Origin: Actinokineospora pegani
GTDB taxonomy: Bacteria > Actinomycetota > Actinomycetes > Mycobacteriales > Pseudonocardiaceae
NCBI RefSeq assembly: GCF_009745975.1
Contig: NZ_WHOL01000098.1
Location: 186,001-250,000, forward strand
Reading direction: 5' to 3'
Length of the DNA: 64,000 nt
The position numbers and the translations under genes are program-made. Positions within the stretch are counted from its first letter, which is position 1. Each line of letters starts with the position of its first letter. Under the pieces are notes generated by a model that saw nothing but the letters and a program-made list of their open reading frames with translations, was not told the DNA's origin and did not search any database. Shown here piece after piece: positions 1 to 64,000 of this stretch.

Positions 1-384
1 AGGCCGCGGCCCGAGCTGGCGCTGCACCTGCCCGGCGAGTCCCCGATCGAGGGGCTGCGGCTGGCGTTCGTGTCGAACACCGACCCGTGGACCTACCTCA
101 ACGCCCGCCCGATCCACCTCAACCCCGGCTGCACGTTCGAGGGCGGCCTCGGCCTGTTCGCGCTGCGGTCGATGTCGGTGCCCACCGTGCTCGGCGCGTT
201 CCAGCGGGCCATGAGCGAGAAGGACCGCCAGCACGGGCGCAGGCTGGTGCGCCGCGACGACATCCCGGGCCTGGTGGTGACGGCCAAGGAGCCGGTGCGC
301 GTGCAGTGCGACGGGGACCTGCTCGGCGAGTGCACGCGGGTGGGGTTCACCTCGGTCGCGGACGCGCTGGCGGTCGTCGTTTAG
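1..384 (+). CDS. Diacylglycerol/sphingosine kinase-like protein, C-terminal part
   Basis: The gene enters from outside the window and only its last 127 codons are here, ending at TAG 382-384. The visible part carries the features of the C-terminal domain of the DAGK/YegS lipid kinase family: the stretch 'NARPIHLNPGCTFEGGLGLFAL' region in the middle and the late 'VQCDGDLLGE' segment, which in this family is the 'Q-DGE' turn (here D-G-D) near the end. Members phosphorylate diacylglycerol or related lipids using ATP. The nucleotide-binding N-terminal half is not visible, so substrate cannot be judged. In mycobacteria a gene of this family also lies beside whiB1, which fits the synteny of the rest of the window. 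Confidence 0.75.
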   Translation, partial: RPRPELALHLPGESPIEGLRLAFVSNTDPWTYLNARPIHLNPGCTFEGGLGLFALRSMSVPTVLGAFQRAMSEKDRQHGRRLVRRDDIPGLVVTAKEPVRVQCDGDLLGECTRVGFTSVADALAVVV

Positions 385-531
385 CCGCGCGGAGGACGGG
401 GTAAGTCCCCAACTGCGGAACAACCGAACACACTCGACCGTTTGATACCCCGTCCGGGGTGCCCGGTCGCGTTACGCCCGTGATCAAATCGTTGCTCACG
501 GTCGCCCCAAGCCGCTGACGTGGATCTTTCG

Positions 532-547
532 GGTGAGTTCACTCACC
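532..547. promoter_or_regulatory. CRP/FNR-like operator upstream of whiB1
   Basis: Palindrome GGTGAGTTCACTCACC. It contains an exact GTGA-N6-TCAC core, the consensus of CRP-family regulators including mycobacterial Crp (Rv3676), which is known to control whiB1. A TTGACA hexamer lies 16 nt downstream (564-569), with no clear -10 box. The 281-bp gap between the kinase gene and whiB1 shows nothing else that I recognise. Confidence 0.6.
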
Positions 548-563
548 GGGCTCGGAAGAGCAC

Positions 564-569
564 TTGACA
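564..569 (+). promoter_or_regulatory. -35 box candidate for whiB1
   Basis: Perfect TTGACA. The region 17-18 nt further on (about 586-592) has only poor matches to TATAAT, so promoter strength probably depends on an activator, consistent with the CRP-like palindrome just upstream. Confidence 0.4.
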
Positions 570-665
570 TCCGCCGAGTTCGTGAAAGCATTCACAAGCA
601 CCCCGACGACCGGATGACGACTACAGGCACGCCATAGCGCGCCTATGAGCGAGGAGCACGTAGAA

Positions 666-920
666 ATGGACTGGCGCCACCGCGCGGCCTGCCGTGACGA
701 GGACCCTGAACTGTTCTTCCCCGTGGGGACGAGCGGTCCTGCGGTTCTGCAGGTCGCTGAGGCGAAGGCCGTTTGCCACCGTTGCCCCGTCGCCTCCGCC
801 TGCCTGTCTTGGGCGCTTGAGAGCGGCCAGGACGCTGGCGTTTGGGGCGGGATGAGCGAGGACGAGCGTCGTGCGCTGAAGCGCCGCAACGCTCGGACCC
901 GGGCACGCAGCAACGCCTGA
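666..920 (+). CDS. whiB1: WhiB1-type iron-sulfur transcriptional regulator
   Basis: 84-residue WhiB-family protein that binds a [4Fe-4S] cluster and usually regulates transcription together with the primary sigma factor; in mycobacteria WhiB1 is essential and nitric-oxide responsive. The four cluster cysteines are at residues 9, 37, 40 and 46 (C-x27-C-x2-C-x5-C), followed by the G-V-W-G-G turn and a basic C-terminal tail (RRALKRRNARTRAR) that contacts DNA. I chose ATG 666 rather than the upstream ATG 645 because GAGGAG at 651-656 is correctly spaced for 666 and the resulting length equals that of M. tuberculosis WhiB1. It stands alone, preceded by a CRP-like box and followed by a strong terminator. 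Confidence 0.95.
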   Translation: MDWRHRAACRDEDPELFFPVGTSGPAVLQVAEAKAVCHRCPVASACLSWALESGQDAGVWGGMSEDERRALKRRNARTRARSNA

Positions 921-941
921 AAAGCCTCTGAACCAAAACGC

Positions 942-989
942 CGAGAAGGCTGGTTGTCGGTTGCCGACAACCAGCCTTCTCGTCTTTTT
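942..989 (+). terminator. Intrinsic terminator after whiB1
   Basis: A perfect 19-bp stem (942-960 with 964-982) and a 3-nt loop, followed by TCTTTTT. It separates whiB1 from the convergent histidine kinase gene and may work in both directions. Confidence 0.9.
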
Positions 990-1038
990 CGGACATTGTT
1001 CTCCCCGATAACGCGCAGATCACCACGGGCGCGGGAGT

Positions 1039-2538
1039 TCATCCCCGCCGGTTGGTGAGCGGCACGCGCAGCACCGCCTCGGTGCCGGAGCGCTCACGGC
1101 GCGTCAACGACAACGTCCCGCGCAACTCCGATTCCATCAGCGTGCGGACGATCTGCAGTCCCAGGCCGTTGGCCCGCTCCAGCGAGAAGCCGGGCGGCAG
1201 GCCCCGGCCGTCGTCGGCGACCACGACGTCGAGCCAGCGGGCCGAGCGGGTGGCGGTGAGGACGATCTGCCCGGAGTTGCCCGGCGGGTAGGCGTGCTCG
1301 ACGGCGTTCTGGATGAGCTCGGTCAGCACCATCACCAGCGGGGTGGCGACCTCGGCGGCCACCACGCCGAACTGGCCGCTCTTGCTCACCTTGACGTGGC
1401 TCTCCGGGGCGGCGACGTCGCCGATGACCGGGATGACCTTGTCGATCAGCTCGTCCAGGTCGACCCGCTCGTCGACCGAGGTCGACAGCGTCTCGTGCAC
1501 CATCGCGATCGCGGCCACCCGGCGCACCGACTCGGCCAGCGCCTCGCGCGCCTCGGGGCTGCTGGTGCGCCGCGACTGCAGGCGCAGCAGGGCCGCGACG
1601 GTCTGCAGGTTGTTCTTGACCCGGTGGTGGATCTCCCGGATCGTCGCGTCCTTCGACATCAGCGCCCGGTCGCGGCGGCGGACCTCGGTGACGTCGCGGC
1701 ACAGGACCAGCGCGCCAGCCGGGTGGCCGCCGGGGCGCAGCGGCAGGGCGCGGAACAGCACGGCGGCGCCGCGCCGGGACTCGGCCTCGGTGCGCATGCT
1801 GGGCTGGCCGTCGAGGGCCATCAGGATGCGCTGGGCCACCTCGGTGGCGTCGAACGGGTCGGAGATCAGCGACCGGGTCAGCGGGGCCAGCCGCACCCCG
1901 ACCAGGTCGGAGGCGTGCCCCATCCGGTGGTAGGCCGAGAGCGCGTTGGGGCTGGCGAACACCACCGCCCCGGACGGGTCGAGGCGGATCAGGCCGTCGC
2001 CGACGCGCGGGCTGGTGTGCACGTCCGGCGAGGGCTCCGCGGTCGGGAAGGTGCCGTCGCCGACCATGTGGCACAGGTCGCCCGCGATCCCGAGGTAGGC
2101 GATCTCCAGGCCGCTGGGCACGCGCGGGACGGCGAGGTTGGTCTCCTTGGACAGGATGGCCACGATCTTGCCGCCGTGGCTGACCGGCACCGCCTCGCGG
2201 CGCACCGGCACCCCCAGGTACCAGCGCGGGTCCTCCTCGCGGCAGATGCGCCGCTCCACCTCCGCCCGGCGCAACTGCGGGTTGTCCCCCGCGTCGGTGC
2301 GGCTGCCCACCACGTCCTCGGGGTGGGCGGTCGGGGCGGTGGTCGGCCGGGCCTGGGCGACGCAGACGTACTGGTCGCCGTCCGCGGCGTCGTCCTCGCC
2401 CACCCGGACCCAGAGCAGGAAGTCCGCGAAGGACAGGTCGGACAGGAGCTGCCACTCCGCGACCACCAGTTGCAGGTGGTCGACGGCCGCGCCCGGCAGG
2501 TCGGTGTGCTCGGCGAGCAGGTCTGACAGCGTGGACAC
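1039..2538 (-). CDS. pdtaS: Sensor histidine kinase, PdtaS type
   Basis: 499 aa, cytoplasmic (no membrane segment). Order: N-terminal GAF-like domain (about 1-165), PAS-like domain (about 175-285), HisKA_2 dimerisation/phosphoacceptor helix with 'EIHHRVKNNLQT' at 302-313, then a HATPase_c domain with an N box (ELIQNAVEHA) and G boxes (ADDGRGLPPG, GLGLQIV). This is the PdtaS class, which in mycobacteria phosphorylates the antitermination response regulator PdtaR and senses metals and nitric oxide. The partner regulator is not in this window; it is also unlinked in mycobacteria. Start GTG 2538. The gene is convergent with whiB1. Confidence 0.9.
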   Translation of the reverse strand: MSTLSDLLAEHTDLPGAAVDHLQLVVAEWQLLSDLSFADFLLWVRVGEDDAADGDQYVCVAQARPTTAPTAHPEDVVGSRTDAGDNPQLRRAEVERRICREEDPRWYLGVPVRREAVPVSHGGKIVAILSKETNLAVPRVPSGLEIAYLGIAGDLCHMVGDGTFPTAEPSPDVHTSPRVGDGLIRLDPSGAVVFASPNALSAYHRMGHASDLVGVRLAPLTRSLISDPFDATEVAQRILMALDGQPSMRTEAESRRGAAVLFRALPLRPGGHPAGALVLCRDVTEVRRRDRALMSKDATIREIHHRVKNNLQTVAALLRLQSRRTSSPEAREALAESVRRVAAIAMVHETLSTSVDERVDLDELIDKVIPVIGDVAAPESHVKVSKSGQFGVVAAEVATPLVMVLTELIQNAVEHAYPPGNSGQIVLTATRSARWLDVVVADDGRGLPPGFSLERANGLGLQIVRTLMESELRGTLSLTRRERSGTEAVLRVPLTNRRG

Positions 2539-2577
2539 GGTGCTCCGATCCGCGTGGGGGTCTCCGGGCGAGCGGGT

Positions 2578-2793
2578 CTACTCCACCAGGGCGATGAGGT
2601 CGTCCTCCTGGACGACGTCGCCCGCGGTGACCGCCACCTTGGACAGGTGGCCGTCGCCCTCGGCGAGGACGGGGATCTCCATCTTCATCGATTCCAGGAC
2701 GACGATCGTGTCGCCTTCGGCGATGGCCTGGCCCTCGTGGGCGACGACGCTCATCACGTTGGCGACCATCTCGGCACGGATCTCGTGGCCCAT
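2578..2793 (-). CDS. Single-domain biotin/lipoyl attachment protein
   Basis: 71 aa, consisting only of a biotinyl/lipoyl domain. The biotinylation motif E-S-M-K-M is at about residues 34-38, so Lys is the modified residue. It resembles the mycobacterial 7.3-kDa biotinylated protein (TB7.3) encoded in the same position. No carboxylase subunit lies nearby, so the partner enzyme is unknown. It lies 39 nt upstream of the PdtaS gene on the same strand and is probably co-transcribed with it. Confidence 0.9.
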   Translation of the reverse strand: MGHEIRAEMVANVMSVVAHEGQAIAEGDTIVVLESMKMEIPVLAEGDGHLSKVAVTAGDVVQEDDLIALVE

Positions 2794-2974
2794 GTCCGGT
2801 CCCTCCCGGGGGTGTGCTCAGCGGGTGTTGCTCGCGGTGGCAATCCAACCACGGGCAGCCCGTCGTGGAGCCCGCCCGGAGCCGGTGGCGCCGCCGTGGC
2901 AAAATCGTCAGCAGCCACGCGGGGCCGGGTCGTGTCCCGGCGACCCGCGGCACCCCGAAAGCCAAGGAGGCACC

Positions 2975-3049
2975 ATGTCGAAGCGCGCCCGCAAGCGTCG
3001 CGACCGCAAGAAGGGCGGCGCCAACCACGGTAAGCGCCCCAACGCCTGA
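2975..3049 (+). CDS. Ribosomal protein bL37 (24 aa)
   Basis: A 24-residue, extremely basic peptide beginning MSKRARKRRDRKKGG and ending in the ANHGKRPNA tail. I recognise this as the small actinobacterial large-subunit protein bL37 described from mycobacterial ribosome structures; the identification is from memory. A strong AAGGAGG (2964-2970) precedes ATG 2975 by four bases and a terminator follows directly, so this is an independent highly translated micro-gene. It is easily missed by gene callers. Confidence 0.85.
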   Translation: MSKRARKRRDRKKGGANHGKRPNA

Positions 3050-3066
3050 GTCCGACGCTCAGACGC

Positions 3067-3102
3067 GAGAAGGCCCCCGAGCACCTGCTCGGGGGCCTTC
3101 TC
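3067..3102. terminator. Bidirectional terminator between bL37 and rshA
   Basis: Perfect 17-bp stem (3067-3083 with 3086-3102) with a two-base loop. It lies between convergent genes and overlaps the last base of the rshA stop codon; there is no long T-tract on either side. Confidence 0.8.
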
Positions 3103-3401
3103 TACTCCTCGGCGTCGGCCCGCAGGCCGGCTGGTCCGCCGCCGTGGTCGATCACCGTCTTGCGGATCGAGGCGCGCAACCTGGCGCGGAACTCGTCCGG
3201 GGCCTGGTCGCCGCCGCACTTGCGGGCCAGCAGGATCTTGAGGTGCTCCTCGATGCCGTACTGCTCCAGGCACGGGCTGCACTCGTCGAGGTGGCGGGCG
3301 AGCAGGTCGCGCCGGGCGACGTCGCACTCCTGGTCGAGGAACAGCCAGACCTCGGAGAGCACGTCGGAGCAGTCCGTCTCGTGGTTGTCGCAGTCCGTCA
3401 T
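3102..3401 (-). CDS. rshA: Mycothiol-system anti-sigma factor RshA/RsrA
   Basis: 99-aa zinc-binding anti-sigma factor. Residues 37-44 form the ZAS signature H-x3-C-x2-C (H37, C41, C44), with further cysteines at 4, 11 and 26. In this family disulfide stress oxidises the cysteines, zinc is released and the sigma factor is freed. Its ATG overlaps the sigH stop codon by four bases (3398-3401), so the two are translationally coupled, as in Streptomyces and mycobacteria. Downstream lies the shared terminator. Confidence 0.92.
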
Positions 3402-4168
3402 GCGCCCGCCACCTCCCCGGACCGCGCGAACCCCCGCTCCCTCGCCACGCCTGAGAGCAGGTCGCGGAGCTGGCGGCGTCCCCGGTGCAGCCGGGACATC
3501 ACGGTGCCGATCGGGGTGCCCATGATCTCGGCGATCTCCTTGTAGGCGAACCCCTCGACGTCGGCGAGGTAGACGGCCAGCCGGAACTCCTCGGGGAGCT
3601 GCTGCAGCGCCTGCTTGACGTCGTCGTCGGGCAGCAGGTCCATGGCCTCCATCTCGGCCGAGCGCAGCCCGGTCGAGGTGTGGTTCTCGGCCTTGGCGAG
3701 CTGCCAGTCGGTGATCTCCTCGGTGGGCGCCTGCACCGGCTGGCGCTGCCGCTTGCGGTAGCCGTTGATGTAGGTGTTGGTGAGGATGCGGTACATCCAC
3801 GCCTTGAGGTTGGTGCCCTTGGAGAACGACGCGAAGGCGGCGTACGCCTTCAGGTAGGTCTCCTGCACCAGGTCCTCGGCGTCGGCCGGGTTCCGCGTCA
3901 TCCGCAGCGCGGCGGAGTAGAGCTGGTCGAGCAGCGGCATCGCGTCGCGCTCGAACCGCTCAGCGCGCTCCTGCGGCGTCTCCTGCGGCTCGGTGGCGGA
4001 TTGGGTCTCGGTGCGGGGCACCCGACTCCCTTCAGTCGCCTCTCCGGCTCGCGCACCCTTGCCCAAGTGCGCGTACGACACAGACGAGCCTACTCGGCCG
4101 CTGTCGCGCCTGCCTGGCCCGGAGCGTGAGCTTGGCCGCCTGCTCTCCTTGATCAGCTCGGTCTGCAC
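3398..4168 (-). CDS. sigH: ECF sigma factor SigH/SigR (two possible starts)
   Basis: Group-IV sigma factor of the thiol/oxidative and heat stress response, partner of RshA. Region 2 ([24 protein letters not shown] and the following helices) and region 4 ([24 protein letters not shown]) are intact. Two starts are plausible. GTG 4021 has GAAGGGAG just upstream and gives 206 aa, the usual size. GTG 4168 adds a 49-residue polar N-terminal extension and lies only about 10 bases after the -10 of a consensus SigH-type promoter, so it would be nearly leaderless. Streptomyces makes a comparable long, unstable isoform (sigma-R') from its stress-induced promoter; the coordinates given are the long form. 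Confidence 0.93.
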
Positions 4169-4177
4169 AGCTAGTTC

Positions 4178-4203
4178 AACACGCTGGGTGGTCCCGGCAT
4201 TCC
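4178..4203 (-). promoter_or_regulatory. SigH/SigR-type autoregulatory promoter
   Basis: On the minus strand the sequence reads GGAAT-N18-GTT exactly (-35 at 4203-4199, -10 at 4180-4178), the consensus of SigR/SigH promoters. It points at sigH and suggests positive autoregulation. The divergent ybaK starts only 19 bp away. Confidence 0.82.
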
Positions 4204-4221
4204 GCGCTAGTCTCCCACCCC

Positions 4222-4698
4222 GTGGCAGGACGTGGAACCCCGGCGACGGCGCTGCTCGCCAAGCGCGAAGTCACCCATTCGGTGCACACCTACGAGCACG
4301 ACCCGCGGGCTGAGTCCTACGGGCTGGAGGCCGCTGAGGCCATGGGGGTTGAGCCTGCTCGGGTGTTCAAGACGCTGCTGGCTGATGTGGACGGGGTGTT
4401 GGTGGTGGGGGTGGTGCCGGTGTCGGCGCAGTTGGACCTGAAGGCGTTGGCCGCGGCTGTGGGCGGCAAGAAGGGGCGGATGGCTGAGGTGGCGGCTGCT
4501 GAGCGGGCGACGGGGTATGTGGCGGGGGGTATCTCGCCGTTGGGGCAGAAGAGGCTGTTGAGGACAGTGGTGGATGAGTCGGCGTTGGGGTTCTCGACGG
4601 TTTTCTGCTCGGGTGGGCGGCGGGGGTTGGAGGTCGAGCTGGCTCCAGGTGATCTTGTTGGGTTGACCCGGGGTGTGGTTGCTTCGATCGCGGTTTAG
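4222..4698 (+). CDS. ybaK: YbaK/EbsC family aminoacyl-tRNA deacylase
   Basis: 158 aa, full length for the family. YbaK-type enzymes hydrolyse Cys-tRNA(Pro) made by mistake by prolyl-tRNA synthetase. Family features seen are the early 'HSYEHD'-like stretch (HTYEHDPRA), the 'VFKTLLAD' strand, the catalytic-lysine region 'KKGRMAEV', '[13 protein letters not shown]' and the C-terminal '[11 protein letters not shown]'. Start GTG 4222 immediately follows the divergent sigH promoter. The second half uses many G- and T-ending codons, part of a G-rich island that continues past its stop. Confidence 0.88.
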
Positions 4699-4710
4699 AG
4701 CGTGGGGCTG

Positions 4711-4903
4711 TGGGGGTGCCGGATCGGGTGGTTCTGTGTGGCCGGGGCCCCTACGACGATCATGTGCGTGAGGGCAAAAAGTGAGGGGAAGGGCACCCTC
4801 ACGCCCTCCCGAGGCTTGCACATGATCGCCTCCCCCAACCACACAGAACCACCCGATCCAGCCGTTCCGTAGGTCGGGCGCTGGGAGACTTGGGTGGGGT
4901 GTG
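4711..4903. repeat. Palindromic repeat, copy 1
   Basis: About 190 bp almost identical to 40990-41187. The core is a nested hairpin: outer arms 4718-4741 and 4839-4862 (24 bp, one mismatch), middle arms 4757-4767 and 4818-4828 (11 bp, perfect) and inner arms 4768-4774 and 4796-4802 (7 bp, perfect). It has no coding potential that I can see. It lies between the convergent 3' ends of ybaK and rsgA. No target-site duplication is evident. It could be a MITE-like element, a structured RNA or a bidirectional terminator. Confidence 0.85.
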
Positions 4904-4918
4904 GGGTGTGGGGTGTTG

Positions 4919-5941
4919 CTAGTCCTGGGGGGCGGTTTCGTCCACGCCCGCCTTGGAGGCCAGGAGTCTTCTGAGAGAGGTGAGGCGGCCGGGGGTGGCC
5001 TCACCCCGCTCGACCACGTCGTCGAAGACGCAGCCGAGGTCGGCGGGGTTGCCCAGGTGGCCGCAGCCGGGGGGGCACTCCTCGGCGGGGGCGACGAACT
5101 CCTCGAAGGCGGCGACGATGTCCTTGGGCTCGATGTGGGCCAGGCCGAACGAGCGGATGCCGGGGGTGTCGACGATCCAGCCGCCGCTGGGGAGGGGCAG
5201 GGCCACGGCGGAGGTGGAGGTGTGGCGACCCTTGCCGATGGCGCTGACCACGCCGGTGGCCCGCAGGGCGCTGGGGACGAGGCGGTTGACCAGGGTGGAC
5301 TTGCCGACGCCGGAGTGGCCGACCATGGCCGAGACCTCGTCGGTGATCAGGGCGCGCAGCTCGGCGGGCTCCTCGTCGTGCCGGGTGATGACCACCGGCA
5401 GGTCCAGCTCGGCGTACTTGGCCAGCAGGTCGGCGGGGTCGGCCAGGTCGGCCTTGGTCAGGCAGAGGGTGGGTTGCAGGCCGCCCGCGAACGCCGCGAC
5501 CAGGCAGCGGTCGATGAAGCCGGTGCGCGGTGGCGGGTCGGACAGGGAGCAGACGATCAGCAGGCGGGCGGCGTTGGCGACGACCACGCGCTCGAAGGCG
5601 TCGGTGTCGTCGGCGGTGCGGCGCAGCACGCTGGTGCGGTCGGAGACGCGGACGATGCGGGCCAGGGTGTCGACCTCGCCGGAGGTGTCGCCGACGACGT
5701 CGACGTGGTCGCCGATGACGACCGGGGTGCGGCCCAGCTCGCGGGCGCGCATGGCGATCAGCAACCGGTCCGCGTCGCCGTCGACGGCGCAGGTCCAGCG
5801 GCCGCGGTCCTTGCCGACGACCATCGCGGCCACGGCGTCGGCGTGCTCGGGGCGGCGCTTGCTGCGCGGACGCGTCCCCTTGCCCGGGCGCACCCGCACG
5901 TCGGACTCGTCGAGCTGGCTCCAGTCGCCGCGCCGGGTCAC
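4919..5941 (-). CDS. rsgA: Ribosome small-subunit GTPase RsgA
   Basis: 340 aa. RsgA is a late assembly factor of the 30S subunit with circularly permuted GTPase motifs. Here the G4 motif TKAD precedes the P-loop GHSGVGKST, followed by switch II DTPGIR. An OB-fold domain lies N-terminal (about 45-110) and a C-terminal zinc region shows C-P-P-G-C-G-H plus a later Cys. GTG start 5941 follows the aroA stop by a single base, so the two genes are very likely co-transcribed and coupled, as in mycobacteria. The 3' end runs into a G-rich island and repeat copy 1. Confidence 0.95.
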   Translation of the reverse strand: MTRRGDWSQLDESDVRVRPGKGTRPRSKRRPEHADAVAAMVVGKDRGRWTCAVDGDADRLLIAMRARELGRTPVVIGDHVDVVGDTSGEVDTLARIVRVSDRTSVLRRTADDTDAFERVVVANAARLLIVCSLSDPPPRTGFIDRCLVAAFAGGLQPTLCLTKADLADPADLLAKYAELDLPVVITRHDEEPAELRALITDEVSAMVGHSGVGKSTLVNRLVPSALRATGVVSAIGKGRHTSTSAVALPLPSGGWIVDTPGIRSFGLAHIEPKDIVAAFEEFVAPAEECPPGCGHLGNPADLGCVFDDVVERGEATPGRLTSLRRLLASKAGVDETAPQD

Positions 5942-5942
5942 C

Positions 5943-7238
5943 TCAGACCCCGCCCGCCGTGGAGTCTGTGGAGTTCCTGAAGCCGAGCATGTCCGCCCAC
6001 ATGGCCGGGAAGTCGGGCATCGTCTTGGCGGTGGTGCCGATGTCGTCCACCTCGACCCCGGGCACGACCAGGCCGACGATCGCGCCCGCGGTCGCCATCC
6101 GGTGGTCGGCGTAGGCCCGCCACGGGCCGCCGCGCAGCGGCCGGGGGCGGATGACCAGGCCGTCGTCGGTCTCCTCCGCGTCGCCGCCGAGGCCGTTGAC
6201 CTCGGCGACCAGCGCGGCCAGCCGGTCGGTCTCGTGCCCGCGCAGGTGGGCGATGCCGCGCAGCACCGACGGCCCCTCGGCCAGGGCGGCCAGCGCGGCC
6301 ACGGTCGGGGTCAGCTCGCCGACGTCGTGCAGGTCGAAGTCGATGCCGCGCAGCGCCCGCGGGCCGCGCACCGTCAGCCTGCCCCCTGCCAGCTCCACCT
6401 CGGCGCCCATGAGCTCGAGGATGGCGCGGATCTCGTCGCCGGGCTGGGTGGTCGCCGCGGGCCAGCCGGTGACGGTGACCGCACCGCCGGTGACGGCGGC
6501 CGCGGCCAGGAACGGGGTCGCGTTGGACAGGTCGGGCTCGACGGCCCAGTCCACGGCGCCGATCGGCCCGGGGGCCACCCGCCAGGTGTTGGGCTCGCTG
6601 TCGTCGACGTCGACGCCCGCCTCGCGCAGCATCTGCACGGTCATGTCGATGTGCGGCAGCGACGGAACGGGCTTGCCGTCGTGGTTGATGGTCAGGCCCT
6701 GCTCGTAGGCGGCGCCGGAGAGCAGCAGACCGGAGACGAACTGCGACGAGGCCGAGGCGTCGATGGTGACCGCGCCACCGCGCAGCGACCCGGTGCCCCG
6801 GATGGTGAAGGGCAGGCTGTCACCGTCGATGTCGGCGCCGAGGGCGCGCAGGGCGTTGAGGACCGTGCCCATCGGCCGCTCGCGGGCGCGGGGGTCGCCG
6901 TCGAACTCGACCACGCCGTCGGCCAGCACGGCCAGTGGCGGCACGAACCGCATGACCGTGCCCGCCAGGCCGCAGTCGACAGCCGCCGGACCGGTCAGCC
7001 CGGTGTGCGCGCCGACCCGGACGGTCGCGCAGTCGGCCTCGACCGGCACCCCGAGCGCGCCGAGCGCGGCGACCATCAGGTCGGCGTCGCGGCCGGGGAC
7101 GGCGCCGGTCACCGTCGCCGGGGCCCCGGCGAGCGCGGCCAGGACCAGCGCGCGGTTGGTGATCGACTTGGAGCCGGGGACGGTGACGGTGGCCCGAACC
7201 GGCGCGGGCGCGGTCGGGGCGGTCCAGGGCTGCGACAT
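5943..7238 (-). CDS. aroA: 3-phosphoshikimate 1-carboxyvinyltransferase (EPSP synthase)
   Basis: 431 aa; it joins shikimate-3-phosphate and phosphoenolpyruvate in the common aromatic pathway. Visible family motifs are [17 protein letters not shown] near the N-terminus, the [10 protein letters not shown] segment (the L-A-G-T-x-x-R motif), [10 protein letters not shown] and the C-terminal '[13 protein letters not shown]'. ATG 7238 is preferred over ATG 7247 because AGGAGAGG lies nine bases before it but abuts 7247. The gene is divergent from the SRAP gene across about 110 bp and heads the aroA-rsgA unit. Confidence 0.95.
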
Positions 7239-7349
7239 GGCTCTCATCCTCTCCTACCGGTGCTGCTCCCCGGGGACCGGCTCGCCCGGTGTCGCGGCGC
7301 GTGCCACGATCCCCAAGCCACTGAAGCAGCCCTGGATGGAGGACCGCCC

Positions 7350-8102
7350 GTGTGCGGCAGGTACGCGGTCTCGAAGGACCCGGCGACCCTGGCGGCCGAG
7401 TTCGACGCCGTCGACGCCACCGAGCAGCCCGAGCGCGGCCCGGACTACAACGTCGCGCCGACCAAGCAGGTCGTCACCGTGGTGCGGCGCCACCCCCGCG
7501 GCGCCGACGGCGAGGTCGACCCCGGCACCACCGAGCGCAGCCTGCGGATCATGAAGTGGGGCCTGGTGCCGCACTGGGCCAAGGACGCCGCGGGCGGCGC
7601 CAAGATGATCAACGCTCGGTCGGAGACCGCGGCGGACAAGCCCGCGTTCAAGAAGTCGCTGGCCACCCGCCGCTGCCTGCTGCCCGCCGACGGCTGGTAC
7701 GAGTGGCGCCGGGACGGGTCGGCCAAGCAGCCGTTCTTCACCACCGGGCCGGACGACCGCAGCCTGGCCATGGCCGGGCTGTGGACGACTTGGCGGGACA
7801 AGGCCGACCCGGACGCCCCGGTGCTCATCACCTGCGCGGTGCTGACCACCGCGGCGGTGGGCCCGCTGGCCGACATCCACGACCGGATGCCGCTGCTGAT
7901 GCCGCGCGAGCACTGGGACGGCTGGCTGGACCCGGACCGGTCGGAGGTCTCGGAGCTGCTGGCCCCGCCCAGCGCCGACCTGGTCGGGGCGTTGGAGATC
8001 CGCCCGGTCTCGCCCCTGGTCAACAGCGTGCGCAACAACTCCGCCGAGCTGACCCGGCGGGCCGGGGCGGACGCAGGCGACCCGGGGCTGTTCCCCGCGT
8101 GA
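7350..8102 (+). CDS. SRAP-domain protein (HMCES/YedK family)
   Basis: 250 aa. SRAP proteins form a covalent thiazolidine link with abasic sites in single-stranded DNA and so shield them. The start GTG 7350 (GGAGGA six bases upstream) places the essential cysteine at residue 2, MCGRYAV, which it must be after Met removal. Also seen are YNVAPT, the MKWGLVPHWA and INARSET segments, the catalytic Glu in GWYEWR and the His in DIHDRMP. A YedK-like protein occupies the equivalent place beside aroA in mycobacteria. The downstream hydrolase overlaps by four bases. Confidence 0.95.
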   Translation: MCGRYAVSKDPATLAAEFDAVDATEQPERGPDYNVAPTKQVVTVVRRHPRGADGEVDPGTTERSLRIMKWGLVPHWAKDAAGGAKMINARSETAADKPAFKKSLATRRCLLPADGWYEWRRDGSAKQPFFTTGPDDRSLAMAGLWTTWRDKADPDAPVLITCAVLTTAAVGPLADIHDRMPLLMPREHWDGWLDPDRSEVSELLAPPSADLVGALEIRPVSPLVNSVRNNSAELTRRAGADAGDPGLFPA

Positions 8103-8710
8103 GCGCCACGACCGTCGACACCCCGCACGGCCCGGCCAGGGCCGAGCTGCACTGCGCGGAGGAGCCCAGGGCCGCGCTGCTGCTCGGGCACGGGGCGGGC
8201 GGTGGCACCGGCGCCCCGGACCTGGTGGCCGCGACCAGGGCCGCGATCGCGGTCGGGGTGCACGTCGCGCTGGTCGAGCAGCCCTACCGGGTGGCGGGTC
8301 GGCGCGCTCCCGCGCCTGCCGGGCAACTGGACGCGTGCTGGCTCGCCGTGGCCGCCGACCTGGGGCGACGCTGGTTCGACGGGTTGCCGCTGCTGTTCGG
8401 GGGCCGGTCGTCGGGGGCGCGCGTGGCGTGCCGGACGGCCGCTGCGGGGGAGGCCGCGGGGGTGCTGTGCCTGGCGTTCCCCGTGCACCCGCCGGGCAAG
8501 CCGGACAAGTCGCGGCTGCCGGAGCTCGACGCCGTCACCGTGCCCGCACTCGTGGTGCAGGGCCGCGCGGACCCCTTCGGCCAGCCGACGGCGGGACCGC
8601 GGCGGGAAGTCGTGTCGCTGGCGGGGGACCACTCGCTGGACATGGACCCGGAGGGCCTCGGGCGCGCGGTGTCGGACTGGCTCGAGCGCGTGCTGCGACC
8701 GCTCGACTGA
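8099..8710 (+). CDS. Small alpha/beta-hydrolase (KANL3/Tex30-like)
   Basis: 203 aa, starting with GTG 8099 inside the SRAP stop codon (GTGA overlap), hence translationally coupled. The fold cues are the oxyanion loop LLGHGAGGG, the nucleophile elbow 'GGRSSGAR' (Ser in G-x-S-x-G form), an acid in VVQGRADPFG and His in LAGDHSLDM. Such proteins are called KANL3/Tex30 or dienelactone-hydrolase-like; the substrate is unknown. Coupling to a DNA-protection protein is suggestive but may only reflect compact genome organisation. Confidence 0.8.
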   Translation: MSATTVDTPHGPARAELHCAEEPRAALLLGHGAGGGTGAPDLVAATRAAIAVGVHVALVEQPYRVAGRRAPAPAGQLDACWLAVAADLGRRWFDGLPLLFGGRSSGARVACRTAAAGEAAGVLCLAFPVHPPGKPDKSRLPELDAVTVPALVVQGRADPFGQPTAGPRREVVSLAGDHSLDMDPEGLGRAVSDWLERVLRPLD

Positions 8711-8752
8711 CCCGCGGACTGTGTTCGTCGTCGCCAGATTTGTGTTGGGAGA

Positions 8753-8776
8753 AACCGAACTGTCGGTTGGCGCGTC
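8753..8776 (+). promoter_or_regulatory. ECF-type promoter or operator upstream of the lipoprotein gene
   Basis: AACC (8753-8756) and CGTC (8773-8776) are separated by 16 bases, matching the -35 AAC / -10 CGTC layout of ECF sigma promoters. The same -35 lies in a palindrome AACCGA-ACTG-TCGGTT (8753-8768) that looks like a TetR-class operator. The two readings are not exclusive. Confidence 0.45.
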
Positions 8777-8820
8777 TACTGTGTCATTCAAGAGTTCCGG
8801 CAAGGCTTAGGGGTTTCATC

Positions 8821-9627
8821 ATGGGTAAGACCAGGCTGACTGTGGCGGGCGCGCTGCTGTCCGCACTCGCGCTGGCGGGGTGCGGATCGACGACGCCCGG
8901 GGCTCCGGTCCCCACGGGCGCCCCCGCCGCGAGCGAGCAGGGCTCCGCGGGCGGCATCGGCAGCCTCAAGGCGCTCGCCGAGGCCGTCGCCGACAACAGC
9001 GTCGACGCCCAGGGCGTCCACGTCGAGATGACCACCGCCGGTGGCCCGCTGACGACGGAGGGCGCAGGCGACATCAGCTTCGCGGGCGAGCAGACCTCGA
9101 TGTCGTTCACCACGACCACGCCGGTGGGCGAGATGACCATGGTCCTGGTCGACCAGGTCTTCTACCTCAAGGTCCCGCCGGGCCTGGGTCTCGGCGGCGA
9201 CAAGCCGTGGATGAAGGTCACCGCCGACACCCCCGGCGCCGAGTCGTTCGGCAGCACCCTGGACCAGATGAAGAACACCGACCCGCGTGAGCAGCTCAAG
9301 AACATCCTGAACGCGGGTGAGCTCATCGATCAGGAGAAGACCACCCTCGACGGCCAGGACGTCACCCACTACACGATCCAGGTCGACGTGGCCAAGCTCG
9401 ACGAGAAGTCGGGCTACGACGACGCGACCAAGAAGACCCTCACCGACGCGGGCATCACCGAGTACCCCATGGAGATCTGGGTCAACGGCGACAGCCTTTT
9501 TATCCGCAGCGTGACCACGGTTCCGGTGCCGGGCGTGGGCGAGAGCAAGGTCCAGCTGGACTACACGGACTGGGGAAAGCCGGTCAAGGTGGAGGCTCCG
9601 GACCCGGCTGAGGTCAGCGGATCTTGA
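8821..9627 (+). CDS. Secreted lipoprotein, LppX/LprG (LolA-like) type
   Basis: 268 aa. Residues 1-20 are a lipoprotein signal peptide with lipobox L-A-G-C (modified Cys21), followed by a Pro/Ala/Ser linker and a LolA-like beta-barrel region typical of actinobacterial LppX/LprA/F/G proteins ('SLKALAEAVADNSVDAQGVHVEM', 'FYLKVPPGL', 'EIWVNGDSLFIRS'). In mycobacteria such proteins carry triacylated lipids or lipoglycans to the outer envelope; whether this one does is inference. It is monocistronic, with its own promoter-like palindrome and its own terminator. Confidence 0.85.
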   Translation: MGKTRLTVAGALLSALALAGCGSTTPGAPVPTGAPAASEQGSAGGIGSLKALAEAVADNSVDAQGVHVEMTTAGGPLTTEGAGDISFAGEQTSMSFTTTTPVGEMTMVLVDQVFYLKVPPGLGLGGDKPWMKVTADTPGAESFGSTLDQMKNTDPREQLKNILNAGELIDQEKTTLDGQDVTHYTIQVDVAKLDEKSGYDDATKKTLTDAGITEYPMEIWVNGDSLFIRSVTTVPVPGVGESKVQLDYTDWGKPVKVEAPDPAEVSGS

Positions 9628-9631
9628 GTGG

Positions 9632-9668
9632 ACAGGCCCCGTCGCTTCGCGGCGGGGCCTGTTTGTCT
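9632..9668 (+). terminator. Terminator after the lipoprotein gene
   Basis: A 10-bp perfect stem (9632-9641 with 9653-9662) followed by TTTGTCT. It starts five bases after the stop codon. Confidence 0.82.
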
Positions 9669-9925
9669 GTTGTGGTCTGTTGGGGGGATCTGCGTGTTCC
9701 GGGGGCCTGTTGTGGTGGGACGGGGTCCTGGTGGGGGCTGGGGGGCCTGTCCTCTGGGCCAGGGACTGACAGGGCCGCCGGGTTTGGTTGTCTTGGTGCT
9801 GTGGGGAAAGGCGATGGAAATGTGGGTGGGAGGGCGGGGGTGTTGGCGAGGGTTGGGCGTGAGGGCTGCTGGGGTTAGGGGCGAAGGTGCTCTGGGGGCG
9901 AGTGAAAGTGCTCTTGGGGGGAGCG
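9669..9925. other. G/T-rich convergent intergenic stretch
   Basis: About 260 bp between the lipoprotein terminator and the pruA stop. The plus strand is strikingly rich in runs of G and poor in C. I see no convincing gene, although open frames occur because the stretch lacks A-rich stop codons. Confidence 0.6.
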
Positions 9926-11554
<1,629 letters not shown>

Positions 11555-11670
11555 CGGCTGGCTCGCCTCCCTGCTTCGGCTCGGACTCCCGGGTTTGTGA
11601 CCCGCTGTGACAACCATGTTGGCACGGCGCGACGACATCTGCGGGAATCCATCCACAGGGCAGGTCCGGG

Positions 11671-12174
11671 TTAGAGCAGCTCCAGCAGGAACGGCAGCTC
11701 CTGCACGGCGTACCAGGCCAGCTCGTGGTCCTCGGCGTCGCCGAGGGTGAACTCGGCGTCCGGGTCGCCCAGGTCGGCGGCGTCGACGACGGCCGCGGCG
11801 GCGCGCACGGCGTCCTCGGCCTCGGCGGTGTCGAAGTGGATGGCGGCGACGGCCTTGAGCGGCACCGGCCCGGCCAGCCGGACCACCGAGTGGTCGAGGT
11901 CCGGCCGGAGCTGCGCCCCGTCGACGTCGGCGGAGACCACCGCGCGCCGCATCAGCGTCTCCGGGTCGGTGTCGGCCTCGGTGCGCAACAGCCGCAGCGA
12001 GGCGCGCGCGGCGTCGTTCATCGCCGCGTACTCCAACTCCTCGTCGCCGCCGGTCGCGTAGGACTCGCGCAGGGCGGGGGTCAGCGCGAACGCCGTCCCG
12101 CTGATGGCGGCCAGTTCGCCCGAAGCGCTCAGGGTGCGCAGCATCGACACCGTCGCGGGCAGGTAGACCCTCAC
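11671..12174 (-). CDS. Conserved actinobacterial protein, DUF6912-like
   Basis: 167 aa, beginning MRVYLPATVSML, a start I associate with the DUF6912 family of uncharacterised actinobacterial proteins. It is acidic and cytoplasmic, with no signal peptide or membrane segment. The central part reads as alternating strands and helices (VVSADVDGAQLRP, AAIHFDTAEAEDAVRAAAAVV) and it ends in 'DHELAWYAVQELPFLLELL'. The function is unknown. It starts 16 bp after the stop of the wax-ester-synthase-like gene on the same strand and is probably co-transcribed with it. Confidence 0.7.
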   Translation of the reverse strand: MRVYLPATVSMLRTLSASGELAAISGTAFALTPALRESYATGGDEELEYAAMNDAARASLRLLRTEADTDPETLMRRAVVSADVDGAQLRPDLDHSVVRLAGPVPLKAVAAIHFDTAEAEDAVRAAAAVVDAADLGDPDAEFTLGDAEDHELAWYAVQELPFLLELL

Positions 12175-12190
12175 AACATCACGCTCTCAG

Positions 12191-13600
12191 TCAGGCTCTT
12201 GTCGTGGTCAGCAGTTCCTCGACGGACTCTTCCAGCATCCTGGCCAGCACGTCCACGTCGGACATCGCGCTGCGGTCGCCGGTCAGGCCGAAGTACACCC
12301 CGCCGTCGTAGGAGGTGACCCCGATGGCCAGCGCCTGGTTCCGGCTCAGCGGCATGACCGGGAACATCTCGGTCATGCGCGCGGTGCCCGCGTAGAGCGG
12401 GATCTGCGGGCCGGGGACGTTGGTGACGACCAGGTTGAAGATGCGCTGGGAGATCGACGCGGCCGCCCGCGCGCCCAGCGAGTGCAGCGTCGGCGGGGCG
12501 AACCCGCCGACGCGCAGCAGCGCCGAGGCCGCCACCGAGCGGACCGAGTCGTTGTGCGCGCGCAGCGCGTGGCTGACGTGGTGCAGCCGCACGAACGGGT
12601 TGGGCTCGCCGACGGGCAGGTCGACCAGGTGCGGGGTGACCTGGTTGCCGAGCATGCCCGGCACGGTCCCGTCGGTGACGTCGTCGTGCACGGCCATCGG
12701 CACCAGCGCCCGGACCAGCGTCGAGGAGGTGATCTGCTCCCCGCGCGAGAGCAGCCACGAGCGCAGGGCGCCGGAGATGACGGTGAGGATGACGTCGTTG
12801 ACCGTGCCGCCGTGCAGCGCCCGCACGTCGCGCAGGTCGTCGAGCTTGGCGCGGGCCACGGCGAACAGCCTGGACTTGCCGACGGCGGCGTTGAGCGGCC
12901 CGGCGGGGGCCGGGCGGGCGGCAATGCCGATCGCCGACACCACGGTCTCGACGACCCCGGCGACCTTCTGCGTGGTGGCCATGACGTCGGTGACCGCCGA
13001 GCGCACGTTCTCGACCATCTCCCGCGGCCGCAGCACGGTCTCCGAGACCGCGTCCAGCAGCAGCCGGGTCGGGCCGGGCGCGCGGCGCGGCAGCCACGGC
13101 TCCTCCGCGGGCTCCTGCGGCTCGTGCGGCGCCGAGTCCAGGATGACCTGGCCGAAGTCGATCGTGCGGACCCCGTCGACCAGGGCCTGGTGGCTCTTGG
13201 TGATCAGGGCGACGTGGCCGCCCGCGAGCCCCTCGACCAGGTACGTCTCCCACAGCGGCCGGTTCTGGTCCAGCGGCCGCGCCATCAGCCGCCCGACCAG
13301 GTCGAAGAGCTGCTCGTCGCTGCCCGGGCGGGGCAGCGCGGAGCGCCGGACGTGGTAGGCGATGTCGAAGTGCGGGTCGTCCACCCAGACCGGGCGGGCC
13401 AAGTGGCCGGGGACCTCGGCGACCTTCTGCCGGTACCGGGGCACCAGGGGCAGCCGCTGCTCGATGAGCGAGACCAGTTGCGGGTAGGCGAAGCCCGCGC
13501 GCGGCCTGCGGAAGACCGAGACGCCGCCAACGTGCATCGGCGTGACGGGGTCCTCCAGGTAGAGGAACGACGCGTCGAGGGCGGACAGGCGGTCTGGCAT
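12191..13600 (-). CDS. Wax ester synthase/diacylglycerol acyltransferase family protein
   Basis: 469 aa from ATG 13600 (MPDRLSALDASFLYLED). WS/DGAT enzymes acylate long-chain alcohols or diacylglycerol to make storage lipids. Family blocks are present: PMHVGG near residue 21, NRPLWETYLVEG (about 113-124), the motif region around 136-143 and NVPGP near the C-terminus. The catalytic HHxxxDG is altered to S-H-Q-A-L-V-D-G: the second His (H137) and the Asp-Gly remain, but the first His is Ser136. In studied enzymes the second His matters more, so activity is possible. It is divergent from rlmB and leads the DUF6912-like gene. Confidence 0.88.
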   Translation of the reverse strand: MPDRLSALDASFLYLEDPVTPMHVGGVSVFRRPRAGFAYPQLVSLIEQRLPLVPRYRQKVAEVPGHLARPVWVDDPHFDIAYHVRRSALPRPGSDEQLFDLVGRLMARPLDQNRPLWETYLVEGLAGGHVALITKSHQALVDGVRTIDFGQVILDSAPHEPQEPAEEPWLPRRAPGPTRLLLDAVSETVLRPREMVENVRSAVTDVMATTQKVAGVVETVVSAIGIAARPAPAGPLNAAVGKSRLFAVARAKLDDLRDVRALHGGTVNDVILTVISGALRSWLLSRGEQITSSTLVRALVPMAVHDDVTDGTVPGMLGNQVTPHLVDLPVGEPNPFVRLHHVSHALRAHNDSVRSVAASALLRVGGFAPPTLHSLGARAAASISQRIFNLVVTNVPGPQIPLYAGTARMTEMFPVMPLSRNQALAIGVTSYDGGVYFGLTGDRSAMSDVDVLARMLEESVEELLTTTRA

Positions 13601-13690
13601 GCCGTTGATCCTGACACACCCCCCGCGCGCGGGTGCGGCTCGAGAGCGGGGCGTGGGCAGGGTCATGCCCGCGCGTGCCAGACTCTCCGG

Positions 13691-14461
13691 GTGTCATCGC
13701 AGGAGCCCTCCCCCAAAGACCGCTTCGTCACCGTCTACGGCCGCAAACCGGTGCTCGAGGCACTGGCCGACCGCGGGCTGTCGGTGGACAAGGTGGTGCT
13801 GGCCGACAACGCCCGCGGCCTGGCGGCCAGGGAGATCATCGACGCGGCCCGCGCGCGCGGCGTCGAGGTGCGCAGGGCCACGCCGCAGCGGGTGAAGGTG
13901 TTGGCGGGCAACGGCAAGCAGGACCAGGGCGTGCTCGCCGACGTGGTCGCGCCCCGGATGCGCACCCTGGCCGACGCGCTGTCCGGCCCGAAGCCGCCGC
14001 GGTCGGTGCTGCTGCTCGACGGGGTCACGACCCCGGCCAACGTGGGCATGATCCTGCGGACCGCCACGGCGGCGGGGATCGGCGGCATCGTGGTGCCGCG
14101 CCGCGGGGTGGCCTCGATCGACCCGATGGTGGTCAAGGCCTCGGCCGGGGTGGCGTTCACCGCGCCGGTGCTGCGCTGCCACACGGCCGAGGAGGCGGCG
14201 GCCGCGCTCCGCGAGGCGGGTTACCCGCTGTTGGCCATGGACGCGGGCGCCCGCTCGACGGTGTTCGACGCCCAGTGGCCGGGCCGGGTGGCGTTCGTGC
14301 TCGGCAGTGAGACGGCAGGCGTGGGCGAGGGGGTGCGCTCGCAGGTGTCGGGGTGGGTGTCGATCCCGATGGCGGGCGGCGTGGAGTCGCTGAACGTGGC
14401 GAGCGCCGCGGCGGTGCTGTGCTTCGAACTGGTGCGCCGATCAGCCGCGAAGGACCGCTAG
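13691..14461 (+). CDS. rlmB: 23S rRNA (guanosine-2'-O-)-methyltransferase, RlmB/TrmH type
   Basis: 256 aa SPOUT methyltransferase. An N-terminal substrate-binding domain (FVTVYGRKPVLEAL) is followed by the knotted SAM-binding domain with motif 1 (DGVTTPANVGMILRTA), motif 2 (FVLGSETAGVG) and motif 3 (SIPMAGGVESLNVASAAAV). These enzymes ribose-methylate rRNA or tRNA guanosine; RlmB modifies 23S rRNA, and the exact target here is inferred. The GTG 13691 start has no clear ribosome-binding site. Its end overlaps the convergent HAD gene by 21 bp. Confidence 0.87.
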   Translation: MSSQEPSPKDRFVTVYGRKPVLEALADRGLSVDKVVLADNARGLAAREIIDAARARGVEVRRATPQRVKVLAGNGKQDQGVLADVVAPRMRTLADALSGPKPPRSVLLLDGVTTPANVGMILRTATAAGIGGIVVPRRGVASIDPMVVKASAGVAFTAPVLRCHTAEEAAAALREAGYPLLAMDAGARSTVFDAQWPGRVAFVLGSETAGVGEGVRSQVSGWVSIPMAGGVESLNVASAAAVLCFELVRRSAAKDR

Positions 14462-14806
14462 CTCGTCCAGTGTGGACTGGGTCGAGGTGTGCCGGATGCC
14501 GGTCATGCCCGCCAGCACGGCGCCGCGGACGTAGCCGGGGACGTCGTCGATGAAGACGCAGCGGCTCGGGTCGACCCCCAGCACGCGCGCCGCGTGCAGG
14601 TAGATCCCCTTGTCCGGCTTGGCGACCCCCACCTCACCCGAGACGACGACGGCGTCGAAGACGTCCGGCAGCCCGCGCGGGCGGTGGTCCGCATTGGACA
14701 GCAGGGCGGTCTTGAGCCCGCGCCCGCGCGCGTCGGCGACCACCTCCGCCATCCCCTCGTCGGTGAACGTCCCGGCGTAGTCGACCACCAGCGCCTCGTA
14801 CTCCAC
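14441..14806 (-). CDS. Small HAD-family hydrolase
   Basis: 121 aa from GTG 14806, which has GAGGGGAAG upstream; a longer frame to GTG 14830 lacks this. HAD motifs: I as D-Y-A-G-T-F-T (the usual D-x-D-x-T/V has Ala in place of the second Asp), II as LLSNAD, III Lys in GVAKPDKGIY and IV as FIDDVPG. The cap domain between motifs I and II is essentially absent and the protein is about half the usual length. Loss of the second motif-I Asp, the general acid/base in phosphatases, argues against ordinary phosphatase activity; the role is unknown. It overlaps the end of rlmB. Confidence 0.75.
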   Translation of the reverse strand: MEYEALVVDYAGTFTDEGMAEVVADARGRGLKTALLSNADHRPRGLPDVFDAVVVSGEVGVAKPDKGIYLHAARVLGVDPSRCVFIDDVPGYVRGAVLAGMTGIRHTSTQSTLDELAVLRG

Positions 14807-14898
14807 GGCCTTCCCCTCTTCGGGTGACACCCGTCCGCTCCCCCGGGCGGCGGGCGCTCTGTCTGCGCGACGTCACCTGATTCGGGGGAGGAAACACA

Positions 14899-15396
14899 AT
14901 GGTGCGCTTGAGCATCCTGCCGGACATCATCGAGCCGGAACCCGCGTGGTCGACACCGCCACCGTCACCGCCGCGCCCGGTCGAGGCGCTGCGCCGGGGC
15001 CCGGTGCCCACCCGCGACGAGCCGGGCCCCACCCGGGACACGCTCTGGCGGCTGCTGGCACTGGTGCTGGAGGTGCTCGACGGCAAGCGCGCGCCGGGGC
15101 AACTGCGGGCCGCGGTGGACGCGGGGGTGTACGAGGCGCTGCTGACCAGGGCCAGGAAGAGCCGCGGTCGACGACATCGGCTCTTGTCGCTGCACACGTG
15201 CGCAGTTGTGCCGGGGGTGGTGGAGTTGTGCGCGTCGGTGCGGGTGGAGGGGCCCGGGGGCTGGCGAGTGCAGGCTTTCGCGGGCCGGATGGAGGCGGTG
15301 GAGGGGCAGTGGCGGTGCGTGCTGCTGCGCCCGCTGATCAACGGCCCCGGCAGGCCTGTGGGCCCGGTGACCAGCATCAACGCCAGGCGGGGGTAG
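14899..15396 (+). CDS. Rv3235/DUF6459-like protein
   Basis: 165 aa. The N-terminal third is proline-rich and low complexity. The remainder has the pattern of the actinobacterial Rv3235 family: a helix 'LWRLLALVLEVLDGKRAPGQLRAAVDAGVYEALL', then strands 'SLHTCAVVPGVVELCASVRV' and 'RVQAFAGRMEAVEGQWRCVLLRPL'. Family members lie near secA in many actinobacteria and have no known function. GGAGGAAA precedes the ATG. A terminator follows, and beyond it are two decayed copies of its own 3' end. Confidence 0.78.
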   Translation: MVRLSILPDIIEPEPAWSTPPPSPPRPVEALRRGPVPTRDEPGPTRDTLWRLLALVLEVLDGKRAPGQLRAAVDAGVYEALLTRARKSRGRRHRLLSLHTCAVVPGVVELCASVRVEGPGGWRVQAFAGRMEAVEGQWRCVLLRPLINGPGRPVGPVTSINARRG

Positions 15397-15409
15397 CCCG
15401 GGGACGCCT

Positions 15410-15440
15410 GTGCCGCGCCCGGTTCCGCTGGGCGCGGCAC
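15410..15440 (+). terminator. Terminator after the DUF6459-like gene
   Basis: An 11-bp perfect stem (15410-15420 with 15430-15440) and a 9-base loop, without a T-tract. A related but longer hairpin recurs at 15889-15929, as part of the repeated unit. Confidence 0.65.
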
Positions 15441-15888
15441 GGGTCGGGGTGGTGGACCTGTGCGTGTCGGTGCGAGTGGAGGGGCCGGGGGCTGGCGAGT
15501 GCAGGCTCTCGCGGGCCGCACGGAGGCCGTGGAGGGCAGTGGCGGTGCGTGCCCGCCCCAGCAAGCTCACGAGCCGCGCCCGGTGGAACCGGCGACACGG
15601 AACCGGGGGTGGTGCGGCCGCGCGGGTGGAGGCCGATAGGCACGATGACCAGCAGCAACGCCAAACGGAAACAGCCCGGGCCCACCCGTGTCGTCGCCCG
15701 GGCGGGCCGGGGCGGCACAGAACCAGGAGTGGTGAAGCTGCGCGGATGGGCGGGGCAGGAGCCGGCCTCCGCAGACCGCATGGAGACCGCTGGTGAGCAG
15801 TGGCGGTGCATGATCCCGCTACTCAACGGCCCCGCACACCGATAGGCACGATGACCAGCAGCAACGCCAAGCGGGAACAGCCCGGAAA
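15441..15888 (+). repeat. Two decayed tandem copies of the DUF6459-like 3' end
   Basis: This gene-free 545-bp gap (15397-15941) holds diverged copies of the preceding gene's tail. CTGGCGAGTGCAGGCT occurs at 15261 (intact gene) and 15492. CAGTGGCGGTGC occurs at about 15307, 15538 and 15798. GACCAGCA-CAACGCCA-type sequence occurs at about 15369 (intact), 15646 and 15852. None of the copies retains a full frame. The last unit runs into the secA terminator hairpin, so the duplicated block was tail plus hairpin. Confidence 0.85.
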
Positions 15889-15929
15889 CACCTGTGCCGC
15901 GCCCGGGCGGACCGGGCGCGGCACAGGTG
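15889..15929 (-). terminator. Terminator after secA
   Basis: Perfect 18-bp stem (15889-15906 with 15912-15929) with a 5-base loop, 12 bp past the secA stop. On the minus strand it is followed by a short GTTTCC tract. It is the larger relative of the hairpin at 15410-15440. Confidence 0.8.
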
Positions 15930-15941
15930 TGGGGGTGGTGC

Positions 15942-18863
<2,922 letters not shown>

Positions 18864-19040
18864 CCGAGTCGACCTCGCTCGCTGATAGTCGTGCACCCGT
18901 CGCGGGGCGCGGTTCCTGGCCATCGTAGGCAACCCGCCGCCTCGCGTGCACCGACGTGCCCCGACGGCGCTCGGCGAGGCACCCGGGCCACCACCTACCA
19001 GGGGGTAACGGATCAGGGTCCGCGAGGGTTCCGCCACCCG

Positions 19041-19078
19041 CCGCCGCGCCCCGGAACGCGGGTCCCGGGGCGCGGCGG
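19041..19078 (-). terminator. Terminator after hpf
   Basis: Perfect 14-bp GC stem (19041-19054 with 19065-19078), loop of 10, located 22 bp past the hpf stop. No T-run follows. Confidence 0.7.
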
Positions 19079-19099
19079 CGGTGGTCGGACGGGGCTGGA

Positions 19100-19744
19100 T
19101 CAGACGAGGCGGATGACGCCGTAGTCGAAGGCCCTGCGCCGGTAGACGACGCTGGGCGAGCCGGAGTCGACGTCGGCGAACAGGTAGAAGTCGTGGCCGA
19201 CCAGTTCCATCTCCTCCAGGGCCTGGTCGACGGTCATCGGCTTCGCCGGGTGCTCCTTCTCCCGGACGATGGTGCCGGGGAGGTTGTCCGGCAGGTCGTC
19301 CCAGGACTGCTGCTCCGGCACGTCCTGGCCGGGCAGGGCGGTGGCGGGCAGGTCCAGTACGGCCGTGTGGCCGTTGGGTCCCAGCGCCTTGGCGCCGAGC
19401 GCGGTGGCCTCGGCGACGGAGGCGGGACTGCGCCGCCCGTGGTGGACCCGCCTGCGGTCGTGCTGGCGGCGCAACCGGTTCTCGAGCTTGCCGACGGCGA
19501 CGTCGAGCGCGGCGTAGAAATCGCCTGCGCAGGCCTCGGCGCGGACGGCGGGGCCCTTGCCCACACCGGTGATCTCGACGCGCTGGCAGTTCTTGGCCTG
19601 CCTGCGGTTGGGCTCGTGGAACAACTCGACGTCGAAGCGGATGACCTTGCGGTCATAGCGCTCCAGACGGGAGAGCTTCTCTTCCACGTGCGCCCGGTAG
19701 TGCTCGGGCACCTCGACGTTACGGCCCTTAACCACGATGTCCAT
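19100..19744 (-). CDS. hpf: Long-form ribosome hibernation promoting factor
   Basis: 214 aa. Long HPF has an N-terminal S30AE domain that sits in the 30S decoding/P-site region (residues 1-100: [20 protein letters not shown]...RVEITG...[19 protein letters not shown]) and a C-terminal dimerisation domain (about 155-214, ending [30 protein letters not shown]) that joins two 30S subunits into 100S particles. The linker is charged. ATG 19744 has GAGGGAGG upstream. In relatives the gene responds to stationary phase and stress; I could not identify a promoter with confidence in the long upstream gap. Confidence 0.95.
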
Positions 19745-20252
19745 ACACGACCTCCCTCGCGTGACGCGAGATGTTGGTTCCGCCGAAAGACTTCAGCGCC
19801 GGGATCGTCTGGATTCCAAGCCCAGAACAGGGCGTGACCTAGGGGGACAACCCCCACCCGGTCAGCGCGCCACCGGCGCCAGGGTCATGGGCTACTCGCC
19901 TCCTCCCGCCATCCGGGAACGGTGATAGCGCAGCACGCTAGCCCCGGATTCACCTGCGCGACAGCCCCCGACACGGAGGACGTCCGTCCGTGACCGCGAA
20001 TAACTGCCAGCGACCGAAATCCCGGTGAGATCCGGGCGAACCCAGACCAAACGTTCGATTGGGCGAACTTGTTGTCACCCGATCGACGCATCGCGCACCA
20101 CGCCGGGTTGGTGTACAACCACGCCCGGCGTACGGGGCCGTCCCCGCGGTGCTCACCGTTGAGCCGCATACCCGGCCAACGCACGGGAACGAGCGTGGGT
20201 TCCCTCCTGTGGTTCACCCGTTCAGCCGCGCGCCTTCTCGCGATGCGGACGG
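19745..20252. other. 508-bp gap between comF and hpf
   Basis: The gap holds the hpf leader and the end of the mtrA-comF unit. A weak hairpin (7-bp arms 20101-20107 and 20124-20130) could end the comF transcript. I see no convincing small gene, riboswitch or repeat, and I could not pick out a clear promoter. Confidence 0.5.
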
Positions 20253-20885
20253 TCATGCTGCCACGCAGACAACAACGGCGGCCACTTTTGTCCCGTGCCC
20301 GCGCAGAGCCCGCGCGCACGCCACCGCGCTGGCCCCGGTCGTGAGGACGTCGTCGACGAGCACGACCGGCGTGTCGGGCAGCGCCTCCGGCCGCACCCGC
20401 AGGTGTCGGGCGAGGTTGCGCCCGCGCTCCCGCGCGCCCAACCCCACGGAGTCCCGCGCGCCCCGCCCCAGCACCAGCGGCTCGGCGACGGGCAGCCCCA
20501 CGCGCCCGCCGACCTCGCGCGCGATGGCGGTCATGTGCGGCCCGCCCCGGCGCCTGCTCGCCGCGGGCCGCGACGGCACCGGCACGAGCGTCAGCGGCCG
20601 CGCGGGCGGCACGCCGGACACGAGCGCGGCGGCGATGACCGGGTAGAGGTCGCGCCGGTTGCGCTCCTTGGCCGCGATGACGAGGCGGCGAGCCGGACCC
20701 GCGTACGCCGCGGCGGCCGTCGTGGGCGGCAGGTGCGGCCGGTGCACGGGGAAGGGCGCGGCGAGGGCGCCCGCGCAGGTCTGGCACCACGGGGTGTCCT
20801 GCCTGCCGCAGCCCGCGCAGCGGGTGGGGAGCAGGGCGTCGAGGAGCGCGCGCAGCAGGGCGCGGGCCGGGTTGCGCTTCGTCAT
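20253..20885 (-). CDS. comF: ComF family phosphoribosyltransferase-like protein
   Basis: 210 aa from ATG 20885 (MTKRNPARAL). An N-terminal zinc ribbon with paired cysteines (C-A-G-C and C-Q-T-C, within the first 45 residues) precedes a type I phosphoribosyltransferase domain whose PRPP loop is VVLVDDVLTTGAS near the C-terminus; 'VPSRPAASRRRGG' and 'RNLARHL' also match the family. ComF proteins take part in DNA uptake in competent bacteria; in actinobacteria the role is unproven. It lies 68 bp downstream of lpqB on the same strand and is probably the last gene of the mtrA-mtrB-lpqB transcript. Confidence 0.9.
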   Translation of the reverse strand: MTKRNPARALLRALLDALLPTRCAGCGRQDTPWCQTCAGALAAPFPVHRPHLPPTTAAAAYAGPARRLVIAAKERNRRDLYPVIAAALVSGVPPARPLTLVPVPSRPAASRRRGGPHMTAIAREVGGRVGLPVAEPLVLGRGARDSVGLGARERGRNLARHLRVRPEALPDTPVVLVDDVLTTGASAVACARALRGHGTKVAAVVVCVAA

Positions 20886-20953
20886 GGCGGTCAGGGTGGA
20901 CCAGATCGCCGGATCGTGCGCAAAACTATCCACAGGCTACGGAAAAGCGCAGG

Positions 20954-22690
20954 TCAGCCTGGGTAGAACGGGATCGAACCGGCGGGCTGGCTGTGCTGGT
21001 GGGACAGCCAGACCTTGCCCGCCTCCAGCGTCGACCACAGCCCGAGCTTGTCCATCACCAGCGTCGCCCGGCTGGGGCCAGCGGTGATCGCCGAGACCGG
21101 CAGGGTCAGGTTGGCGGAGTTGTAGATCGTGTACGAGTAGCCGTCGATGGGCAGCGCGGCCACCGGCTTGCTGATGTCGTTGGTCGCCACGATGAGGGTC
21201 TGCCGGTCGAGCCAGTCGACGCTGACCACGTCGCTGAAGACCCCGCCCTGGATGGTCAGCGGGCTCTGCACGGCCACGCCGCCGTCGCGGTTGCGGATGA
21301 TCGGGGCGATGCGCACCTGGCCGTCGATCACGGCGACCAGCCGCACGCCGTCGCGGGACAGCCGCAGGTCGGTGATCTCGCCGCCGCCACGGGTCAGCTC
21401 GGTGGCCTCGACCGGGTAGTTGTCCCAACCGCCCTCGGGGCCGCGGGCGACCCGGTTGACGATGGTGCCGTCCTGAACCGTCCACACCTCGTTGGGCGGG
21501 GTGTTCTCGCTGGCGCTGTGCAGCCAGGTCGGGCGGGTCAGCGACCGGGTGGGGGTCATGCTGATCTCGGACAGGTCGCCGTCGACCGGGCCGACCCGCA
21601 GCCGAGGGCCCGTCGAGGTGCGCTGCACGACGGCCAGCGTGCTGCCGTCGAGGGACAGGCCCGCCGAGGCGATGTCGTAGGCCCCGGAGCCCGCCGGGCC
21701 GGAGATCGGCTTGCCGTCGCGCAGGGAGATGACGCGCCCGTTGGTGACCGCCTGCCCGACCAGGTCGGGCCTGGAGGTCGTGAGCTTCTCGAACGGGTCG
21801 AGGTCGATCTGGCGCCAGTCCTCCTGCTGCGGGAGCAGTTGCCGGTCCTCGCTCTGGATGCGCAGCGGGCTGGTCGTCACGTCGCTGAGCGTGTAGACCA
21901 ACTGGGCGATGATCTTCTGCCGCTCCTCGGAGGACTTGTCCACCGAGGCGAAGTTGATCTTGATGGCGCCGTCGGGCTCCTGCAGCACGTTGGTGCGCAG
22001 CACCAACCCGTCGAGCTGGTTGGCGACGGCCCCCTTCAGCGAGTCGGACGGCCCGGTCAGCAGCAGCTCGACGACCTTGGCCTCCAAGCCGTCGCGCGGG
22101 ACCGCCGGGACGAAGCGCGGGTCGGGCACCAGCACGCTCTCGTCCGGGTCGAAGAACTGCAGGTTGACCCGGCTGTAGGCGGTGGCGAAGGCGCTCTCGG
22201 TGATCAGGACGGTGTCCGGCGCCTCGGTGATCCGCCACTGCCCGCTCGGCTGGCGGGTGACGGTGAAGCGGTAGGCGGCGTTCTGCACCGAGGCGTAGTA
22301 GTTCTGCAGCGGTCCCAGCCGCCCGATCGTCGCGCCCTCGAGCAGGATCACGACCACGTCGGCGTCCCCGGTCGGGACGCTCTCGGGCCGGGTGCTGGGG
22401 CTGTTGGCGATGATCGTCGGCTCGGCGACCCCGTCCCACTCCCGCGCCGCGTCCCCCGCCAGGTAGGTCTGGGCGGCCTCCGACGAGCCGGTCTTGGTGA
22501 CGAACTCGCCGACCAGCGCGTACGCGTTCAGGTTGGGGGTCGGGTCGTCGACCTTGGGCGTCTTCTGCTCGTCGGACTCCTGCACCACCCTGGGCATGGT
22601 CGATTCCGGGATGTTGGCGCACCCCCCCGCCAGCACCAGGGCGGACAGCAGCGCCAGCAGCACCGAGCCGGATCTGGACCACCTGCTCAC
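20954..22690 (-). CDS. lpqB: Lipoprotein LpqB, MtrB-interacting
   Basis: 578 aa. Signal peptide with lipobox L-A-G-G-C (Cys24), then a GerMN domain (about 60-330) and a C-terminal beta-propeller-like part. In mycobacteria LpqB binds the extracellular domain of MtrB and tunes MtrA phosphorylation and cell-wall behaviour. GTG start 22690 overlaps the mtrB stop by four bases (GTGA), so the three genes mtrA-mtrB-lpqB form a coupled chain. Length and position match the mycobacterial gene. Confidence 0.95.
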   Translation of the reverse strand: MSRWSRSGSVLLALLSALVLAGGCANIPESTMPRVVQESDEQKTPKVDDPTPNLNAYALVGEFVTKTGSSEAAQTYLAGDAAREWDGVAEPTIIANSPSTRPESVPTGDADVVVILLEGATIGRLGPLQNYYASVQNAAYRFTVTRQPSGQWRITEAPDTVLITESAFATAYSRVNLQFFDPDESVLVPDPRFVPAVPRDGLEAKVVELLLTGPSDSLKGAVANQLDGLVLRTNVLQEPDGAIKINFASVDKSSEERQKIIAQLVYTLSDVTTSPLRIQSEDRQLLPQQEDWRQIDLDPFEKLTTSRPDLVGQAVTNGRVISLRDGKPISGPAGSGAYDIASAGLSLDGSTLAVVQRTSTGPRLRVGPVDGDLSEISMTPTRSLTRPTWLHSASENTPPNEVWTVQDGTIVNRVARGPEGGWDNYPVEATELTRGGGEITDLRLSRDGVRLVAVIDGQVRIAPIIRNRDGGVAVQSPLTIQGGVFSDVVSVDWLDRQTLIVATNDISKPVAALPIDGYSYTIYNSANLTLPVSAITAGPSRATLVMDKLGLWSTLEAGKVWLSHQHSQPAGSIPFYPG

Positions 22691-24378
22691 GAGCGCACCT
22701 CCTCAGCACCAGCGTCCACGGAACCGGCCTCGATCGCCACGTCCGCGTCGGCGGTGTAGTCCTCCGGCGGCAGCGGCAGCGGGCTCTCCCCGTACTCGTC
22801 GCGCGCCATCCGGGGCAGCGTCAGCCGGAAGCAGGCGCCGTGGCCCCGCTCGCCCCAGGCGTCGAGGCCGCCGCCGTGCAGCCGCGCGTCCTCCAGGCTG
22901 ATGGCCAGGCCGAGACCGGTGCCGCCGGTCTGCCGGTTGCGCGAGGGGTCGGCCCGCCAGAACCGGTTGAACACCAGCTCGGCCTCCCCGGGGCGCAGGC
23001 CGACGCCGTGGTCGCGCACGGTCACCGCGATCGCGTCGGCGGACATGGCCATGCGCAGCTCGACCGGCCTGCCCTCGCCGTGGTCGATGGCGTTGGCCAG
23101 CAGGTTGCGCAGGATCCGCTCGACCCGGCGCGACTCGACCTCGGCGGTGACCTCCTCCTCCGGCAGGTCCAGCACGATCTCGGTGCCGACGTTGCGGGCG
23201 ATGACGCGCACCGACTCCACCGCGCGCCGGGCGATGGCGCGCACGTCGGCGTACTCGGCGACCAGATCCTCCACCCCGGCGTCGAGCCGGGAGATCTCCA
23301 GCAGGTCGCCCAGCAGCGACTCGAACCGGTCCAGCTCGTCGACCAGCAGCTCGGTGGAGCGCGACAGGCCCGCGGGGAACTGGGCGCGGGAGGCGTGCAG
23401 CACGTCGGCGGCCATCCGCACGGTGGTCAGCGGGGTGCGCAGCTCGTGCGAGACGTCCGAGGTGAACCGGCGCTGGAGCTGGCCGAACTCCTCGAGCTGG
23501 CGGATCTGGTGCTCGATGCTCTCGGCCATCTCGTTGTAGGACTGCGCGAGCCTGGCCACGTCGTCCTCGCCCACCACGACCATCCGCTCGTCGAGCTCAC
23601 CGTTGGCGAAGCGCTCGGCGGCGCGCGCGGCGCGCCGGACCGGCAGCACCACCTGTCTGGTGACGAGGTTGGTGATGCCCGCGAGCAACAGCAGCAGCAC
23701 GAGGCCGCCGACGACAAGAGTGGACTGCTCGGTGCTGATGGTGCTCTGCTCCGCGGTGAGCGGGTAGAGCATGTAGAGCTGCAAGGGCAGGGTGGTGCTC
23801 AGAGCGGAGACGGGGGCCCCGACGATCAGGTAGGTGATCCGGCTGTTCTGCCGCTCGACGGTGTAGATCTGGGTGGCGGTCCGGCGCGGGTCGCTGAGGA
23901 CGAACTCGCGCAGCGAGACCGGCACCGCGTCGTAGTCGCCCGCGAAGCTGACCTGGTCGCGGGCCATGCCCTTGTCGTCGTTGACCAGGACCGGCTCGAA
24001 CGCGCCCGCGGAGCTGTCCGGCGAGAGGCTGGTCAGGCGGTTGCGGGCGCTGGTCAGCCGGTTGCGGACGACCTCGGAGTCCAGGCTGATCCCGACCAGC
24101 TCGCGCTCGGCGATCTCGACCGCGGCCCTGGTCTGCTGGACCGCCGCCTCCTCCTTGGCGGCGATGAGGCGGCCGGTGATCTGGTTCTGCAGGACGATGC
24201 CCAGCACGAACACGACAGCGGAGCCCAGCGCGAGGGTGCTGACCACGACGCGCAGTTGCAGTGACCGGCGCCACAGTTCACTGAGGACGGTCGACCGCCG
24301 CCGACCCGCGGCGACGGCACGGCGGGCGGCGGCGACGAGCCGGGTGCCGTTGGCGCGCACCCGACCCGCCCGGGTCAC
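22687..24378 (-). CDS. mtrB: Sensor histidine kinase MtrB
   Basis: 563 aa membrane kinase. TM1 is at about 44-66 (LRVVVSTLALGSAVVFVLGIVL), followed by a periplasmic loop of about 150 residues, TM2 (LVVGGLVLLLLLAGITNLV) and a HAMP linker. The phosphoacceptor His311 lies in DVSHELRTPLTTV; the HATPase domain shows N box NLLANAIDHGEG, DHGVGLRPGE and GTGLGLAI. It pairs with MtrA to control cell-wall hydrolases and division-linked functions in actinobacteria. Its GTG overlaps the mtrA stop by four bases. The C-terminal tail after the kinase core is acidic. Confidence 0.96.
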   Translation of the reverse strand: MTRAGRVRANGTRLVAAARRAVAAGRRRSTVLSELWRRSLQLRVVVSTLALGSAVVFVLGIVLQNQITGRLIAAKEEAAVQQTRAAVEIAERELVGISLDSEVVRNRLTSARNRLTSLSPDSSAGAFEPVLVNDDKGMARDQVSFAGDYDAVPVSLREFVLSDPRRTATQIYTVERQNSRITYLIVGAPVSALSTTLPLQLYMLYPLTAEQSTISTEQSTLVVGGLVLLLLLAGITNLVTRQVVLPVRRAARAAERFANGELDERMVVVGEDDVARLAQSYNEMAESIEHQIRQLEEFGQLQRRFTSDVSHELRTPLTTVRMAADVLHASRAQFPAGLSRSTELLVDELDRFESLLGDLLEISRLDAGVEDLVAEYADVRAIARRAVESVRVIARNVGTEIVLDLPEEEVTAEVESRRVERILRNLLANAIDHGEGRPVELRMAMSADAIAVTVRDHGVGLRPGEAELVFNRFWRADPSRNRQTGGTGLGLAISLEDARLHGGGLDAWGERGHGACFRLTLPRMARDEYGESPLPLPPEDYTADADVAIEAGSVDAGAEEVRS

Positions 24379-25052
24379 GGCGGGCCGGCCTTGTACCCGA
24401 CGCCGCGCACGGTCAGGACGACCTCGGGGTGCTCCGGGTCGCGCTCGACCTTGGAGCGCAGCCGCTGGACGTGCACGTTGACCAGGCGGGTGTCGGCGGC
24501 GTGCCGGTAGCCCCAGACCTGCTCGAGCAGCACCTCGCGGGTGAAGACCTGGCGCGGCTTGCGGGCCAGGGCGACCAGCAGGTCGAACTCCAGCGGGGTC
24601 AGCGCGATGGCGCGGCCGTCGCGGGTGACCTCGTGGCCGGGCACGTCGATGGTGAGGTCGCCGATGCCCAGGGTCTCGGCGGGCTCGTTCTCGGTGCGGC
24701 GCAGCCGGGCGCGCACGCGGGCGACGAGCTCCTTGGGCTTGAACGGCTTGACCACGTAGTCGTCGGCGCCGGACTCCAGGCCCAGGACGATGTCGACGGT
24801 GTCGCTCTTGGCCGTGAGCATGACGATCGGCACGCCGGACTCGCCGCGGATGGCCTTGCAGACGTCGATCCCGTTCATCCCGGGCAGCATCAGGTCGAGC
24901 AGCACCAAGTCGGGTTTGAGCTCGCGCAGCGCGGGCAGGGCGCGAGAGCCGTCAGCCACCACGGCCGTGTCGAACCCCTCGCCGCGCAGCACGATGGTGA
25001 GCATCTCGGCGAGAGCCGGGTCGTCGTCCACTACCAGCACACGTGCCTTCAT
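24375..25052 (-). CDS. mtrA: Response regulator MtrA
   Basis: 225-aa OmpR-type regulator from ATG 25052. The receiver domain has acidic pocket D-D-D (9-11), phosphoacceptor Asp53 (LLDLMLPGMNG) and KPFKPKEL with the conserved Lys. The C-terminal winged helix (about 130-225) contains LTPLEFDLLVAL, REVLLEQVWGY and RLVNVHVQRLRSKVE, nearly identical to mycobacterial MtrA. It is the first gene of the mtrA-mtrB-lpqB(-comF) operon; the promoter must lie in the 94-bp gap shared with the divergent VOC gene. Confidence 0.97.
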   Translation of the reverse strand: MKARVLVVDDDPALAEMLTIVLRGEGFDTAVVADGSRALPALRELKPDLVLLDLMLPGMNGIDVCKAIRGESGVPIVMLTAKSDTVDIVLGLESGADDYVVKPFKPKELVARVRARLRRTENEPAETLGIGDLTIDVPGHEVTRDGRAIALTPLEFDLLVALARKPRQVFTREVLLEQVWGYRHAADTRLVNVHVQRLRSKVERDPEHPEVVLTVRGVGYKAGPP

Positions 25053-25146
25053 GGTCACATCGTCGCACTGCGGCGCCCGGAGGCGCGAGCAGCCCTCGCG
25101 CAGGTATGGTTGAAAATTGAATGACCGATACCGAGGGAGTGCCGTG

Positions 25147-25629
25147 ATGGGAATCCGCAGGCTCAACCACGCCGTGCTGTACGTGCGCGACATCGACCGC
25201 TCGACGGCGTTCTACCGCGACCTGCTCGGCTTCACGGTGATCACCGAGTTCCCAGGTCGGGCGGTGTTTCTGCGCGCCGCGGAGTCAGACAACGACCATG
25301 ACCTGGGGTTGTTCCAGGTGGGGGCGGCGGCGGTGGGGCCGGTGCCGGGGCAGGTGGGGCTCTACCACCTGGCGTGGTCGGTGGGGACGCTGGTCGAGCT
25401 GGCCGACTTCGCCGCCCGGCTCGGTGCGGCGGGGGCGCTGGTCGGCACGTCCGACCACGGGGTGTCGAAGTCGCTGTACGCGAAAGATCCGGACGGGGTG
25501 GAGTTCGAGGTGTCGTGGTTCGTGCCCCGGGAGCGGGTGACGGCGGAGATGGAGGCGGTGGGGGTGTTGCCGTTGGACCTGGAGGGGGAGATCGGGCGGT
25601 GGGGCGGGGACGTGGTGGGGGCTGCTTAG
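25147..25629 (+). CDS. VOC (glyoxalase/extradiol dioxygenase fold) protein
   Basis: 160 aa with two beta-alpha-beta-beta-beta modules of the vicinal oxygen chelate fold. Likely metal ligands are His8 (RLNHAVLYV), the His in LYHLAWSV and the Glu in GVEFEVSWF. The length and the 'KDPDGVEFEV' end resemble ring-cleavage dioxygenase or glyoxalase-like members; the substrate cannot be read. GAGGGAG stands seven bases before ATG 25147. It is divergent from mtrA and convergent with tmk. Its 3' third is G-skewed. Confidence 0.85.
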   Translation: MGIRRLNHAVLYVRDIDRSTAFYRDLLGFTVITEFPGRAVFLRAAESDNDHDLGLFQVGAAAVGPVPGQVGLYHLAWSVGTLVELADFAARLGAAGALVGTSDHGVSKSLYAKDPDGVEFEVSWFVPRERVTAEMEAVGVLPLDLEGEIGRWGGDVVGAA

Positions 25630-25720
25630 GGGGTCTGGCCTGCGAAAAGAGTGGATTCTTCGCTTGGGCGGCTCGTTGGGGTGGGTGCGCTGCCACGGGG
25701 GCAGGGGCAAGAGCGGGGGG

Positions 25721-26362
25721 CTAGGCCAAGAGGCTTGCGGCTAGGGCGTCTATGTCGGTGGGGGCGTCGCCGGGGAGGGTGGTCCAAGGGGAGAGCCAGG
25801 AGGTTCGGGCAAGTTGGGTGTAGGCGGTCGACACCCGGGCTTGCAGGGGGGTGTCGGACTCCCAGTTGTCGCGGGGGCGGCCCGGCTCGGTGGTGGCTCG
25901 GCCCTTGGCTCGCTCGGCGGCCAGTTCCGTGGGGACGCTCAGCAGGAGGTGGCGGTGGGGTACCGGCAGGTCGTAGCGGTCGATCTCCATGGCCAGGACC
26001 CAGTCGGTGAACTCGCCGGGGGCCGACTGGTGGAGGCGGGCGGAGCCGTAGGCGGCGTTGGAGGCTATGTAGCGGTCCAGCAGGAGGACGTCGTGGGTGG
26101 TCAGGGCCGCTAGGAGGTCGTCTCGGGCGCCGTGGCGGTCCAGGGCGTAGAGGGCGCCCATGCCGTACACGTCGTCGGCCAAGGGGCCTGCTTTGCCGTA
26201 GAGGGCGTCTCGGATGAGCTGGGCCTCGGCCGACACCTCGTAGCGGGGGAAGGCGAGGGTGGCCACCGTCGCGCCCCTGGCCTCGAAGGCGGCGGTGAGC
26301 TTGTCGGCGGTGGTGCGCTTGCCCGCGCCGTCCACGCCCTCGATCACGATGAGTCGACCCAC
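25721..26362 (-). CDS. tmk: Thymidylate kinase
   Basis: 213 aa from GTG 26362, which gives MGRLIVIEGVDGAGKRT; longer in-frame starts would add a nonconserved tail. The P-loop is GVDGAGKRT, the 'DR-Y' motif is LLDRYIASNAAYG, and the mycobacterial-type Asn follows (YIASNAAY). It phosphorylates dTMP to dTDP. It lies downstream of sahH as in mycobacteria, but two terminator-like hairpins between them suggest separate or only partly linked transcription. Its 3' end lies within a G-rich island of the plus strand. Confidence 0.93.
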   Translation of the reverse strand: MGRLIVIEGVDGAGKRTTADKLTAAFEARGATVATLAFPRYEVSAEAQLIRDALYGKAGPLADDVYGMGALYALDRHGARDDLLAALTTHDVLLLDRYIASNAAYGSARLHQSAPGEFTDWVLAMEIDRYDLPVPHRHLLLSVPTELAAERAKGRATTEPGRPRDNWESDTPLQARVSTAYTQLARTSWLSPWTTLPGDAPTDIDALAASLLA

Positions 26363-26395
26363 GGGCCAAGACCCTACCGAGGGACCGGGGGCAGT

Positions 26396-26435
26396 GCGGC
26401 TGTCAGAGGGGTCTCCCCTCCCCTCCGACAGCCGC
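26396..26435 (-). terminator. Hairpin between sahH and tmk
   Basis: A 16-bp stem with one mismatch (26396-26411 with 26420-26435). It sits 34 bp upstream of the tmk start, so it could be a second terminator for sahH or a leader structure of tmk. Confidence 0.5.
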
Positions 26436-26563
26436 GCCACCCCCTAACCCACCCCGGGGCGGCTCACCGGCCTGACGCGCCCCCTGCGCGCGCCAGAACT
26501 TTTCTAGATCGTTCCGGTGCCCCCAGGCGTTACACCCCGCTGGTGGGCACACCCTGACAGACG

Positions 26564-26598
26564 TCTGCCCCGGCACGCGGGTTGCGTGCCGGGGCAGA
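26564..26598 (-). terminator. Terminator after sahH
   Basis: Perfect 15-bp stem (26564-26578 with 26584-26598) with a 5-base loop, 21 bp beyond the sahH stop. On the minus strand the bases after it are not T-rich, as is common in this genome. Confidence 0.78.
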
Positions 26599-26618
26599 GG
26601 AGTCGTGATCAGTGCTCG

Positions 26619-28109
26619 TCAGTAGCGGTAGTGCTCCGACTTGTACGGGCCCTCGACGTCGACGTCGATGTACTCGGCCTGCTCCTTGGAGAGCTGGGTG
26701 AGCACGCCGCCGAGCGCCTCGAGGTGGATGCGGGCCACCTTCTCGTCGAGCTTCTTCGGGAGGCGGTAGACCTCCTTGTCGTACTCCTCGTGCTTGGTGA
26801 ACAGCTCGACCTGGGCGATCACCTGGTTGGAGAAGGAGTTCGACATGACGAACGAGGGGTGGCCGGTGGCGTTGCCCAGGTTCATCAGGCGGCCCTCGGA
26901 CAGCACGATGATCGAGTGCCCGTCCGGGAACACCCACTCGTCGACCTGCGGCTTGATGTTGATCCGCTGGATGCCGGGGTAGCGGGCCAGGCCCGCCATG
27001 TCCAGCTCGTTGTCGAAGTGGCCGACGTTGCCCAGGATCGCCTGGTGCTTCATCTGCGCCATGTGCTCGGCCATCACCACGTCCTTGTTGCCCGTGGTGG
27101 TGATCACGATGTCGGCGATGCCGACGACGTCCTCGAGGCGCTTGACCTCGTATCCGTCCATCGCCGCCTGCAGGGCGCAGATCGGGTCGATCTCGGTGAC
27201 GATCACCCGGGCGCCCTGCGCGCGCAGCGACTCCGCCGAGCCCTTGCCCACGTCGCCGTAGCCGCAGACGAGCGCGACCTTGCCGCCGATGAGGACGTCG
27301 GTGCCGCGGTTGATGCCGTCGACGAGCGAGTGGCGGATGCCGTAGCGGTTGTCGAACTTCGACTTGGTGACCGAGTCGTTGACGTTGATCGCCGGGAAGA
27401 GCAGCTCACCGGCGGCGGCGAGCTGGTAGAGCCGCAGCACGCCGGTGGTGGTCTCCTCGGTGACGCCGCGGATGCCGTCGGCGATCTTGGTCCACTTGTC
27501 CGAGGACTGCGCGAGCGAGGCGCGCAGCGTCTCGAGGATGATGACCCACTCCTCGGGGTCGTTGTCCTCGGCGTTGGGCACCACCCCGGCCTGCTCGTAC
27601 TGCTTGCCCTTGTGGACCAGCAGGGTGGCGTCGCCACCGTCGTCGAGGATCATGTTGGGACCCTGGCCGTCCGGCCAGGTCATCATCTTCTCGGTGGCCC
27701 ACCAGTACTCGGGGAGGGTCTCGCCCTTCCACGCGTACACCGGGACGCCCTTGGGCTCCTCCGGCGTGCCGTGCTTGCCGACCACGACCGCCGCCGCGGC
27801 GTGGTCCTGGGTGGAGAAGATGTTGCACGAGCACCAGCGCACCTCGGCGCCGAGGGAGACCAGGGTCTCGATCAGGACGGCGGTCTGCACCGTCATGTGG
27901 AGTGAACCGGAGATCCGCGCGCCCTTGAGCGGGTAGACCTCCGCGTACTCGCGACGCAGGGCCATCAGGCCCGGCATCTCGTGCTCGGCCAGCCGGATCT
28001 CCTTGCGGCCGAACTCGGCCAGGGACAGGTCGGCGACCGCGAAATCAATACCGTTGCGGGTCTGCGCAAACCTCGCCCCGGATTCGGTCCGCGTGTCTTC
28101 TGCGGTCAT
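26619..28109 (-). CDS. sahH: Adenosylhomocysteinase
   Basis: 496 aa. It splits S-adenosylhomocysteine into homocysteine and adenosine, regenerating the methyl cycle with bound NAD. Seen are '[21 protein letters not shown]', '[14 protein letters not shown]', the insert typical of actinobacterial and plant-type enzymes, the NAD-binding [20 protein letters not shown], 'TTTGNKDVV', 'GNVGHFDNE', and the C-terminal '[10 protein letters not shown]', which closes the neighbouring subunit's cofactor site. Length matches the mycobacterial enzyme. No SAH riboswitch is evident in the 156-bp upstream gap it shares with the divergent membrane-protein gene. Confidence 0.97.
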
Positions 28110-28265
28110 CGGGTGAATCCTCCAGACTTCGACTCGGACAAGACACTACCGTTGCCGCGTCGGCGGGCGATCAGCCGAAACGGTTGAGCCCACCCCTACT
28201 CCGCTTCGGACCACGGACGCACAGCGTGCCCGACCCGGTCGGCACGCCCGCACCCTGGGAGGACC

Positions 28266-30677
28266 GTGCTGCTGCCCGGAACCGAGACGCGGGTCGTCGA
28301 GCTGCGGGTGCACGGGGTCATGGGCACCGACGCGGCCTCCCTGGTCACCGCTGTCGCCGCGGTGGACGTCGCGGGCGACGGTGTCGGGCGGCTGGTCCGC
28401 CCGGCCGACCGCCTGCAGCGCCCGGCCCCCGGCCCGGTGCTGCGCGCCGAGGGCCGGTCGGTGCCGCGCGTGGTCGAGGGCTACCTGTGGGGGGCGATGA
28501 CCTCCGGCGGCTGGGCCAAGGCGGCGTGGGCGCTGCTGTTCCCGTTCTCGCTGGCCAACATGGCGCACTGGATGCTGCCGCCGGTGCCCGCCGGGCACCG
28601 GGTGGGGACGCCGCTGCTGGCCACCGCCAGGGCGTTGGTGCGGGTGGCCGCCCTGCTGCTGACGGCGCTGCTGGTGACGCAACTGGCGGTGGTGACCCTC
28701 GACCTCGTCGCCGTGCAGTGCCTCGCGCCGGGGGTGGACTGCCTGTCGTGGGTGCCGGAGCGGGCGCGCGCGGCCTACCCGTTCCGGCAGGCGGTGGGAC
28801 TGCTGCCGGTGCTGGCCGCGGTGTTCGTCCTGCACCGGATCTCCCGCGTGCGCTGGGCGCCGGACCAGCGGGTGCGCCAGGTGGTCCGCGAGGACCTGCC
28901 GGGGCGCAGGCTCGTGGCCGACCCGGACACCCCGTCGCTGCGCCTGCTGCACCTGGTGGTCGGGCTGGCCTCGGTGTCGGTGCTGGTGCTCGGCGGGCCG
29001 GTCGAGGTGCCGGAGGACCTGCTGGCGCGGGTGCTGTGGTTCGCGGCGCTGGGGCTGGCGGGGCTGTGCCTGCTGGCCGCGCTGCTGCTCGACGACCCGC
29101 GCGGGGCGGGCGGCTCGTCGCTGGACGACGCGGTGCGCAGGGCGTTCTCCCCGCTGGTCCGCAGGGTCCTGCTCGGCCTGGCGGTGGTGCTGCTGGCGAC
29201 CGCGGGGCTGACCACCCCGCTGGCCGTGGAGGTGGCGGGGACCGGGCCGACGGTCGAGGTGGTCGTGGCGCTGCTGTGCGGCGTCGTCGTGCTCTTCGGC
29301 GTGGTGCTGCTGCCGTTGGCGCTCATCGGCCGCCGGGCGTACTGGGCCGCGCGGCCGCGCGAGCAGCGCCCGTGGGCGGGCGGCTGGATGGCCGCCCCGG
29401 TGCTGTCGTTCGGTGTGCTGCTCGGCGGCGGCTTCGGCGCGGGTCTGGCGATCGCGGTCGGTCAACTGATCGGCACCGGCACCCGGCTGCCCGCGGGCTA
29501 CGAGCCGGTGGCGCTGCTGTGGGGCGCGGCGGCGGCGCTGGGCGTCGTAGTCGGCGCGGTGCTCGGCGTGGTCGCCGGGGTCCGGCTGCTGCGCGGGTCC
29601 GGCTACGCCGAGGCGGGCCTGCTGCACCCCGACCGCCCCGCCGACGCGGTGCGGGCGTGGCGGATCGCCGGGTGGCAGCGGCGCAACCTGCACCGGGTGG
29701 TGCTGGTCGTGTCATCGGTGCTGACCGCGGGCGCGGCGGGCGCGACCTCGCTGCGGCTGACCGGCTTCACCTCGCCGTGGTGGGCCGACGCGCTCTCCGC
29801 GTTCGGGGTGCTGGCGCTGGGCGCGCTGGCCGGGATGCTGCTGCGCGCGGTGTACAACGCCGCCCGCCAGCCCGCCGCGGGCCGCAAGCTGGGGGTCATC
29901 GCCGACCTGGCGTCGTTCTGGCCGCGCGACGCGCACCCGGCGGTGCCGCCCTGCTACGCGCTCAAGGTGGTGCCGGAGCTGACCGCGCGGGTCGTCGAGC
30001 ACCTCAAGGACCCCGGCACCCGGGTCGTGCTGACCGGCCACAGCCAGGGCAGCCTCCTCGTCGCGGTGACCGCGTCGCGGCTGCTGGCCGTGCTGCCGCA
30101 GCGAGACGTCGAGCGCATCGGCGTCGTGACCGCCGGGTCCCAGCTCCAGTGGGCCTACCCGAGGGCGTTCCCGTCGATCGTGTCGCACCCGAGCCTGCTG
30201 AACCTGTTCGGCGCGCTCAACGGCCGCTGGCGCTCGGTGTGCCGGGGCACCGACCCCATCGGCGGCGCGGTGACGACCTGGGCCCGGCAGGTCTACGACG
30301 GGGGCCTGCTGGGGACCGGCTACCGCCCCGATGGCACCGAGGGACCGCTGACCGCCGCCGCGCGCAGCCCGCACGGCGCACTGGTGCTGGGCGGCGACCA
30401 CTTCGTGCCCGACCCGATGGCCACCCCGCTCCCCGGACGGCGGTGGACCCCGGGCACCCTCGCCCACGGCGACTACCCGGCGGACCCGGAGTGGGACCGC
30501 GCGGTGGCGATGGCGGCGGGCCTGAACCCGGACGCCTCCGAGCGCGGGGACCTGGCGTGGCCGCCGCGTCCGGCTGGCTCGCCGAAGGAGGAGGCCTTGC
30601 AGGATAAGGACGTCAAGGATGAGCGGGCACAGCCGAAGGCTGACATCGCTGGGGACGAGGGCACGGTTGCCACGTAG
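28266..30677 (+). CDS. Large integral membrane protein with alpha/beta-hydrolase motif
   Basis: 803 aa, not assigned to a named family. An N-terminal soluble segment ('VVELRVHGVMGT', resembling the first strand and oxyanion loop of a lipase fold) is followed by about 10 predicted membrane helices (roughly residues 85-560), then a C-terminal soluble domain with a lipase-like nucleophile elbow G-H-S-Q-G (Ser593), preceded by 'DPGTRVVLTGHSQ' and followed by 'GVVTAGSQLQWAYP'. A possible His appears in 'GGDHFVPDPM'. It may be a membrane-embedded lipase or esterase; the substrate is unknown. GTG 28266 has GGGAGGA very close upstream, so the true start could be slightly later. Confidence 0.7.
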   Translation: MLLPGTETRVVELRVHGVMGTDAASLVTAVAAVDVAGDGVGRLVRPADRLQRPAPGPVLRAEGRSVPRVVEGYLWGAMTSGGWAKAAWALLFPFSLANMAHWMLPPVPAGHRVGTPLLATARALVRVAALLLTALLVTQLAVVTLDLVAVQCLAPGVDCLSWVPERARAAYPFRQAVGLLPVLAAVFVLHRISRVRWAPDQRVRQVVREDLPGRRLVADPDTPSLRLLHLVVGLASVSVLVLGGPVEVPEDLLARVLWFAALGLAGLCLLAALLLDDPRGAGGSSLDDAVRRAFSPLVRRVLLGLAVVLLATAGLTTPLAVEVAGTGPTVEVVVALLCGVVVLFGVVLLPLALIGRRAYWAARPREQRPWAGGWMAAPVLSFGVLLGGGFGAGLAIAVGQLIGTGTRLPAGYEPVALLWGAAAALGVVVGAVLGVVAGVRLLRGSGYAEAGLLHPDRPADAVRAWRIAGWQRRNLHRVVLVVSSVLTAGAAGATSLRLTGFTSPWWADALSAFGVLALGALAGMLLRAVYNAARQPAAGRKLGVIADLASFWPRDAHPAVPPCYALKVVPELTARVVEHLKDPGTRVVLTGHSQGSLLVAVTASRLLAVLPQRDVERIGVVTAGSQLQWAYPRAFPSIVSHPSLLNLFGALNGRWRSVCRGTDPIGGAVTTWARQVYDGGLLGTGYRPDGTEGPLTAAARSPHGALVLGGDHFVPDPMATPLPGRRWTPGTLAHGDYPADPEWDRAVAMAAGLNPDASERGDLAWPPRPAGSPKEEALQDKDVKDERAQPKADIAGDEGTVAT

Positions 30678-30750
30678 GTTTTGGGGGTTGTCTGGAAGTT
30701 GTCCACAGGCAAGATCGACTTGGGGGTCTCCTTCGGGCTAAGCCGGTAGA

Positions 30751-31434
30751 ATGGATCTCGGGACGCCCCCAGAGGCCGCCCGCCAGTTGGGGCTGGTCGA
30801 GCAGACGTTGCGGAACAGGGTCGAGGCGCACCGGAAAAGCACCCCCGAGGACGCCGCCCCGTTGGGTTTGGACGAGCGGGCCCGCTTGCGGGAACTGGAG
30901 CGGGAGAATCAGGAGCTGAGGACGAAGAACGAGTTCCTGGGAAAGGCCGCGGCTTTCTTCGCCCTCGACTATCGGTGACCGAGATCTACGAGTTCATCGA
31001 CGGCGAGAAGGGCGCGTATCCGGTGACGTCGATGTGCGAGTGAGTTCGGCGACCGCAGAACGGCGAGAATCGTTGAACGACGAGATCGGGGTGGTGTTCG
31101 CCGAGTCCCGCCGCACCTACGGCTACCGCCGGGTCCACGCCGCCCTGGCAAGGGCGTCCACACGGGCCCCGAGTTGGTGCGGGCGCTGATGCGCGAGCTG
31201 GGCCTGGTCCCGGTCGGGCCCCGACCGAGGCAGGTCACGACCGTGCGGGCGCCGGACGTCCACGCCGTGCCGGATCTGATCGGCCGCGATTTCACAGCCG
31301 ATCGCCCGGGGCACAAACTCGTCGGTGACATCACCTACATCCCGACAGGGCAGGGGTGATTGTACCTGGCGACCGTCATCGACTGCGCCACCCGAAAAGT
31401 CATCGGTTGGACCACCGCCGATCACATGAGCCGA
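30751..31434 (+). pseudogene. IS3-family transposase remnant (orfA/orfB)
   Basis: A decayed insertion sequence between the membrane protein and the phosphatase. First comes a truncated orfA: 'LVEQTLRNRVEAHR' of the helix-turn-helix region and the leucine zipper 'LRELERENQELRTKNEFLGKAAAFF', lacking its usual N-terminus. From about 30972 comes orfB with a stop after 'PVTSMCE', then 'RRTYGYRRVHAAL' in another frame, then 'HKLVGDITYIPTGQG' stop 'LYLATVIDCATRKVIGWTTADHM', which is the start of the DDE domain with Trp replaced by TGA. The third catalytic part is missing. I see no terminal inverted repeats. Confidence 0.88.
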
Positions 31435-31549
31435 AAACCACTACCACCACACCAAAACAGCAGCCTGAAACCCAACTAACCACCGTCCGAGAACTCCATG
31501 GCAGACCAGAGGTGTCGCGGGGTGTGGTGTCGCGGAGGGGCGATCGCGC
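31435..31549. other. Spacer after the IS remnant
   Basis: The 872-bp gene-free gap 30678-31549 is mostly the IS remnant; its last ~115 bp starts A/C-rich and becomes G-rich toward the phosphatase. Nothing further is recognised. Confidence 0.5.
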
Positions 31550-31942
31550 TCAGCGGACTTTCTTGAGCCACCAGCGCTGCCAGGGCGTTTCGATCGCTCG
31601 GGGGTGGTAGGTCGCGCGGGTCCAGCGGAACGCCTCGGTCGGGGTCAGGCCGTCGAGTACGGCCAGGGCGGCGATGGCGGTGCCCGTGCGGCCGATGCCG
31701 CCTCGGCAGGCGATCTCGACCAGTTCGCCTGACTTGGCGCGGGTGTTGAGGTCTTTCAGCGCGGTCAGGGTGTCCGGGGTGGAGCGCGGGGTGCGGAAGT
31801 CGGGCCAGATCAGGTTTGTGTGTGGCCACGGGTAGGTGGGGTGTGGGACGAGGTAGACGCCGAAGGTGGGGGGTGGGGTGGGGGTGGTGGCGATGGGGCG
31901 GCCGCGGATCGTGCCGCCTGCGGGGAGTTCGATGGTCTTCAT
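31550..31942 (-). CDS. Small protein tyrosine/dual-specificity phosphatase-like protein
   Basis: 130 aa. The C-x5-R signature of cysteine phosphatases is present as A-C-R-G-G-I-G-R-T-G-T at about residues 82-92, with the probable general acid Asp in an upstream loop ('LIWPDFRTP', W-P-D like the WPD loop). It is followed by 'AALAVLDGLTPTEAFRWTRATYHPRAIETPWQ', normal for this fold. ATG 31942 overlaps the stop of the upstream GlmL-like gene (ATGA), so the two are coupled. The substrate is unknown. Confidence 0.83.
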   Translation of the reverse strand: MKTIELPAGGTIRGRPIATTPTPPPTFGVYLVPHPTYPWPHTNLIWPDFRTPRSTPDTLTALKDLNTRAKSGELVEIACRGGIGRTGTAIAALAVLDGLTPTEAFRWTRATYHPRAIETPWQRWWLKKVR

Positions 31943-33207
31943 GTCAGCTCGCTCGTGATCAGGTGGGTGGCTGCCCCGGGGTGGCCTGCCGCGGTCAGCA
32001 GTCCGGCCGGGGCCAGGACGTGGTGGCGGTCGACTGCGAGGCGGGCCGTGCGCAGCAGGGGGCGCAGGGCCGGGTCGTCGCGCAGGGCGTGCTCGACGTC
32101 GTCGAGCGACTTGGCGTGGCGGAACGCGCCGCCGGAGAGGACCACGAGGCCGAGGCCGAGCGGTCCGAAGGATGAGCCCACCGCCTCGAGGTGGCGGCGG
32201 ATGGCGAGGCGGGCGGCGAGGGTGGCCAGGCGCAGGTCGGTGGCGGCCTCGGCGGGGGTGCCCGGGACGTCCGCGACGGCGGTGGCGCGGTGGTCGGCGG
32301 CGGCGGACAGGGCCGGGTCGGGTTCGACCAGCCGCGCGGTGGTGGCCTCGGCGACGACGCCGGGGGCGGACCAGCGCACGCCCAGGTCGCCCTCGACGGT
32401 GCGGCGGTCGGCCGGGAGGGCGACGGCGCCGGTGGGCGCGTCGGCGGTGGGGGCGGCGGAGTACACGTCCGTCGTCGCGCCGCCGACGTCGACGACGAGG
32501 ACCGCGCCGGTGTCGGCGGTGGCGGAGGCCAGCAGCGACACCCCGGTCAGCACCGCGTCCGGGGTGACCGCGCGGACCAGGTCGCGGAAGCGGCGCCCGC
32601 GCGAGAGGCCCTTGCCGCCGATGACGTGGCGCAGGAACACCTCGCGGATGGCGGCGCGCGCCGGGCCGGGCTCGAGTTCCCCGATGTCGGGCAGGACGTT
32701 GTCGGTCGCGACGACCGTGCGGCCCGCCAGCAGCCCGTGCGCCTCGGCGCGCGCGTCGGCGTTGCCCGCCAGCACGATCGGGAACCGCACCCTGGCCGCG
32801 CCCAGCCTGCGCGCGTTGTGCAGCAGGGTCCTGCGGTCGCCGCCGTCGGTCCCGCCGACCAGGAGCACGACGTCGGGCTCGCTCGCGCGCAGCTCCCGCA
32901 CGCCCGCCCCGTCGAGGTCCCCGGCGGCGACGTGCACGACCTTCGCCCCCGCCGACAGCGCCACCCGCCGCCCGGCCTCCGCGCTGACCAGCCGCTCCTG
33001 CCCGACAACGGCCAACCGCAGCCCACCGCCCGCCGACGAGCACACCAGCGACGGCCGGGCCCCCAGCTCCCCCGCCACCGCGTCGATGCCGCGCAGCACC
33101 TCCGGCGGGGTCGTCGCGTGCTGGGCGGTGCGCAGCAGGGCGCCCCCGTCCGAGACGAGGGCGCCCTTGGTCCAGGTGGACCCGACGTCCAGGCAGAGCA
33201 GCGGCAC
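31939..33207 (-). CDS. Glutamate mutase L-like (GlmL/MutL) ATPase
   Basis: 422 aa from GTG 33207 (VPLLCLDVGSTWTKGALV). It has actin/Hsp70-type phosphate motifs: DVGSTWTKG first, then LLVGGTDGG, LVVDVGGATTDVYS and LVVLSGGAFRHA. These define the GlmL family, ATPases found with B12-dependent glutamate mutase and thought to reactivate it. No mutase genes (glmES/mutSE) are in the window. An in-frame GTG at 33243 would extend it into the long inverted repeat at 33217-33293, so I prefer 33207. It is coupled to the phosphatase gene. Confidence 0.87.
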   Translation of the reverse strand: MPLLCLDVGSTWTKGALVSDGGALLRTAQHATTPPEVLRGIDAVAGELGARPSLVCSSAGGGLRLAVVGQERLVSAEAGRRVALSAGAKVVHVAAGDLDGAGVRELRASEPDVVLLVGGTDGGDRRTLLHNARRLGAARVRFPIVLAGNADARAEAHGLLAGRTVVATDNVLPDIGELEPGPARAAIREVFLRHVIGGKGLSRGRRFRDLVRAVTPDAVLTGVSLLASATADTGAVLVVDVGGATTDVYSAAPTADAPTGAVALPADRRTVEGDLGVRWSAPGVVAEATTARLVEPDPALSAAADHRATAVADVPGTPAEAATDLRLATLAARLAIRRHLEAVGSSFGPLGLGLVVLSGGAFRHAKSLDDVEHALRDDPALRPLLRTARLAVDRHHVLAPAGLLTAAGHPGAATHLITSELT

Positions 33208-33216
33208 GGACCGGAT

Positions 33217-33293
33217 GCTAGTGGCCCGGCCCAGAACGTTCACCCCGTCTCGACCCGCCCATACACGGCGAACGTTCGAGCCGAGCCACTAGC
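33217..33293. repeat. Imperfect inverted repeat with two GAACGTTC boxes
   Basis: Arms 33217-33241 and 33270-33293 pair over about 24 bp with a few mismatches; each arm ends in the palindrome GAACGTTC (33234-33241 and 33270-33277). It spans the start region of the GlmL-like gene and the stop codon of the permease. It may be a terminator for the permease, an operator pair, or both. Confidence 0.55.
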
Positions 33294-34815
33294 TCTTGTC
33301 CACCGGGTCGCCTGCCTTGTCCTCCAGCACGGAGCGCCGCCTGCTGTAGACGAAGTAGATCAGCACGCCCAGGGCCATCCAGATCACGAACCGGACCCAG
33401 GTGAGCACGGTCAGGTTCAGCATCAGCCACAGGCAGGCGGCGATCGCCAGGCCCGCCACCCACTTCACCGCGGGCACGCGGAAGGCGCGCGGCAGGTCCG
33501 GCCGGGTCCTGCGCAGCACGACCACACCGGCCGAGACCAGGATGAAGGCGAACAGCGTGCCGACGTTGACCATCTCCTCCAGCTTGTCCGCGGAGAAGAA
33601 GGTCGCGGCCACGGCGATCAGGCCGCCGACGACCAGGGTCGCGCGGGCCGGGATGCCGTTGGCGTTGGTCTTGGCCAGCTTGCGGGGCAGCAGCCCGTCG
33701 CGGGACATCGCGAAGATGATGCGGATCTGGCCCAGCATCAGCACCATCACCACGGTCGTCAGACCCGCCAGCGCGCCGATCGAGATGACCTGCGCCGCCC
33801 AGTCGATGCCGTTGGCGGAGAACGCCGTCGCCAGCGTCTTCTTGCTCTCGGTGCCGTCGGGGTTGGTGGTGGACAGCTCGGTGTAGTTGACCATGCCGAC
33901 CACGACCAGCGAGACCGCGACGTAGAGCACGGTGACGATCGACAGCGAGGCGAAGATGCCGCGCGGCACCGACTTCTGCGGGTTCTTGGTCTCCTCGGCG
34001 GTGGTCGCGACGATGTCGAACCCGATGAACGCGAAGAACACCAGCGACGCGCCCGCCAGCAGCCCCAGGACGCCGAACGAGCTGCCCTCGCTGCCGGTCA
34101 GGAACGACAGCAGCGACTGGTCGACGCCGGTCGCCACGGCCGGGCCCGAGCCCGGCTCCGGGATGAACGGGGTGTAGTTGGCCGCCTTGACGTAGAACAG
34201 GCCGAGCACGATCACGAACAGCACGATGGCGACCTTGATCGCGGTGATCACCATGCTCACCCGCGAGGACAGCTTGGTGCCCACCGCCAGCAGCGCCACC
34301 AGCGTGGTCACCAGCACCAGCGCGCCCCAGTCGGCCTCGACGAACCCGAGGTCGACCACCGTCGCGGTGGTGCTGGCGGGGTCGAACCCGAACAGGTACC
34401 CCAGCACCGTGTTCAGGTAGGTCGACCAGCCCTTGGCCACCGCGGCGGAGCCGACCGCGAGCTCCAGGATCAGGTCCCAGCCGATGATCCAGGCGACGAA
34501 CTCGCCGAAGGTGGCGAAGGAGAACGTGTACGCGCTGCCCGCGACCGGGACGGTGGAGGCGAACTCGGCGTAGCACAGCGCCGCCAGCGCGCAGGCCACC
34601 GCGGCGATGACGAACGCGATCGACACCGAGGGCCCGGAGTAGTCGCCCGCCGTGCGCGCGGTCAGGGTGAAGATGCCCGCCCCGATGACCACGGCGACAC
34701 CGAAGACCGTCAGGTCCCATGTGGACAGGTTGCGGCGGAGCCTGGTGTCGGGCTCGTCGGTCTCGGCGATGGACTGCTCGATGGACTTCGTGCGGAACAG
34801 GCCGCTTCGCGGCAC
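33289..34815 (-). CDS. APC-family cationic amino acid permease
   Basis: 508 aa with about 12-14 membrane helices. The APC signature in TM1 is seen (FGVAVVIGAGIFTLTARTAG), along with 'PVAGSAYTFSFATFGEFVAWIIGWDLILELAVG' and 'FFAFIGFDIVATTAEETKNPQKSVPRGI', typical of the CAT (cationic amino acid transporter) subgroup that couples uptake to protons. The soluble N-terminus begins MPRSGLFRTKSIEQSIAETDEP, also typical of this subgroup. A homologue lies in the equivalent place before manA in mycobacteria. It is probably transcribed from its own promoter in the 137-bp gap upstream. Confidence 0.9.
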   Translation of the reverse strand: MPRSGLFRTKSIEQSIAETDEPDTRLRRNLSTWDLTVFGVAVVIGAGIFTLTARTAGDYSGPSVSIAFVIAAVACALAALCYAEFASTVPVAGSAYTFSFATFGEFVAWIIGWDLILELAVGSAAVAKGWSTYLNTVLGYLFGFDPASTTATVVDLGFVEADWGALVLVTTLVALLAVGTKLSSRVSMVITAIKVAIVLFVIVLGLFYVKAANYTPFIPEPGSGPAVATGVDQSLLSFLTGSEGSSFGVLGLLAGASLVFFAFIGFDIVATTAEETKNPQKSVPRGIFASLSIVTVLYVAVSLVVVGMVNYTELSTTNPDGTESKKTLATAFSANGIDWAAQVISIGALAGLTTVVMVLMLGQIRIIFAMSRDGLLPRKLAKTNANGIPARATLVVGGLIAVAATFFSADKLEEMVNVGTLFAFILVSAGVVVLRRTRPDLPRAFRVPAVKWVAGLAIAACLWLMLNLTVLTWVRFVIWMALGVLIYFVYSRRRSVLEDKAGDPVDKS

Positions 34816-34912
34816 GGTCCACCTCCCCTCGGCGTCGGCTGCGCAGAACCACGCGAGGCTACCCCCGTGGTGGGTAGTTCGCCGGAAGTGCGGCAGCCGG
34901 TGGGAGTTGTCC

Positions 34913-34945
34913 GGGCGCGGGGGCCAGCGCCGGGCCCCCGCGCCC
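34913..34945 (-). terminator. Terminator after the CDF transporter gene
   Basis: Perfect 13-bp GC stem (34913-34925 with 34933-34945), 7-base loop, 7 bp beyond the stop of the CDF gene. Confidence 0.7.
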
Positions 34946-34952
34946 TGCTCCG

Positions 34953-35888
34953 TCAGACCTCGGCGGGCGGGGTGGCGAGCTTGTCGCGGTAGAGGTCGGG
35001 CTCCAGGTAGATCAGCCGGGCGGCGGGCACGGCGGTGCGCACCCGGACCTCGGCGTCGTTGATGGCCTGGGCCACGTCCTCCATCGACAAGTTCGGCCGC
35101 AGCGCGATCTTGGCGGCGATCAGCAGCTCGTCCGGGCCGATGTACTGGGTGCGGATGTGGATGATGCGCTCGACCTTGCCGGTCGCCAGCTCGTCCTCGA
35201 TCGTGGACAGCTCGACGTCGGTGGCGCCCTCGCCGATCAGCAGCGACTTCATCTCGATGATCAGGATGACCGCGATGACACCGAGCAGCACGCCGATGGA
35301 CACGGTGCCCAGGGCGTCGAACACCGGGTCATCGGTGATCACGGTCAGGCCGACGCCCAGCAGCGCGAGCACCAGGCCGAACAGCGCGCCCGCGTCCTCG
35401 AGCAGCACGACCGGCAGCTCCGGGGTGCGCGACTGGCGGATGAAGCCCCACCAGGTGGCGTCGCCCTTGACCTTCCTCGACTCCACGATCGCGGTGTGGA
35501 ACGAGTAGCACTCCAGGCCGATGGCGACCACCAGGATGACCACCGCCACGATCGGCGAGGTCAGCGCCTCCGGCTCGGACAGCTTGTGGATGCCCTCGTA
35601 GAGGGCGAACACCGAGCCCAGGCTGAACAGCATCAGGGCGACGATGAACGAGTAGAAGTACCGGTCGCGGCCGTAGCCGAACGGGTGCTCCTTGTTCGCC
35701 TTGCGCAGCGAGGTCTTCTGACCGAGCAGCAGCAGGCCCTGGTTGGAGGTGTCGGCCACCGAGTGCACGGACTCGGCCAGCATCGACGACGAACCCGTGA
35801 TGAGGAATCCGACGAACTTGGCAATGGCGATCCCGCCGTTGGCGAAGAGCGCGGCGAGGATCGCCTTGGTGCTTCCCCCTGCTGACAC
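34953..35888 (-). CDS. Cation diffusion facilitator family transporter
   Basis: 311 aa, with six membrane helices and a cytoplasmic C-terminal domain. The TM2 metal site shows H-S-V-A-D (H-x3-D) and TM5 shows 'LEDAGALFGLVLALLG' with the paired acidic position. The loop 'HPFGYGRDRYFYSFI' follows TM2 as in the SLC30A9/ZnT9-like bacterial group. Such proteins export Zn2+ or other divalent metals against protons. It lies 64 bp downstream of the manA start-side neighbour on the same strand, so it may be read from the manA transcript. Confidence 0.9.
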   Translation of the reverse strand: MSAGGSTKAILAALFANGGIAIAKFVGFLITGSSSMLAESVHSVADTSNQGLLLLGQKTSLRKANKEHPFGYGRDRYFYSFIVALMLFSLGSVFALYEGIHKLSEPEALTSPIVAVVILVVAIGLECYSFHTAIVESRKVKGDATWWGFIRQSRTPELPVVLLEDAGALFGLVLALLGVGLTVITDDPVFDALGTVSIGVLLGVIAVILIIEMKSLLIGEGATDVELSTIEDELATGKVERIIHIRTQYIGPDELLIAAKIALRPNLSMEDVAQAINDAEVRVRTAVPAARLIYLEPDLYRDKLATPPAEV

Positions 35889-35952
35889 GGTGGCTCCCTG
35901 GTCCGATGGTCGAGACGCGGTGTCCGACGGGGTGGCAGCCTAGGGGACGCGG

Positions 35953-37194
35953 TCAGAGCGCGTCGTGCGAGGCCGCGTCGGCGCCCACGGTCGCGACGAA
36001 GACCTGGGTGTCGGCGGCCTCCGGGACCAGCACGAGGTCCGGGTCCGAGGCCGGGGCCCACGCCGAGCGGCCCGGCCCCAGGCGCAGCTCGCGCTCCCCG
36101 TCGCGCAGCAGGACCGAGCCCGCGCAGCACAGCACCACCCTGGGCGCGCCCGCACCCCCCAGTACGACCTCGTCGCGCTCGGCGCCGTCCCACTGCGCCC
36201 TGGCCAGCTCGAACTCCGGCGCGCCGGTCCGGTAGACCTGCCAGCGGCCGCGCCGCTCGCCCGCGGTGACCGGCATGTCCCCGCAGCCGAAGTCGAGCAC
36301 GCGCAGCAGCTCGGGCACGTCGACGTGCTTGGGGGTCAGCCCGCCGCGCAGGATGTTGTCGGAGTTGGCCAGGATCTCCACGCCGGTGCCGCGCAGGTAG
36401 GCGTGCAGGTTCCCGGCGGGCAGGTAGATGGCCTCCCCGGGGCTGAGCACCAGCCGGTTGAGCAGCAGCGCGGCCAGCACGCCCGCGTCGCCGGGGTAGC
36501 TCTCCCCCAGCTCCAGCACGGTGCGGCACTCGGTGGTGAACTCGCCGTGGTCCTTGACGTGGCGCACGCACGCGTCGAACAGGTCGGGCAGCAGCGCGGC
36601 CAGCGCGGTCTGCGGCAGCGTGATCCACATGGTGAACAGCGCGCGCAGGCCGCCGGAGTCGGGCTGGTTGGCCAGCAGCTCCGCGTACGGGGACAGGCCG
36701 GGCGTGCTGACCGCCTCCAGCAGGGCCAGCGTGCGGTGCGGGTCGCGGAACCCGGCCAGGGCGTGGAACTCGGTGAGCGCGCAGACCAGCTCGGGCTTGG
36801 CCGTGGGGTCCGGGTAGTTGCGGGTGGCCGCGTCCCGGGCGATGCCCGCCCGCTCCTCGCGCGCGTGCCCCTCGGCGGCCTGCGCGGCCGACGGGTGCGC
36901 CTGCAGGCTCAGCGGCTCCTCCACGGCGAGGATCTTGAGCAGGAACGGCAGCCGGTTGCCCCACCTGGCCGCGGTGTCCCCGCCCAGCTCGGCGACCGGG
37001 TCGGCGTCGATGCGCGCCAGCAGCGACCGCTCCACACCGGACGCGTCGACCACCCGGGACGGGTCTCCGGGGTGCGCGCCCATCCACAGCTCGGCCTCGG
37101 GGTGCGGCGCGGGCGAGGGCTTGCCCAGCAGCTCAGCGAGCGTGGTGCGCGAACCCCACGCGTAGGGGCGCACGGCGTTGCGCAACAGCTCCAC
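35953..37194 (-). CDS. manA: Mannose-6-phosphate isomerase, type I
   Basis: 413 aa zinc enzyme interconverting fructose-6-phosphate and mannose-6-phosphate, the entry to GDP-mannose and the mannosylated envelope lipids. N-terminal MELLRNAVRPYAWGSRTTLAELLG and 'AELWMGAHPGDPS' are typical; zinc ligands come from 'LQAHPS' and a Glu in the next helix, plus the cupin strand 'GEAIYLPAGNLHAYLRGTGVEI'. It forms a block with the SIS protein, Trm112-like, manB and DUF3499 genes, exactly as in mycobacteria. Confidence 0.95.
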   Translation of the reverse strand: MELLRNAVRPYAWGSRTTLAELLGKPSPAPHPEAELWMGAHPGDPSRVVDASGVERSLLARIDADPVAELGGDTAARWGNRLPFLLKILAVEEPLSLQAHPSAAQAAEGHAREERAGIARDAATRNYPDPTAKPELVCALTEFHALAGFRDPHRTLALLEAVSTPGLSPYAELLANQPDSGGLRALFTMWITLPQTALAALLPDLFDACVRHVKDHGEFTTECRTVLELGESYPGDAGVLAALLLNRLVLSPGEAIYLPAGNLHAYLRGTGVEILANSDNILRGGLTPKHVDVPELLRVLDFGCGDMPVTAGERRGRWQVYRTGAPEFELARAQWDGAERDEVVLGGAGAPRVVLCCAGSVLLRDGERELRLGPGRSAWAPASDPDLVLVPEAADTQVFVATVGADAASHDAL

Positions 37195-37253
37195 TGACCC
37201 TCAACTCCCATCGAACCGGCCCGGCGCCCGCCCGGCGCCGCACCACCTACGCG

Positions 37254-38348
37254 CTACGCCGTCGCAGGCGCGTACCACCCGGCACCGCCCGCCGTCCCGG
37301 CCGCCAGCCCCAGGTACAGGGCGGCGAGCTCGAAGCGCAGGGCCAGCACCGCCGCCCGGGTGGGCTCGTCCGCGGTGATCTCCTCGGCCGGGCTGAGCAC
37401 GTCGACGCCGGGCAGCGTCTGCGCCGACATCCGGCGCACCTGGTCCCCGGGGACCTCGCGCACCGACAGCAGCACCGCCCGCGGCGGGGTCGCCGCCGGG
37501 CCGCCGAAGTCGTCGGGGTCGGCGAAGATGTCGCCGCCGGAGGTGGCGCGCACCGCCGCCCGGTGCAGCGCGGTCCGGCTCATCGCCTGCGGGTAGTCGG
37601 CCACGTCGCACACCAGGTCGGTGTGGGTGGACAGGGCCTGCGCGGCGTGCCCGGCGACAGCGGTGGCCACCGGGTCGAGCCCCCACAGCAGCGGGGTGTG
37701 CTCGGCCAGCCGCAGGGCCAGCGCCTTGGCCGGGTTGACGAAGGACTCGTGGTCGGGGTGGGCGCGCTCGGCCTCGCGGTCGAGCTCGTCGGCCAGGCCC
37801 GCCACGTCGGCGCGCAGCAGGCCGAGGGCGACCAGCGCCAGCAGGCCCGCGGCGTAGGCGGTGAAGAACCCGAACCCGGGGCGCACCGGCAGCCGCGGCG
37901 CGACCAGCAGCGCGGACCCGGCGGCCGCGGCGGCGACCGGTCCGTCCGGCGGGGCGGTGAGCACGACGGACGTGCCCCGGCGCCCGGCCCGGTCGACGCC
38001 CTCGGCCAGCACCCGGTCGCCCGGGTCGTCGGTGTGCGCGATGACCACGTCCAGCGGCCCGACCCAGCCGGGCACCTCGTCGGTCAGCACGACCGGCACG
38101 GGGCAGCCCGGGTGCAGCATGGCGGCCAGCAGCCGCGCCACGCCCGGGGCCAGGCCGGGGCGGGTGATCAGCACCAGGGCGCGGGGGCGCAGGCCCTCCA
38201 GCCGGTCGACGCCCGCCTCGCGCGCGGCCTCGATGGTGGCGCGGACCTGCGCGCCCGCCCCGGCGACCGCGCGCAGCAGGCCGTCGGGGTCGGCGTCGCG
38301 CAGCCGGGCGGCGTCGTCGAGGAGGGTGTCGTCGGGGATGGAGGTCAT
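37254..38348 (-). CDS. SIS-domain protein, TobH/Rv3256c-like
   Basis: 364 aa from ATG 38348. It belongs to the actinobacterial family between manA and manB, related to bifunctional phosphoglucose/phosphomannose isomerases. Rossmann-like SIS segments are visible ('RPRALVLITRPGLAPGVARLLAAM', 'PLDVVIAHTDDPGDRVLAEGVDRAGRRG') and a second half with 'FVNPAKALALRLAEHTPLLWG'. No catalytic assignment can be made from sequence alone. Its ATG overlaps the Trm112-like stop by one base (TGATG), and manA follows 59 bp later. Confidence 0.8.
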   Translation of the reverse strand: MTSIPDDTLLDDAARLRDADPDGLLRAVAGAGAQVRATIEAAREAGVDRLEGLRPRALVLITRPGLAPGVARLLAAMLHPGCPVPVVLTDEVPGWVGPLDVVIAHTDDPGDRVLAEGVDRAGRRGTSVVLTAPPDGPVAAAAAGSALLVAPRLPVRPGFGFFTAYAAGLLALVALGLLRADVAGLADELDREAERAHPDHESFVNPAKALALRLAEHTPLLWGLDPVATAVAGHAAQALSTHTDLVCDVADYPQAMSRTALHRAAVRATSGGDIFADPDDFGGPAATPPRAVLLSVREVPGDQVRRMSAQTLPGVDVLSPAEEITADEPTRAAVLALRFELAALYLGLAAGTAGGAGWYAPATA

Positions 38349-38554
38349 CAGGGTTCCGTCGGCTCGCCGGGCTCGGTGGCCTCGTCGAGCAGCAGCACCG
38401 GCACACCGTCCTCGACGCGGAACACCCGGCCGCACTCGGTGCAGGTCAGGGCGTCGGCCCCGGGGTCGTCGGGGGTGCCGACCGCCAGCGGGGCGTGGTC
38501 GGCGGACGGGCACGCGAGGATCTCCAGCAACTGCGGGTCGAGGGTGACTGCCAT
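38348..38554 (-). CDS. Trm112-like zinc-ribbon protein
   Basis: 68 aa. Trm112/YcaR-type protein beginning MAVTLDPQLLEILACPSADHAPL with a later C-x2-C pair (LTCTECGRVFRVEDGVPVLL). In eukaryotes Trm112 activates methyltransferases; bacterial members are small zinc-binding or degenerate proteins of unknown role. The first half has a single Cys, so a complete four-Cys site is missing unless His24 or another residue contributes. It is coupled to the SIS gene. Confidence 0.88.
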   Translation of the reverse strand: MAVTLDPQLLEILACPSADHAPLAVGTPDDPGADALTCTECGRVFRVEDGVPVLLLDEATEPGEPTEP

Positions 38555-38618
38555 GGGTTCCTCCTCCGGGGGCGAGGTGTCGCGGGGCGCGGGTGCGAGT
38601 TCGGTGCTCGCGGGCCGG

Positions 38619-39971
38619 TCAGGCCCGCACGACCGCCAGCACCTCGTCGCGCAGCGCGGCGACGGCGGAGTCGTCGGCCGCCTCGACGTTGAGCCGCAGC
38701 AGCGGCTCGGTGTTGGAGGCGCGCAGGTTGAACCAGGCGCCGCCGGGCAGCCGCACGGTCAGGCCGTCGAGCTCGTCGAGTTGCACGCCGTCGCGGGCGC
38801 CGAACTCGGCCTTGATCGCGGCCAGCCGCCCGGTCTGGTCGTCGACGGTGGAGTTGATCTCCCCGGACGCGGCGTAGCGGTTGTACTCGCGGGTCAGCTC
38901 CGACAGCGGGCGGTCCTGCTCGCCGAGCGCGGCCAGCACGTGCATGGAGGCGAGCATGCCGGTGTCGGCCTTCCAGAAGTCCCGGAAGTAGTAGTGCGCG
39001 GAGTGCTCGCCGCCGAAGATCGCGCCGGTGGCGGCCATCTCCTGCTTGATGAACGAGTGGCCGACCCGGGTGCGCACCGGGGTGCCGCCGTGCTCGCGGA
39101 CGATCTCGGGCACCGCGTTGGAGGTGATCAGGTTGTGGATCACCGTGCCGCCCGGGGCCTTGGCCAGCTCGCGCACCGCGACCAGGGCGGTGATCGCGCT
39201 CGGCGAGACCGGGTCGCCGTTCTCGTCGACGACGAAGCAGCGGTCGGCGTCGCCGTCGAAGGCCAGGCCGATGTCCGCGCCGACCTCGCGCACCTTGGCC
39301 TGCAGGTCGACGATGTTGGCCGGGTCCAGCGGGTTGGCCTCGTGGTTGGGGAAGGTGCCGTCGAGCTCGTAGTACATCGGCGTCACCTCGAGCGGCAGGC
39401 CGTCGAGGACCACCGGGACGGTGTGGCCGCCCATGCCGTTGCCCGCGTCGACCACGACCTTGAGCGGGCGGATGCCGGTCAGGTCGACCAGGGTGCGCAG
39501 GTGCTCGGCGTAGCCGGAGAGCAGGTCGCGGGTCTCGACCGAGCCGGGCGCGCCGGTGTGCCTGACCGGGGTCTCGGCCTCGATCTCGGCGCGCATGGTG
39601 TCCAGGCCGGTGTCCTGCCCGACCGGGGCGGCGCCCGCGCGGCAGAGCTTGATCCCGTTGTACTTGGCCGGGTTGTGGCTGGCGGTGAACATCGCGCCGG
39701 GCACGTCCAGGCTGCCGGAGGCGAAGTAGAGCATGTCGGTGCTGGCCAGGCCGATGCTGATCACGTCGACGCCCTCGGCGTTGACCCCGTCGGCGAACGC
39801 GGCGGCCAGGCCGGGCGAGGAGTCGCGCATGTCGTGCCCGACGACCACGGTGGGTCCGCCGACCAGGCGGGCGAACGCCGAGCCGGTGGCCCGCACGAGG
39901 TCGGCGTCCACCTGCTCGCCGACGACGCCGCGGATGTCGTAGGCCTTGAAGACGCCGGACAGGTCGCGCAC
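38619..39971 (-). CDS. manB: Phosphomannomutase/phosphoglucomutase
   Basis: 450 aa alpha-D-phosphohexomutase turning mannose-6-phosphate into mannose-1-phosphate for GDP-mannose. Start GTG 39971 has GGGGAG upstream and yields MRDLSGVFKAYDIRG. The phosphoserine loop is FTASHNPAKYNGIK, the Mg-binding loop is DGDADRC, the sugar loop is GGEHSAHYYF, and the C-terminal phosphate-binding loop is RASNTEPLLR. The length agrees with ManB of mycobacteria. It is part of the mannose block. Confidence 0.95.
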   Translation of the reverse strand: MRDLSGVFKAYDIRGVVGEQVDADLVRATGSAFARLVGGPTVVVGHDMRDSSPGLAAAFADGVNAEGVDVISIGLASTDMLYFASGSLDVPGAMFTASHNPAKYNGIKLCRAGAAPVGQDTGLDTMRAEIEAETPVRHTGAPGSVETRDLLSGYAEHLRTLVDLTGIRPLKVVVDAGNGMGGHTVPVVLDGLPLEVTPMYYELDGTFPNHEANPLDPANIVDLQAKVREVGADIGLAFDGDADRCFVVDENGDPVSPSAITALVAVRELAKAPGGTVIHNLITSNAVPEIVREHGGTPVRTRVGHSFIKQEMAATGAIFGGEHSAHYYFRDFWKADTGMLASMHVLAALGEQDRPLSELTREYNRYAASGEINSTVDDQTGRLAAIKAEFGARDGVQLDELDGLTVRLPGGAWFNLRASNTEPLLRLNVEAADDSAVAALRDEVLAVVRA

Positions 39972-40042
39972 GGGTTCTCCCCAGGGTCGGTGGTCGACGG
40001 TGGTCGACGGTTGGGCTCCGCCCGGCAGCCTACCGGCGGGGG

Positions 40043-40405
40043 TCAGTCGTTGACCGGGTCGGGCAGCACCCGCAGGTGGCCCCGCCGCCCGCCGCCGGGC
40101 TGGCCGGGGTCGGTCTGCTCCGCGGGCCGGTCGGCCCGGCCCGCCTCCCGCACGGCCTCGGCCAGCGCGGTGAGGTCGTCGACCGAGGGCTCCGGCAGGG
40201 CGAAGGACCCGTCGTGGCGCACGACCTCCCAGCCGCGGGGCACGGTCAGCCGCACCGCGTGGTCCTCGCACAGGTCGTAGCTGTGCGGCTCGGAGTAGGT
40301 GGCCAGCGGACCGACGACGGCGGTCGACTCGGCGTAGGCGTAAGTCAGCGTGGCGACGGCCGGGTTGAGACACCCGGTTCGTGAACACCGACGCACGCTC
40401 CGCAC
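40043..40405 (-). CDS. DUF3499 family protein
   Basis: About 120 aa from GTG 40405 (GTG 40396 is also possible). The conserved part is a zinc-ribbon-like start 'CSRTGCLNPAVATLTYAYAESTAVVGPLATYSEPHSYDLCEDHA' with C-x4-C and C-x2-H pairs, followed by 'RLTVPRGWEVVR'. The C-terminus is Gly/Arg/Pro rich. Function unknown; its position between manB and whiB2 is conserved in actinobacteria. It is divergent from the zincin-like gene. Confidence 0.85.
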   Translation of the reverse strand: MRSVRRCSRTGCLNPAVATLTYAYAESTAVVGPLATYSEPHSYDLCEDHAVRLTVPRGWEVVRHDGSFALPEPSVDDLTALAEAVREAGRADRPAEQTDPGQPGGGRRGHLRVLPDPVND

Positions 40406-40509
40406 AACCGGTGACGATAGCGCGTCCCCCGTGCCGCGCACCGCAAGAGCACCCGCGACACGCCCCAAGCCCGCCATCCGGTGCATCACAGGCCCAGTAC
40501 GCTGGCCCG

Positions 40510-40974
40510 GTGGTCAGCCCCCGCACCCCGCGCCGCCACCCCCGCCGAGCGACCCGCGACCGCCACGGCCGGGGGCTGCGCGGGCCGCTCTACCCGTCGA
40601 CCCTGCCCGCGGCCGCCACGCGCGCGGAGAAGTTCGACACCCTGGTCCTCGACGCCCTCGAGCCCATCGAGGCGCGGTGGCGCACCGAGTTGACCAAGCT
40701 GGACGTGGCTGTGGATGACGTCCCCGAGGTTCCGGACAGCCCTGCCCCGGAGGGTGTCCTGGCTGATGGCGGGGTGCCGCTGGCGCGGCTGGTCTCGGCG
40801 GGGGTCGACCGGAGGGGGCAGCCGACTCGGGCTCGGATCGTCCTGTACCGGCGGCCGTTGGAGGCTCGGGCCAAGGACGGCGCGGATCTGGCGGATCTGG
40901 TCCATGACGTGTTGGTGGAGCAGGTCGCGGCCTATCTGGGGTTGGACCCCGGTGTGATCGATGGGGAGGGTTAG
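40510..40974 (+). CDS. Zincin-like metallopeptidase family protein with degenerate active site
   Basis: 154 aa from GTG 40510. It matches the actinobacterial family found divergently to DUF3499 (Rv3259-like): basic N-terminus 'RDRHGRGLRGPLYP', helix 'AEKFDTLVLDALEPIEARWRTEL', 'RARIVLYRRPLE' and the final 'LADLVHDVLVEQVAAYLGLDP'. The zincin HExxH is reduced to V-H-D-V-L-V-E-Q-V, so the glutamate and second His are not in place and ordinary peptidase activity is unlikely. Its 3' end is G-skewed and meets repeat copy 2. Confidence 0.8.
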   Translation: MVSPRTPRRHPRRATRDRHGRGLRGPLYPSTLPAAATRAEKFDTLVLDALEPIEARWRTELTKLDVAVDDVPEVPDSPAPEGVLADGGVPLARLVSAGVDRRGQPTRARIVLYRRPLEARAKDGADLADLVHDVLVEQVAAYLGLDPGVIDGEG

Positions 40975-40989
40975 GTTTCACGGGTGCCT

Positions 40990-41187
40990 GTGGGGGGTGC
41001 TGGATCGGGTGGTTCCGTGTGGCCGGGGACCCCTACGACGATCATGTGCGTGAGGGCAAAAAGTGAGGGGAAAGGCACCCTCACGCCCTCCCGAGGCTTG
41101 CACATGATCGCCTCCCCCAACCACACAGAACCACCCGATCCAGCCGTTGGCTGGGAACGGCGCTGGGAGATTTGGGTGGGTGGGGTG
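40990..41187. repeat. Palindromic repeat, copy 2
   Basis: Near-identical to 4711-4903. Outer arms are 40999-41022 and 41121-41144 (24 bp, one mismatch at a different position from copy 1); inner arms are conserved. It lies between the convergent ends of the zincin-like gene and the giant glycosyltransferase gene, the same arrangement as copy 1. Confidence 0.85.
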
Positions 41188-41202
41188 CGCTCTTTCTGGG
41201 GG

Positions 41203-44200
41203 CTAAGGGGTCTTTCGTCTGCCGGGGATGGCTGTCAGCAGGGTGAACAGGAGGACGGCGCCCTGGACCAGCAGGAGCACTCCGCGCAGGGCGGTTGGCT
41301 GCTCTACGCGGATCTCCGCTGCTCGGGTCGGCAGGGTGACCGCCACCTGGCCCGACCAGGCTCGGTTGATGCCGGTGGGGCGGCCGTCGATGGTCGCGGT
41401 CCAGCCTGGTTCCTCTTCGGCGGCCAGGACCAGGAGGCGGCCCTGGGGGCCGTCTGACACGCGGATGGCCACCGAGGGGGCGGCGGCGTCGACCGGGACC
41501 AGGGCCGGGTTGTCGACCAGCGGTGGTGGCAGGGTGCCGAGCAGCGCGCCGCGCGCCTGGTCCGGGGGCAGCAGGTAGGCCGAGCCCGAGGGCGGCAGCA
41601 GGCGGAACACGGGGCGGCCGGTGCTGGTGGGTGGGGCGTCGGCGACCAGTTGGCCCGCGCGGTCCCGCAGGAGGTCGGCCGCGGGGTGGTCCGGGGCGAC
41701 GACGAACAGGACACCCGAGGCGGCGGCCTGGGCCGCCGCGCTGCGGACCGTGCCGGGCTCAGGGGAGCGGAGGTCGCGGTCCAGGGCGGCCAGGCGCGGG
41801 GGCGCCGAGGGGGTCGGGGCCAGGTCGTCGTCGGCGAACCTGGGGAGGCGGGCGGTGGTCTGGCGGGTGGGGGCGCCGTCGGCGGCCATGATGAGGACGG
41901 CGCGGCGGGTGTTGGCGAGTTCGGCGGTGAGGGTGGGCGACAGGGTCATGCCGCCGTCCGCGCGCAGTGGGCCCGCGGGGGCCAGGACCGGGCCGAGGGC
42001 CAGGGCCACCAGGCCCGCGAGGCCGACGCCGGTCACGACGCGCACGACCACCGGCGACGACGGCAGGCGCAGTCCGGCCGTGCCCGTGCGCAGCACCCCG
42101 GTCAGCGTCCAGACCAGGCCCCACCCGACGACCAGCAGTGGCGCGCCCGCCCAGGCGTGGGTGGCGGTGTCGGCACCCAGCGCGGTCGCCGGGGCCACCC
42201 GCACCAGCAGCAGCGCCAGGACGCCGACGAACGCGAAGCCCAGCCCGGGCAGCACCGCCCGGCCCGGCCGCAGCGCCACGCCCAGGACCACGGCGGCGAC
42301 CACGACGAGCCCGACCACCGGCCAGGCCCCCGGCCCGCCCGCGTGCAGCGACAGGACGTCCCAGAACGACGCGGCAGGCGTGTCGACCCGGGCGCCGACG
42401 CCGTGCAGGACCACGCCGGGGTGCTGGATCACCACCGCGGGCCACGGCAGCAGCAGCGCCAGCGGCATCAGGACCAGCAGGAACAGGGCCGCCCCGCGCC
42501 GCCTGCCCGCGCCGGGCACGGCGACGAACCCGCCCAGCGCGACCACGACCAGCACCAGGTGCGTCAGCGGGGAGAACGCCCCGATGACCGCCAGGCCCAG
42601 CGCGGTGCCCGCGGCGGTCGACAGCCAGGCCGTCGGACCGGCGCCGGTCCGCCGCCGCACCAGCAGCGCGGTGATCCCGGCGCTGACGACGGGCAGCAGG
42701 ACGTGCACGACGACGACGTCGAGCCTGCCCTGGGCCACGGCCGCCGCGCCGGTGGGCAGCAGGGCGTAGCCGATGGCGAGCAGGGCCCGCACCCAGCGGC
42801 GCACGGGGGCCCGGCGGGTGGCCAGGTAGGCGCTCAGGCCCGCCAGCGGGATGTCGGCCAACAGCAGGAGCGCGACCGCGGCCTGCACCCCGCCGAGCGG
42901 GGCCAGCAGCGCCCCGAGCAGCCCGAGCACGGCCAGCGCGGCGGGCGCGGGGGCCGCCGTGCCGCCCGCGACGCCGTGCCAGGAGCCGACGTACCCCGCC
43001 CAGGTCTGGCCGAGGCCGCCCACCGGCAGCAGCCTGCCGCCCGCCAGGTCCAGGCCCAGCCTGCCGGAGTTGACCACGAGGGCGAGGGCGGCGAGGCCGA
43101 TGAGCAGCAGCAGCGGCGGGGCCAGCAGGATCTGGCGCAGCACCCGGCCCCGGTCGACCGGCACGAGCACCAGGTCCGGGGCGGGTTCCGGGCCGCTGCC
43201 GTCGCGCGGGACCGGCGAGGGCCGGGGCGCGGGGGCGGGCCTGGGTCCGTCGACCGGGATCGGCTCGGGGAGCCGCACGGCGATGGCCGGGGCCGGGCGG
43301 CGCAGGCCCGCCGGGCGCCTGGGCCGGCGGCCCTGCACGCCCGCGGGCAGCGCCTCCGGCCCGGTCTGGGGGCGCGCCGTGCCGGGGGCCAGCCAGACCG
43401 CGTCGGGGGCGTAGTCGCTGGGCAGGCGGCCGAGCGCGGCGTCGGCCTGGACGCGGCGGCGGACCATGGCCGACAGCGCGCCGCGCGCGGCGTTGCGCAG
43501 CCGGGTGAAGCGGCTGGTGAACAACCCGCGGACGCTGCCCCCGCCCGCCGACTCCGCGCGCTGGGCGCGGGCCTGGAGCAGTTCGGCGTGGCCGGTCACC
43601 AGGTAGCTCAGCGCGGTCAACTCGGCGCGCGCGTCGGCCCCCCGCCGTTGCAGCGCGGAGCCGAGCGCCCGCAGCAGCGCCAGCACGACCAGGCGGGGGA
43701 CGCCGAGCACGAACGAGACGACCGAGCAGTTGACCAGGAACGCGCGCATGCCGTGCCCGCGGTCGACCGCGCGCGCCGACGAGCCCAGTGCCACGGGGTG
43801 CGCGTCGAGCACCCGGCGGCCGGTGCCGATGGCGCGGGCGTGCCGGATGCGCGCGGACGGCACGCACAGCACCACGCGGCCGGAGCGGTTGACCCGCCAG
43901 CCGAAGTCGATGTCCTCGCGCAGCACGGTGAACGCGCGGTCGAACCCGCCGAGGGACTCCCACGCGTCGCGGCGCACCAGCATCCCGGCCGAGGACACGC
44001 CGAGCACCTCGGTGCTCTGGTCGAACCGGCGGTCGCCGCCCCGGCCGAGCCGGTCCCAGTCCAGTTCGGACGGACCCACGCCGGTCTGCCGGTGCCCGGA
44101 GGCGTCGGTGGACAGTCCCGCCTCGACGACCAGCCGCGGGTCGTGCCAGTCCACCGCGAGCGGGCCGAGCACGGCGGCCGACGGCGACAGCTCGGCGGCC

Positions 44201-44574
44201 AGCAGCAGGGTGGACAGGCAGTCCGGGTCGGGCGCGGAGTCGTCGTGCAGCAGCCAGATCCACCCGCCGGGGTCGCCCCAGCGCTGCACGGCGTGGTCGA
44301 CGGCGGCGTGCACGGCGGTGGGGTAACCGGCCCGCCGGTCGAGGGTGATCACTCCATCGAGGACCCTGTCCTCGCCCTCGGCGGCCGCGGCGAGCATCTC
44401 GGCGGTCTCGTCGGTGGAGCCGGTGTCGACGGCGATCACGTGCCGCGGTCTCGGTGTGGAGTGCCGCAGCGCCGACAGCGCCACCCGCAGCCACTGCGCC
44501 CCGTCGTGGCACACCAGCACCGCGAGCACGGGGGCGGTCCGCAGGACCGGCGCCGGGCGCGACCGCGCCGTCAT
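41203..44574 (-). CDS. Very large membrane glycosyltransferase (GT2 plus polytopic domain)
   Basis: 1123 aa. Residues 1-310 are a GT2 domain: 'VLVCHDGAQWLRVALSALRH', 'VDTGSTDETAEML', D-D in 'WLLHDDSAPDPDCL', and 'VLREDIDFGWRVNRSG' (the E-D acceptor-site motif). One or two helices follow, then a Pro/Arg-rich linker (about 380-480) and a polytopic part (about 490-900, roughly a dozen helices), ending in an extracytoplasmic beta-rich domain and a last helix near 1095-1115. The architecture is like actinobacterial GT2 proteins encoded near whiB2; it probably builds an envelope polysaccharide with a lipid-linked donor, but donor and acceptor are unknown. Confidence 0.85.
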   Translation of the reverse strand: MTARSRPAPVLRTAPVLAVLVCHDGAQWLRVALSALRHSTPRPRHVIAVDTGSTDETAEMLAAAAEGEDRVLDGVITLDRRAGYPTAVHAAVDHAVQRWGDPGGWIWLLHDDSAPDPDCLSTLLLAAELSPSAAVLGPLAVDWHDPRLVVEAGLSTDASGHRQTGVGPSELDWDRLGRGGDRRFDQSTEVLGVSSAGMLVRRDAWESLGGFDRAFTVLREDIDFGWRVNRSGRVVLCVPSARIRHARAIGTGRRVLDAHPVALGSSARAVDRGHGMRAFLVNCSVVSFVLGVPRLVVLALLRALGSALQRRGADARAELTALSYLVTGHAELLQARAQRAESAGGGSVRGLFTSRFTRLRNAARGALSAMVRRRVQADAALGRLPSDYAPDAVWLAPGTARPQTGPEALPAGVQGRRPRRPAGLRRPAPAIAVRLPEPIPVDGPRPAPAPRPSPVPRDGSGPEPAPDLVLVPVDRGRVLRQILLAPPLLLLIGLAALALVVNSGRLGLDLAGGRLLPVGGLGQTWAGYVGSWHGVAGGTAAPAPAALAVLGLLGALLAPLGGVQAAVALLLLADIPLAGLSAYLATRRAPVRRWVRALLAIGYALLPTGAAAVAQGRLDVVVVHVLLPVVSAGITALLVRRRTGAGPTAWLSTAAGTALGLAVIGAFSPLTHLVLVVVALGGFVAVPGAGRRRGAALFLLVLMPLALLLPWPAVVIQHPGVVLHGVGARVDTPAASFWDVLSLHAGGPGAWPVVGLVVVAAVVLGVALRPGRAVLPGLGFAFVGVLALLLVRVAPATALGADTATHAWAGAPLLVVGWGLVWTLTGVLRTGTAGLRLPSSPVVVRVVTGVGLAGLVALALGPVLAPAGPLRADGGMTLSPTLTAELANTRRAVLIMAADGAPTRQTTARLPRFADDDLAPTPSAPPRLAALDRDLRSPEPGTVRSAAAQAAASGVLFVVAPDHPAADLLRDRAGQLVADAPPTSTGRPVFRLLPPSGSAYLLPPDQARGALLGTLPPPLVDNPALVPVDAAAPSVAIRVSDGPQGRLLVLAAEEEPGWTATIDGRPTGINRAWSGQVAVTLPTRAAEIRVEQPTALRGVLLLVQGAVLLFTLLTAIPGRRKTP

Positions 44575-44713
44575 CGCGCGTCCTCCCTCACCTCGGATCT
44601 GACCGGCACACCGTACGACGCGGCGGCGCGTGAGCGCGTGTCAGCGCACGGCACTGTTTGGTCTCGATCCCGAAGGGTGGAAACGCGTTCCCAGCGGTGC
44701 TCGGGGGAACTGC

Positions 44714-44998
44714 TCAGACGACGCGCTTCTTGAGCTTGCGGCGCTCGCGCTCGGACAGCCCGCCCCAGATGCCGAAGCGCTCGTCGTGGGCGAGGGCGTA
44801 CTCCAGGCACTCGGAGCGCACCTCACAGCCGAGGCAGATGCGCTTGGCCTCCCGGGTGGACCCGCCCTTCTCCGGGAAGAACGCCTCCGGGTCAGTCTGC
44901 GCGCAGAGGGCGCGCTCCTGCCACTCCTGCTCCTCGGATTCGTCAAGGAGTCCCGCGAGAGCCTCCAGCTCGTCGGCGGGACGCTCCCCCCACTCCAT
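44714..44998 (-). CDS. whiB2: WhiB2/WhmD-type iron-sulfur regulator
   Basis: 94 aa from ATG 44998 (MEWGERPADE). Cluster cysteines are at 32, 55, 58 and 64; the sequences 'ALCAQTDPEAFFPEKGGSTREAKRIC' and 'FGIWGGLSERERRKLKKR' are typical of WhiB2/WhmD, which acts with WhiA in septation and division. Upstream in-frame ATGs exist (45037 and others) but lack a ribosome-binding site and fall in nonconserved sequence. It has a good promoter at 45123-45151 and a leader of about 120 bases. Confidence 0.93.
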   Translation of the reverse strand: MEWGERPADELEALAGLLDESEEQEWQERALCAQTDPEAFFPEKGGSTREAKRICLGCEVRSECLEYALAHDERFGIWGGLSERERRKLKKRVV

Positions 44999-45107
44999 GA
45001 CACGACCCCCGTCAGTCAGTCCCTGCGTTCCCGTCATGCGATTCGCCCGTCTCCTCGCCTTGGCACTCCCCGGGCTGGCGGATGCCACGCGCCCGGCCCC
45101 CATGGCG

Positions 45108-45125
45108 AATGACATCGATGTGATT
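45108..45125. promoter_or_regulatory. Operator-like palindrome at the whiB2 start site
   Basis: AATGACATCGATGTGATT pairs at 8 of 9 positions around its centre. It overlaps the -10 box and the expected transcription start of whiB2 on the minus strand, the usual place for a repressor. The binding protein is unknown. Confidence 0.4.
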
Positions 45126-45151
45126 ACACCCGTGTCCCGGCGGCGGGTCAA
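45123..45151 (-). promoter_or_regulatory. whiB2 promoter
   Basis: Minus strand TTGACC (45151-45146), 17 bases, TGTAAT (45128-45123): 5/6 matches in each hexamer to the primary sigma factor consensus, with optimal spacing. Confidence 0.72.
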
Positions 45152-45273
45152 GCGCGGGCCACGGCCGGGTGATGGGATATGAGCGCGGTGTACACGTTCG
45201 GGCACAGCGGAGACATGTCCCACTTTCCCACTCCCGCGGGCTGGCAAACCGCGAGCCTTGCCACACTGGAGGG

Positions 45274-46023
45274 GTGCACAGATCCGCGGTTCGACCCTCG
45301 CCCGTGTTCCTCGGCCTCCTCGCGCTGACCGTCGTGGCGGGCTACCTCACGACGATCGACAGCGACGCGGTGTCCCGGGCGGGGGTGGTCCTCCTCGTCC
45401 TGGGCGGGTGGGCGGTCTCCCTGTGCGTGCACGAGTTCGGCCACGCCATCGTGGCGTACAAGGGCGGTGACTGGACCATCCCGGACAAGGGCTACCTGAG
45501 CCTGGACCCGCGCCGCTACACCGACCCGGTGCTGAGCCTGCTGCTGCCGATCCTGTTCCTGCTCATCGGCGGGCTGCCGCTGCCCGGCGGCGCGGTGTGG
45601 ATCAACCAGTCGGCGCTGCGGTCGCGGGCGGTGGCCTCGCGGGTGTCGCTGGCCGGGCCGCTGTCGAACCTGGTGATCGGCATCCTGCTGCTGACCGCCG
45701 TGACGCTCATCCCGGACATGGACCTCACGCTGCTGGCGGGCCTGTCGTTCCTGGCGCTGCTGCAGTTCGCCGCGTTCGTCCTCAACATCCTGCCCGTCCC
45801 CGGCCTCGACGGCTGGGGCGCGATCGAGCCGTACCTGTCGCACGAGGCCAGGGTGTTCGGCGCGCAGGCGCGGATGTGGGCGCCGCTGGTGCTGCTGGCG
45901 GTGCTGTTCCTGCCCGGCGTCGGCGCGGTGTTCTGGGACGTGGTGATCTCGCTGTACGGCGCGGTCGGCGGCGACGACTTCGCCGCGGCGATCGGCCAGG
46001 GCCTGTTCTTCTTCTGGCGCTGA
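45274..46023 (+). CDS. M50-family site-2 protease
   Basis: 249 aa with about five or six membrane helices. The zinc-binding motif is V-H-E-F-G-H-A in the second helix (about residues 56-62) and the third ligand motif is [13 protein letters not shown] (N-x2-P-x-P-x-L-D-G). Such proteases cut membrane-bound substrates, often anti-sigma factors. No PDZ or CBS domain is present, so this is a minimal rhomboid-sized S2P. The start is uncertain: GTG 45274 abuts GGAGG, GTG 45304 lacks a site. It is divergent from whiB2. Confidence 0.88.
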
Positions 46024-46071
46024 CCCCCTCACCCGGAGGGGGCTCACCCCGACGTGGAAGGATCGCCGACC

Positions 46072-47073
46072 GTGAAGGTTGTCGTTCTCGTCGGAGGCGT
46101 CGGCGGCGCCCGTTTCCTGCTCGGCGTCAAGCACCTGCTGGGCCTGCCCGCCCTCGGCCCGGCCCCCCAGGACCACCCGCACGAGATCACCGCGGTGGTG
46201 AACACCGCCGACGACATCTGGCTGCACGGGCTGCGCATCTGCCCGGACCTGGACACCTGCATGTACACCCTCGGCGGCGGCATCGACGACGAGCGCGGCT
46301 GGGGCCGCACGGGCGAGACGTGGGCGGTCAGGGACGAACTGGCCGCCTACGGCTCCGACGGCTCCTGGTTCGGCCTCGGCGACCGCGACATCGCCACCCA
46401 CCTGGTGCGCAGCCGGATGATGCGCGCGGGCTACGACCTGTCCGACATCACCGCCGCGCTGTGCGACCGGTGGCAGCCGGGGGTGCGGCTGCTGCCGATG
46501 ACCGACGACCGGGTCGAGACGCACGTGGTGATCGACGACCCGGCCGACGGCGAGCGCAAGGCCGTGCACTTCCAGGAGTGGTGGATCAAGCACCGCGCGG
46601 AGCCGAGGGCGCAGTCGATCGTGCCCGTCGGCGCGGACGAGGCGAGCGCGGGCCCCGGTGTGCTCGACGCGATCGCCGCGGCGGACGTGGTGCTCGTCGC
46701 GCCGTCGAACCCGGTGGTCAGCATCGGCTCGATCCTGTCGGTGCCCGGACTGCGCAAGGCGCTGCGGTCGACCGCGGCCCAGGTCGTCGGCTTCTCGCCG
46801 ATCATCGGCGGCAAGCCGGTGCGCGGCATGGCCGACGCCTGCCTGGCCGCGATCGGGCTGGAGACCTCCGCGCAGGCCGTGGCCCGGCACTACGGGTCCC
46901 GGGCGCTGACGGACAAGGGCATCCTGGACGCCTTCCTCGTGCACACCGGCGACACCGCCGACGCCGAGGGCGTGGCGGTGCGCGCCATCCCGCTGCTGAT
47001 GTCCGATGTGGACGCCACCGCCGAGATGGTGCGCGCCGGGCTGGACCTGGCGGGCGTGGAGCTCCCCGGGTGA
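46072..47073 (+). CDS. fbiA: F420 biosynthesis: 2-phospho-L-lactate (phosphoenolpyruvyl) transferase
   Basis: 333 aa. FbiA/CofD joins the phosphoenolpyruvate- or lactate-derived guanylyl donor to the deazaflavin Fo. Landmarks: [21 protein letters not shown], '[28 protein letters not shown]', '[16 protein letters not shown]' region, and '[17 protein letters not shown]'. GTG 46072 gives the family start (VKVVVLVGG) with GGAAGGA about nine bases upstream. It starts a four-gene run with fbiB, nudix and gntR in which each junction is a GTGA overlap. Confidence 0.94.
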
Positions 47074-48398
47074 GCGGGCACGCCGCCCCGGCGGGCCTGG
47101 AGATCCTCCCGGTCGACGGGCTGCCGGAGTTCCGGCCGGGCGACGACCTGGCGGGCGAGCTGGCCAAGGCGGCGCCGTGGCTGGCCGACGGCGACGTCGT
47201 GGTCGTCACCAGCAAGGTGTTCTCCAAAGTGGAGGACCGGCTGGTGCGGGTGCCCGCCGACCCGGCCGGGCGCGAGGCGGCCAAGCGGCGGCTGGTGCTG
47301 AGCGAGGCCGAGTCGGTCATCGCCCGCACCGGGCCGACGCTGATCACGGTGAACCGGCTGGGGGTCGTGCAGGCCGCCTCCGGGGTGGACGCCTCCAACG
47401 TCGCGGGCGACGAGGTGGCGCTGCTGCCGCTGGACCCGGACGCCTCCGCCGAGGGCCTGCGGGCCGGGCTGCGCGAGCGGCTCGGCGTGGCCGTGGCCGT
47501 GGTCGTCACCGACACGATGGGCCGGGCGTGGCGGGTGGGGCAGACCGACGCGGCGATCGGCTCGGCCGGGCTGGCGGTGCTGCACCGGTACGCGGGCAGC
47601 ACCGACGCGCACGGCAACGAGCTGGTGGTCACCGCCATCGCCGTGGCCGACGAGGTCGCCGCGGCGGCGGACCTGGTCAAGGGCAAGCTGGGCGGCACGC
47701 CGGTCGCGGTCGTGCGCGGCATGGACCCGCGCGACGACGGCAGCCGGGCCCGGGACCTGGTCCGGGCGGACAACGACCTGTTCCGGCTGGGCACCGCCGA
47801 GGCCATCGCCCAGGGCAGGCGCGAGGCGGTGCTGCTGCGCCGGTCGCTGCGCCGGTTCACCGGCGCGCCGGTCGACCCCGAGGCGCTGCGCCAGGCCGTC
47901 GGCGCCGCGCTCACCGCGCCCGCCCCGCACCACACCCGGCCGGTCCGGTTCGTCCACGTGCGCGCCAGGCGGGCCGAACTGCTGGCCGCCATGCGCGAGC
48001 GCTGGGAGGCCGACCTGCGCGCCGACGGCTGGGATGACGAGCGCGTCGCCCGCCGGGTGGCGCGCGGCGACCTGCTGCACCACGCCACCGAGCTCGTGCT
48101 GCCCTTCCTGGTCCGCGCGGGCGCCCACGACTACCCCGACGCGCGCCGGGCCGAGGCCGAGCGGGTGATGTTCACCGTGGCGGGCGGGGCGGCCGTGCAG
48201 GGCCTGCTGGTGGCCCTCGCCGCGGCGGACCTCGGCTCGTGTTGGGTATCCTCGACGATCTTCTGCGCGGACGTCGTGCGCCGGGTGCTGGACCTCCCCG
48301 AGGACTGGGAACCGCTCGGCGCGGTGGCGGTCGGCCACCCGGTCGAGCCGCTGGCCCCGCGCGAACCGCGCACCGACGAGGGGTTGCTCGAACTGTGA
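47070..48398 (+). CDS. fbiB: Bifunctional F420:gamma-glutamyl ligase/reductase FbiB
   Basis: 442 aa from GTG 47070, overlapping fbiA by four bases. Residues 1-250 are a CofE-type ligase that adds glutamates to F420-0 ('[19 protein letters not shown]', '[21 protein letters not shown]', '[27 protein letters not shown]'). Residues 250-442 are a nitroreductase-like FMN domain ('[13 protein letters not shown]', '[22 protein letters not shown]'), which in mycobacteria reduces dehydro-F420-0 and supports long glutamate tails. The fusion is characteristic of actinobacteria. Confidence 0.95.
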
Positions 48399-48931
48399 GC
48401 CTGCACCAGGACGCCGCCGACACCCTGACCGCGTGGAAGCCCGCCGACCGGGGCCAGGAGTCGCTGCGCCAGGCCTACCTCGGCTTCCTCGCCGCCCGCG
48501 GGGACGCCTGCGAGCGGGCCTGCGCGGCCGGGCACATCACCGCGTCCGCGCTGGTCCTGGACAACACCGGGTCCTCGGTCCTGCTGACCCTGCACCCGCG
48601 CGTGGGCCGCTGGCTGCAACTGGGCGGGCACTGCGAGCCGGAGGACGCCACGCTCGCCGGGGCCGCCCTGCGCGAGGCCACCGAGGAGTCCGGCATCCCC
48701 GGCCTGACCATCGCCCCCACCCCGCTGCACGTGGACGTGCACCCCATCACCTGCTCGCTGGGCGTGCCGACCCGCCACTTCGACGTCCGCTTCGCCGTGC
48801 GCGCCCCGGAGAACGCCCTGGCCGTGCGCAGCGACGAGTCGCTCGACCTGCGCTGGTGGCCGCTGGACGCGCTGCCGCCGGACCCCGACCACTCGGCGGG
48901 CATCGGCGCGATGGTGGCGGCGCTGCCGTGA
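48395..48931 (+). CDS. NUDIX hydrolase
   Basis: 178 aa from GTG 48395, overlapping fbiB by four bases. The Nudix box region is [25 protein letters not shown]: the REATEESG core is intact, but Asp replaces the usual Glu and one residue is inserted before the core. An N-terminal helical extension (about 45 residues) precedes the fold. The substrate (an NDP-X or similar) cannot be read from sequence. NUDIX genes follow fbiB in many actinobacteria, hinting at clean-up of a nucleotide intermediate or simple conservation of order. Confidence 0.88.
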
Positions 48932-49281
48932 TCGCGCTCGACCCGGGTTCGCCGGTCCCGCCCTACGAGCAGCTCCGGGCCGGGCTGGCCGCCCGGGTCA
49001 ACGCGGGAGAGCTGGCGGTGGGGACCAAGCTGCCGACCGTGCGGGCGCTGGCCGCCGAGCTGGGCCTGGCCGCCAACACCGTCGCCAGGGCCTACCGCGA
49101 GCTGGAGGCGGCGGGCCTGCTGGAGACGAGGGGCCGCGCGGGCACGTTCGTCGGCGCGGGCAGCGACGACGTCTTGGCCAGGGGCCGCGACGCCGCCGCC
49201 CGCTTCGCCGAGGAGGCCAGGGCGCTCGGCCTGAGCGCGGAGCTGGCGCTCGACCTGGCCAGGGCCGCGCTGACCCGCTGA
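48928..49281 (+). CDS. GntR-family regulator, YtrA-like
   Basis: 117 aa from GTG 48928, overlapping the nudix stop by four bases. It holds only a winged helix (PPYEQLRAGLAARVNAGELAVGTKLPTVRALAAELGLAANTVARAYRELEAAGLLETRGRAGTFV region, residues 10-75) and a short C-terminal helical tail for dimerisation, as in YtrA-type GntR proteins without a ligand domain. It may control this operon or a distant transporter. It ends five bases before the convergent lipoprotein gene. Confidence 0.88.
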   Translation: MIALDPGSPVPPYEQLRAGLAARVNAGELAVGTKLPTVRALAAELGLAANTVARAYRELEAAGLLETRGRAGTFVGAGSDDVLARGRDAAARFAEEARALGLSAELALDLARAALTR

Positions 49282-49286
49282 CCCGC

Positions 49287-50135
49287 TCAGCCCGTGGCGA
49301 AGTCGACGACCGCGCCCTGCTCGCCGATCCACGAGACCTTCGCCGTCAGCGACTGGCCGGGGGCAGCCCACTTGAGGGTCCCCCCGGCGCCGGTGCTCAG
49401 CGAGCTGGACCCGCCGTCGGACTCCTCGACGAAGCGGACGTCGTCAGGGGTGACGGTGGCGGTGAACTGGTGCGTGCCCACCTGGAGTTGGGACTTGCCC
49501 GAGGGGATCAGGACCTCGCAGGCGCCAGCCGCGCAGGCGGCGGTGTCGGTGCCGTCCCGGGGCTGCCGCGGCGGGGTCCTGTCCGGCGGGGCGCAGCCCT
49601 CGGCGCGGGCGTGGGCCGCCTTGACGGCGGGGTCCTCGGCGGTGAGCGTGGTCAGGTCGTCGGAGCCCGCCTGGATGCCGTCGAGCACCTTGTCCGCCGC
49701 CGCGGCCCGTCGCTCGACCTCCTCGAAGGTGAGCCCGGCCAGGGAGCCGGGCGCGCCCACCAGGCGGTTGAGTTCCGGCAGGGCCTGATCGATCGAGGTC
49801 AGGACCTCCTCGGTCAGCCGGTCGGCGGCAGCCAGGCCAGCGGGTGCGAGGGCCTTGAGCGGGGGCGCCAGTCGGTCGATCGAGGGCGCGTTCCTGAGCA
49901 CGCGTTCGAGGTCGTACTGCACGAGGCGGGAGTCGATGCCGCGGTCCACCTCGTCGTAGGCGCTCTTCGCCCGGTCCAGGCGGTGCAGGGTGGGGCACAT
50001 CGCGTCGGCCCAGGCGATCGCTTCCCGGGTCGGCGGGGGCAGCGGGGCGGGTCCGGGCCTGCCGTCGAGGGTGTCGGCGCAGCCCGCGGCCAGGAGCAGG
50101 GTGCACGCCGCCAGCCAGGTCGCTTTCGCTCTCAT
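49287..50135 (-). CDS. Predicted lipoprotein of unknown function
   Basis: 282 aa. Signal peptide with lipobox L-A-A-G-C (Cys19), then a helical, charged domain (about 35-165) and, after a Pro-rich linker with several Cys (C-A-P-P-D, T-A-A-C-A-A-G-A-C), a beta-rich C-terminus (about 205-282). I do not recognise the family. It is monocistronic in appearance and convergent, with only five bases separating it from gntR; no terminator hairpin is visible there. Confidence 0.72.
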   Translation of the reverse strand: MRAKATWLAACTLLLAAGCADTLDGRPGPAPLPPPTREAIAWADAMCPTLHRLDRAKSAYDEVDRGIDSRLVQYDLERVLRNAPSIDRLAPPLKALAPAGLAAADRLTEEVLTSIDQALPELNRLVGAPGSLAGLTFEEVERRAAAADKVLDGIQAGSDDLTTLTAEDPAVKAAHARAEGCAPPDRTPPRQPRDGTDTAACAAGACEVLIPSGKSQLQVGTHQFTATVTPDDVRFVEESDGGSSSLSTGAGGTLKWAAPGQSLTAKVSWIGEQGAVVDFATG

Positions 50136-50190
50136 GGTGAGAAGCTAAGCCGTGTCGGGATCGACACGCAGCGGAGCTGACCGGTAGCGG

Positions 50191-51090
50191 TCAGATAGCG
50201 CGGAAGTCGCGTGGCGCGAGGCGGGGGCCGAAGCGCGGTTTGCCCAGACCGGCCGCCACGATGTGGCGCACGGCCCGCTGCCGGTGGCCCGCGTAGGGCG
50301 CCAGGACCTCCAACATGCCCCGGTCGTCCAGGCGCCTGCCCACCAGCGCGTGGCCGACGATGTGCGGGATGTGGAAGTCGCCGACGCTCACCGCGTCCGC
50401 GTCGCCCCACGCGCGCTGGGCGGTCTCGGCGGCCGTCCAGACGCCGACGCCGGGCACCCGCCGCAACAGCGTCCGCCCCTCGACGCCCTTGAGCTCGACC
50501 GCCCGCTCCAACCGCCCGGCGACCTGGGCGGCGGCCACGACCGCGCGGCGGCGGGCGCCGTCCAGCCCGGCCTTGTGCCACTCCCAGTCCTGGATCGCCA
50601 GCACCGCCGCCGGGGCGGGCGGCGTGTGCAGCCCGCCCGGCGCGGGCGTGCCGAACCGGGTGGCCAGCGCGCGCCAGGTCCGGTGCGCCTCGGTGCCGGT
50701 GACCTTCTGCTCGACGATCGCGGCCAGCAGCACGTCCCACACCCGGCCGGTGGCGCCCAGCCGCAGGCCGGGCGGGCGCCTGCGGACCTCGGCGACGACC
50801 GGGTGGTGCGCCACGAAACCGGTGTCGTCGTCCGCGCCGCCGAGCAGGCCGGGGACCGAGGCCGCCAGCCAGTCCGCGCCCGCGCCCCACGCCCGCGCCT
50901 CGACCGCGCCGGAGCGCACGACCAGGTGCAGCGACCCGGGGCCCGCCGGGGTGTTGGCGGCCAGCCACGCCCCGGTGGCGTCCACCCGCAGGCACGGGTC
51001 GCCCGGCCCCCGGCGCAGCGGGCTCAGCACCGCGCGGAGGTCGACCGGGCAGGTCGGCGTCCACGTGCGGGTCACGGCTGGGGGCGTCAT
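50191..51090 (-). CDS. DNA-3-methyladenine glycosylase-like HhH-GPD protein
   Basis: 299 aa from ATG 51090. The C-terminal half has the helix-hairpin-helix (LLRRVPGVGVWTAAETAQRAWG) followed by the Gly/Pro loop and catalytic Asp (VSVGDFHIPH), as in AlkA/MAG-type enzymes that remove alkylated purines. 'AIVEQKVTGTEAHRTW' matches the family's 'Q' helix start. The N-terminal half (about 1-115) is the beta-rich AlkA-like domain. There are no Fe-S cysteines. It lies divergent from manC across about 80 bp. Confidence 0.87.
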   Translation of the reverse strand: MTPPAVTRTWTPTCPVDLRAVLSPLRRGPGDPCLRVDATGAWLAANTPAGPGSLHLVVRSGAVEARAWGAGADWLAASVPGLLGGADDDTGFVAHHPVVAEVRRRPPGLRLGATGRVWDVLLAAIVEQKVTGTEAHRTWRALATRFGTPAPGGLHTPPAPAAVLAIQDWEWHKAGLDGARRRAVVAAAQVAGRLERAVELKGVEGRTLLRRVPGVGVWTAAETAQRAWGDADAVSVGDFHIPHIVGHALVGRRLDDRGMLEVLAPYAGHRQRAVRHIVAAGLGKPRFGPRLAPRDFRAI

Positions 51091-51171
51091 CACGGCGACC
51101 GTACCCGCCGGTTGGCTACAGTGGCCGCGACCAAGCCAGTGTCCTTGCCGCCGGACGAGGGATCGAGATCA

Positions 51172-52278
51172 GTGACGTCTACTGACCTGCACGTTGTCGT
51201 GCCAGCCGGCGGCAGCGGGACCCGGCTGTGGCCGCTGTCGCGGGCCGCGAACCCGAAGTTCCTGCACCCGCTGACCGGCACCGACAGGTCGCTGCTGCAA
51301 GCCACCTTCGACCGGCTCGCGCCGCTGTCGAGCCCGGAGAACCTGCTGGTCGTCACCGGCACCGCGCACGCGGCCGGGGTGGCGCGGCAACTGCCGTCGC
51401 TGCCGGAGCGCAACATCCTGGTGGAGCCGTTCGCCCGCGACTCGTGCGCGGCGATCGCGCTGGCCGCGGCCGTGGTGCAGCGGCGCGCGCCGGGGGCGGT
51501 CATGGCCTCGTTCGCCGCCGACCACCTCATCACCGACACCGCCGAGTTCGCCCACACCGTGGCCAGGGCCGTGGACGGTGCGCGCGACGGGTACCTGATG
51601 ACGATCGGCATCACCCCCACCCGGCCGGAGACCGGCTACGGCTACCTGCAGTGCAGCGAGCCCGCGGTGCGCTCGAAGATCCAGCGGGTGCTGGAGTTCA
51701 AGGAGAAGCCGGTCCTGGACGTGGCGACCAGGTACGTGGCCTCGGGCAAGTACCTGTGGAACGCGTCGATGTTCGTCTGGAAGACCGACGTCTTCCTGGC
51801 CGAGCTGGCAGCGCGCCGCCCGGACGTGTTCGAGCCGATCAACGCCATCGCCGCCGCCTGGGACACCGAGGACCAGGAGGAGACGCTGGCCAAGCTCTGG
51901 CCGACGGTGCCCAAGGTGGCCGTGGAGTACGCCGTGATGGAGCCCGCCGCCGAGGACGGCAAGGTCGGCACGGTGCCCGGCGACTTCGGCTGGTCGGACA
52001 TCGGCGACTTCCAGACCGTGGGCGACCTGCTCGGCGTGGACGTGGGCGACGGGGCACGCGCGTTCACCACCGGCGCGGGCGGCACCGCCGTCGTCGTCGA
52101 CGGCAAGGGCGTCGTGGTCGTCCCGGCGGGCAACCGCCTGGTCGCGACCCTGGGCGTGCAGGACCTGATCATCGTCGACACCGAGGACGCGGTGCTGGTC
52201 TGCGGCCGGGAACGGGCCCAGGACATCAAGCGGCTGACCGAGATCCTGCGCGAGCGCGGGGAACTGGACCGGCTGTGA
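51172..52278 (+). CDS. manC: Mannose-1-phosphate guanylyltransferase
   Basis: 368 aa enzyme making GDP-mannose from mannose-1-phosphate and GTP. The signature G-G-x-G-T-R-L-W-P-L-S-R is exact (VPAGGSGTRLWPLSRA), followed by 'KFLHPL' and 'EPFARDSCAAIALAA'; the substrate loop 'FKEKP' and 'YLWNASMFVWK' are also present. Start GTG 51172. It supplies GDP-mannose together with manA and manB 12 kb upstream, as in mycobacteria (Rv3264c). Confidence 0.95.
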   Translation: MTSTDLHVVVPAGGSGTRLWPLSRAANPKFLHPLTGTDRSLLQATFDRLAPLSSPENLLVVTGTAHAAGVARQLPSLPERNILVEPFARDSCAAIALAAAVVQRRAPGAVMASFAADHLITDTAEFAHTVARAVDGARDGYLMTIGITPTRPETGYGYLQCSEPAVRSKIQRVLEFKEKPVLDVATRYVASGKYLWNASMFVWKTDVFLAELAARRPDVFEPINAIAAAWDTEDQEETLAKLWPTVPKVAVEYAVMEPAAEDGKVGTVPGDFGWSDIGDFQTVGDLLGVDVGDGARAFTTGAGGTAVVVDGKGVVVVPAGNRLVATLGVQDLIIVDTEDAVLVCGRERAQDIKRLTEILRERGELDRL

Positions 52279-52378
52279 CCGGGCAGCGGCCCGATCTTCC
52301 CACCCCATCGCCATGACTCCGGGGAGCGGGCGAGATACGCTAGCCGGGCACACGAAGTTCCCAGGGAGAGGCCGACAC

Positions 52379-52765
52379 ATGGACCCCCGCGACCGGGCCG
52401 ACGCCATCTTGGCGAAGGCTCGCGCGCGCGGCGCGTACGTCGTGACCCCGGACAGCGCGATCTCCCCGATGGACGCCGCCGCGACGCTGCAGATACCGCG
52501 CGCGGTGATGACCGCCATCGATGAGCAGGACCCGGACGTGACCATGGTCTTCCCGGTGTCCACCCGCCCGGAGAACGACCTGCCCGCGATCGCGCAGGAG
52601 GCCACGACCCAGTCGCTGGCCTCCCCGCCCCGCCCACCCGCCCGGCTCCCGCACCAGCCACCACCCCCCGAGCCCGAGCAGTTGGACGGCCTGATCCCCA
52701 CGGTCAAGCAGCCACAGATCCAGCGCCAAAGCCTGACCCAACGCCTAGACGGCGACCACCGCTAG
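52379..52765 (+). CDS. Conserved hypothetical protein
   Basis: 128 aa. The N-terminal 65 residues (MDPRDRADAILAKARARGAYVVTPDSAISPMDAAATLQIPRAVM) look conserved and helical; the rest is Pro/Gln-rich and disordered. ATG 52379 has GGGAGAGG upstream. It has no membrane segment or signal peptide, and I cannot assign a function. It is 100 bp downstream of manC and may be read from the same transcript. The 3' end lies in a C-rich stretch of the plus strand. Confidence 0.7.
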   Translation: MDPRDRADAILAKARARGAYVVTPDSAISPMDAAATLQIPRAVMTAIDEQDPDVTMVFPVSTRPENDLPAIAQEATTQSLASPPRPPARLPHQPPPPEPEQLDGLIPTVKQPQIQRQSLTQRLDGDHR

Positions 52766-52913
52766 CTCGCGTTCAGCCACGCCACGCGCACCCACGCGCT
52801 CCACCACACCCCACAGAACAAGCGCTGTCATCCCTGGGCCTCGACCCAGTCCTGGCCGCTCGTGGAGTTACACAACGGGACAGGCCCCACCCAGCCCACG
52901 CAGGGCCCCAGCA

Positions 52914-53993
52914 TCAAGCAGCAGCAGCCCGGTAAGCCCCCACAGTCACCTCAGCGCACCGCCGCCAGGTGAACTCCGCCGCATGCCTCCGCCGAGCCGC
53001 CGCACTCCCCGCCGTCCCCCCCTCCTCCAGCGCCCCCGCCAGCGCGACCCCCAACGCCTCCACATCCCGAAACGGCACCAACGAGGCGAACCCGCCCGAG
53101 ACCTCCCGCAACGCGGGCACATCAGTGCACACCACCGGCACATCGCAAGCCATGGCCTCCAACACCGGCAACCCAAACCCCTCATCCCGCGACGGCAGCA
53201 CAAGCGCTCCCGCCCCCGCCACCAACGACCGAAGATCCCCCTCAGCCAAGTACCCGGCGACCTGCACCCGCGGCCCAGTCGCCACATGCCCGGGCCCCGC
53301 CAACACCAACGGCGGCAACGACGGATCCGCCGCGTGCGCCGCCAACAGCCAGTCCAGCGCCTTGCGCGGCCCGGCACCCCCCACGAACAACAGGTAAGAC
53401 GAAGGCAGCCCCAGCCGGGCGCTCAGCTCCGCGGCAGGCGGCCGAGCGGTGAACCACGCCGGGTCCACCCCGAGCGGCGTCACGACAACCTTCTCCTCCG
53501 ACACGCCGAACCGCTCGCGAACCAACTCCGCCACCGCGGCGGTCGGCGTCAGCACCCGGCGAGCCCGGGCAACCGACAGCGCCACCAACTCCGGCAGCGC
53601 CGCATCGGCGGGCGGCAGCTCGTCCGGCCGGTCCAGGAACGCCAGGTCGTGCACGGTCACCACACCGGCGGCGCGCGCGGGCGGGGGCAGGACGAAGTTC
53701 GTCCCGTGGACGACGTCCGACAGGCCCGCGATGAGCTCGATCGGCGGCCACGTCCCGCGCAGCCACGCCTTGCGCAGCAGCCGGGCCGGGACCGGCAGGC
53801 CCAGGGCGCGCGAGCCGTGCGGCAGGGTCGAGCGCAGCCTGCGCCAGCCGCGCAGGGTGAACGCCACGACGCGGACGTCCACAGCGGCCATGGCCGCCAG
53901 TTCCTCGATCAGCGCCGAGGTGTAGCGGCCGATGCCGGTGCGCTGGCCCAGCAGTGGGGTGCCGTCGATGAGCGTGCGGATCGGGTCAGCCAC
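52914..53993 (-). CDS. GT4 family glycosyltransferase
   Basis: 359 aa GT-B fold enzyme. The N-terminal domain starts IRTLIDGTPLLGQRTGIGRYTSALI; the C-terminal domain has 'YLLFVGGAGPRKALDWLLAAH', 'VQVAGYLAEGDLRSLVAGA' and the nucleotide-sugar binding E-x7-E (DEGFGLPVLEAMACDVPVV). It probably uses a nucleotide-activated sugar to extend an envelope glycan. Its GTG start overlaps the upstream GT2-GT4 gene by eight bases, so they are co-translated. The 3' half is compositionally C-rich on the plus strand. Confidence 0.9.
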   Translation of the reverse strand: MADPIRTLIDGTPLLGQRTGIGRYTSALIEELAAMAAVDVRVVAFTLRGWRRLRSTLPHGSRALGLPVPARLLRKAWLRGTWPPIELIAGLSDVVHGTNFVLPPPARAAGVVTVHDLAFLDRPDELPPADAALPELVALSVARARRVLTPTAAVAELVRERFGVSEEKVVVTPLGVDPAWFTARPPAAELSARLGLPSSYLLFVGGAGPRKALDWLLAAHAADPSLPPLVLAGPGHVATGPRVQVAGYLAEGDLRSLVAGAGALVLPSRDEGFGLPVLEAMACDVPVVCTDVPALREVSGGFASLVPFRDVEALGVALAGALEEGGTAGSAAARRRHAAEFTWRRCAEVTVGAYRAAAA

Positions 53994-56505
53994 GGCCGAG
54001 GCGCTCCTTGGCGAGTCTGCGGACCCGGCCGGCGGCCCGGCGGGCCAGCTCGCCGGGGCCGCCCAGGTCCAGGTACTCGCGGACCAGGGCGATGTCGCGG
54101 CGGACCGTCTCCACCCTGCCGAACGCGCGCGGGACCAGGTTCTCCAGGCCGGGGAGCCGGTCGGGTGCGGGCCGCGGGTCGCGGCAGAAGGCGGTGAGCG
54201 GGGCCAGGACGTTCTCCCAGGTGTACCGGTCGCGGACGGCGGCGATCCGGTCGGCGCACGCGGCGGCGAACGCCCCGTCGTAGAGGACGCGCTCGAGCGC
54301 GGCGGCCAGCGCGGTCGGGTCCTCGGCCGGGACGACCAGGCCCAGGCCCTCCGCGCGGACCAGCTCGGCGAAGGAGTCGCCGTCGGTGGTGATGATCGGC
54401 AGCCCCGCCCACAGGTAGTCCAGCACCCTGGTGCGGAAGGCGAAGGTGGTCTCCACGTGCTCGAAGTGCGTGGTGACCCCGGCGTCGGCGTCGAGCAGCC
54501 AGTCCTGGCGGCGGTCGTAGTCCACCCACGTCTCGTTGAAGAAGACGTGGGAGCCGGTGAGCCCGAGGTCGGCCGACAGCCGCCGGACGCGCGCGCCGAT
54601 GTCCATCTCCGGGACCTCGGGGTTGGGGTGCTTCATGCCCAGGAACACCAGCCGGGCGTCGGAGCGGCGCTGGGCCAGCTCGCCCATCGCCGAGACCAGG
54701 GTCAGCGGGTCGAACCAGCTGTAGACCCCGCCCGCCCAGAGCACGACCTTGTCGTCCTCGCCGACGAGCTTGCCCTTGATCGGCGAGGCGGACTGCTGCG
54801 GCGGCTTGCCGGGCAGGCCGAACGGGACCACGCCGAGCAACGAGCGGACCGTCGGGTCGGTGTCGTAAACGGCGGGGGTGAGCCTGCCCAGCGACATCAG
54901 GTGGCCGAGCCAGAAGTGGCGCTGGCGCTCGGAGGCGCAGATGAAGAAGTCGCCGCGCTCCAACTGCTCGTTGAGCACGCGGGTGACGCCGACGAGGTCG
55001 AGGGCGCGCTGCTCGTCGGGGGTGTCCTTGCCCTGTTCCAGCAGCTCCAGGTGCATCGGGTCGTAGATGTCGCAGACCACGATCTTGGTCGAGTCGGCCG
55101 CCTTGAGCGCCGGGACCAGCTCCAGGGCGTGGCCCTGCAGGACGACGATGTCGGCCCAGTCGACGTGCGGGGCCAGCTCGCGCGGCTTGGCCTGGCCGAT
55201 GGGGAACGGCGCGGTCGGCGGGTCGCACAGCGGGTTGACCGTGACCAGGCGGACCTCGTGCTCGGCGGCGAGCACGTCGGCCATGTTCCACGCGCGGATC
55301 GCGGGTCCGGCCATCCGCGCGGACAGCGCGTCGCCGGTGATCACCAGGACCTTGCGCCGGGCGCCGAAGGCGGCCTCGATGTCGAACGCGTCCACCAGGA
55401 TCTCGTGCGCGGCCAGGTAGCGGGGCAGGTTGTAGGCGGGTTCGAGGGCACGGCGCATCAGCGGCACGAGGTCGGCGTCGGAGCGGGTGCGCGCGGCCTG
55501 CTCGACCGCGCGCGCCTCGGCGAGCTGCGGCAGCAGCTCGACGAACTGGTCGACGGCGAGGATGCCCGCCAGCGCGGGGCCGCTGACGGCCTGCTCGGTC
55601 GGCCCGCCCCTGGTGATCTCGAGCGCGGTCGCGTCCAGGCCGCCGCGGGCGGTGGCGCGGCGCACCGTCAGCGCCAGCGCCGCGGGCAGCGCCTTGGCCA
55701 GGGTGGCGTCGGAGAGGTTCTTGTAGAGCGCGAGCAACGCGTTGCGCTCCAACAGGAACAGCTCGCGGGCGTTGTCCTCGGTGTCCACCCTGGCCATCGA
55801 CGCGTGGTGGCGGTGGTAGGTCAGCGAGGTCGGCTCGAACCGCACCCGCCAGCCGCGCAGGTTCAGCCGCCAGCCCAGGTCGACGTCCTCGTAGAACATG
55901 AAGAAGCGCTCGTCGAAGCCGTCGAGGGCGCGGAAGGCCCCGGCGCGCACGACCATCGCCGAGCCGGTCGCGAACAGCACGTCGCGGGCGGCGTCGTGGC
56001 TGCCGTCGTCGGGCAGGCCCGCGTGGCGCTTGTAGCCCATGCCGAACCAGGTCAGGCCGCCGTCGACGAAGTCGATCGCCGCGCCGTCCCAGTCCAGGAC
56101 CTTGCTGGCCACCGCGGCGACGTCGGGCTGGGCGGCGAGCACCCGGACCGCGGCGCGCAGCCAGTCGGGGTGCGGGCGGGCGTCGTTGTTGAGGAAGGCC
56201 AGCACGGTCCCGGTGGCGTGCTCGACGCCGAGGTTGCAGCCGCCCGCGAAGCCCAGGTTCTCCGGCGACACGACCAGCTCGACGCCCTCGAGCCCGGCCA
56301 GCTCGGCGGCGTCGTGCGCGCCGTTGTCGACCACGACCACCTGCAGCCGGTCGGGCGGGTAGTCCAGGTCCGCGCGCAGCGACCGCACGCAGGCCGCCGT
56401 GTCGGCCGCCCCGCGGAAGTTGACCACGACCACCGAGACGACCGGCAGCGCCGCGCCATCCGCAGCGCCATCCGAACCCCTGGCCACAGCCGCCCCCTCA
56501 GCCAC
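53986..56505 (-). CDS. Bifunctional GT2-GT4 glycosyltransferase
   Basis: 839 aa with two catalytic parts. Residues 20-280 are GT2: 'VSVVVVNFRGAADTAACVRSLRA', 'VVVDNGAHD', 'ENLGFAGGCNLGVEHATGTVLAFLNNDARPHPDW' and 'FFMFYEDVDLGWRLNLRGW', a rhamnosyltransferase-like pattern. After a helical linker, residues about 385-760 are a GT4-like GT-B domain ('KVVLWAGGVYSWFDPLTLVSAMGEL', 'VDYDRRQDWLLDADAGVTTHFEHVETTFAFRTRVLDYLWAGLPIITT'), followed by a basic C-terminal tail. It likely adds two different sugars in sequence to a surface polysaccharide. It is coupled to the following GT4 gene. Confidence 0.88.
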   Translation of the reverse strand: MAEGAAVARGSDGAADGAALPVVSVVVVNFRGAADTAACVRSLRADLDYPPDRLQVVVVDNGAHDAAELAGLEGVELVVSPENLGFAGGCNLGVEHATGTVLAFLNNDARPHPDWLRAAVRVLAAQPDVAAVASKVLDWDGAAIDFVDGGLTWFGMGYKRHAGLPDDGSHDAARDVLFATGSAMVVRAGAFRALDGFDERFFMFYEDVDLGWRLNLRGWRVRFEPTSLTYHRHHASMARVDTEDNARELFLLERNALLALYKNLSDATLAKALPAALALTVRRATARGGLDATALEITRGGPTEQAVSGPALAGILAVDQFVELLPQLAEARAVEQAARTRSDADLVPLMRRALEPAYNLPRYLAAHEILVDAFDIEAAFGARRKVLVITGDALSARMAGPAIRAWNMADVLAAEHEVRLVTVNPLCDPPTAPFPIGQAKPRELAPHVDWADIVVLQGHALELVPALKAADSTKIVVCDIYDPMHLELLEQGKDTPDEQRALDLVGVTRVLNEQLERGDFFICASERQRHFWLGHLMSLGRLTPAVYDTDPTVRSLLGVVPFGLPGKPPQQSASPIKGKLVGEDDKVVLWAGGVYSWFDPLTLVSAMGELAQRRSDARLVFLGMKHPNPEVPEMDIGARVRRLSADLGLTGSHVFFNETWVDYDRRQDWLLDADAGVTTHFEHVETTFAFRTRVLDYLWAGLPIITTDGDSFAELVRAEGLGLVVPAEDPTALAAALERVLYDGAFAAACADRIAAVRDRYTWENVLAPLTAFCRDPRPAPDRLPGLENLVPRAFGRVETVRRDIALVREYLDLGGPGELARRAAGRVRRLAKERLGRG

Positions 56506-56592
56506 ACCCGCCTCCTCCTCGCCCGGCCCCTCGGCCCCGGCGTGTTGCCCACAGCCTGCCCCATCGCCGGGCCGGTGTGGTTCTCTGCCCCC

Positions 56593-57060
56593 GTGCGCAT
56601 CCTCCGAGCCGTCATCGGCCTACTCATCGCCGTGCCACTGGTCCTGGCCGGGTTCACCATCTCCGAGCGGGCGTTCGGCCAGTCGGCCGTGGGCACCGAG
56701 ATCAGCGCCCGCGGCACGGCGACGGTCGTGTCCTGCACGTCCGACGGGTTCATCGACGGGTTCGTCGTCGGCTCGAACGAGGTGTGCGAACTGGCCGTCG
56801 AGTGGGACGACGGGCGGACCGGGACGGCGACGAGCGAGCACTCGAGGTTCGTCCAGGGCGAGGTGGACGTGCCCGCCGTCGAACGGCAGGTCGTCGTGTC
56901 GAAGGGCAACACCGAGCCGAGCGTCTACCCCGCCGACGACGAGCCGTCCGCGGTGGGCGCGTACGCCTCACTGGTCGGCCTGTGCCTGCTCGCGGCGATC
57001 GTCCTGCTTGTCGCCTTCCGGGCTCCGGCGAAATCGAGGGAACCGGGGCAGAGGGGTTAA
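56593..57060 (+). CDS. Small membrane protein, possibly DUF6346-like
   Basis: 155 aa. TM1 at the N-terminus (LRAVIGLLIAVPLVLAGFTI), a beta-rich extracytoplasmic domain (about 30-125) with 'ARGTATVVSCTSDGFIDGFVVGSNEVCELAVEWDDGRTGTAT', containing two Cys that may form a disulfide, then TM2 (YASLVGLCLLAAIVLLVAF) and a short basic tail. I associate this layout with DUF6346-type proteins beside YbaB/EspC-like gene clusters, at low certainty. It is the first gene of a four-gene plus-strand module. Confidence 0.65.
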   Translation: MRILRAVIGLLIAVPLVLAGFTISERAFGQSAVGTEISARGTATVVSCTSDGFIDGFVVGSNEVCELAVEWDDGRTGTATSEHSRFVQGEVDVPAVERQVVVSKGNTEPSVYPADDEPSAVGAYASLVGLCLLAAIVLLVAFRAPAKSREPGQRG

Positions 57061-57094
57061 CGTCCGACGTGACGGAAGCGATCGAGAGGGACCC

Positions 57095-57520
57095 ATGACT
57101 TCGCCGCACCCCGACCCCGACAGCCAGCTCGCCGCACTGCACGCGCAGATCGACGCCAAGCTGGTCCAGGCCGACCAGTTGCAGGCCGTCAGCGAGCAGC
57201 TGCGGGTGGCCGAGAGCAGCCGCGACGGCTCGGTGACGGTCACGGTGGACTCCACCGGCAACGTCGTCGACCTGGTGCTCACCGACGCCGCGCAGGCCAA
57301 GCGCCCGGAGGAGAACGCCGCCATGGTGCTGGCCACCCTGCGCGCGGCGCAGGCCCGGCTCTCGGAGCGGATGCGGGAGGCGCTGACCCCGTTGCTCGGG
57401 GCGGAGTCGGAGACGATGGGGATGCTCATGTCCGGCTACGAGGGCCGCTTCGGCACGCCCCCGCCGCCGCCCGCGCGGGACTACGACGCGGCCTTCGACG
57501 ACGACGACTGGCGCCGCTGA
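57095..57520 (+). CDS. YbaB/EbfC-like DNA-binding protein
   Basis: 141 aa. The YbaB core is a helix-strand-strand-strand-helix ('QIDAKLVQADQLQAVSEQLRVAESSRDGSVTVTVDSTGNVVDLVLTDAA', then the long helix 'ENAAMVLATLRAAQARLSERMREAL'), with an acidic Pro-rich tail. YbaB-type proteins bind DNA, and diverged copies like this one are repeatedly found next to EspC/WXG100 genes in actinobacteria. GAGAGGGAC precedes ATG 57095. It sits 34 bp after the membrane protein gene and 19 bp before the EspC-like gene. Confidence 0.82.
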   Translation: MTSPHPDPDSQLAALHAQIDAKLVQADQLQAVSEQLRVAESSRDGSVTVTVDSTGNVVDLVLTDAAQAKRPEENAAMVLATLRAAQARLSERMREALTPLLGAESETMGMLMSGYEGRFGTPPPPPARDYDAAFDDDDWRR

Positions 57521-57539
57521 GCGCGGGGAGGAGCACGAC

Positions 57540-57866
57540 ATGCCGGACGGGTACGGCGTCCACACCGACGCCATGCGCGCGCACGCTGGCAGGCTCGACG
57601 GGATCAAGACCCAGGTCGGCACGGCGCTGGACGCGGCTGGGCAGGCCTCGCTCAACGGCACCGACGCCTACGGCATCCTGTGCAGCCCGGTGCTGACACC
57701 GCTGATGGGCGCCATCGAGGTGCTGGGGATGGGCGCGATCGGCGCCTCGCAGGTGACGGTCGGCGCGACGGCGGAGGGGGTGCGCGGCATGGCCGCCGCC
57801 TACGACAAGGCCGAGGAAGTCGCCACCGACATGTTCAACGGGATCGCGGAAGGACTGGGGCGATGA
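57540..57866 (+). CDS. EspC-like type VII secretion target
   Basis: 108 aa small helical hairpin protein beginning MPDGYGVHTDAMRAHAGRLDGI and ending 'AAAYDKAEEVATDMFNGIAEGLGR', in the style of the ESX secretion-associated EspC/YxaA family. The Y-D-K-A-E-E near the C-terminus resembles the Y-x3-D/E export signal (Y-D-K-A-E). It has no Trp-X-Gly. GGGAGGAG precedes the ATG. Its stop overlaps the next ATG (ATGA), so it and the larger partner are made together, as expected for a heterodimer. Confidence 0.8.
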   Translation: MPDGYGVHTDAMRAHAGRLDGIKTQVGTALDAAGQASLNGTDAYGILCSPVLTPLMGAIEVLGMGAIGASQVTVGATAEGVRGMAAAYDKAEEVATDMFNGIAEGLGR

Positions 57867-58726
57867 CCAACCCGCTCGTCGCCGAGGTCAAGCCGCTCAC
57901 CAGCCCCGAGGACGGCATCGCCGTCTACGACTTCGCCGTGGACGCGGGCCGGGCCATCAGCAACGGCGACTGGCTCGAGGCCGGGATCGACATGGGGGCG
58001 GCGGGCCTGGACGCGCTGGCCTTCGTCGCCGACCCGTTCGGCACCCTGCTGTCCTCGGCGTTCGCCTGGGCCATGGAGCACGTCGACCCGCTGCCGGAGA
58101 TGCTCAACAAGCTCGCGGGCAACCCCGACGTCGTCCAGGCCAACGCCACGACCTGGGGCAACGTGGCCAACGCGCTGCGCACCGCCGGGTCGGAGATGAC
58201 CACGATCGTCACCGAGGACTGCGCCGAGTGGACCGGCCCGGCGGTCTGGACCTACCAGCCGGTGGCCCTCGGCGAGGCCAAGCTGATCGAGGCCGCCGCC
58301 GTGGCCGCCGACGCGGTGGGCGCGGCCGTGTCCGGCGCGGGCATCGCGGTGTCGGTCGTGCGCACCACCGTCCGCGACCTGATCGCCGACGCCATGGCCG
58401 ACATCGTCGTGTGGCTGGGCAAGGCCGTCCTGGCCACCGTGGTGACCGTCGGCCTGGCCACCCCGGCCCTGGTCGCCGACGTGATCCGGATCGTGGCCAA
58501 GTGGTCGAACAGGGTCGCCGACTGGCTCAAGAAGATCGTCGACACCATGAAGAAGCTCTCCGACCTGGTCAAGAAGGTCAAGCCGGTCCTGGAGAAGGTC
58601 AAGGACACCATGGAGCCGATCCAGAAGGCGGCCGCCGCCCGCTCGCTGAGCCTGGGCCAGAAGGTCACCCGCAACACCGCCGTCACCGGCGGCACCTACG
58701 ACGACCAGGCCTACGCGACCCAGTAG
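57863..58726 (+). CDS. WXG/ESX-associated larger partner protein
   Basis: 287 aa. The N-terminal half (about 1-150) is helical with 'AISNGDWLEAGIDMGAAGLDAL' and 'TTWGNVANALRTAGSEM', which contains a possible W-G pair of the WXG hairpin. A hydrophobic segment follows (about 195-225, 'VVWLGKAVLATVVTVGLATPALVADVI'), then an amphipathic Lys-rich helix (SNRVADWLKKIVDTMKKLSDLVKKVKPVLEKVKDTM). No enzyme domain or toxin motif is visible, unlike polymorphic toxins in similar positions. It may be a secreted structural or pore-like component. A terminator follows. Confidence 0.72.
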   Translation: MTNPLVAEVKPLTSPEDGIAVYDFAVDAGRAISNGDWLEAGIDMGAAGLDALAFVADPFGTLLSSAFAWAMEHVDPLPEMLNKLAGNPDVVQANATTWGNVANALRTAGSEMTTIVTEDCAEWTGPAVWTYQPVALGEAKLIEAAAVAADAVGAAVSGAGIAVSVVRTTVRDLIADAMADIVVWLGKAVLATVVTVGLATPALVADVIRIVAKWSNRVADWLKKIVDTMKKLSDLVKKVKPVLEKVKDTMEPIQKAAAARSLSLGQKVTRNTAVTGGTYDDQAYATQ

Positions 58727-58740
58727 TCGCCGGTCCCGTC

Positions 58741-58774
58741 CCCGAGCCGTCCCCGGACCCGGGGGCGGCTCGGG
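58741..58774. terminator. Terminator between the T7S-like module and wbbL
   Basis: A stem of about 16 bp with an interruption (58741-58749 with 58766-58774, and 58751-58756 with 58759-58764), 14 bp past the stop. It is placed to serve both convergent genes. Confidence 0.7.
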
Positions 58775-58801
58775 TCGTCGAGCGGGCCACGCGTGTCCGG
58801 C

Positions 58802-59668
58802 TCAGCGGGACTGGATCTTCAACCGGGCCGTCAGCCCCGCCTTCACCGCGGCCCTGACCGGCGCCCACCGCGCGCCCTGGTGGCGGTCGGCGATGTAGCG
58901 GTAGGCCGAGTCGTGGTGCGCGGCGAGCATCGCCGTCGACGCCTTGGCCGTCGAGACCCCCTGGATGTGCATCACCACGGCGGTGGGGACGTAGACGTTC
59001 TGCCAGCCCGCGTTGCCCAGCCGCTCCCCTAGGTCGACGTCCTCGAAGTACATGAAGTAGCGCGGGTCGAACCCGTCCACCGAGTCGAACGCCTCCCGCC
59101 GGAACAACTGGCAGGACCCCGACAGCCACCCCGCGACCCGCTCGGACACATCGGTCGCGGACTGCTTGTACGCCGTGGTCCACGGGTTCGACGGCCACAC
59201 CTTGCCCAACACCCCGTGCCCGATCCCCTTGCCCAACGAGGGGACCTCCCGCGCCGACGGGTACACCACCCCGTCCCGCTCGGTGATCAGCGGCCCGAAC
59301 GCCCCCCCGCGCGGCCACCGCCCCGCGGCCGCGAGGAGCTCGTCGAGCGACCCGGGCCCCCACTCGAGGTCGGGATTGGCCACGACCACCCAGCCGAACT
59401 CCGCCCCCAACTCGGCGATCCCCCGGTTGGCCCCGCCGCCGTAGCCCAGGTTGCCCCCGGTCCGCACCAGGTCCACGTGCTCGTGCGCCTCGGCCGCGGC
59501 CTCGGGAGCCCCGTCGGTGGACCCGTTGTCGGCGAGGATGACGCGCGGCGAACGGGTGGTCGCCCCGGCCAGGGTGCCGATGAAGTTCTCCAGCGTCTCA
59601 CCGGGCGAATAGGTCACGGTCACCACGGCCAGCTCGTCGCCATAGCGGGTCTCACCAGAGGCAGTCAC
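58802..59668 (-). CDS. wbbL: Rhamnosyltransferase, WbbL type
   Basis: 288 aa from GTG 59668. GT2 enzyme that in mycobacteria adds L-rhamnose to decaprenyl-PP-GlcNAc to form the linker joining arabinogalactan to peptidoglycan. Conserved segments match that enzyme: 'AVVTVTYSPGETLENFIGTLAGAT', 'LADNGSTDGAPEAA', 'NLGYGGGANRGIAELG', 'VVVANPDLEWGPGSLDELLAAAGRWPRGGAFGPLI', 'YPSAREVPSLGKGIGHGVLG', 'NPWTTAYK', 'GWLSGSCQLFRREAFDSVDGFDPRYFMYFEDVDLGERLG'. Its substrate is supplied by the rmlD product at the right end. Position also matches mycobacteria. Confidence 0.93.
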   Translation of the reverse strand: MTASGETRYGDELAVVTVTYSPGETLENFIGTLAGATTRSPRVILADNGSTDGAPEAAAEAHEHVDLVRTGGNLGYGGGANRGIAELGAEFGWVVVANPDLEWGPGSLDELLAAAGRWPRGGAFGPLITERDGVVYPSAREVPSLGKGIGHGVLGKVWPSNPWTTAYKQSATDVSERVAGWLSGSCQLFRREAFDSVDGFDPRYFMYFEDVDLGERLGNAGWQNVYVPTAVVMHIQGVSTAKASTAMLAAHHDSAYRYIADRHQGARWAPVRAAVKAGLTARLKIQSR

Positions 59669-59742
59669 GGCAGACCATTCTGCCGGCGTCGCACACCCGC
59701 CCTGTCCTTGCCCTCGCAGCCCGGCGCGACGATCCCCGTCTC

Positions 59743-60900
59743 TCAGCGCCGACGACGATGCCGGACGACGGCGTGCCCGTAGGCGACCCGGTGCCCCTCC
59801 GCGCACTGCCCCCAGCTGAACTCCTTCGCCCGCCGCTGCGCCGCCGCGGCCAGGTCCGCGCGCCGCGCCCCGTCGTCGAGCAGCTCCCCCACCGCCGCCC
59901 CGATGTCGCCCGCGTCCACCCCGCAGTAGGCCACCGCGTCGCCGCCGACCTCGGGCAGCGACAGCCGCCGGGTGGTCAGCACGCTGGCCCCGCACGCCAT
60001 CGCCTCCAACACCGGCAGCCCGAAGCCCTCGCCGAGCGACGGGTAGGCCACCAGCGCCGCCCCGCCGAGGAAGCCCGCCAGGTGCTCGAACGGCAGGTAC
60101 CCGGCACGGATCACCCGCACCCGGTGCGGCACCGAGTCCAGCGCCCGCTCCACCTGCCGGTCCCACCCGGGCTGCCCGGCCAGCACCAGCGTCGGCGGCT
60201 CCGGCCTGCCCTGGCAGGCGGCGGCGAACCCGCGGATCAGGGCGGGCACGTTCTTGCGCGGCTCCAGGGCGCCGAGGAAGGCCACGTAGTCGCCGTCGTC
60301 GAGGCCGATCTCGGCGCGGGCGGCGGCGACCTCGGCCTGCGTGGGCGGGTGGAAGCGGTCGACGTCCACGCCGTGCTGGATCACCGCGAGCTGCCCGGGG
60401 TTGGCGCCCGCGACCCGGGACAGCTCGGTGGCGGTGGCGACGCTGGGGACCACGCACAGGCTGGCCCGGACCAGCGAGGTGCGGGTCCAGGCGCGGAAGA
60501 AGCGGGCCTTGATCGAGTGGTGCAGGACCGGGTCGGTGAAGAACGTGGCGTCGTGCAGGGTCACCACCGAGGCGGCCTGCGCGGCCAGCGGCAGCGTGTA
60601 GTGCGGGGAGTGCAGGACGTCGACGCCGAGCCTGCGGACCAGCCGGGGCAGGGTGGTCTGCTCCCAGGTCAGGCGCGCGGTGCGGGTGGACACCGACTCC
60701 GAGGTGGGCACGACCCGAGCCCGCGGCGCCAGCGCGGCGTACAGCCCGGCGTCCCGCGGCTGGCAGACGACGCTCAGCGCCCCTCCGTCGGCGGCCCCGT
60801 CCGCGGCGAGCGCCGCGACGAGCGAGTCGACGTACCGGCCGACCCCGCCCCGGTCGGCGGGAACGGCGGTCGCGTCGATCAGCACGCGGGGGTCGGCCAC
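59743..60900 (-). CDS. GT4 glycosyltransferase
   Basis: 385 aa from GTG 60900 (ADPRVLIDATAVPADRGGVGRYVDSLV). The acceptor domain has 'LHSPHYTLPLAAQAASVVTLHDATFF' and the donor domain 'YVAFLGALEPRKNVPALIRGFAAA', 'VIRAGYLPFEHLAGFLGGAALVAYPSLGEGFGLPVLEAMACG' (E-x7-E) and 'SLPEVGGDA', as in mannosyl- and rhamnosyltransferases of the GT4 family. Donor and acceptor are not determined. It lies 74 bp upstream of wbbL on the same strand, probably one transcription unit. Confidence 0.9.
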   Translation of the reverse strand: MADPRVLIDATAVPADRGGVGRYVDSLVAALAADGAADGGALSVVCQPRDAGLYAALAPRARVVPTSESVSTRTARLTWEQTTLPRLVRRLGVDVLHSPHYTLPLAAQAASVVTLHDATFFTDPVLHHSIKARFFRAWTRTSLVRASLCVVPSVATATELSRVAGANPGQLAVIQHGVDVDRFHPPTQAEVAAARAEIGLDDGDYVAFLGALEPRKNVPALIRGFAAACQGRPEPPTLVLAGQPGWDRQVERALDSVPHRVRVIRAGYLPFEHLAGFLGGAALVAYPSLGEGFGLPVLEAMACGASVLTTRRLSLPEVGGDAVAYCGVDAGDIGAAVGELLDDGARRADLAAAAQRRAKEFSWGQCAEGHRVAYGHAVVRHRRRR

Positions 60901-61317
60901 CGACCAAGAGTACGACGCTGCCTTTTGCTGATGCCCACGAACGCGTGAACTTCCACCACGACCGGGTCCACCCCCTTCACGCGCCCCTCCCCCGCCCCGA
61001 GACCGCGGCACCCCAGACGATCTCATCACCAAGATCAAAACCAACCGGGCCCACCGGGCCACCACACCCACGACGAGGTTCACCCAGACGCAGCACCCAC
61101 CCGACTCGACGACCCGCACCCAGACGAAGACGACAACACCAGTCGCGCAGTCACCTCGTCCAGACCAGCAGGGCCCGCGCACCGCAACCAGGCTCAACCT
61201 GCCTTGGCAGCGCACACTCCAGGTGCGACCACCCACCGACTCCACGCGAAGGCAACGGCACAGCCACTCAGGCCCCGCGCGACACACCCACAAAGTCACC
61301 ACGCGCCACGACCAGGC
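60901..61317. other. C/A-rich gap with a decayed duplicate of the next gene's 3' end
   Basis: 417 bp between two GT4 genes on the minus strand. At about 61188-61252 the sequence resembles the 3' end of the downstream-facing GT4 gene (61310-61375): on the minus strand both read G-A-G-T-C-G-G-T-G...GCACCTGG...AAGGC-GGTTGAGCCTGGT with about 124 bp offset. The rest of the gap is C/A-rich on the plus strand and shows no gene or promoter that I can support. Confidence 0.6.
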
Positions 61318-62445
61318 TCAACCAGCCTTCGCCGCGTGCAGCCCCAGGTGCAACCGCCACACCGACTCAGCAGCATGCGCCCACGTGAACGTCGCGGCAC
61401 GGGCCCGTCCCCGGTCCACCATCGCCGCCGCCCGCTCAGGCGACCCGATCACCGAGACGAGCACCCTGGCCAGGTCCGCCGAGTCCCCCCGCACCGCCGA
61501 CTCGCCCGCCCCACCCGCCACCTCGACCAGCGCCGGGGCGTCGGAGTGCACGACCGGCACGCCCGCCGCCATCGCCTCGAGGACCGGCAGGCCGAACCCC
61601 TCGGCCCGGCTCGGGGCGGCCAGCACCGTCGCCCGGTGCAGGACGACCGACAGCTCGGCGTCGGTGAGCTGGCCCAAGGCCCGCAGCCGACCGGGCGGCA
61701 GGCCGTGCTGGGCGGCCAGCGCGCGCAGGTCCACCCCGCCCCAGCCCATCGGGCCGACGGTCACCAGGGGCAGGTCGGGCGCCTCCGGGCCCGCCATCGC
61801 CGCGATCAGCACGTCGAGGCCCTTGCGCGGCTCGACGGTCCCGACCGCCAGCACGTAGGCCGAGGGCAGCTTCAGCTCGCGCACCACCCGCTCCACCACG
61901 TCCTCCGGCGGCGCGGTGCGCAGCACGTCCGGCACCCCGTGCCCGACGACGTGCACCTGGGCCGGGCCGGGGGCGTGCTCGGCCAGCTCGGCGGCGACGG
62001 AGTCGGTGGGGACCACGAGCGCGTCGGCCCGTTGGGCCGCTCGCCGGATCACCGCCCGGTGCCAGGCCGCGCCGCGCGGCGTCAGCGTCTCGGGGTGGGT
62101 GAAGGGCACGGTGTCGTGCACCGTCACCACCAGCACCTTCCCCCGGCGCGGGGTGGCGGGCGCCAGCGGCGTCGGGGCGTGCACGGTGTCGCCCCCCGGC
62201 CACAGCGGCAGCCCGTACTCCCAGGCCAGCGTCAGCGCGCGGCGCGGCAGCGACAGGGCCCGCGCGGCGCCGAGCCCGGACACCCGGGCGGGCTCCGGGT
62301 CCCGGTGGCGGGCGGCCACACCGGTGACCGACCACCCCTGCGGCGCGGTCCCGGCCAACGCCGAGGCCAGCTCCCGCGTGTAGCGGCCGGTCCCCCCGGG
62401 GACGGGCGCGAGCAACTGCTCGGTGAGCACGACGAGCTCAGGCAC
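61318..62445 (-). CDS. GT4 glycosyltransferase (mannosyltransferase-like)
   Basis: 375 aa from GTG 62445. The N-terminal domain starts 'PELVVLTEQLLAPVPGGTGRYTRELASAL' and contains 'VTVHDTVPFTHPETL'; the donor domain has 'YVLAVGTVEPRKGLDVLIAAMAG', 'LRALGQLTDAELSVVLHRATVLAAPSRAEGFGLPVLEAMAAGVPVV' with the E-x7-E motif, and the tail 'FTWAHAAESVWRLHLGLHAAKAG', common to actinobacterial GT4 enzymes beside rmlD. It is divergent from the GT2 gene across about 60 bp. Its 3' end has a decayed copy downstream. Confidence 0.9.
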   Translation of the reverse strand: MPELVVLTEQLLAPVPGGTGRYTRELASALAGTAPQGWSVTGVAARHRDPEPARVSGLGAARALSLPRRALTLAWEYGLPLWPGGDTVHAPTPLAPATPRRGKVLVVTVHDTVPFTHPETLTPRGAAWHRAVIRRAAQRADALVVPTDSVAAELAEHAPGPAQVHVVGHGVPDVLRTAPPEDVVERVVRELKLPSAYVLAVGTVEPRKGLDVLIAAMAGPEAPDLPLVTVGPMGWGGVDLRALAAQHGLPPGRLRALGQLTDAELSVVLHRATVLAAPSRAEGFGLPVLEAMAAGVPVVHSDAPALVEVAGGAGESAVRGDSADLARVLVSVIGSPERAAAMVDRGRARAATFTWAHAAESVWRLHLGLHAAKAG

Positions 62446-62505
62446 GGCCTCACCCTTTCACGACGGGCTCGACCTGGGAACGAGGGCGCGCGCTACGGTT
62501 CGTCC

Positions 62506-63414
62506 GTGCGCACGACGGTGGTGGTGGTGACCTGGCGGGGCCGCGGGCACCTGGCCGACTGCCTGACGGCCCTGGCGGCGCAAACCCGTCCACACAGGAC
62601 GGTCGTGGTGGACAACGCCTCCACCGACGGCAGCGCCGCCATCGCCGCCTCGTTCGCCGACGTCGAGGTGGTCCGCCTCCAGCGCAACCAGGGGTACGCG
62701 GGCGCCCTCGCGGCCGTCGAGCCCACCGTGACCACGGAGTTCACCGCCTGGCTCAACGACGACGCGGTCCCGGCCACCGGCTGGCTCGCCGCCCTGGAGG
62801 ACGCCATGGCCCCAGCCGTCGGCGCCGCCAGCGCCCTCCTGCGCCGCCCGGACGGCACGGTCCAGTCGACGGGCGTCGGCCTGACCTCCCGCGGCTACGG
62901 CTTCGACCTGACCACGGCCCCGGTCTTCGGCTTCTGCGGCGGCGCGGCCCTGGTCCGCACGTCGGCTCTGTCGCAGGCAGGCGGGACCCCCGCCGACTTC
63001 TTCTGCTACTACGAGGACACCGACGTCTCCTGGCGGCTGCGCCTCGCGGGCTGGGACATCGTGTCCGTGCCGGAGGCCGAGGTCCTGCACGCCCACGGCG
63101 CGACCTCGCGGCTGGGCTCGCGGCGGTTCCACCGCTGGAACGAGCGCAACCGGCTGGTCATGCTGCTGCGCTGCGCACCGCTGCGGGTGGCGTTCGCCGA
63201 GCTGGCCCGCTTCCTCGTCACCACGGTGACAGCCCTGGTCAGACGCCCCGAGGGGGCCAACTTCCGCCCGGGTCTGCGGCTGCGGGTCCTCGCCGAGGTC
63301 GTGCTCCGCCTCCCCCGCGCCCTGGCCGCCCGCCGGCGCGGCGACCGCCGCGCCGACCTCTGGCGCACCTGGGCGGGCACGCGCCCGCAGGGGCAGGCTC
63401 AGGCGGGCCGGTAG
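62506..63414 (+). CDS. GT2 glycosyltransferase (rhamnosyltransferase-like)
   Basis: 302 aa from GTG 62506. Motifs: 'VVVVTWRGRGHLADCLTALAAQ', 'VVDNASTDGSAAIAASF', 'QRNQGYAGALAAVEPTVTTEFTAWLNDDAVPATGWLAALED' (D-D metal site), 'FGFCGGAALVRTSAL' and 'FFCYYEDTDVSWRLRLAGW' (E-D). The C-terminal third is basic with an amphipathic stretch, suggesting membrane attachment. It ends inside the convergent rmlD gene (16-bp overlap). Most likely it extends a rhamnose- or galactose-containing envelope glycan. Confidence 0.9.
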   Translation: MRTTVVVVTWRGRGHLADCLTALAAQTRPHRTVVVDNASTDGSAAIAASFADVEVVRLQRNQGYAGALAAVEPTVTTEFTAWLNDDAVPATGWLAALEDAMAPAVGAASALLRRPDGTVQSTGVGLTSRGYGFDLTTAPVFGFCGGAALVRTSALSQAGGTPADFFCYYEDTDVSWRLRLAGWDIVSVPEAEVLHAHGATSRLGSRRFHRWNERNRLVMLLRCAPLRVAFAELARFLVTTVTALVRRPEGANFRPGLRLRVLAEVVLRLPRALAARRRGDRRADLWRTWAGTRPQGQAQAGR

Positions 63415-64000
63415 GCGGCGGCGTCCTCGGCGAAGGCGGCCGACAGGGCCTCGCGCCAGGGGCGCAGCGGGGGCAGGCCGGCCTCCGCCCACGCCCGCCC
63501 CGACAGCACCGAGTACGCGGGCCGGGCGGCAGGCGTCGGGTAGTCCGCCGTCGTGCACGGGGAGACCCGGGCGGGGTCCGCGCCGAGCTCCTCGAAGACG
63601 GCCCTGGCGAAACCGCACCAGGTCGTCTCCCCCGCGCCGGTGGCGTGCAGGACGCGCGCGGCCGGGCCCCGGCCCGCGGTGGCGCGGGCGGCGAGTTCGA
63701 CGAGACCGGCGGCCAGGTCCCTGGTCCAGGTGGGCGCGCCGCGCTGGTCGTCCACCACGGACAACCGGTCGCGGGTGGACTCGAGGCGGGCCATGGTCTT
63801 GACGAAGTTGGCGCCGTGGGCGCCGTAGACCCAGGCGGTGCGCACGATCCAGGAGCGGGCGCCGGAGCGCAGGACGGCCTGCTCCCCGGCCAGCTTCGTC
63901 GCCCCGTAGACCGACTTCGGGCCGGTCTCGTCGTCGACCTCGTAGGGCCGGTCGGCGTCGCCGGGGAAGACGTAGTCGGTGGAGACGTGGATCAGCGGCA
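63399..64000 (-). CDS. rmlD: dTDP-4-dehydrorhamnose reductase, C-terminal part
   Basis: The 5' end lies beyond the window; about 200 codons are visible. The short-chain reductase core is seen: 'PLIHVSTDYVFPGD' and the catalytic Y-x3-K in 'SVYGATKLAGEQAVL', then 'SWIVRTAWVYGAHGANFVKTMARL' and 'VVDDQRGAPTWTRDLAAGLVEL', the standard RmlD substrate-binding segments. It makes dTDP-L-rhamnose, the donor for WbbL-type enzymes encoded alongside. Position next to wbbL is as in mycobacteria. Confidence 0.93.
   Translation of the reverse strand, partial: PLIHVSTDYVFPGDADRPYEVDDETGPKSVYGATKLAGEQAVLRSGARSWIVRTAWVYGAHGANFVKTMARLESTRDRLSVVDDQRGAPTWTRDLAAGLVELAARATAGRGPAARVLHATGAGETTWCGFARAVFEELGADPARVSPCTTADYPTPAARPAYSVLSGRAWAEAGLPPLRPWREALSAAFAEDAAAYRPA

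Follow-up and report, generated by a model that had tools for sequence, protein, structure and literature searches.

The two long hairpins of the window, a stretch of 64,000 nucleotides from an Actinokineospora genome, are members of a large structured repeat family of this genus of soil bacteria. Comparison of many copies indicates that one strand of the element folds; this strand, called S below, is the minus strand of the window. On balance, our favoured explanation is a mobile repeat of about 150 nt, non-coding and non-autonomous, whose copying proceeds through one folded single strand with a fixed polarity. The most likely identification is a REP-like mobile element of new build, ahead of a local regulatory RNA. 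The copies are many, related within a species and different between species, and they are present or absent at orthologous gaps.

The first-pass annotation had described a hairpin repeat in two copies, each between convergent genes, and both the repeat and its setting proved to be real (Table 1). The two copies have in common a 155-nt block of 94% identity (4744-4898 and 41026-41180), and their second arms are 93% identical (4712-4751 and 40993-41032); the outer arms of copy 2 are 90% complementary. When the arms of the two copies are compared on the minus strand, T-A stands against T-G at two positions, the T-G pair lying at the stem foot in copy 1 and in CACGGAACC in copy 2, and each copy also has two more T-G pairs, GGTTGGGG / CCCCGGCC, which do not differ between them. 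Every T-G pair of the window arms is C-A on the plus strand, in agreement with the earlier remark that both arm substitutions read C-A on plus and G-U on minus. RNAfold values are -110.6 for the minus strand versus -97.1 for the plus strand of copy 1, and -107.4 versus -95.6 for copy 2. No Rfam family is matched in the window, and in seven element loci there are three Rfam matches, each under the gathering score. Another part of the window, 15250-15933, contains a separate direct-repeat group (D2, D12) and an inverted repeat of 41 nt whose arms are separated by 445 nt; no resemblance to the hairpin element was seen there.

Table 1. Positions of the two copies, the structural parts of copy 2 and the flanking genes in the window. 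R1 is a covariance model built on 44 copies (see text).
Feature	Position	Strand	Basis
Copy 1, folded element	4714..4861	- (S strand)	R1 covariance match, 138.8 bits minus versus 63.6 plus
Copy 2 (L001), folded element, about 149 nt	40995..41143	- (S strand)	R1 covariance match, 135.9 bits minus versus 63.4 plus, this copy being part of the R1 training set
Copy 2 outer stem, 5' arm on S	41115..41144	-	Inverted repeat I10; covarying helix 1
Copy 2 outer stem, 3' arm on S	40999..41028	-	Inverted repeat I10; covarying helix 1
Asymmetric internal loop, 3' side, on S GTAGGGGT then CCCC	41029..41036	-	Sequence
Asymmetric internal loop, 5' side, GA	41113-41114	-	Sequence
Inner stem, 5' arm on S, GGCGATCATGTGC	41100..41112	-	Sequence; helix 2 of the covariation test
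Inner stem, 3' arm on S, GCACATGATCGTC	41037..41049	-	Sequence; helix 2 of the covariation test
Apical hairpin then TTTTT on S, intrinsic-terminator-like	41063..41084	-	Terminator-like site in copy 2
5' flank on S, common to both window copies	41145..41180	-	Direct repeat D3 ends at 41180; flanks of other copies
YbaK-like aminoacyl-tRNA editing domain protein, ends before copy 1	4222..4698	+	PF04073
RsgA GTPase, converges on copy 1	4919..5941	-	PF03193
Zincin-like metallopeptidase (Zincin_1), ends just before copy 2	40510..40974	+	PF06262
Large family 2 glycosyltransferase, converges on copy 2	41203..44574	-	PF00535

That the repeat pair is far beyond chance is clear from the genome to which the window belongs (G000, 128 contigs), where BLAST gives 34 matches including opposite-strand echoes, which correspond to about 17-19 places, some of them partial and two of them those of the window. 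A scan with the core motif (at most one mismatch) finds 17 places in this genome, 117 in A. bangkokensis (G002) and 42 in A. spheciospongiae (G004), and none in the other 13 genomes of the genus. Among the matches listed in a scan of named genomes, these two species and one false positive appear. Sequence searches alone give a false picture of a narrow distribution: BLAST has a match in 4 of 61 genomes, the own one counted, and the core motif in 3 of 16 genomes of the genus and in 5 of 390 of the family. G001 and G084 account for two of the latter five, each with a single one-mismatch hit at which no such hairpin was seen. The covariance model R1, built on 44 copies of G000, G002, G004 and G013, raises the number of carriers to 15 of the 16 Actinokineospora genomes (E 0.01), the exception being G012. 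The number of R1 matches per carrier genome, possibly including opposite-strand echoes, ranges from 10 to at least 150. In the complete genome G006 there are at least 149 places among 150 scored candidates, none closer than 239 bp to another, and the complete genomes G014 and G007 have 102 and 74 R1 matches, respectively. When R1 is applied to the family at E 1e-6, 28 of 390 genomes are matched, namely the 15 Actinokineospora genomes and 13 genomes of four other genera. The latter, other Pseudonocardiaceae, contain weaker relatives: one locus was folded from each of 12 of the 13, and these loci follow the same plan but score lower and vary in the loop. The exact core motif is not matched in viral contigs, and window copy 2 has no BLASTN match in phages and plasmids.

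In A. spheciospongiae, 13 of the 33 listed core-motif places (42 in total) are found 40 bp or less from the start of a contig (for example, L061, L064, L076 and L079). This pile-up implies that the element breaks short-read assemblies and that copies are undercounted there.

The copies follow a shared plan on S, which consists of an outer stem of about 28 pairs, an asymmetric loop, an inner stem and an apical hairpin. In order along S, the outer stem is followed by GGGG, a short 5' loop side (GA or similar), the inner stem, the apical hairpin, TAGGGG (or CAGGGG, GAGGGG) and then the CCCC that closes the outer stem. The inner stem has about 10-14 pairs and differs strongly in sequence among species (GGCGATCATGTGC, AAGGAAGATCGC, ACGGCACCCGT and others), whereas AGGGGCCCC, with at most one substitution, is found on the 3' loop side in 83 of 83 copies from 11 species. 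As judged by eye, the sequence next to the hairpin also looks conserved within species, over roughly 20-50 nt on its 5' side and about 20 nt on its 3' side. Copies can also be grouped: 26 of the 113 loci of G006 have more than one copy, both inverted and tandem, the spacing in the tandem arrays being mostly 239-277 bp (range 239-334, two wider), and inverted pairs occur in G006 and in A. bangkokensis.

Some copies have additional modules. Five copies of A. bangkokensis (L086, L087, L088, L202 and L228) form one subfamily with a further conserved module, GCGCGGGGGTAACCCGGGCAAGGGGACCCCTGTTTTCAACGTTACCGGCGGGG ... CTGTGGACAACTC, which suggests that these copies belong to a composite unit that is larger, with a length of more than 400 bp. 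At L018, L032 and L039, a 5' flank module (AGCAGCGC..CCACC..AACCGC) looks by eye to be tandemly duplicated upstream of the copies.

The sequence of the element diverges at the species level, and pairing is kept by compensatory changes. In the 44-copy alignment, 99.0% of 1758 cells are paired, by a structure that was itself derived from the same sequences. Changes on both sides are found in 25 of 40 pairs, a number that none of 500 shuffled alignments reaches (13.6, sd 1.5). Related sequences may exceed shuffles without any structure, and therefore the control in which the partners are slid against each other matters; here pairing is at most 43.8%.

The wobble pairs identify the folding strand. 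The first set comprises 126 copies, one taken from G013 and the others from G000, G002 and G004, and contains 4914 stem cells, of which 4675 are Watson-Crick, 171 GU, 18 AC, 46 other and 4 gap. The second set comprises 83 copies of 11 species, excluding the two rows of the window and the opposite-strand duplicates of the R1 search, and shares one copy with the first (L034, the same as L321); its outer stem has 2272 Watson-Crick, 105 GU, 3 AC, 24 other and 6 gap cells. Counted as distinct species-by-site changes, the second set has 38 GU versus 3 AC (p = 1e-8). S was assigned by the core motif in the first set and by the model score in the second, where the loop confirmed it in 83 of 83 copies, so that the strand was not chosen by wobble pairs alone. 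These counts argue that S is the strand that folds, since a double-stranded palindrome or cruciform gives no reason for a preference for one strand. A crude wobble count on 101 of the 126 copies (101 GU, 58 AC, 173 other) was replaced by the alignment-based count; it was misleading because its two outermost columns did not belong to the stem. These columns contributed 44 of the AC and 129 of the other cells, and without them the count becomes 99 GU, 14 AC and 44 other.

The first-pass annotation had proposed, from two substitutions, that the minus strand folds and that the function lies at the RNA level, and had named arm changes that break pairing equally on both strands as evidence against this. 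With many more copies collected, pairing is not broken equally on both strands, and the minus-strand orientation is strongly supported. RNA-level function is not established by the sequence data, because a one-strand G-T preference is equally expected for folded single-stranded DNA.

A different question is when folding matters, and for this we compared shared changes, carried by at least two copies within a cluster of closely related copies, with private changes, which are singletons. Clusters of fewer than three copies and pairs without a Watson-Crick majority were dropped in both sets, and species with fewer than five copies were also dropped in the second. In the first set clustered at 90%, the ratio GU:AC is 15:2 for shared and 12:10 for private changes; at 94% the ratios are 9:2 and 12:8, and at 86% they are 14:2 and 15:11. 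In G006 alone, the sole densely sampled genome of the second set, they are 8:1 and 7:8. When the first set and G006 are pooled, a combination chosen after the data were seen, shared changes are 23:3 and private changes 19:18 (Fisher p = 0.0026). Over all species of the second set, the shared ratio is 13:2, the private ratio is 22:12, with a lean to GU (p = 0.12), and the contrast between the two classes is not significant (p = 0.17). We read the contrast as suggesting that folding is needed for the multiplication of a copy, with little constraint once the copy is in place. Alternatively, private changes may simply be young; weak local selection on copies in place may also act, given the lean of private changes to GU and the p value of 0.17 in the whole second set.

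Intergenic gaps between convergent genes are strongly preferred by the copies. The first set has 116 classified copies, of which 80 are convergent, 33 co-directional (++ 20, -- 13) and 2 divergent, and 1 overlaps an ORF; this count drops 8 copies with short flanks, 1 without a flanking gene and a single false positive (L201). The second set has 79 classified copies, of which 44 are convergent, 19 and 16 co-directional and none divergent, and 4 more copies are without a flanking gene. Among the background adjacent gene pairs, element-bearing gaps included, 173 of 912 and 142 of 669 are convergent. Note that the genes were called by a codon-usage script that missed at least the short YbaK-like gene of the window, and for this reason copy 1 was counted as '++' in the first set in spite of being convergent. 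Relative to co-directional neighbours, the orientation of S is nearly random in both sets.

The strongest rival is a local RNA element in which the S hairpin acts in the 3' ends of transcripts between convergent genes as a terminator, processing or stability element, and gene conversion homogenises the copies. Consistent with such a role are the preference for convergent gaps, the near lack of copies in divergent ones, the terminator-like site in copy 2, the occupation of both window gaps in a related species too, and a run of at least three T after the hairpin, which is present on S in 80 of 204 copies and on the other strand in 0 of 204. However, 77 of these 80 copies are in G000 and G002/G004, the only genomes where the feature is frequent. 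The element resembles intrinsic terminators between convergent genes in its location and in the apical hairpin of part of the copies of G000, A. bangkokensis and A. spheciospongiae, but differs from them in being a dispersed homologous family with a U-run that is not conserved across the genus. Moreover, S is antisense almost as often as sense to co-directional neighbours, and private changes have no GU bias in the well-sampled sets (7:8 in G006 and 12:10 in the first set). A bias in inherited changes that is absent from private ones, in these two well-sampled sets, fits folding during propagation better than a local RNA function, and we regard this rival as unlikely.

Orthologous gaps bear on the same question. 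In the ybaK-rsgA gap, A. bangkokensis carries a version of its own that is oriented as in the window. At the copy 2 gap of A. spheciospongiae there is a partial copy, cut by a contig end, which, as read from the pattern strand and the alignment direction, points in the opposite direction and thereby speaks against a local RNA element. Three other orthologous gaps have a copy in A. bangkokensis and are short and without the element in the window genome; at these three loci, the junctions of empty and filled gaps do not fix exact ends or target duplications. Insertion may have recurred, and old sites may have been homogenised later; both processes may contribute to this pattern.

Under the favoured reading, the unit of the element would be the hairpin of about 150 nt together with conserved flanks of a few tens of nt, and the folded form of fixed polarity would be S, most likely as single-stranded DNA, with RNA as a possible form. 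A trans-acting enzyme would recognise folded S and insert the element, and the surviving copies would be those at sites where neither promoters nor operons are disturbed. The element may in addition serve as a barrier at the 3' ends of convergent genes, which would be a secondary effect.

The search for a mobilising gene does not provide evidence for the usual one-strand machinery in the carriers, because Y1_Tnp and RVT_1 are sparse and a lagging-strand preference is not replicated. Y1_Tnp (PF01797, IS200/RAYT-type) is not found in 13 of 15 carriers, including the own genome; of the 16 genus genomes, most of them drafts, 2 are matched (G007 and G014 only), and of 14 controls, 5. RVT_1 is found in 3 of 16 genus genomes (G003, G007 and G011), is not found in 12 of 15 carriers, and has no match in G000, G002, G004 and G013. 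Y2_Tnp (PF04986) is matched in 0 of 16 genus genomes, and in no control genome either. A significant preference for the lagging strand is seen in the single copies of G006 (59 of 87, p = 0.001), but it is not significant over all 149 of the G006 places scored (77) and is not replicated in G014 (44 of 87) or G007 (30 of 61).

We also looked for an autonomous parent between paired copies. No gene was called between the cores of three short hairpin pairs (L252-L254), two genes of a DddA-like / Imm1 pair, which have no relation to transposition, are enclosed by a 1.7-kb pair, and the gene calls in a 2.1-kb pair (L250) were taken by eye as ordinary host genes. In seven loci of 17.6-20 kb with clusters, pairs or several copies, no transposase-like gene was recognised by eye, and among the nearest neighbours of 79 copies there is no protein with more than two homologues. 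The DddA-like deaminase / Imm1 pair, on an A. bangkokensis scaffold (L251, 1200-2950), is flanked by two copies in head-to-head orientation, and the second copy is truncated.

These results also bear on the possibility of an ordinary MITE, in which the outer arms are the terminal inverted repeats of a double-stranded-DNA (DDE) transposon acting in trans. The element is indeed small, dispersed, multicopy, palindromic and non-coding, with inverted repeats, and sits in convergent gaps. However, recognition of duplex ends predicts neither a GU bias on one strand nor the covariation of the inner stem (helix 2), and the pairs and clusters inspected, a small part of the copies, did not reveal a parent with these ends; we consider this explanation improbable. 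Still less probable is a multicopy family of trans-acting structured RNA genes or an RNA retroelement. RNA-like wobble and covariation and the conserved flanks would suit it, but copy 2 has no match to a sigma-70-type promoter (actinobacterial promoters may differ), and the lack of Rfam matches in the window and the scarcity of RVT_1 speak against it.

The idea that a RAYT (Y1) transposase moves the element, as it would a classical REP/BIME, is largely refuted: high copy number, inverted pairs, tandem clusters, a convergent location as reported for REPs (PMC3733652, accessible part) and one-strand recognition as in the accessible part of PMC6006769 would agree with it, but most carriers have no Y1_Tnp match, no element lies within 1.5 kb on either side of the two Y1 genes in the 3.4-kb loci around them, and the nearest copies, among the best 63 of 74 matches listed in G007 and the best 87 of 102 in G014, are 34.8 kb and 12.6 kb away, respectively.

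The element can be compared with the REP/BIME/REPIN elements of RAYT (TnpA-REP) systems. According to the accessible parts of two papers, REPs are 20-40 bp long, tagged by GTAG or CGTC and mostly located between unidirectional and convergent ORFs (PMC3733652), and RAYT enzymes, the use of ssDNA, and species-specific REP sequences with a common structure have been described (PMC6006769). Our element has in common with them dispersed palindromic non-coding repeats of species-specific sequence and common structure, head-to-head and tail-to-tail pairs and clusters, a convergent or downstream location and, presumably, recognition of one strand. It differs in being a two-stage hairpin of about 150 nt whose asymmetric TAGGGGCCCC loop is conserved, and not a hairpin of 20-40 nt with a GTAG/CGTC foot (or GTGG tag): no foot tag is conserved by eye in the S flanks of 26 copies of 12 species, and GTAG sits inside the internal loop in some species only. 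The ends of IS200/IS605 elements are similar in being imperfect hairpins used on one strand only, but no Y1 gene is found in the genome of the window and there is no preference for replication orientation in two of the three genomes tested. Integron attC sites are folded-strand sites in cassette arrays with an IntI integrase; the copies described here are dispersed. A literature search, in which coverage of subscription journals was mostly lacking, found no paper on the Actinokineospora element, and the accessible part of the A. bangkokensis genome paper (PMC6273641) has only CRISPRs under 'palindromic'.

More tentatively, and as a proposal to which we give somewhat less than an even chance, the element may belong to a mobile lineage of the Pseudonocardiaceae that propagates as a folded single strand, which a mobilising system other than a Y1/RAYT transposase or a known reverse transcriptase would recognise by its conserved asymmetric TAGGGG/CCCC loop, and whose stems drift in a compensatory manner so that each species has its own version.

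The element represents a repeat family in which structure is kept while sequence drifts, present at no fewer than 149 places in one genome of an actinobacterial lineage in which the usual REP machinery was not found. The contrast between shared and private wobble changes is a reusable test that separates selection during propagation from selection in place, and the 15 carriers and one non-carrier within a single genus make a clean setting in which to look for a new enzyme of mobilisation.
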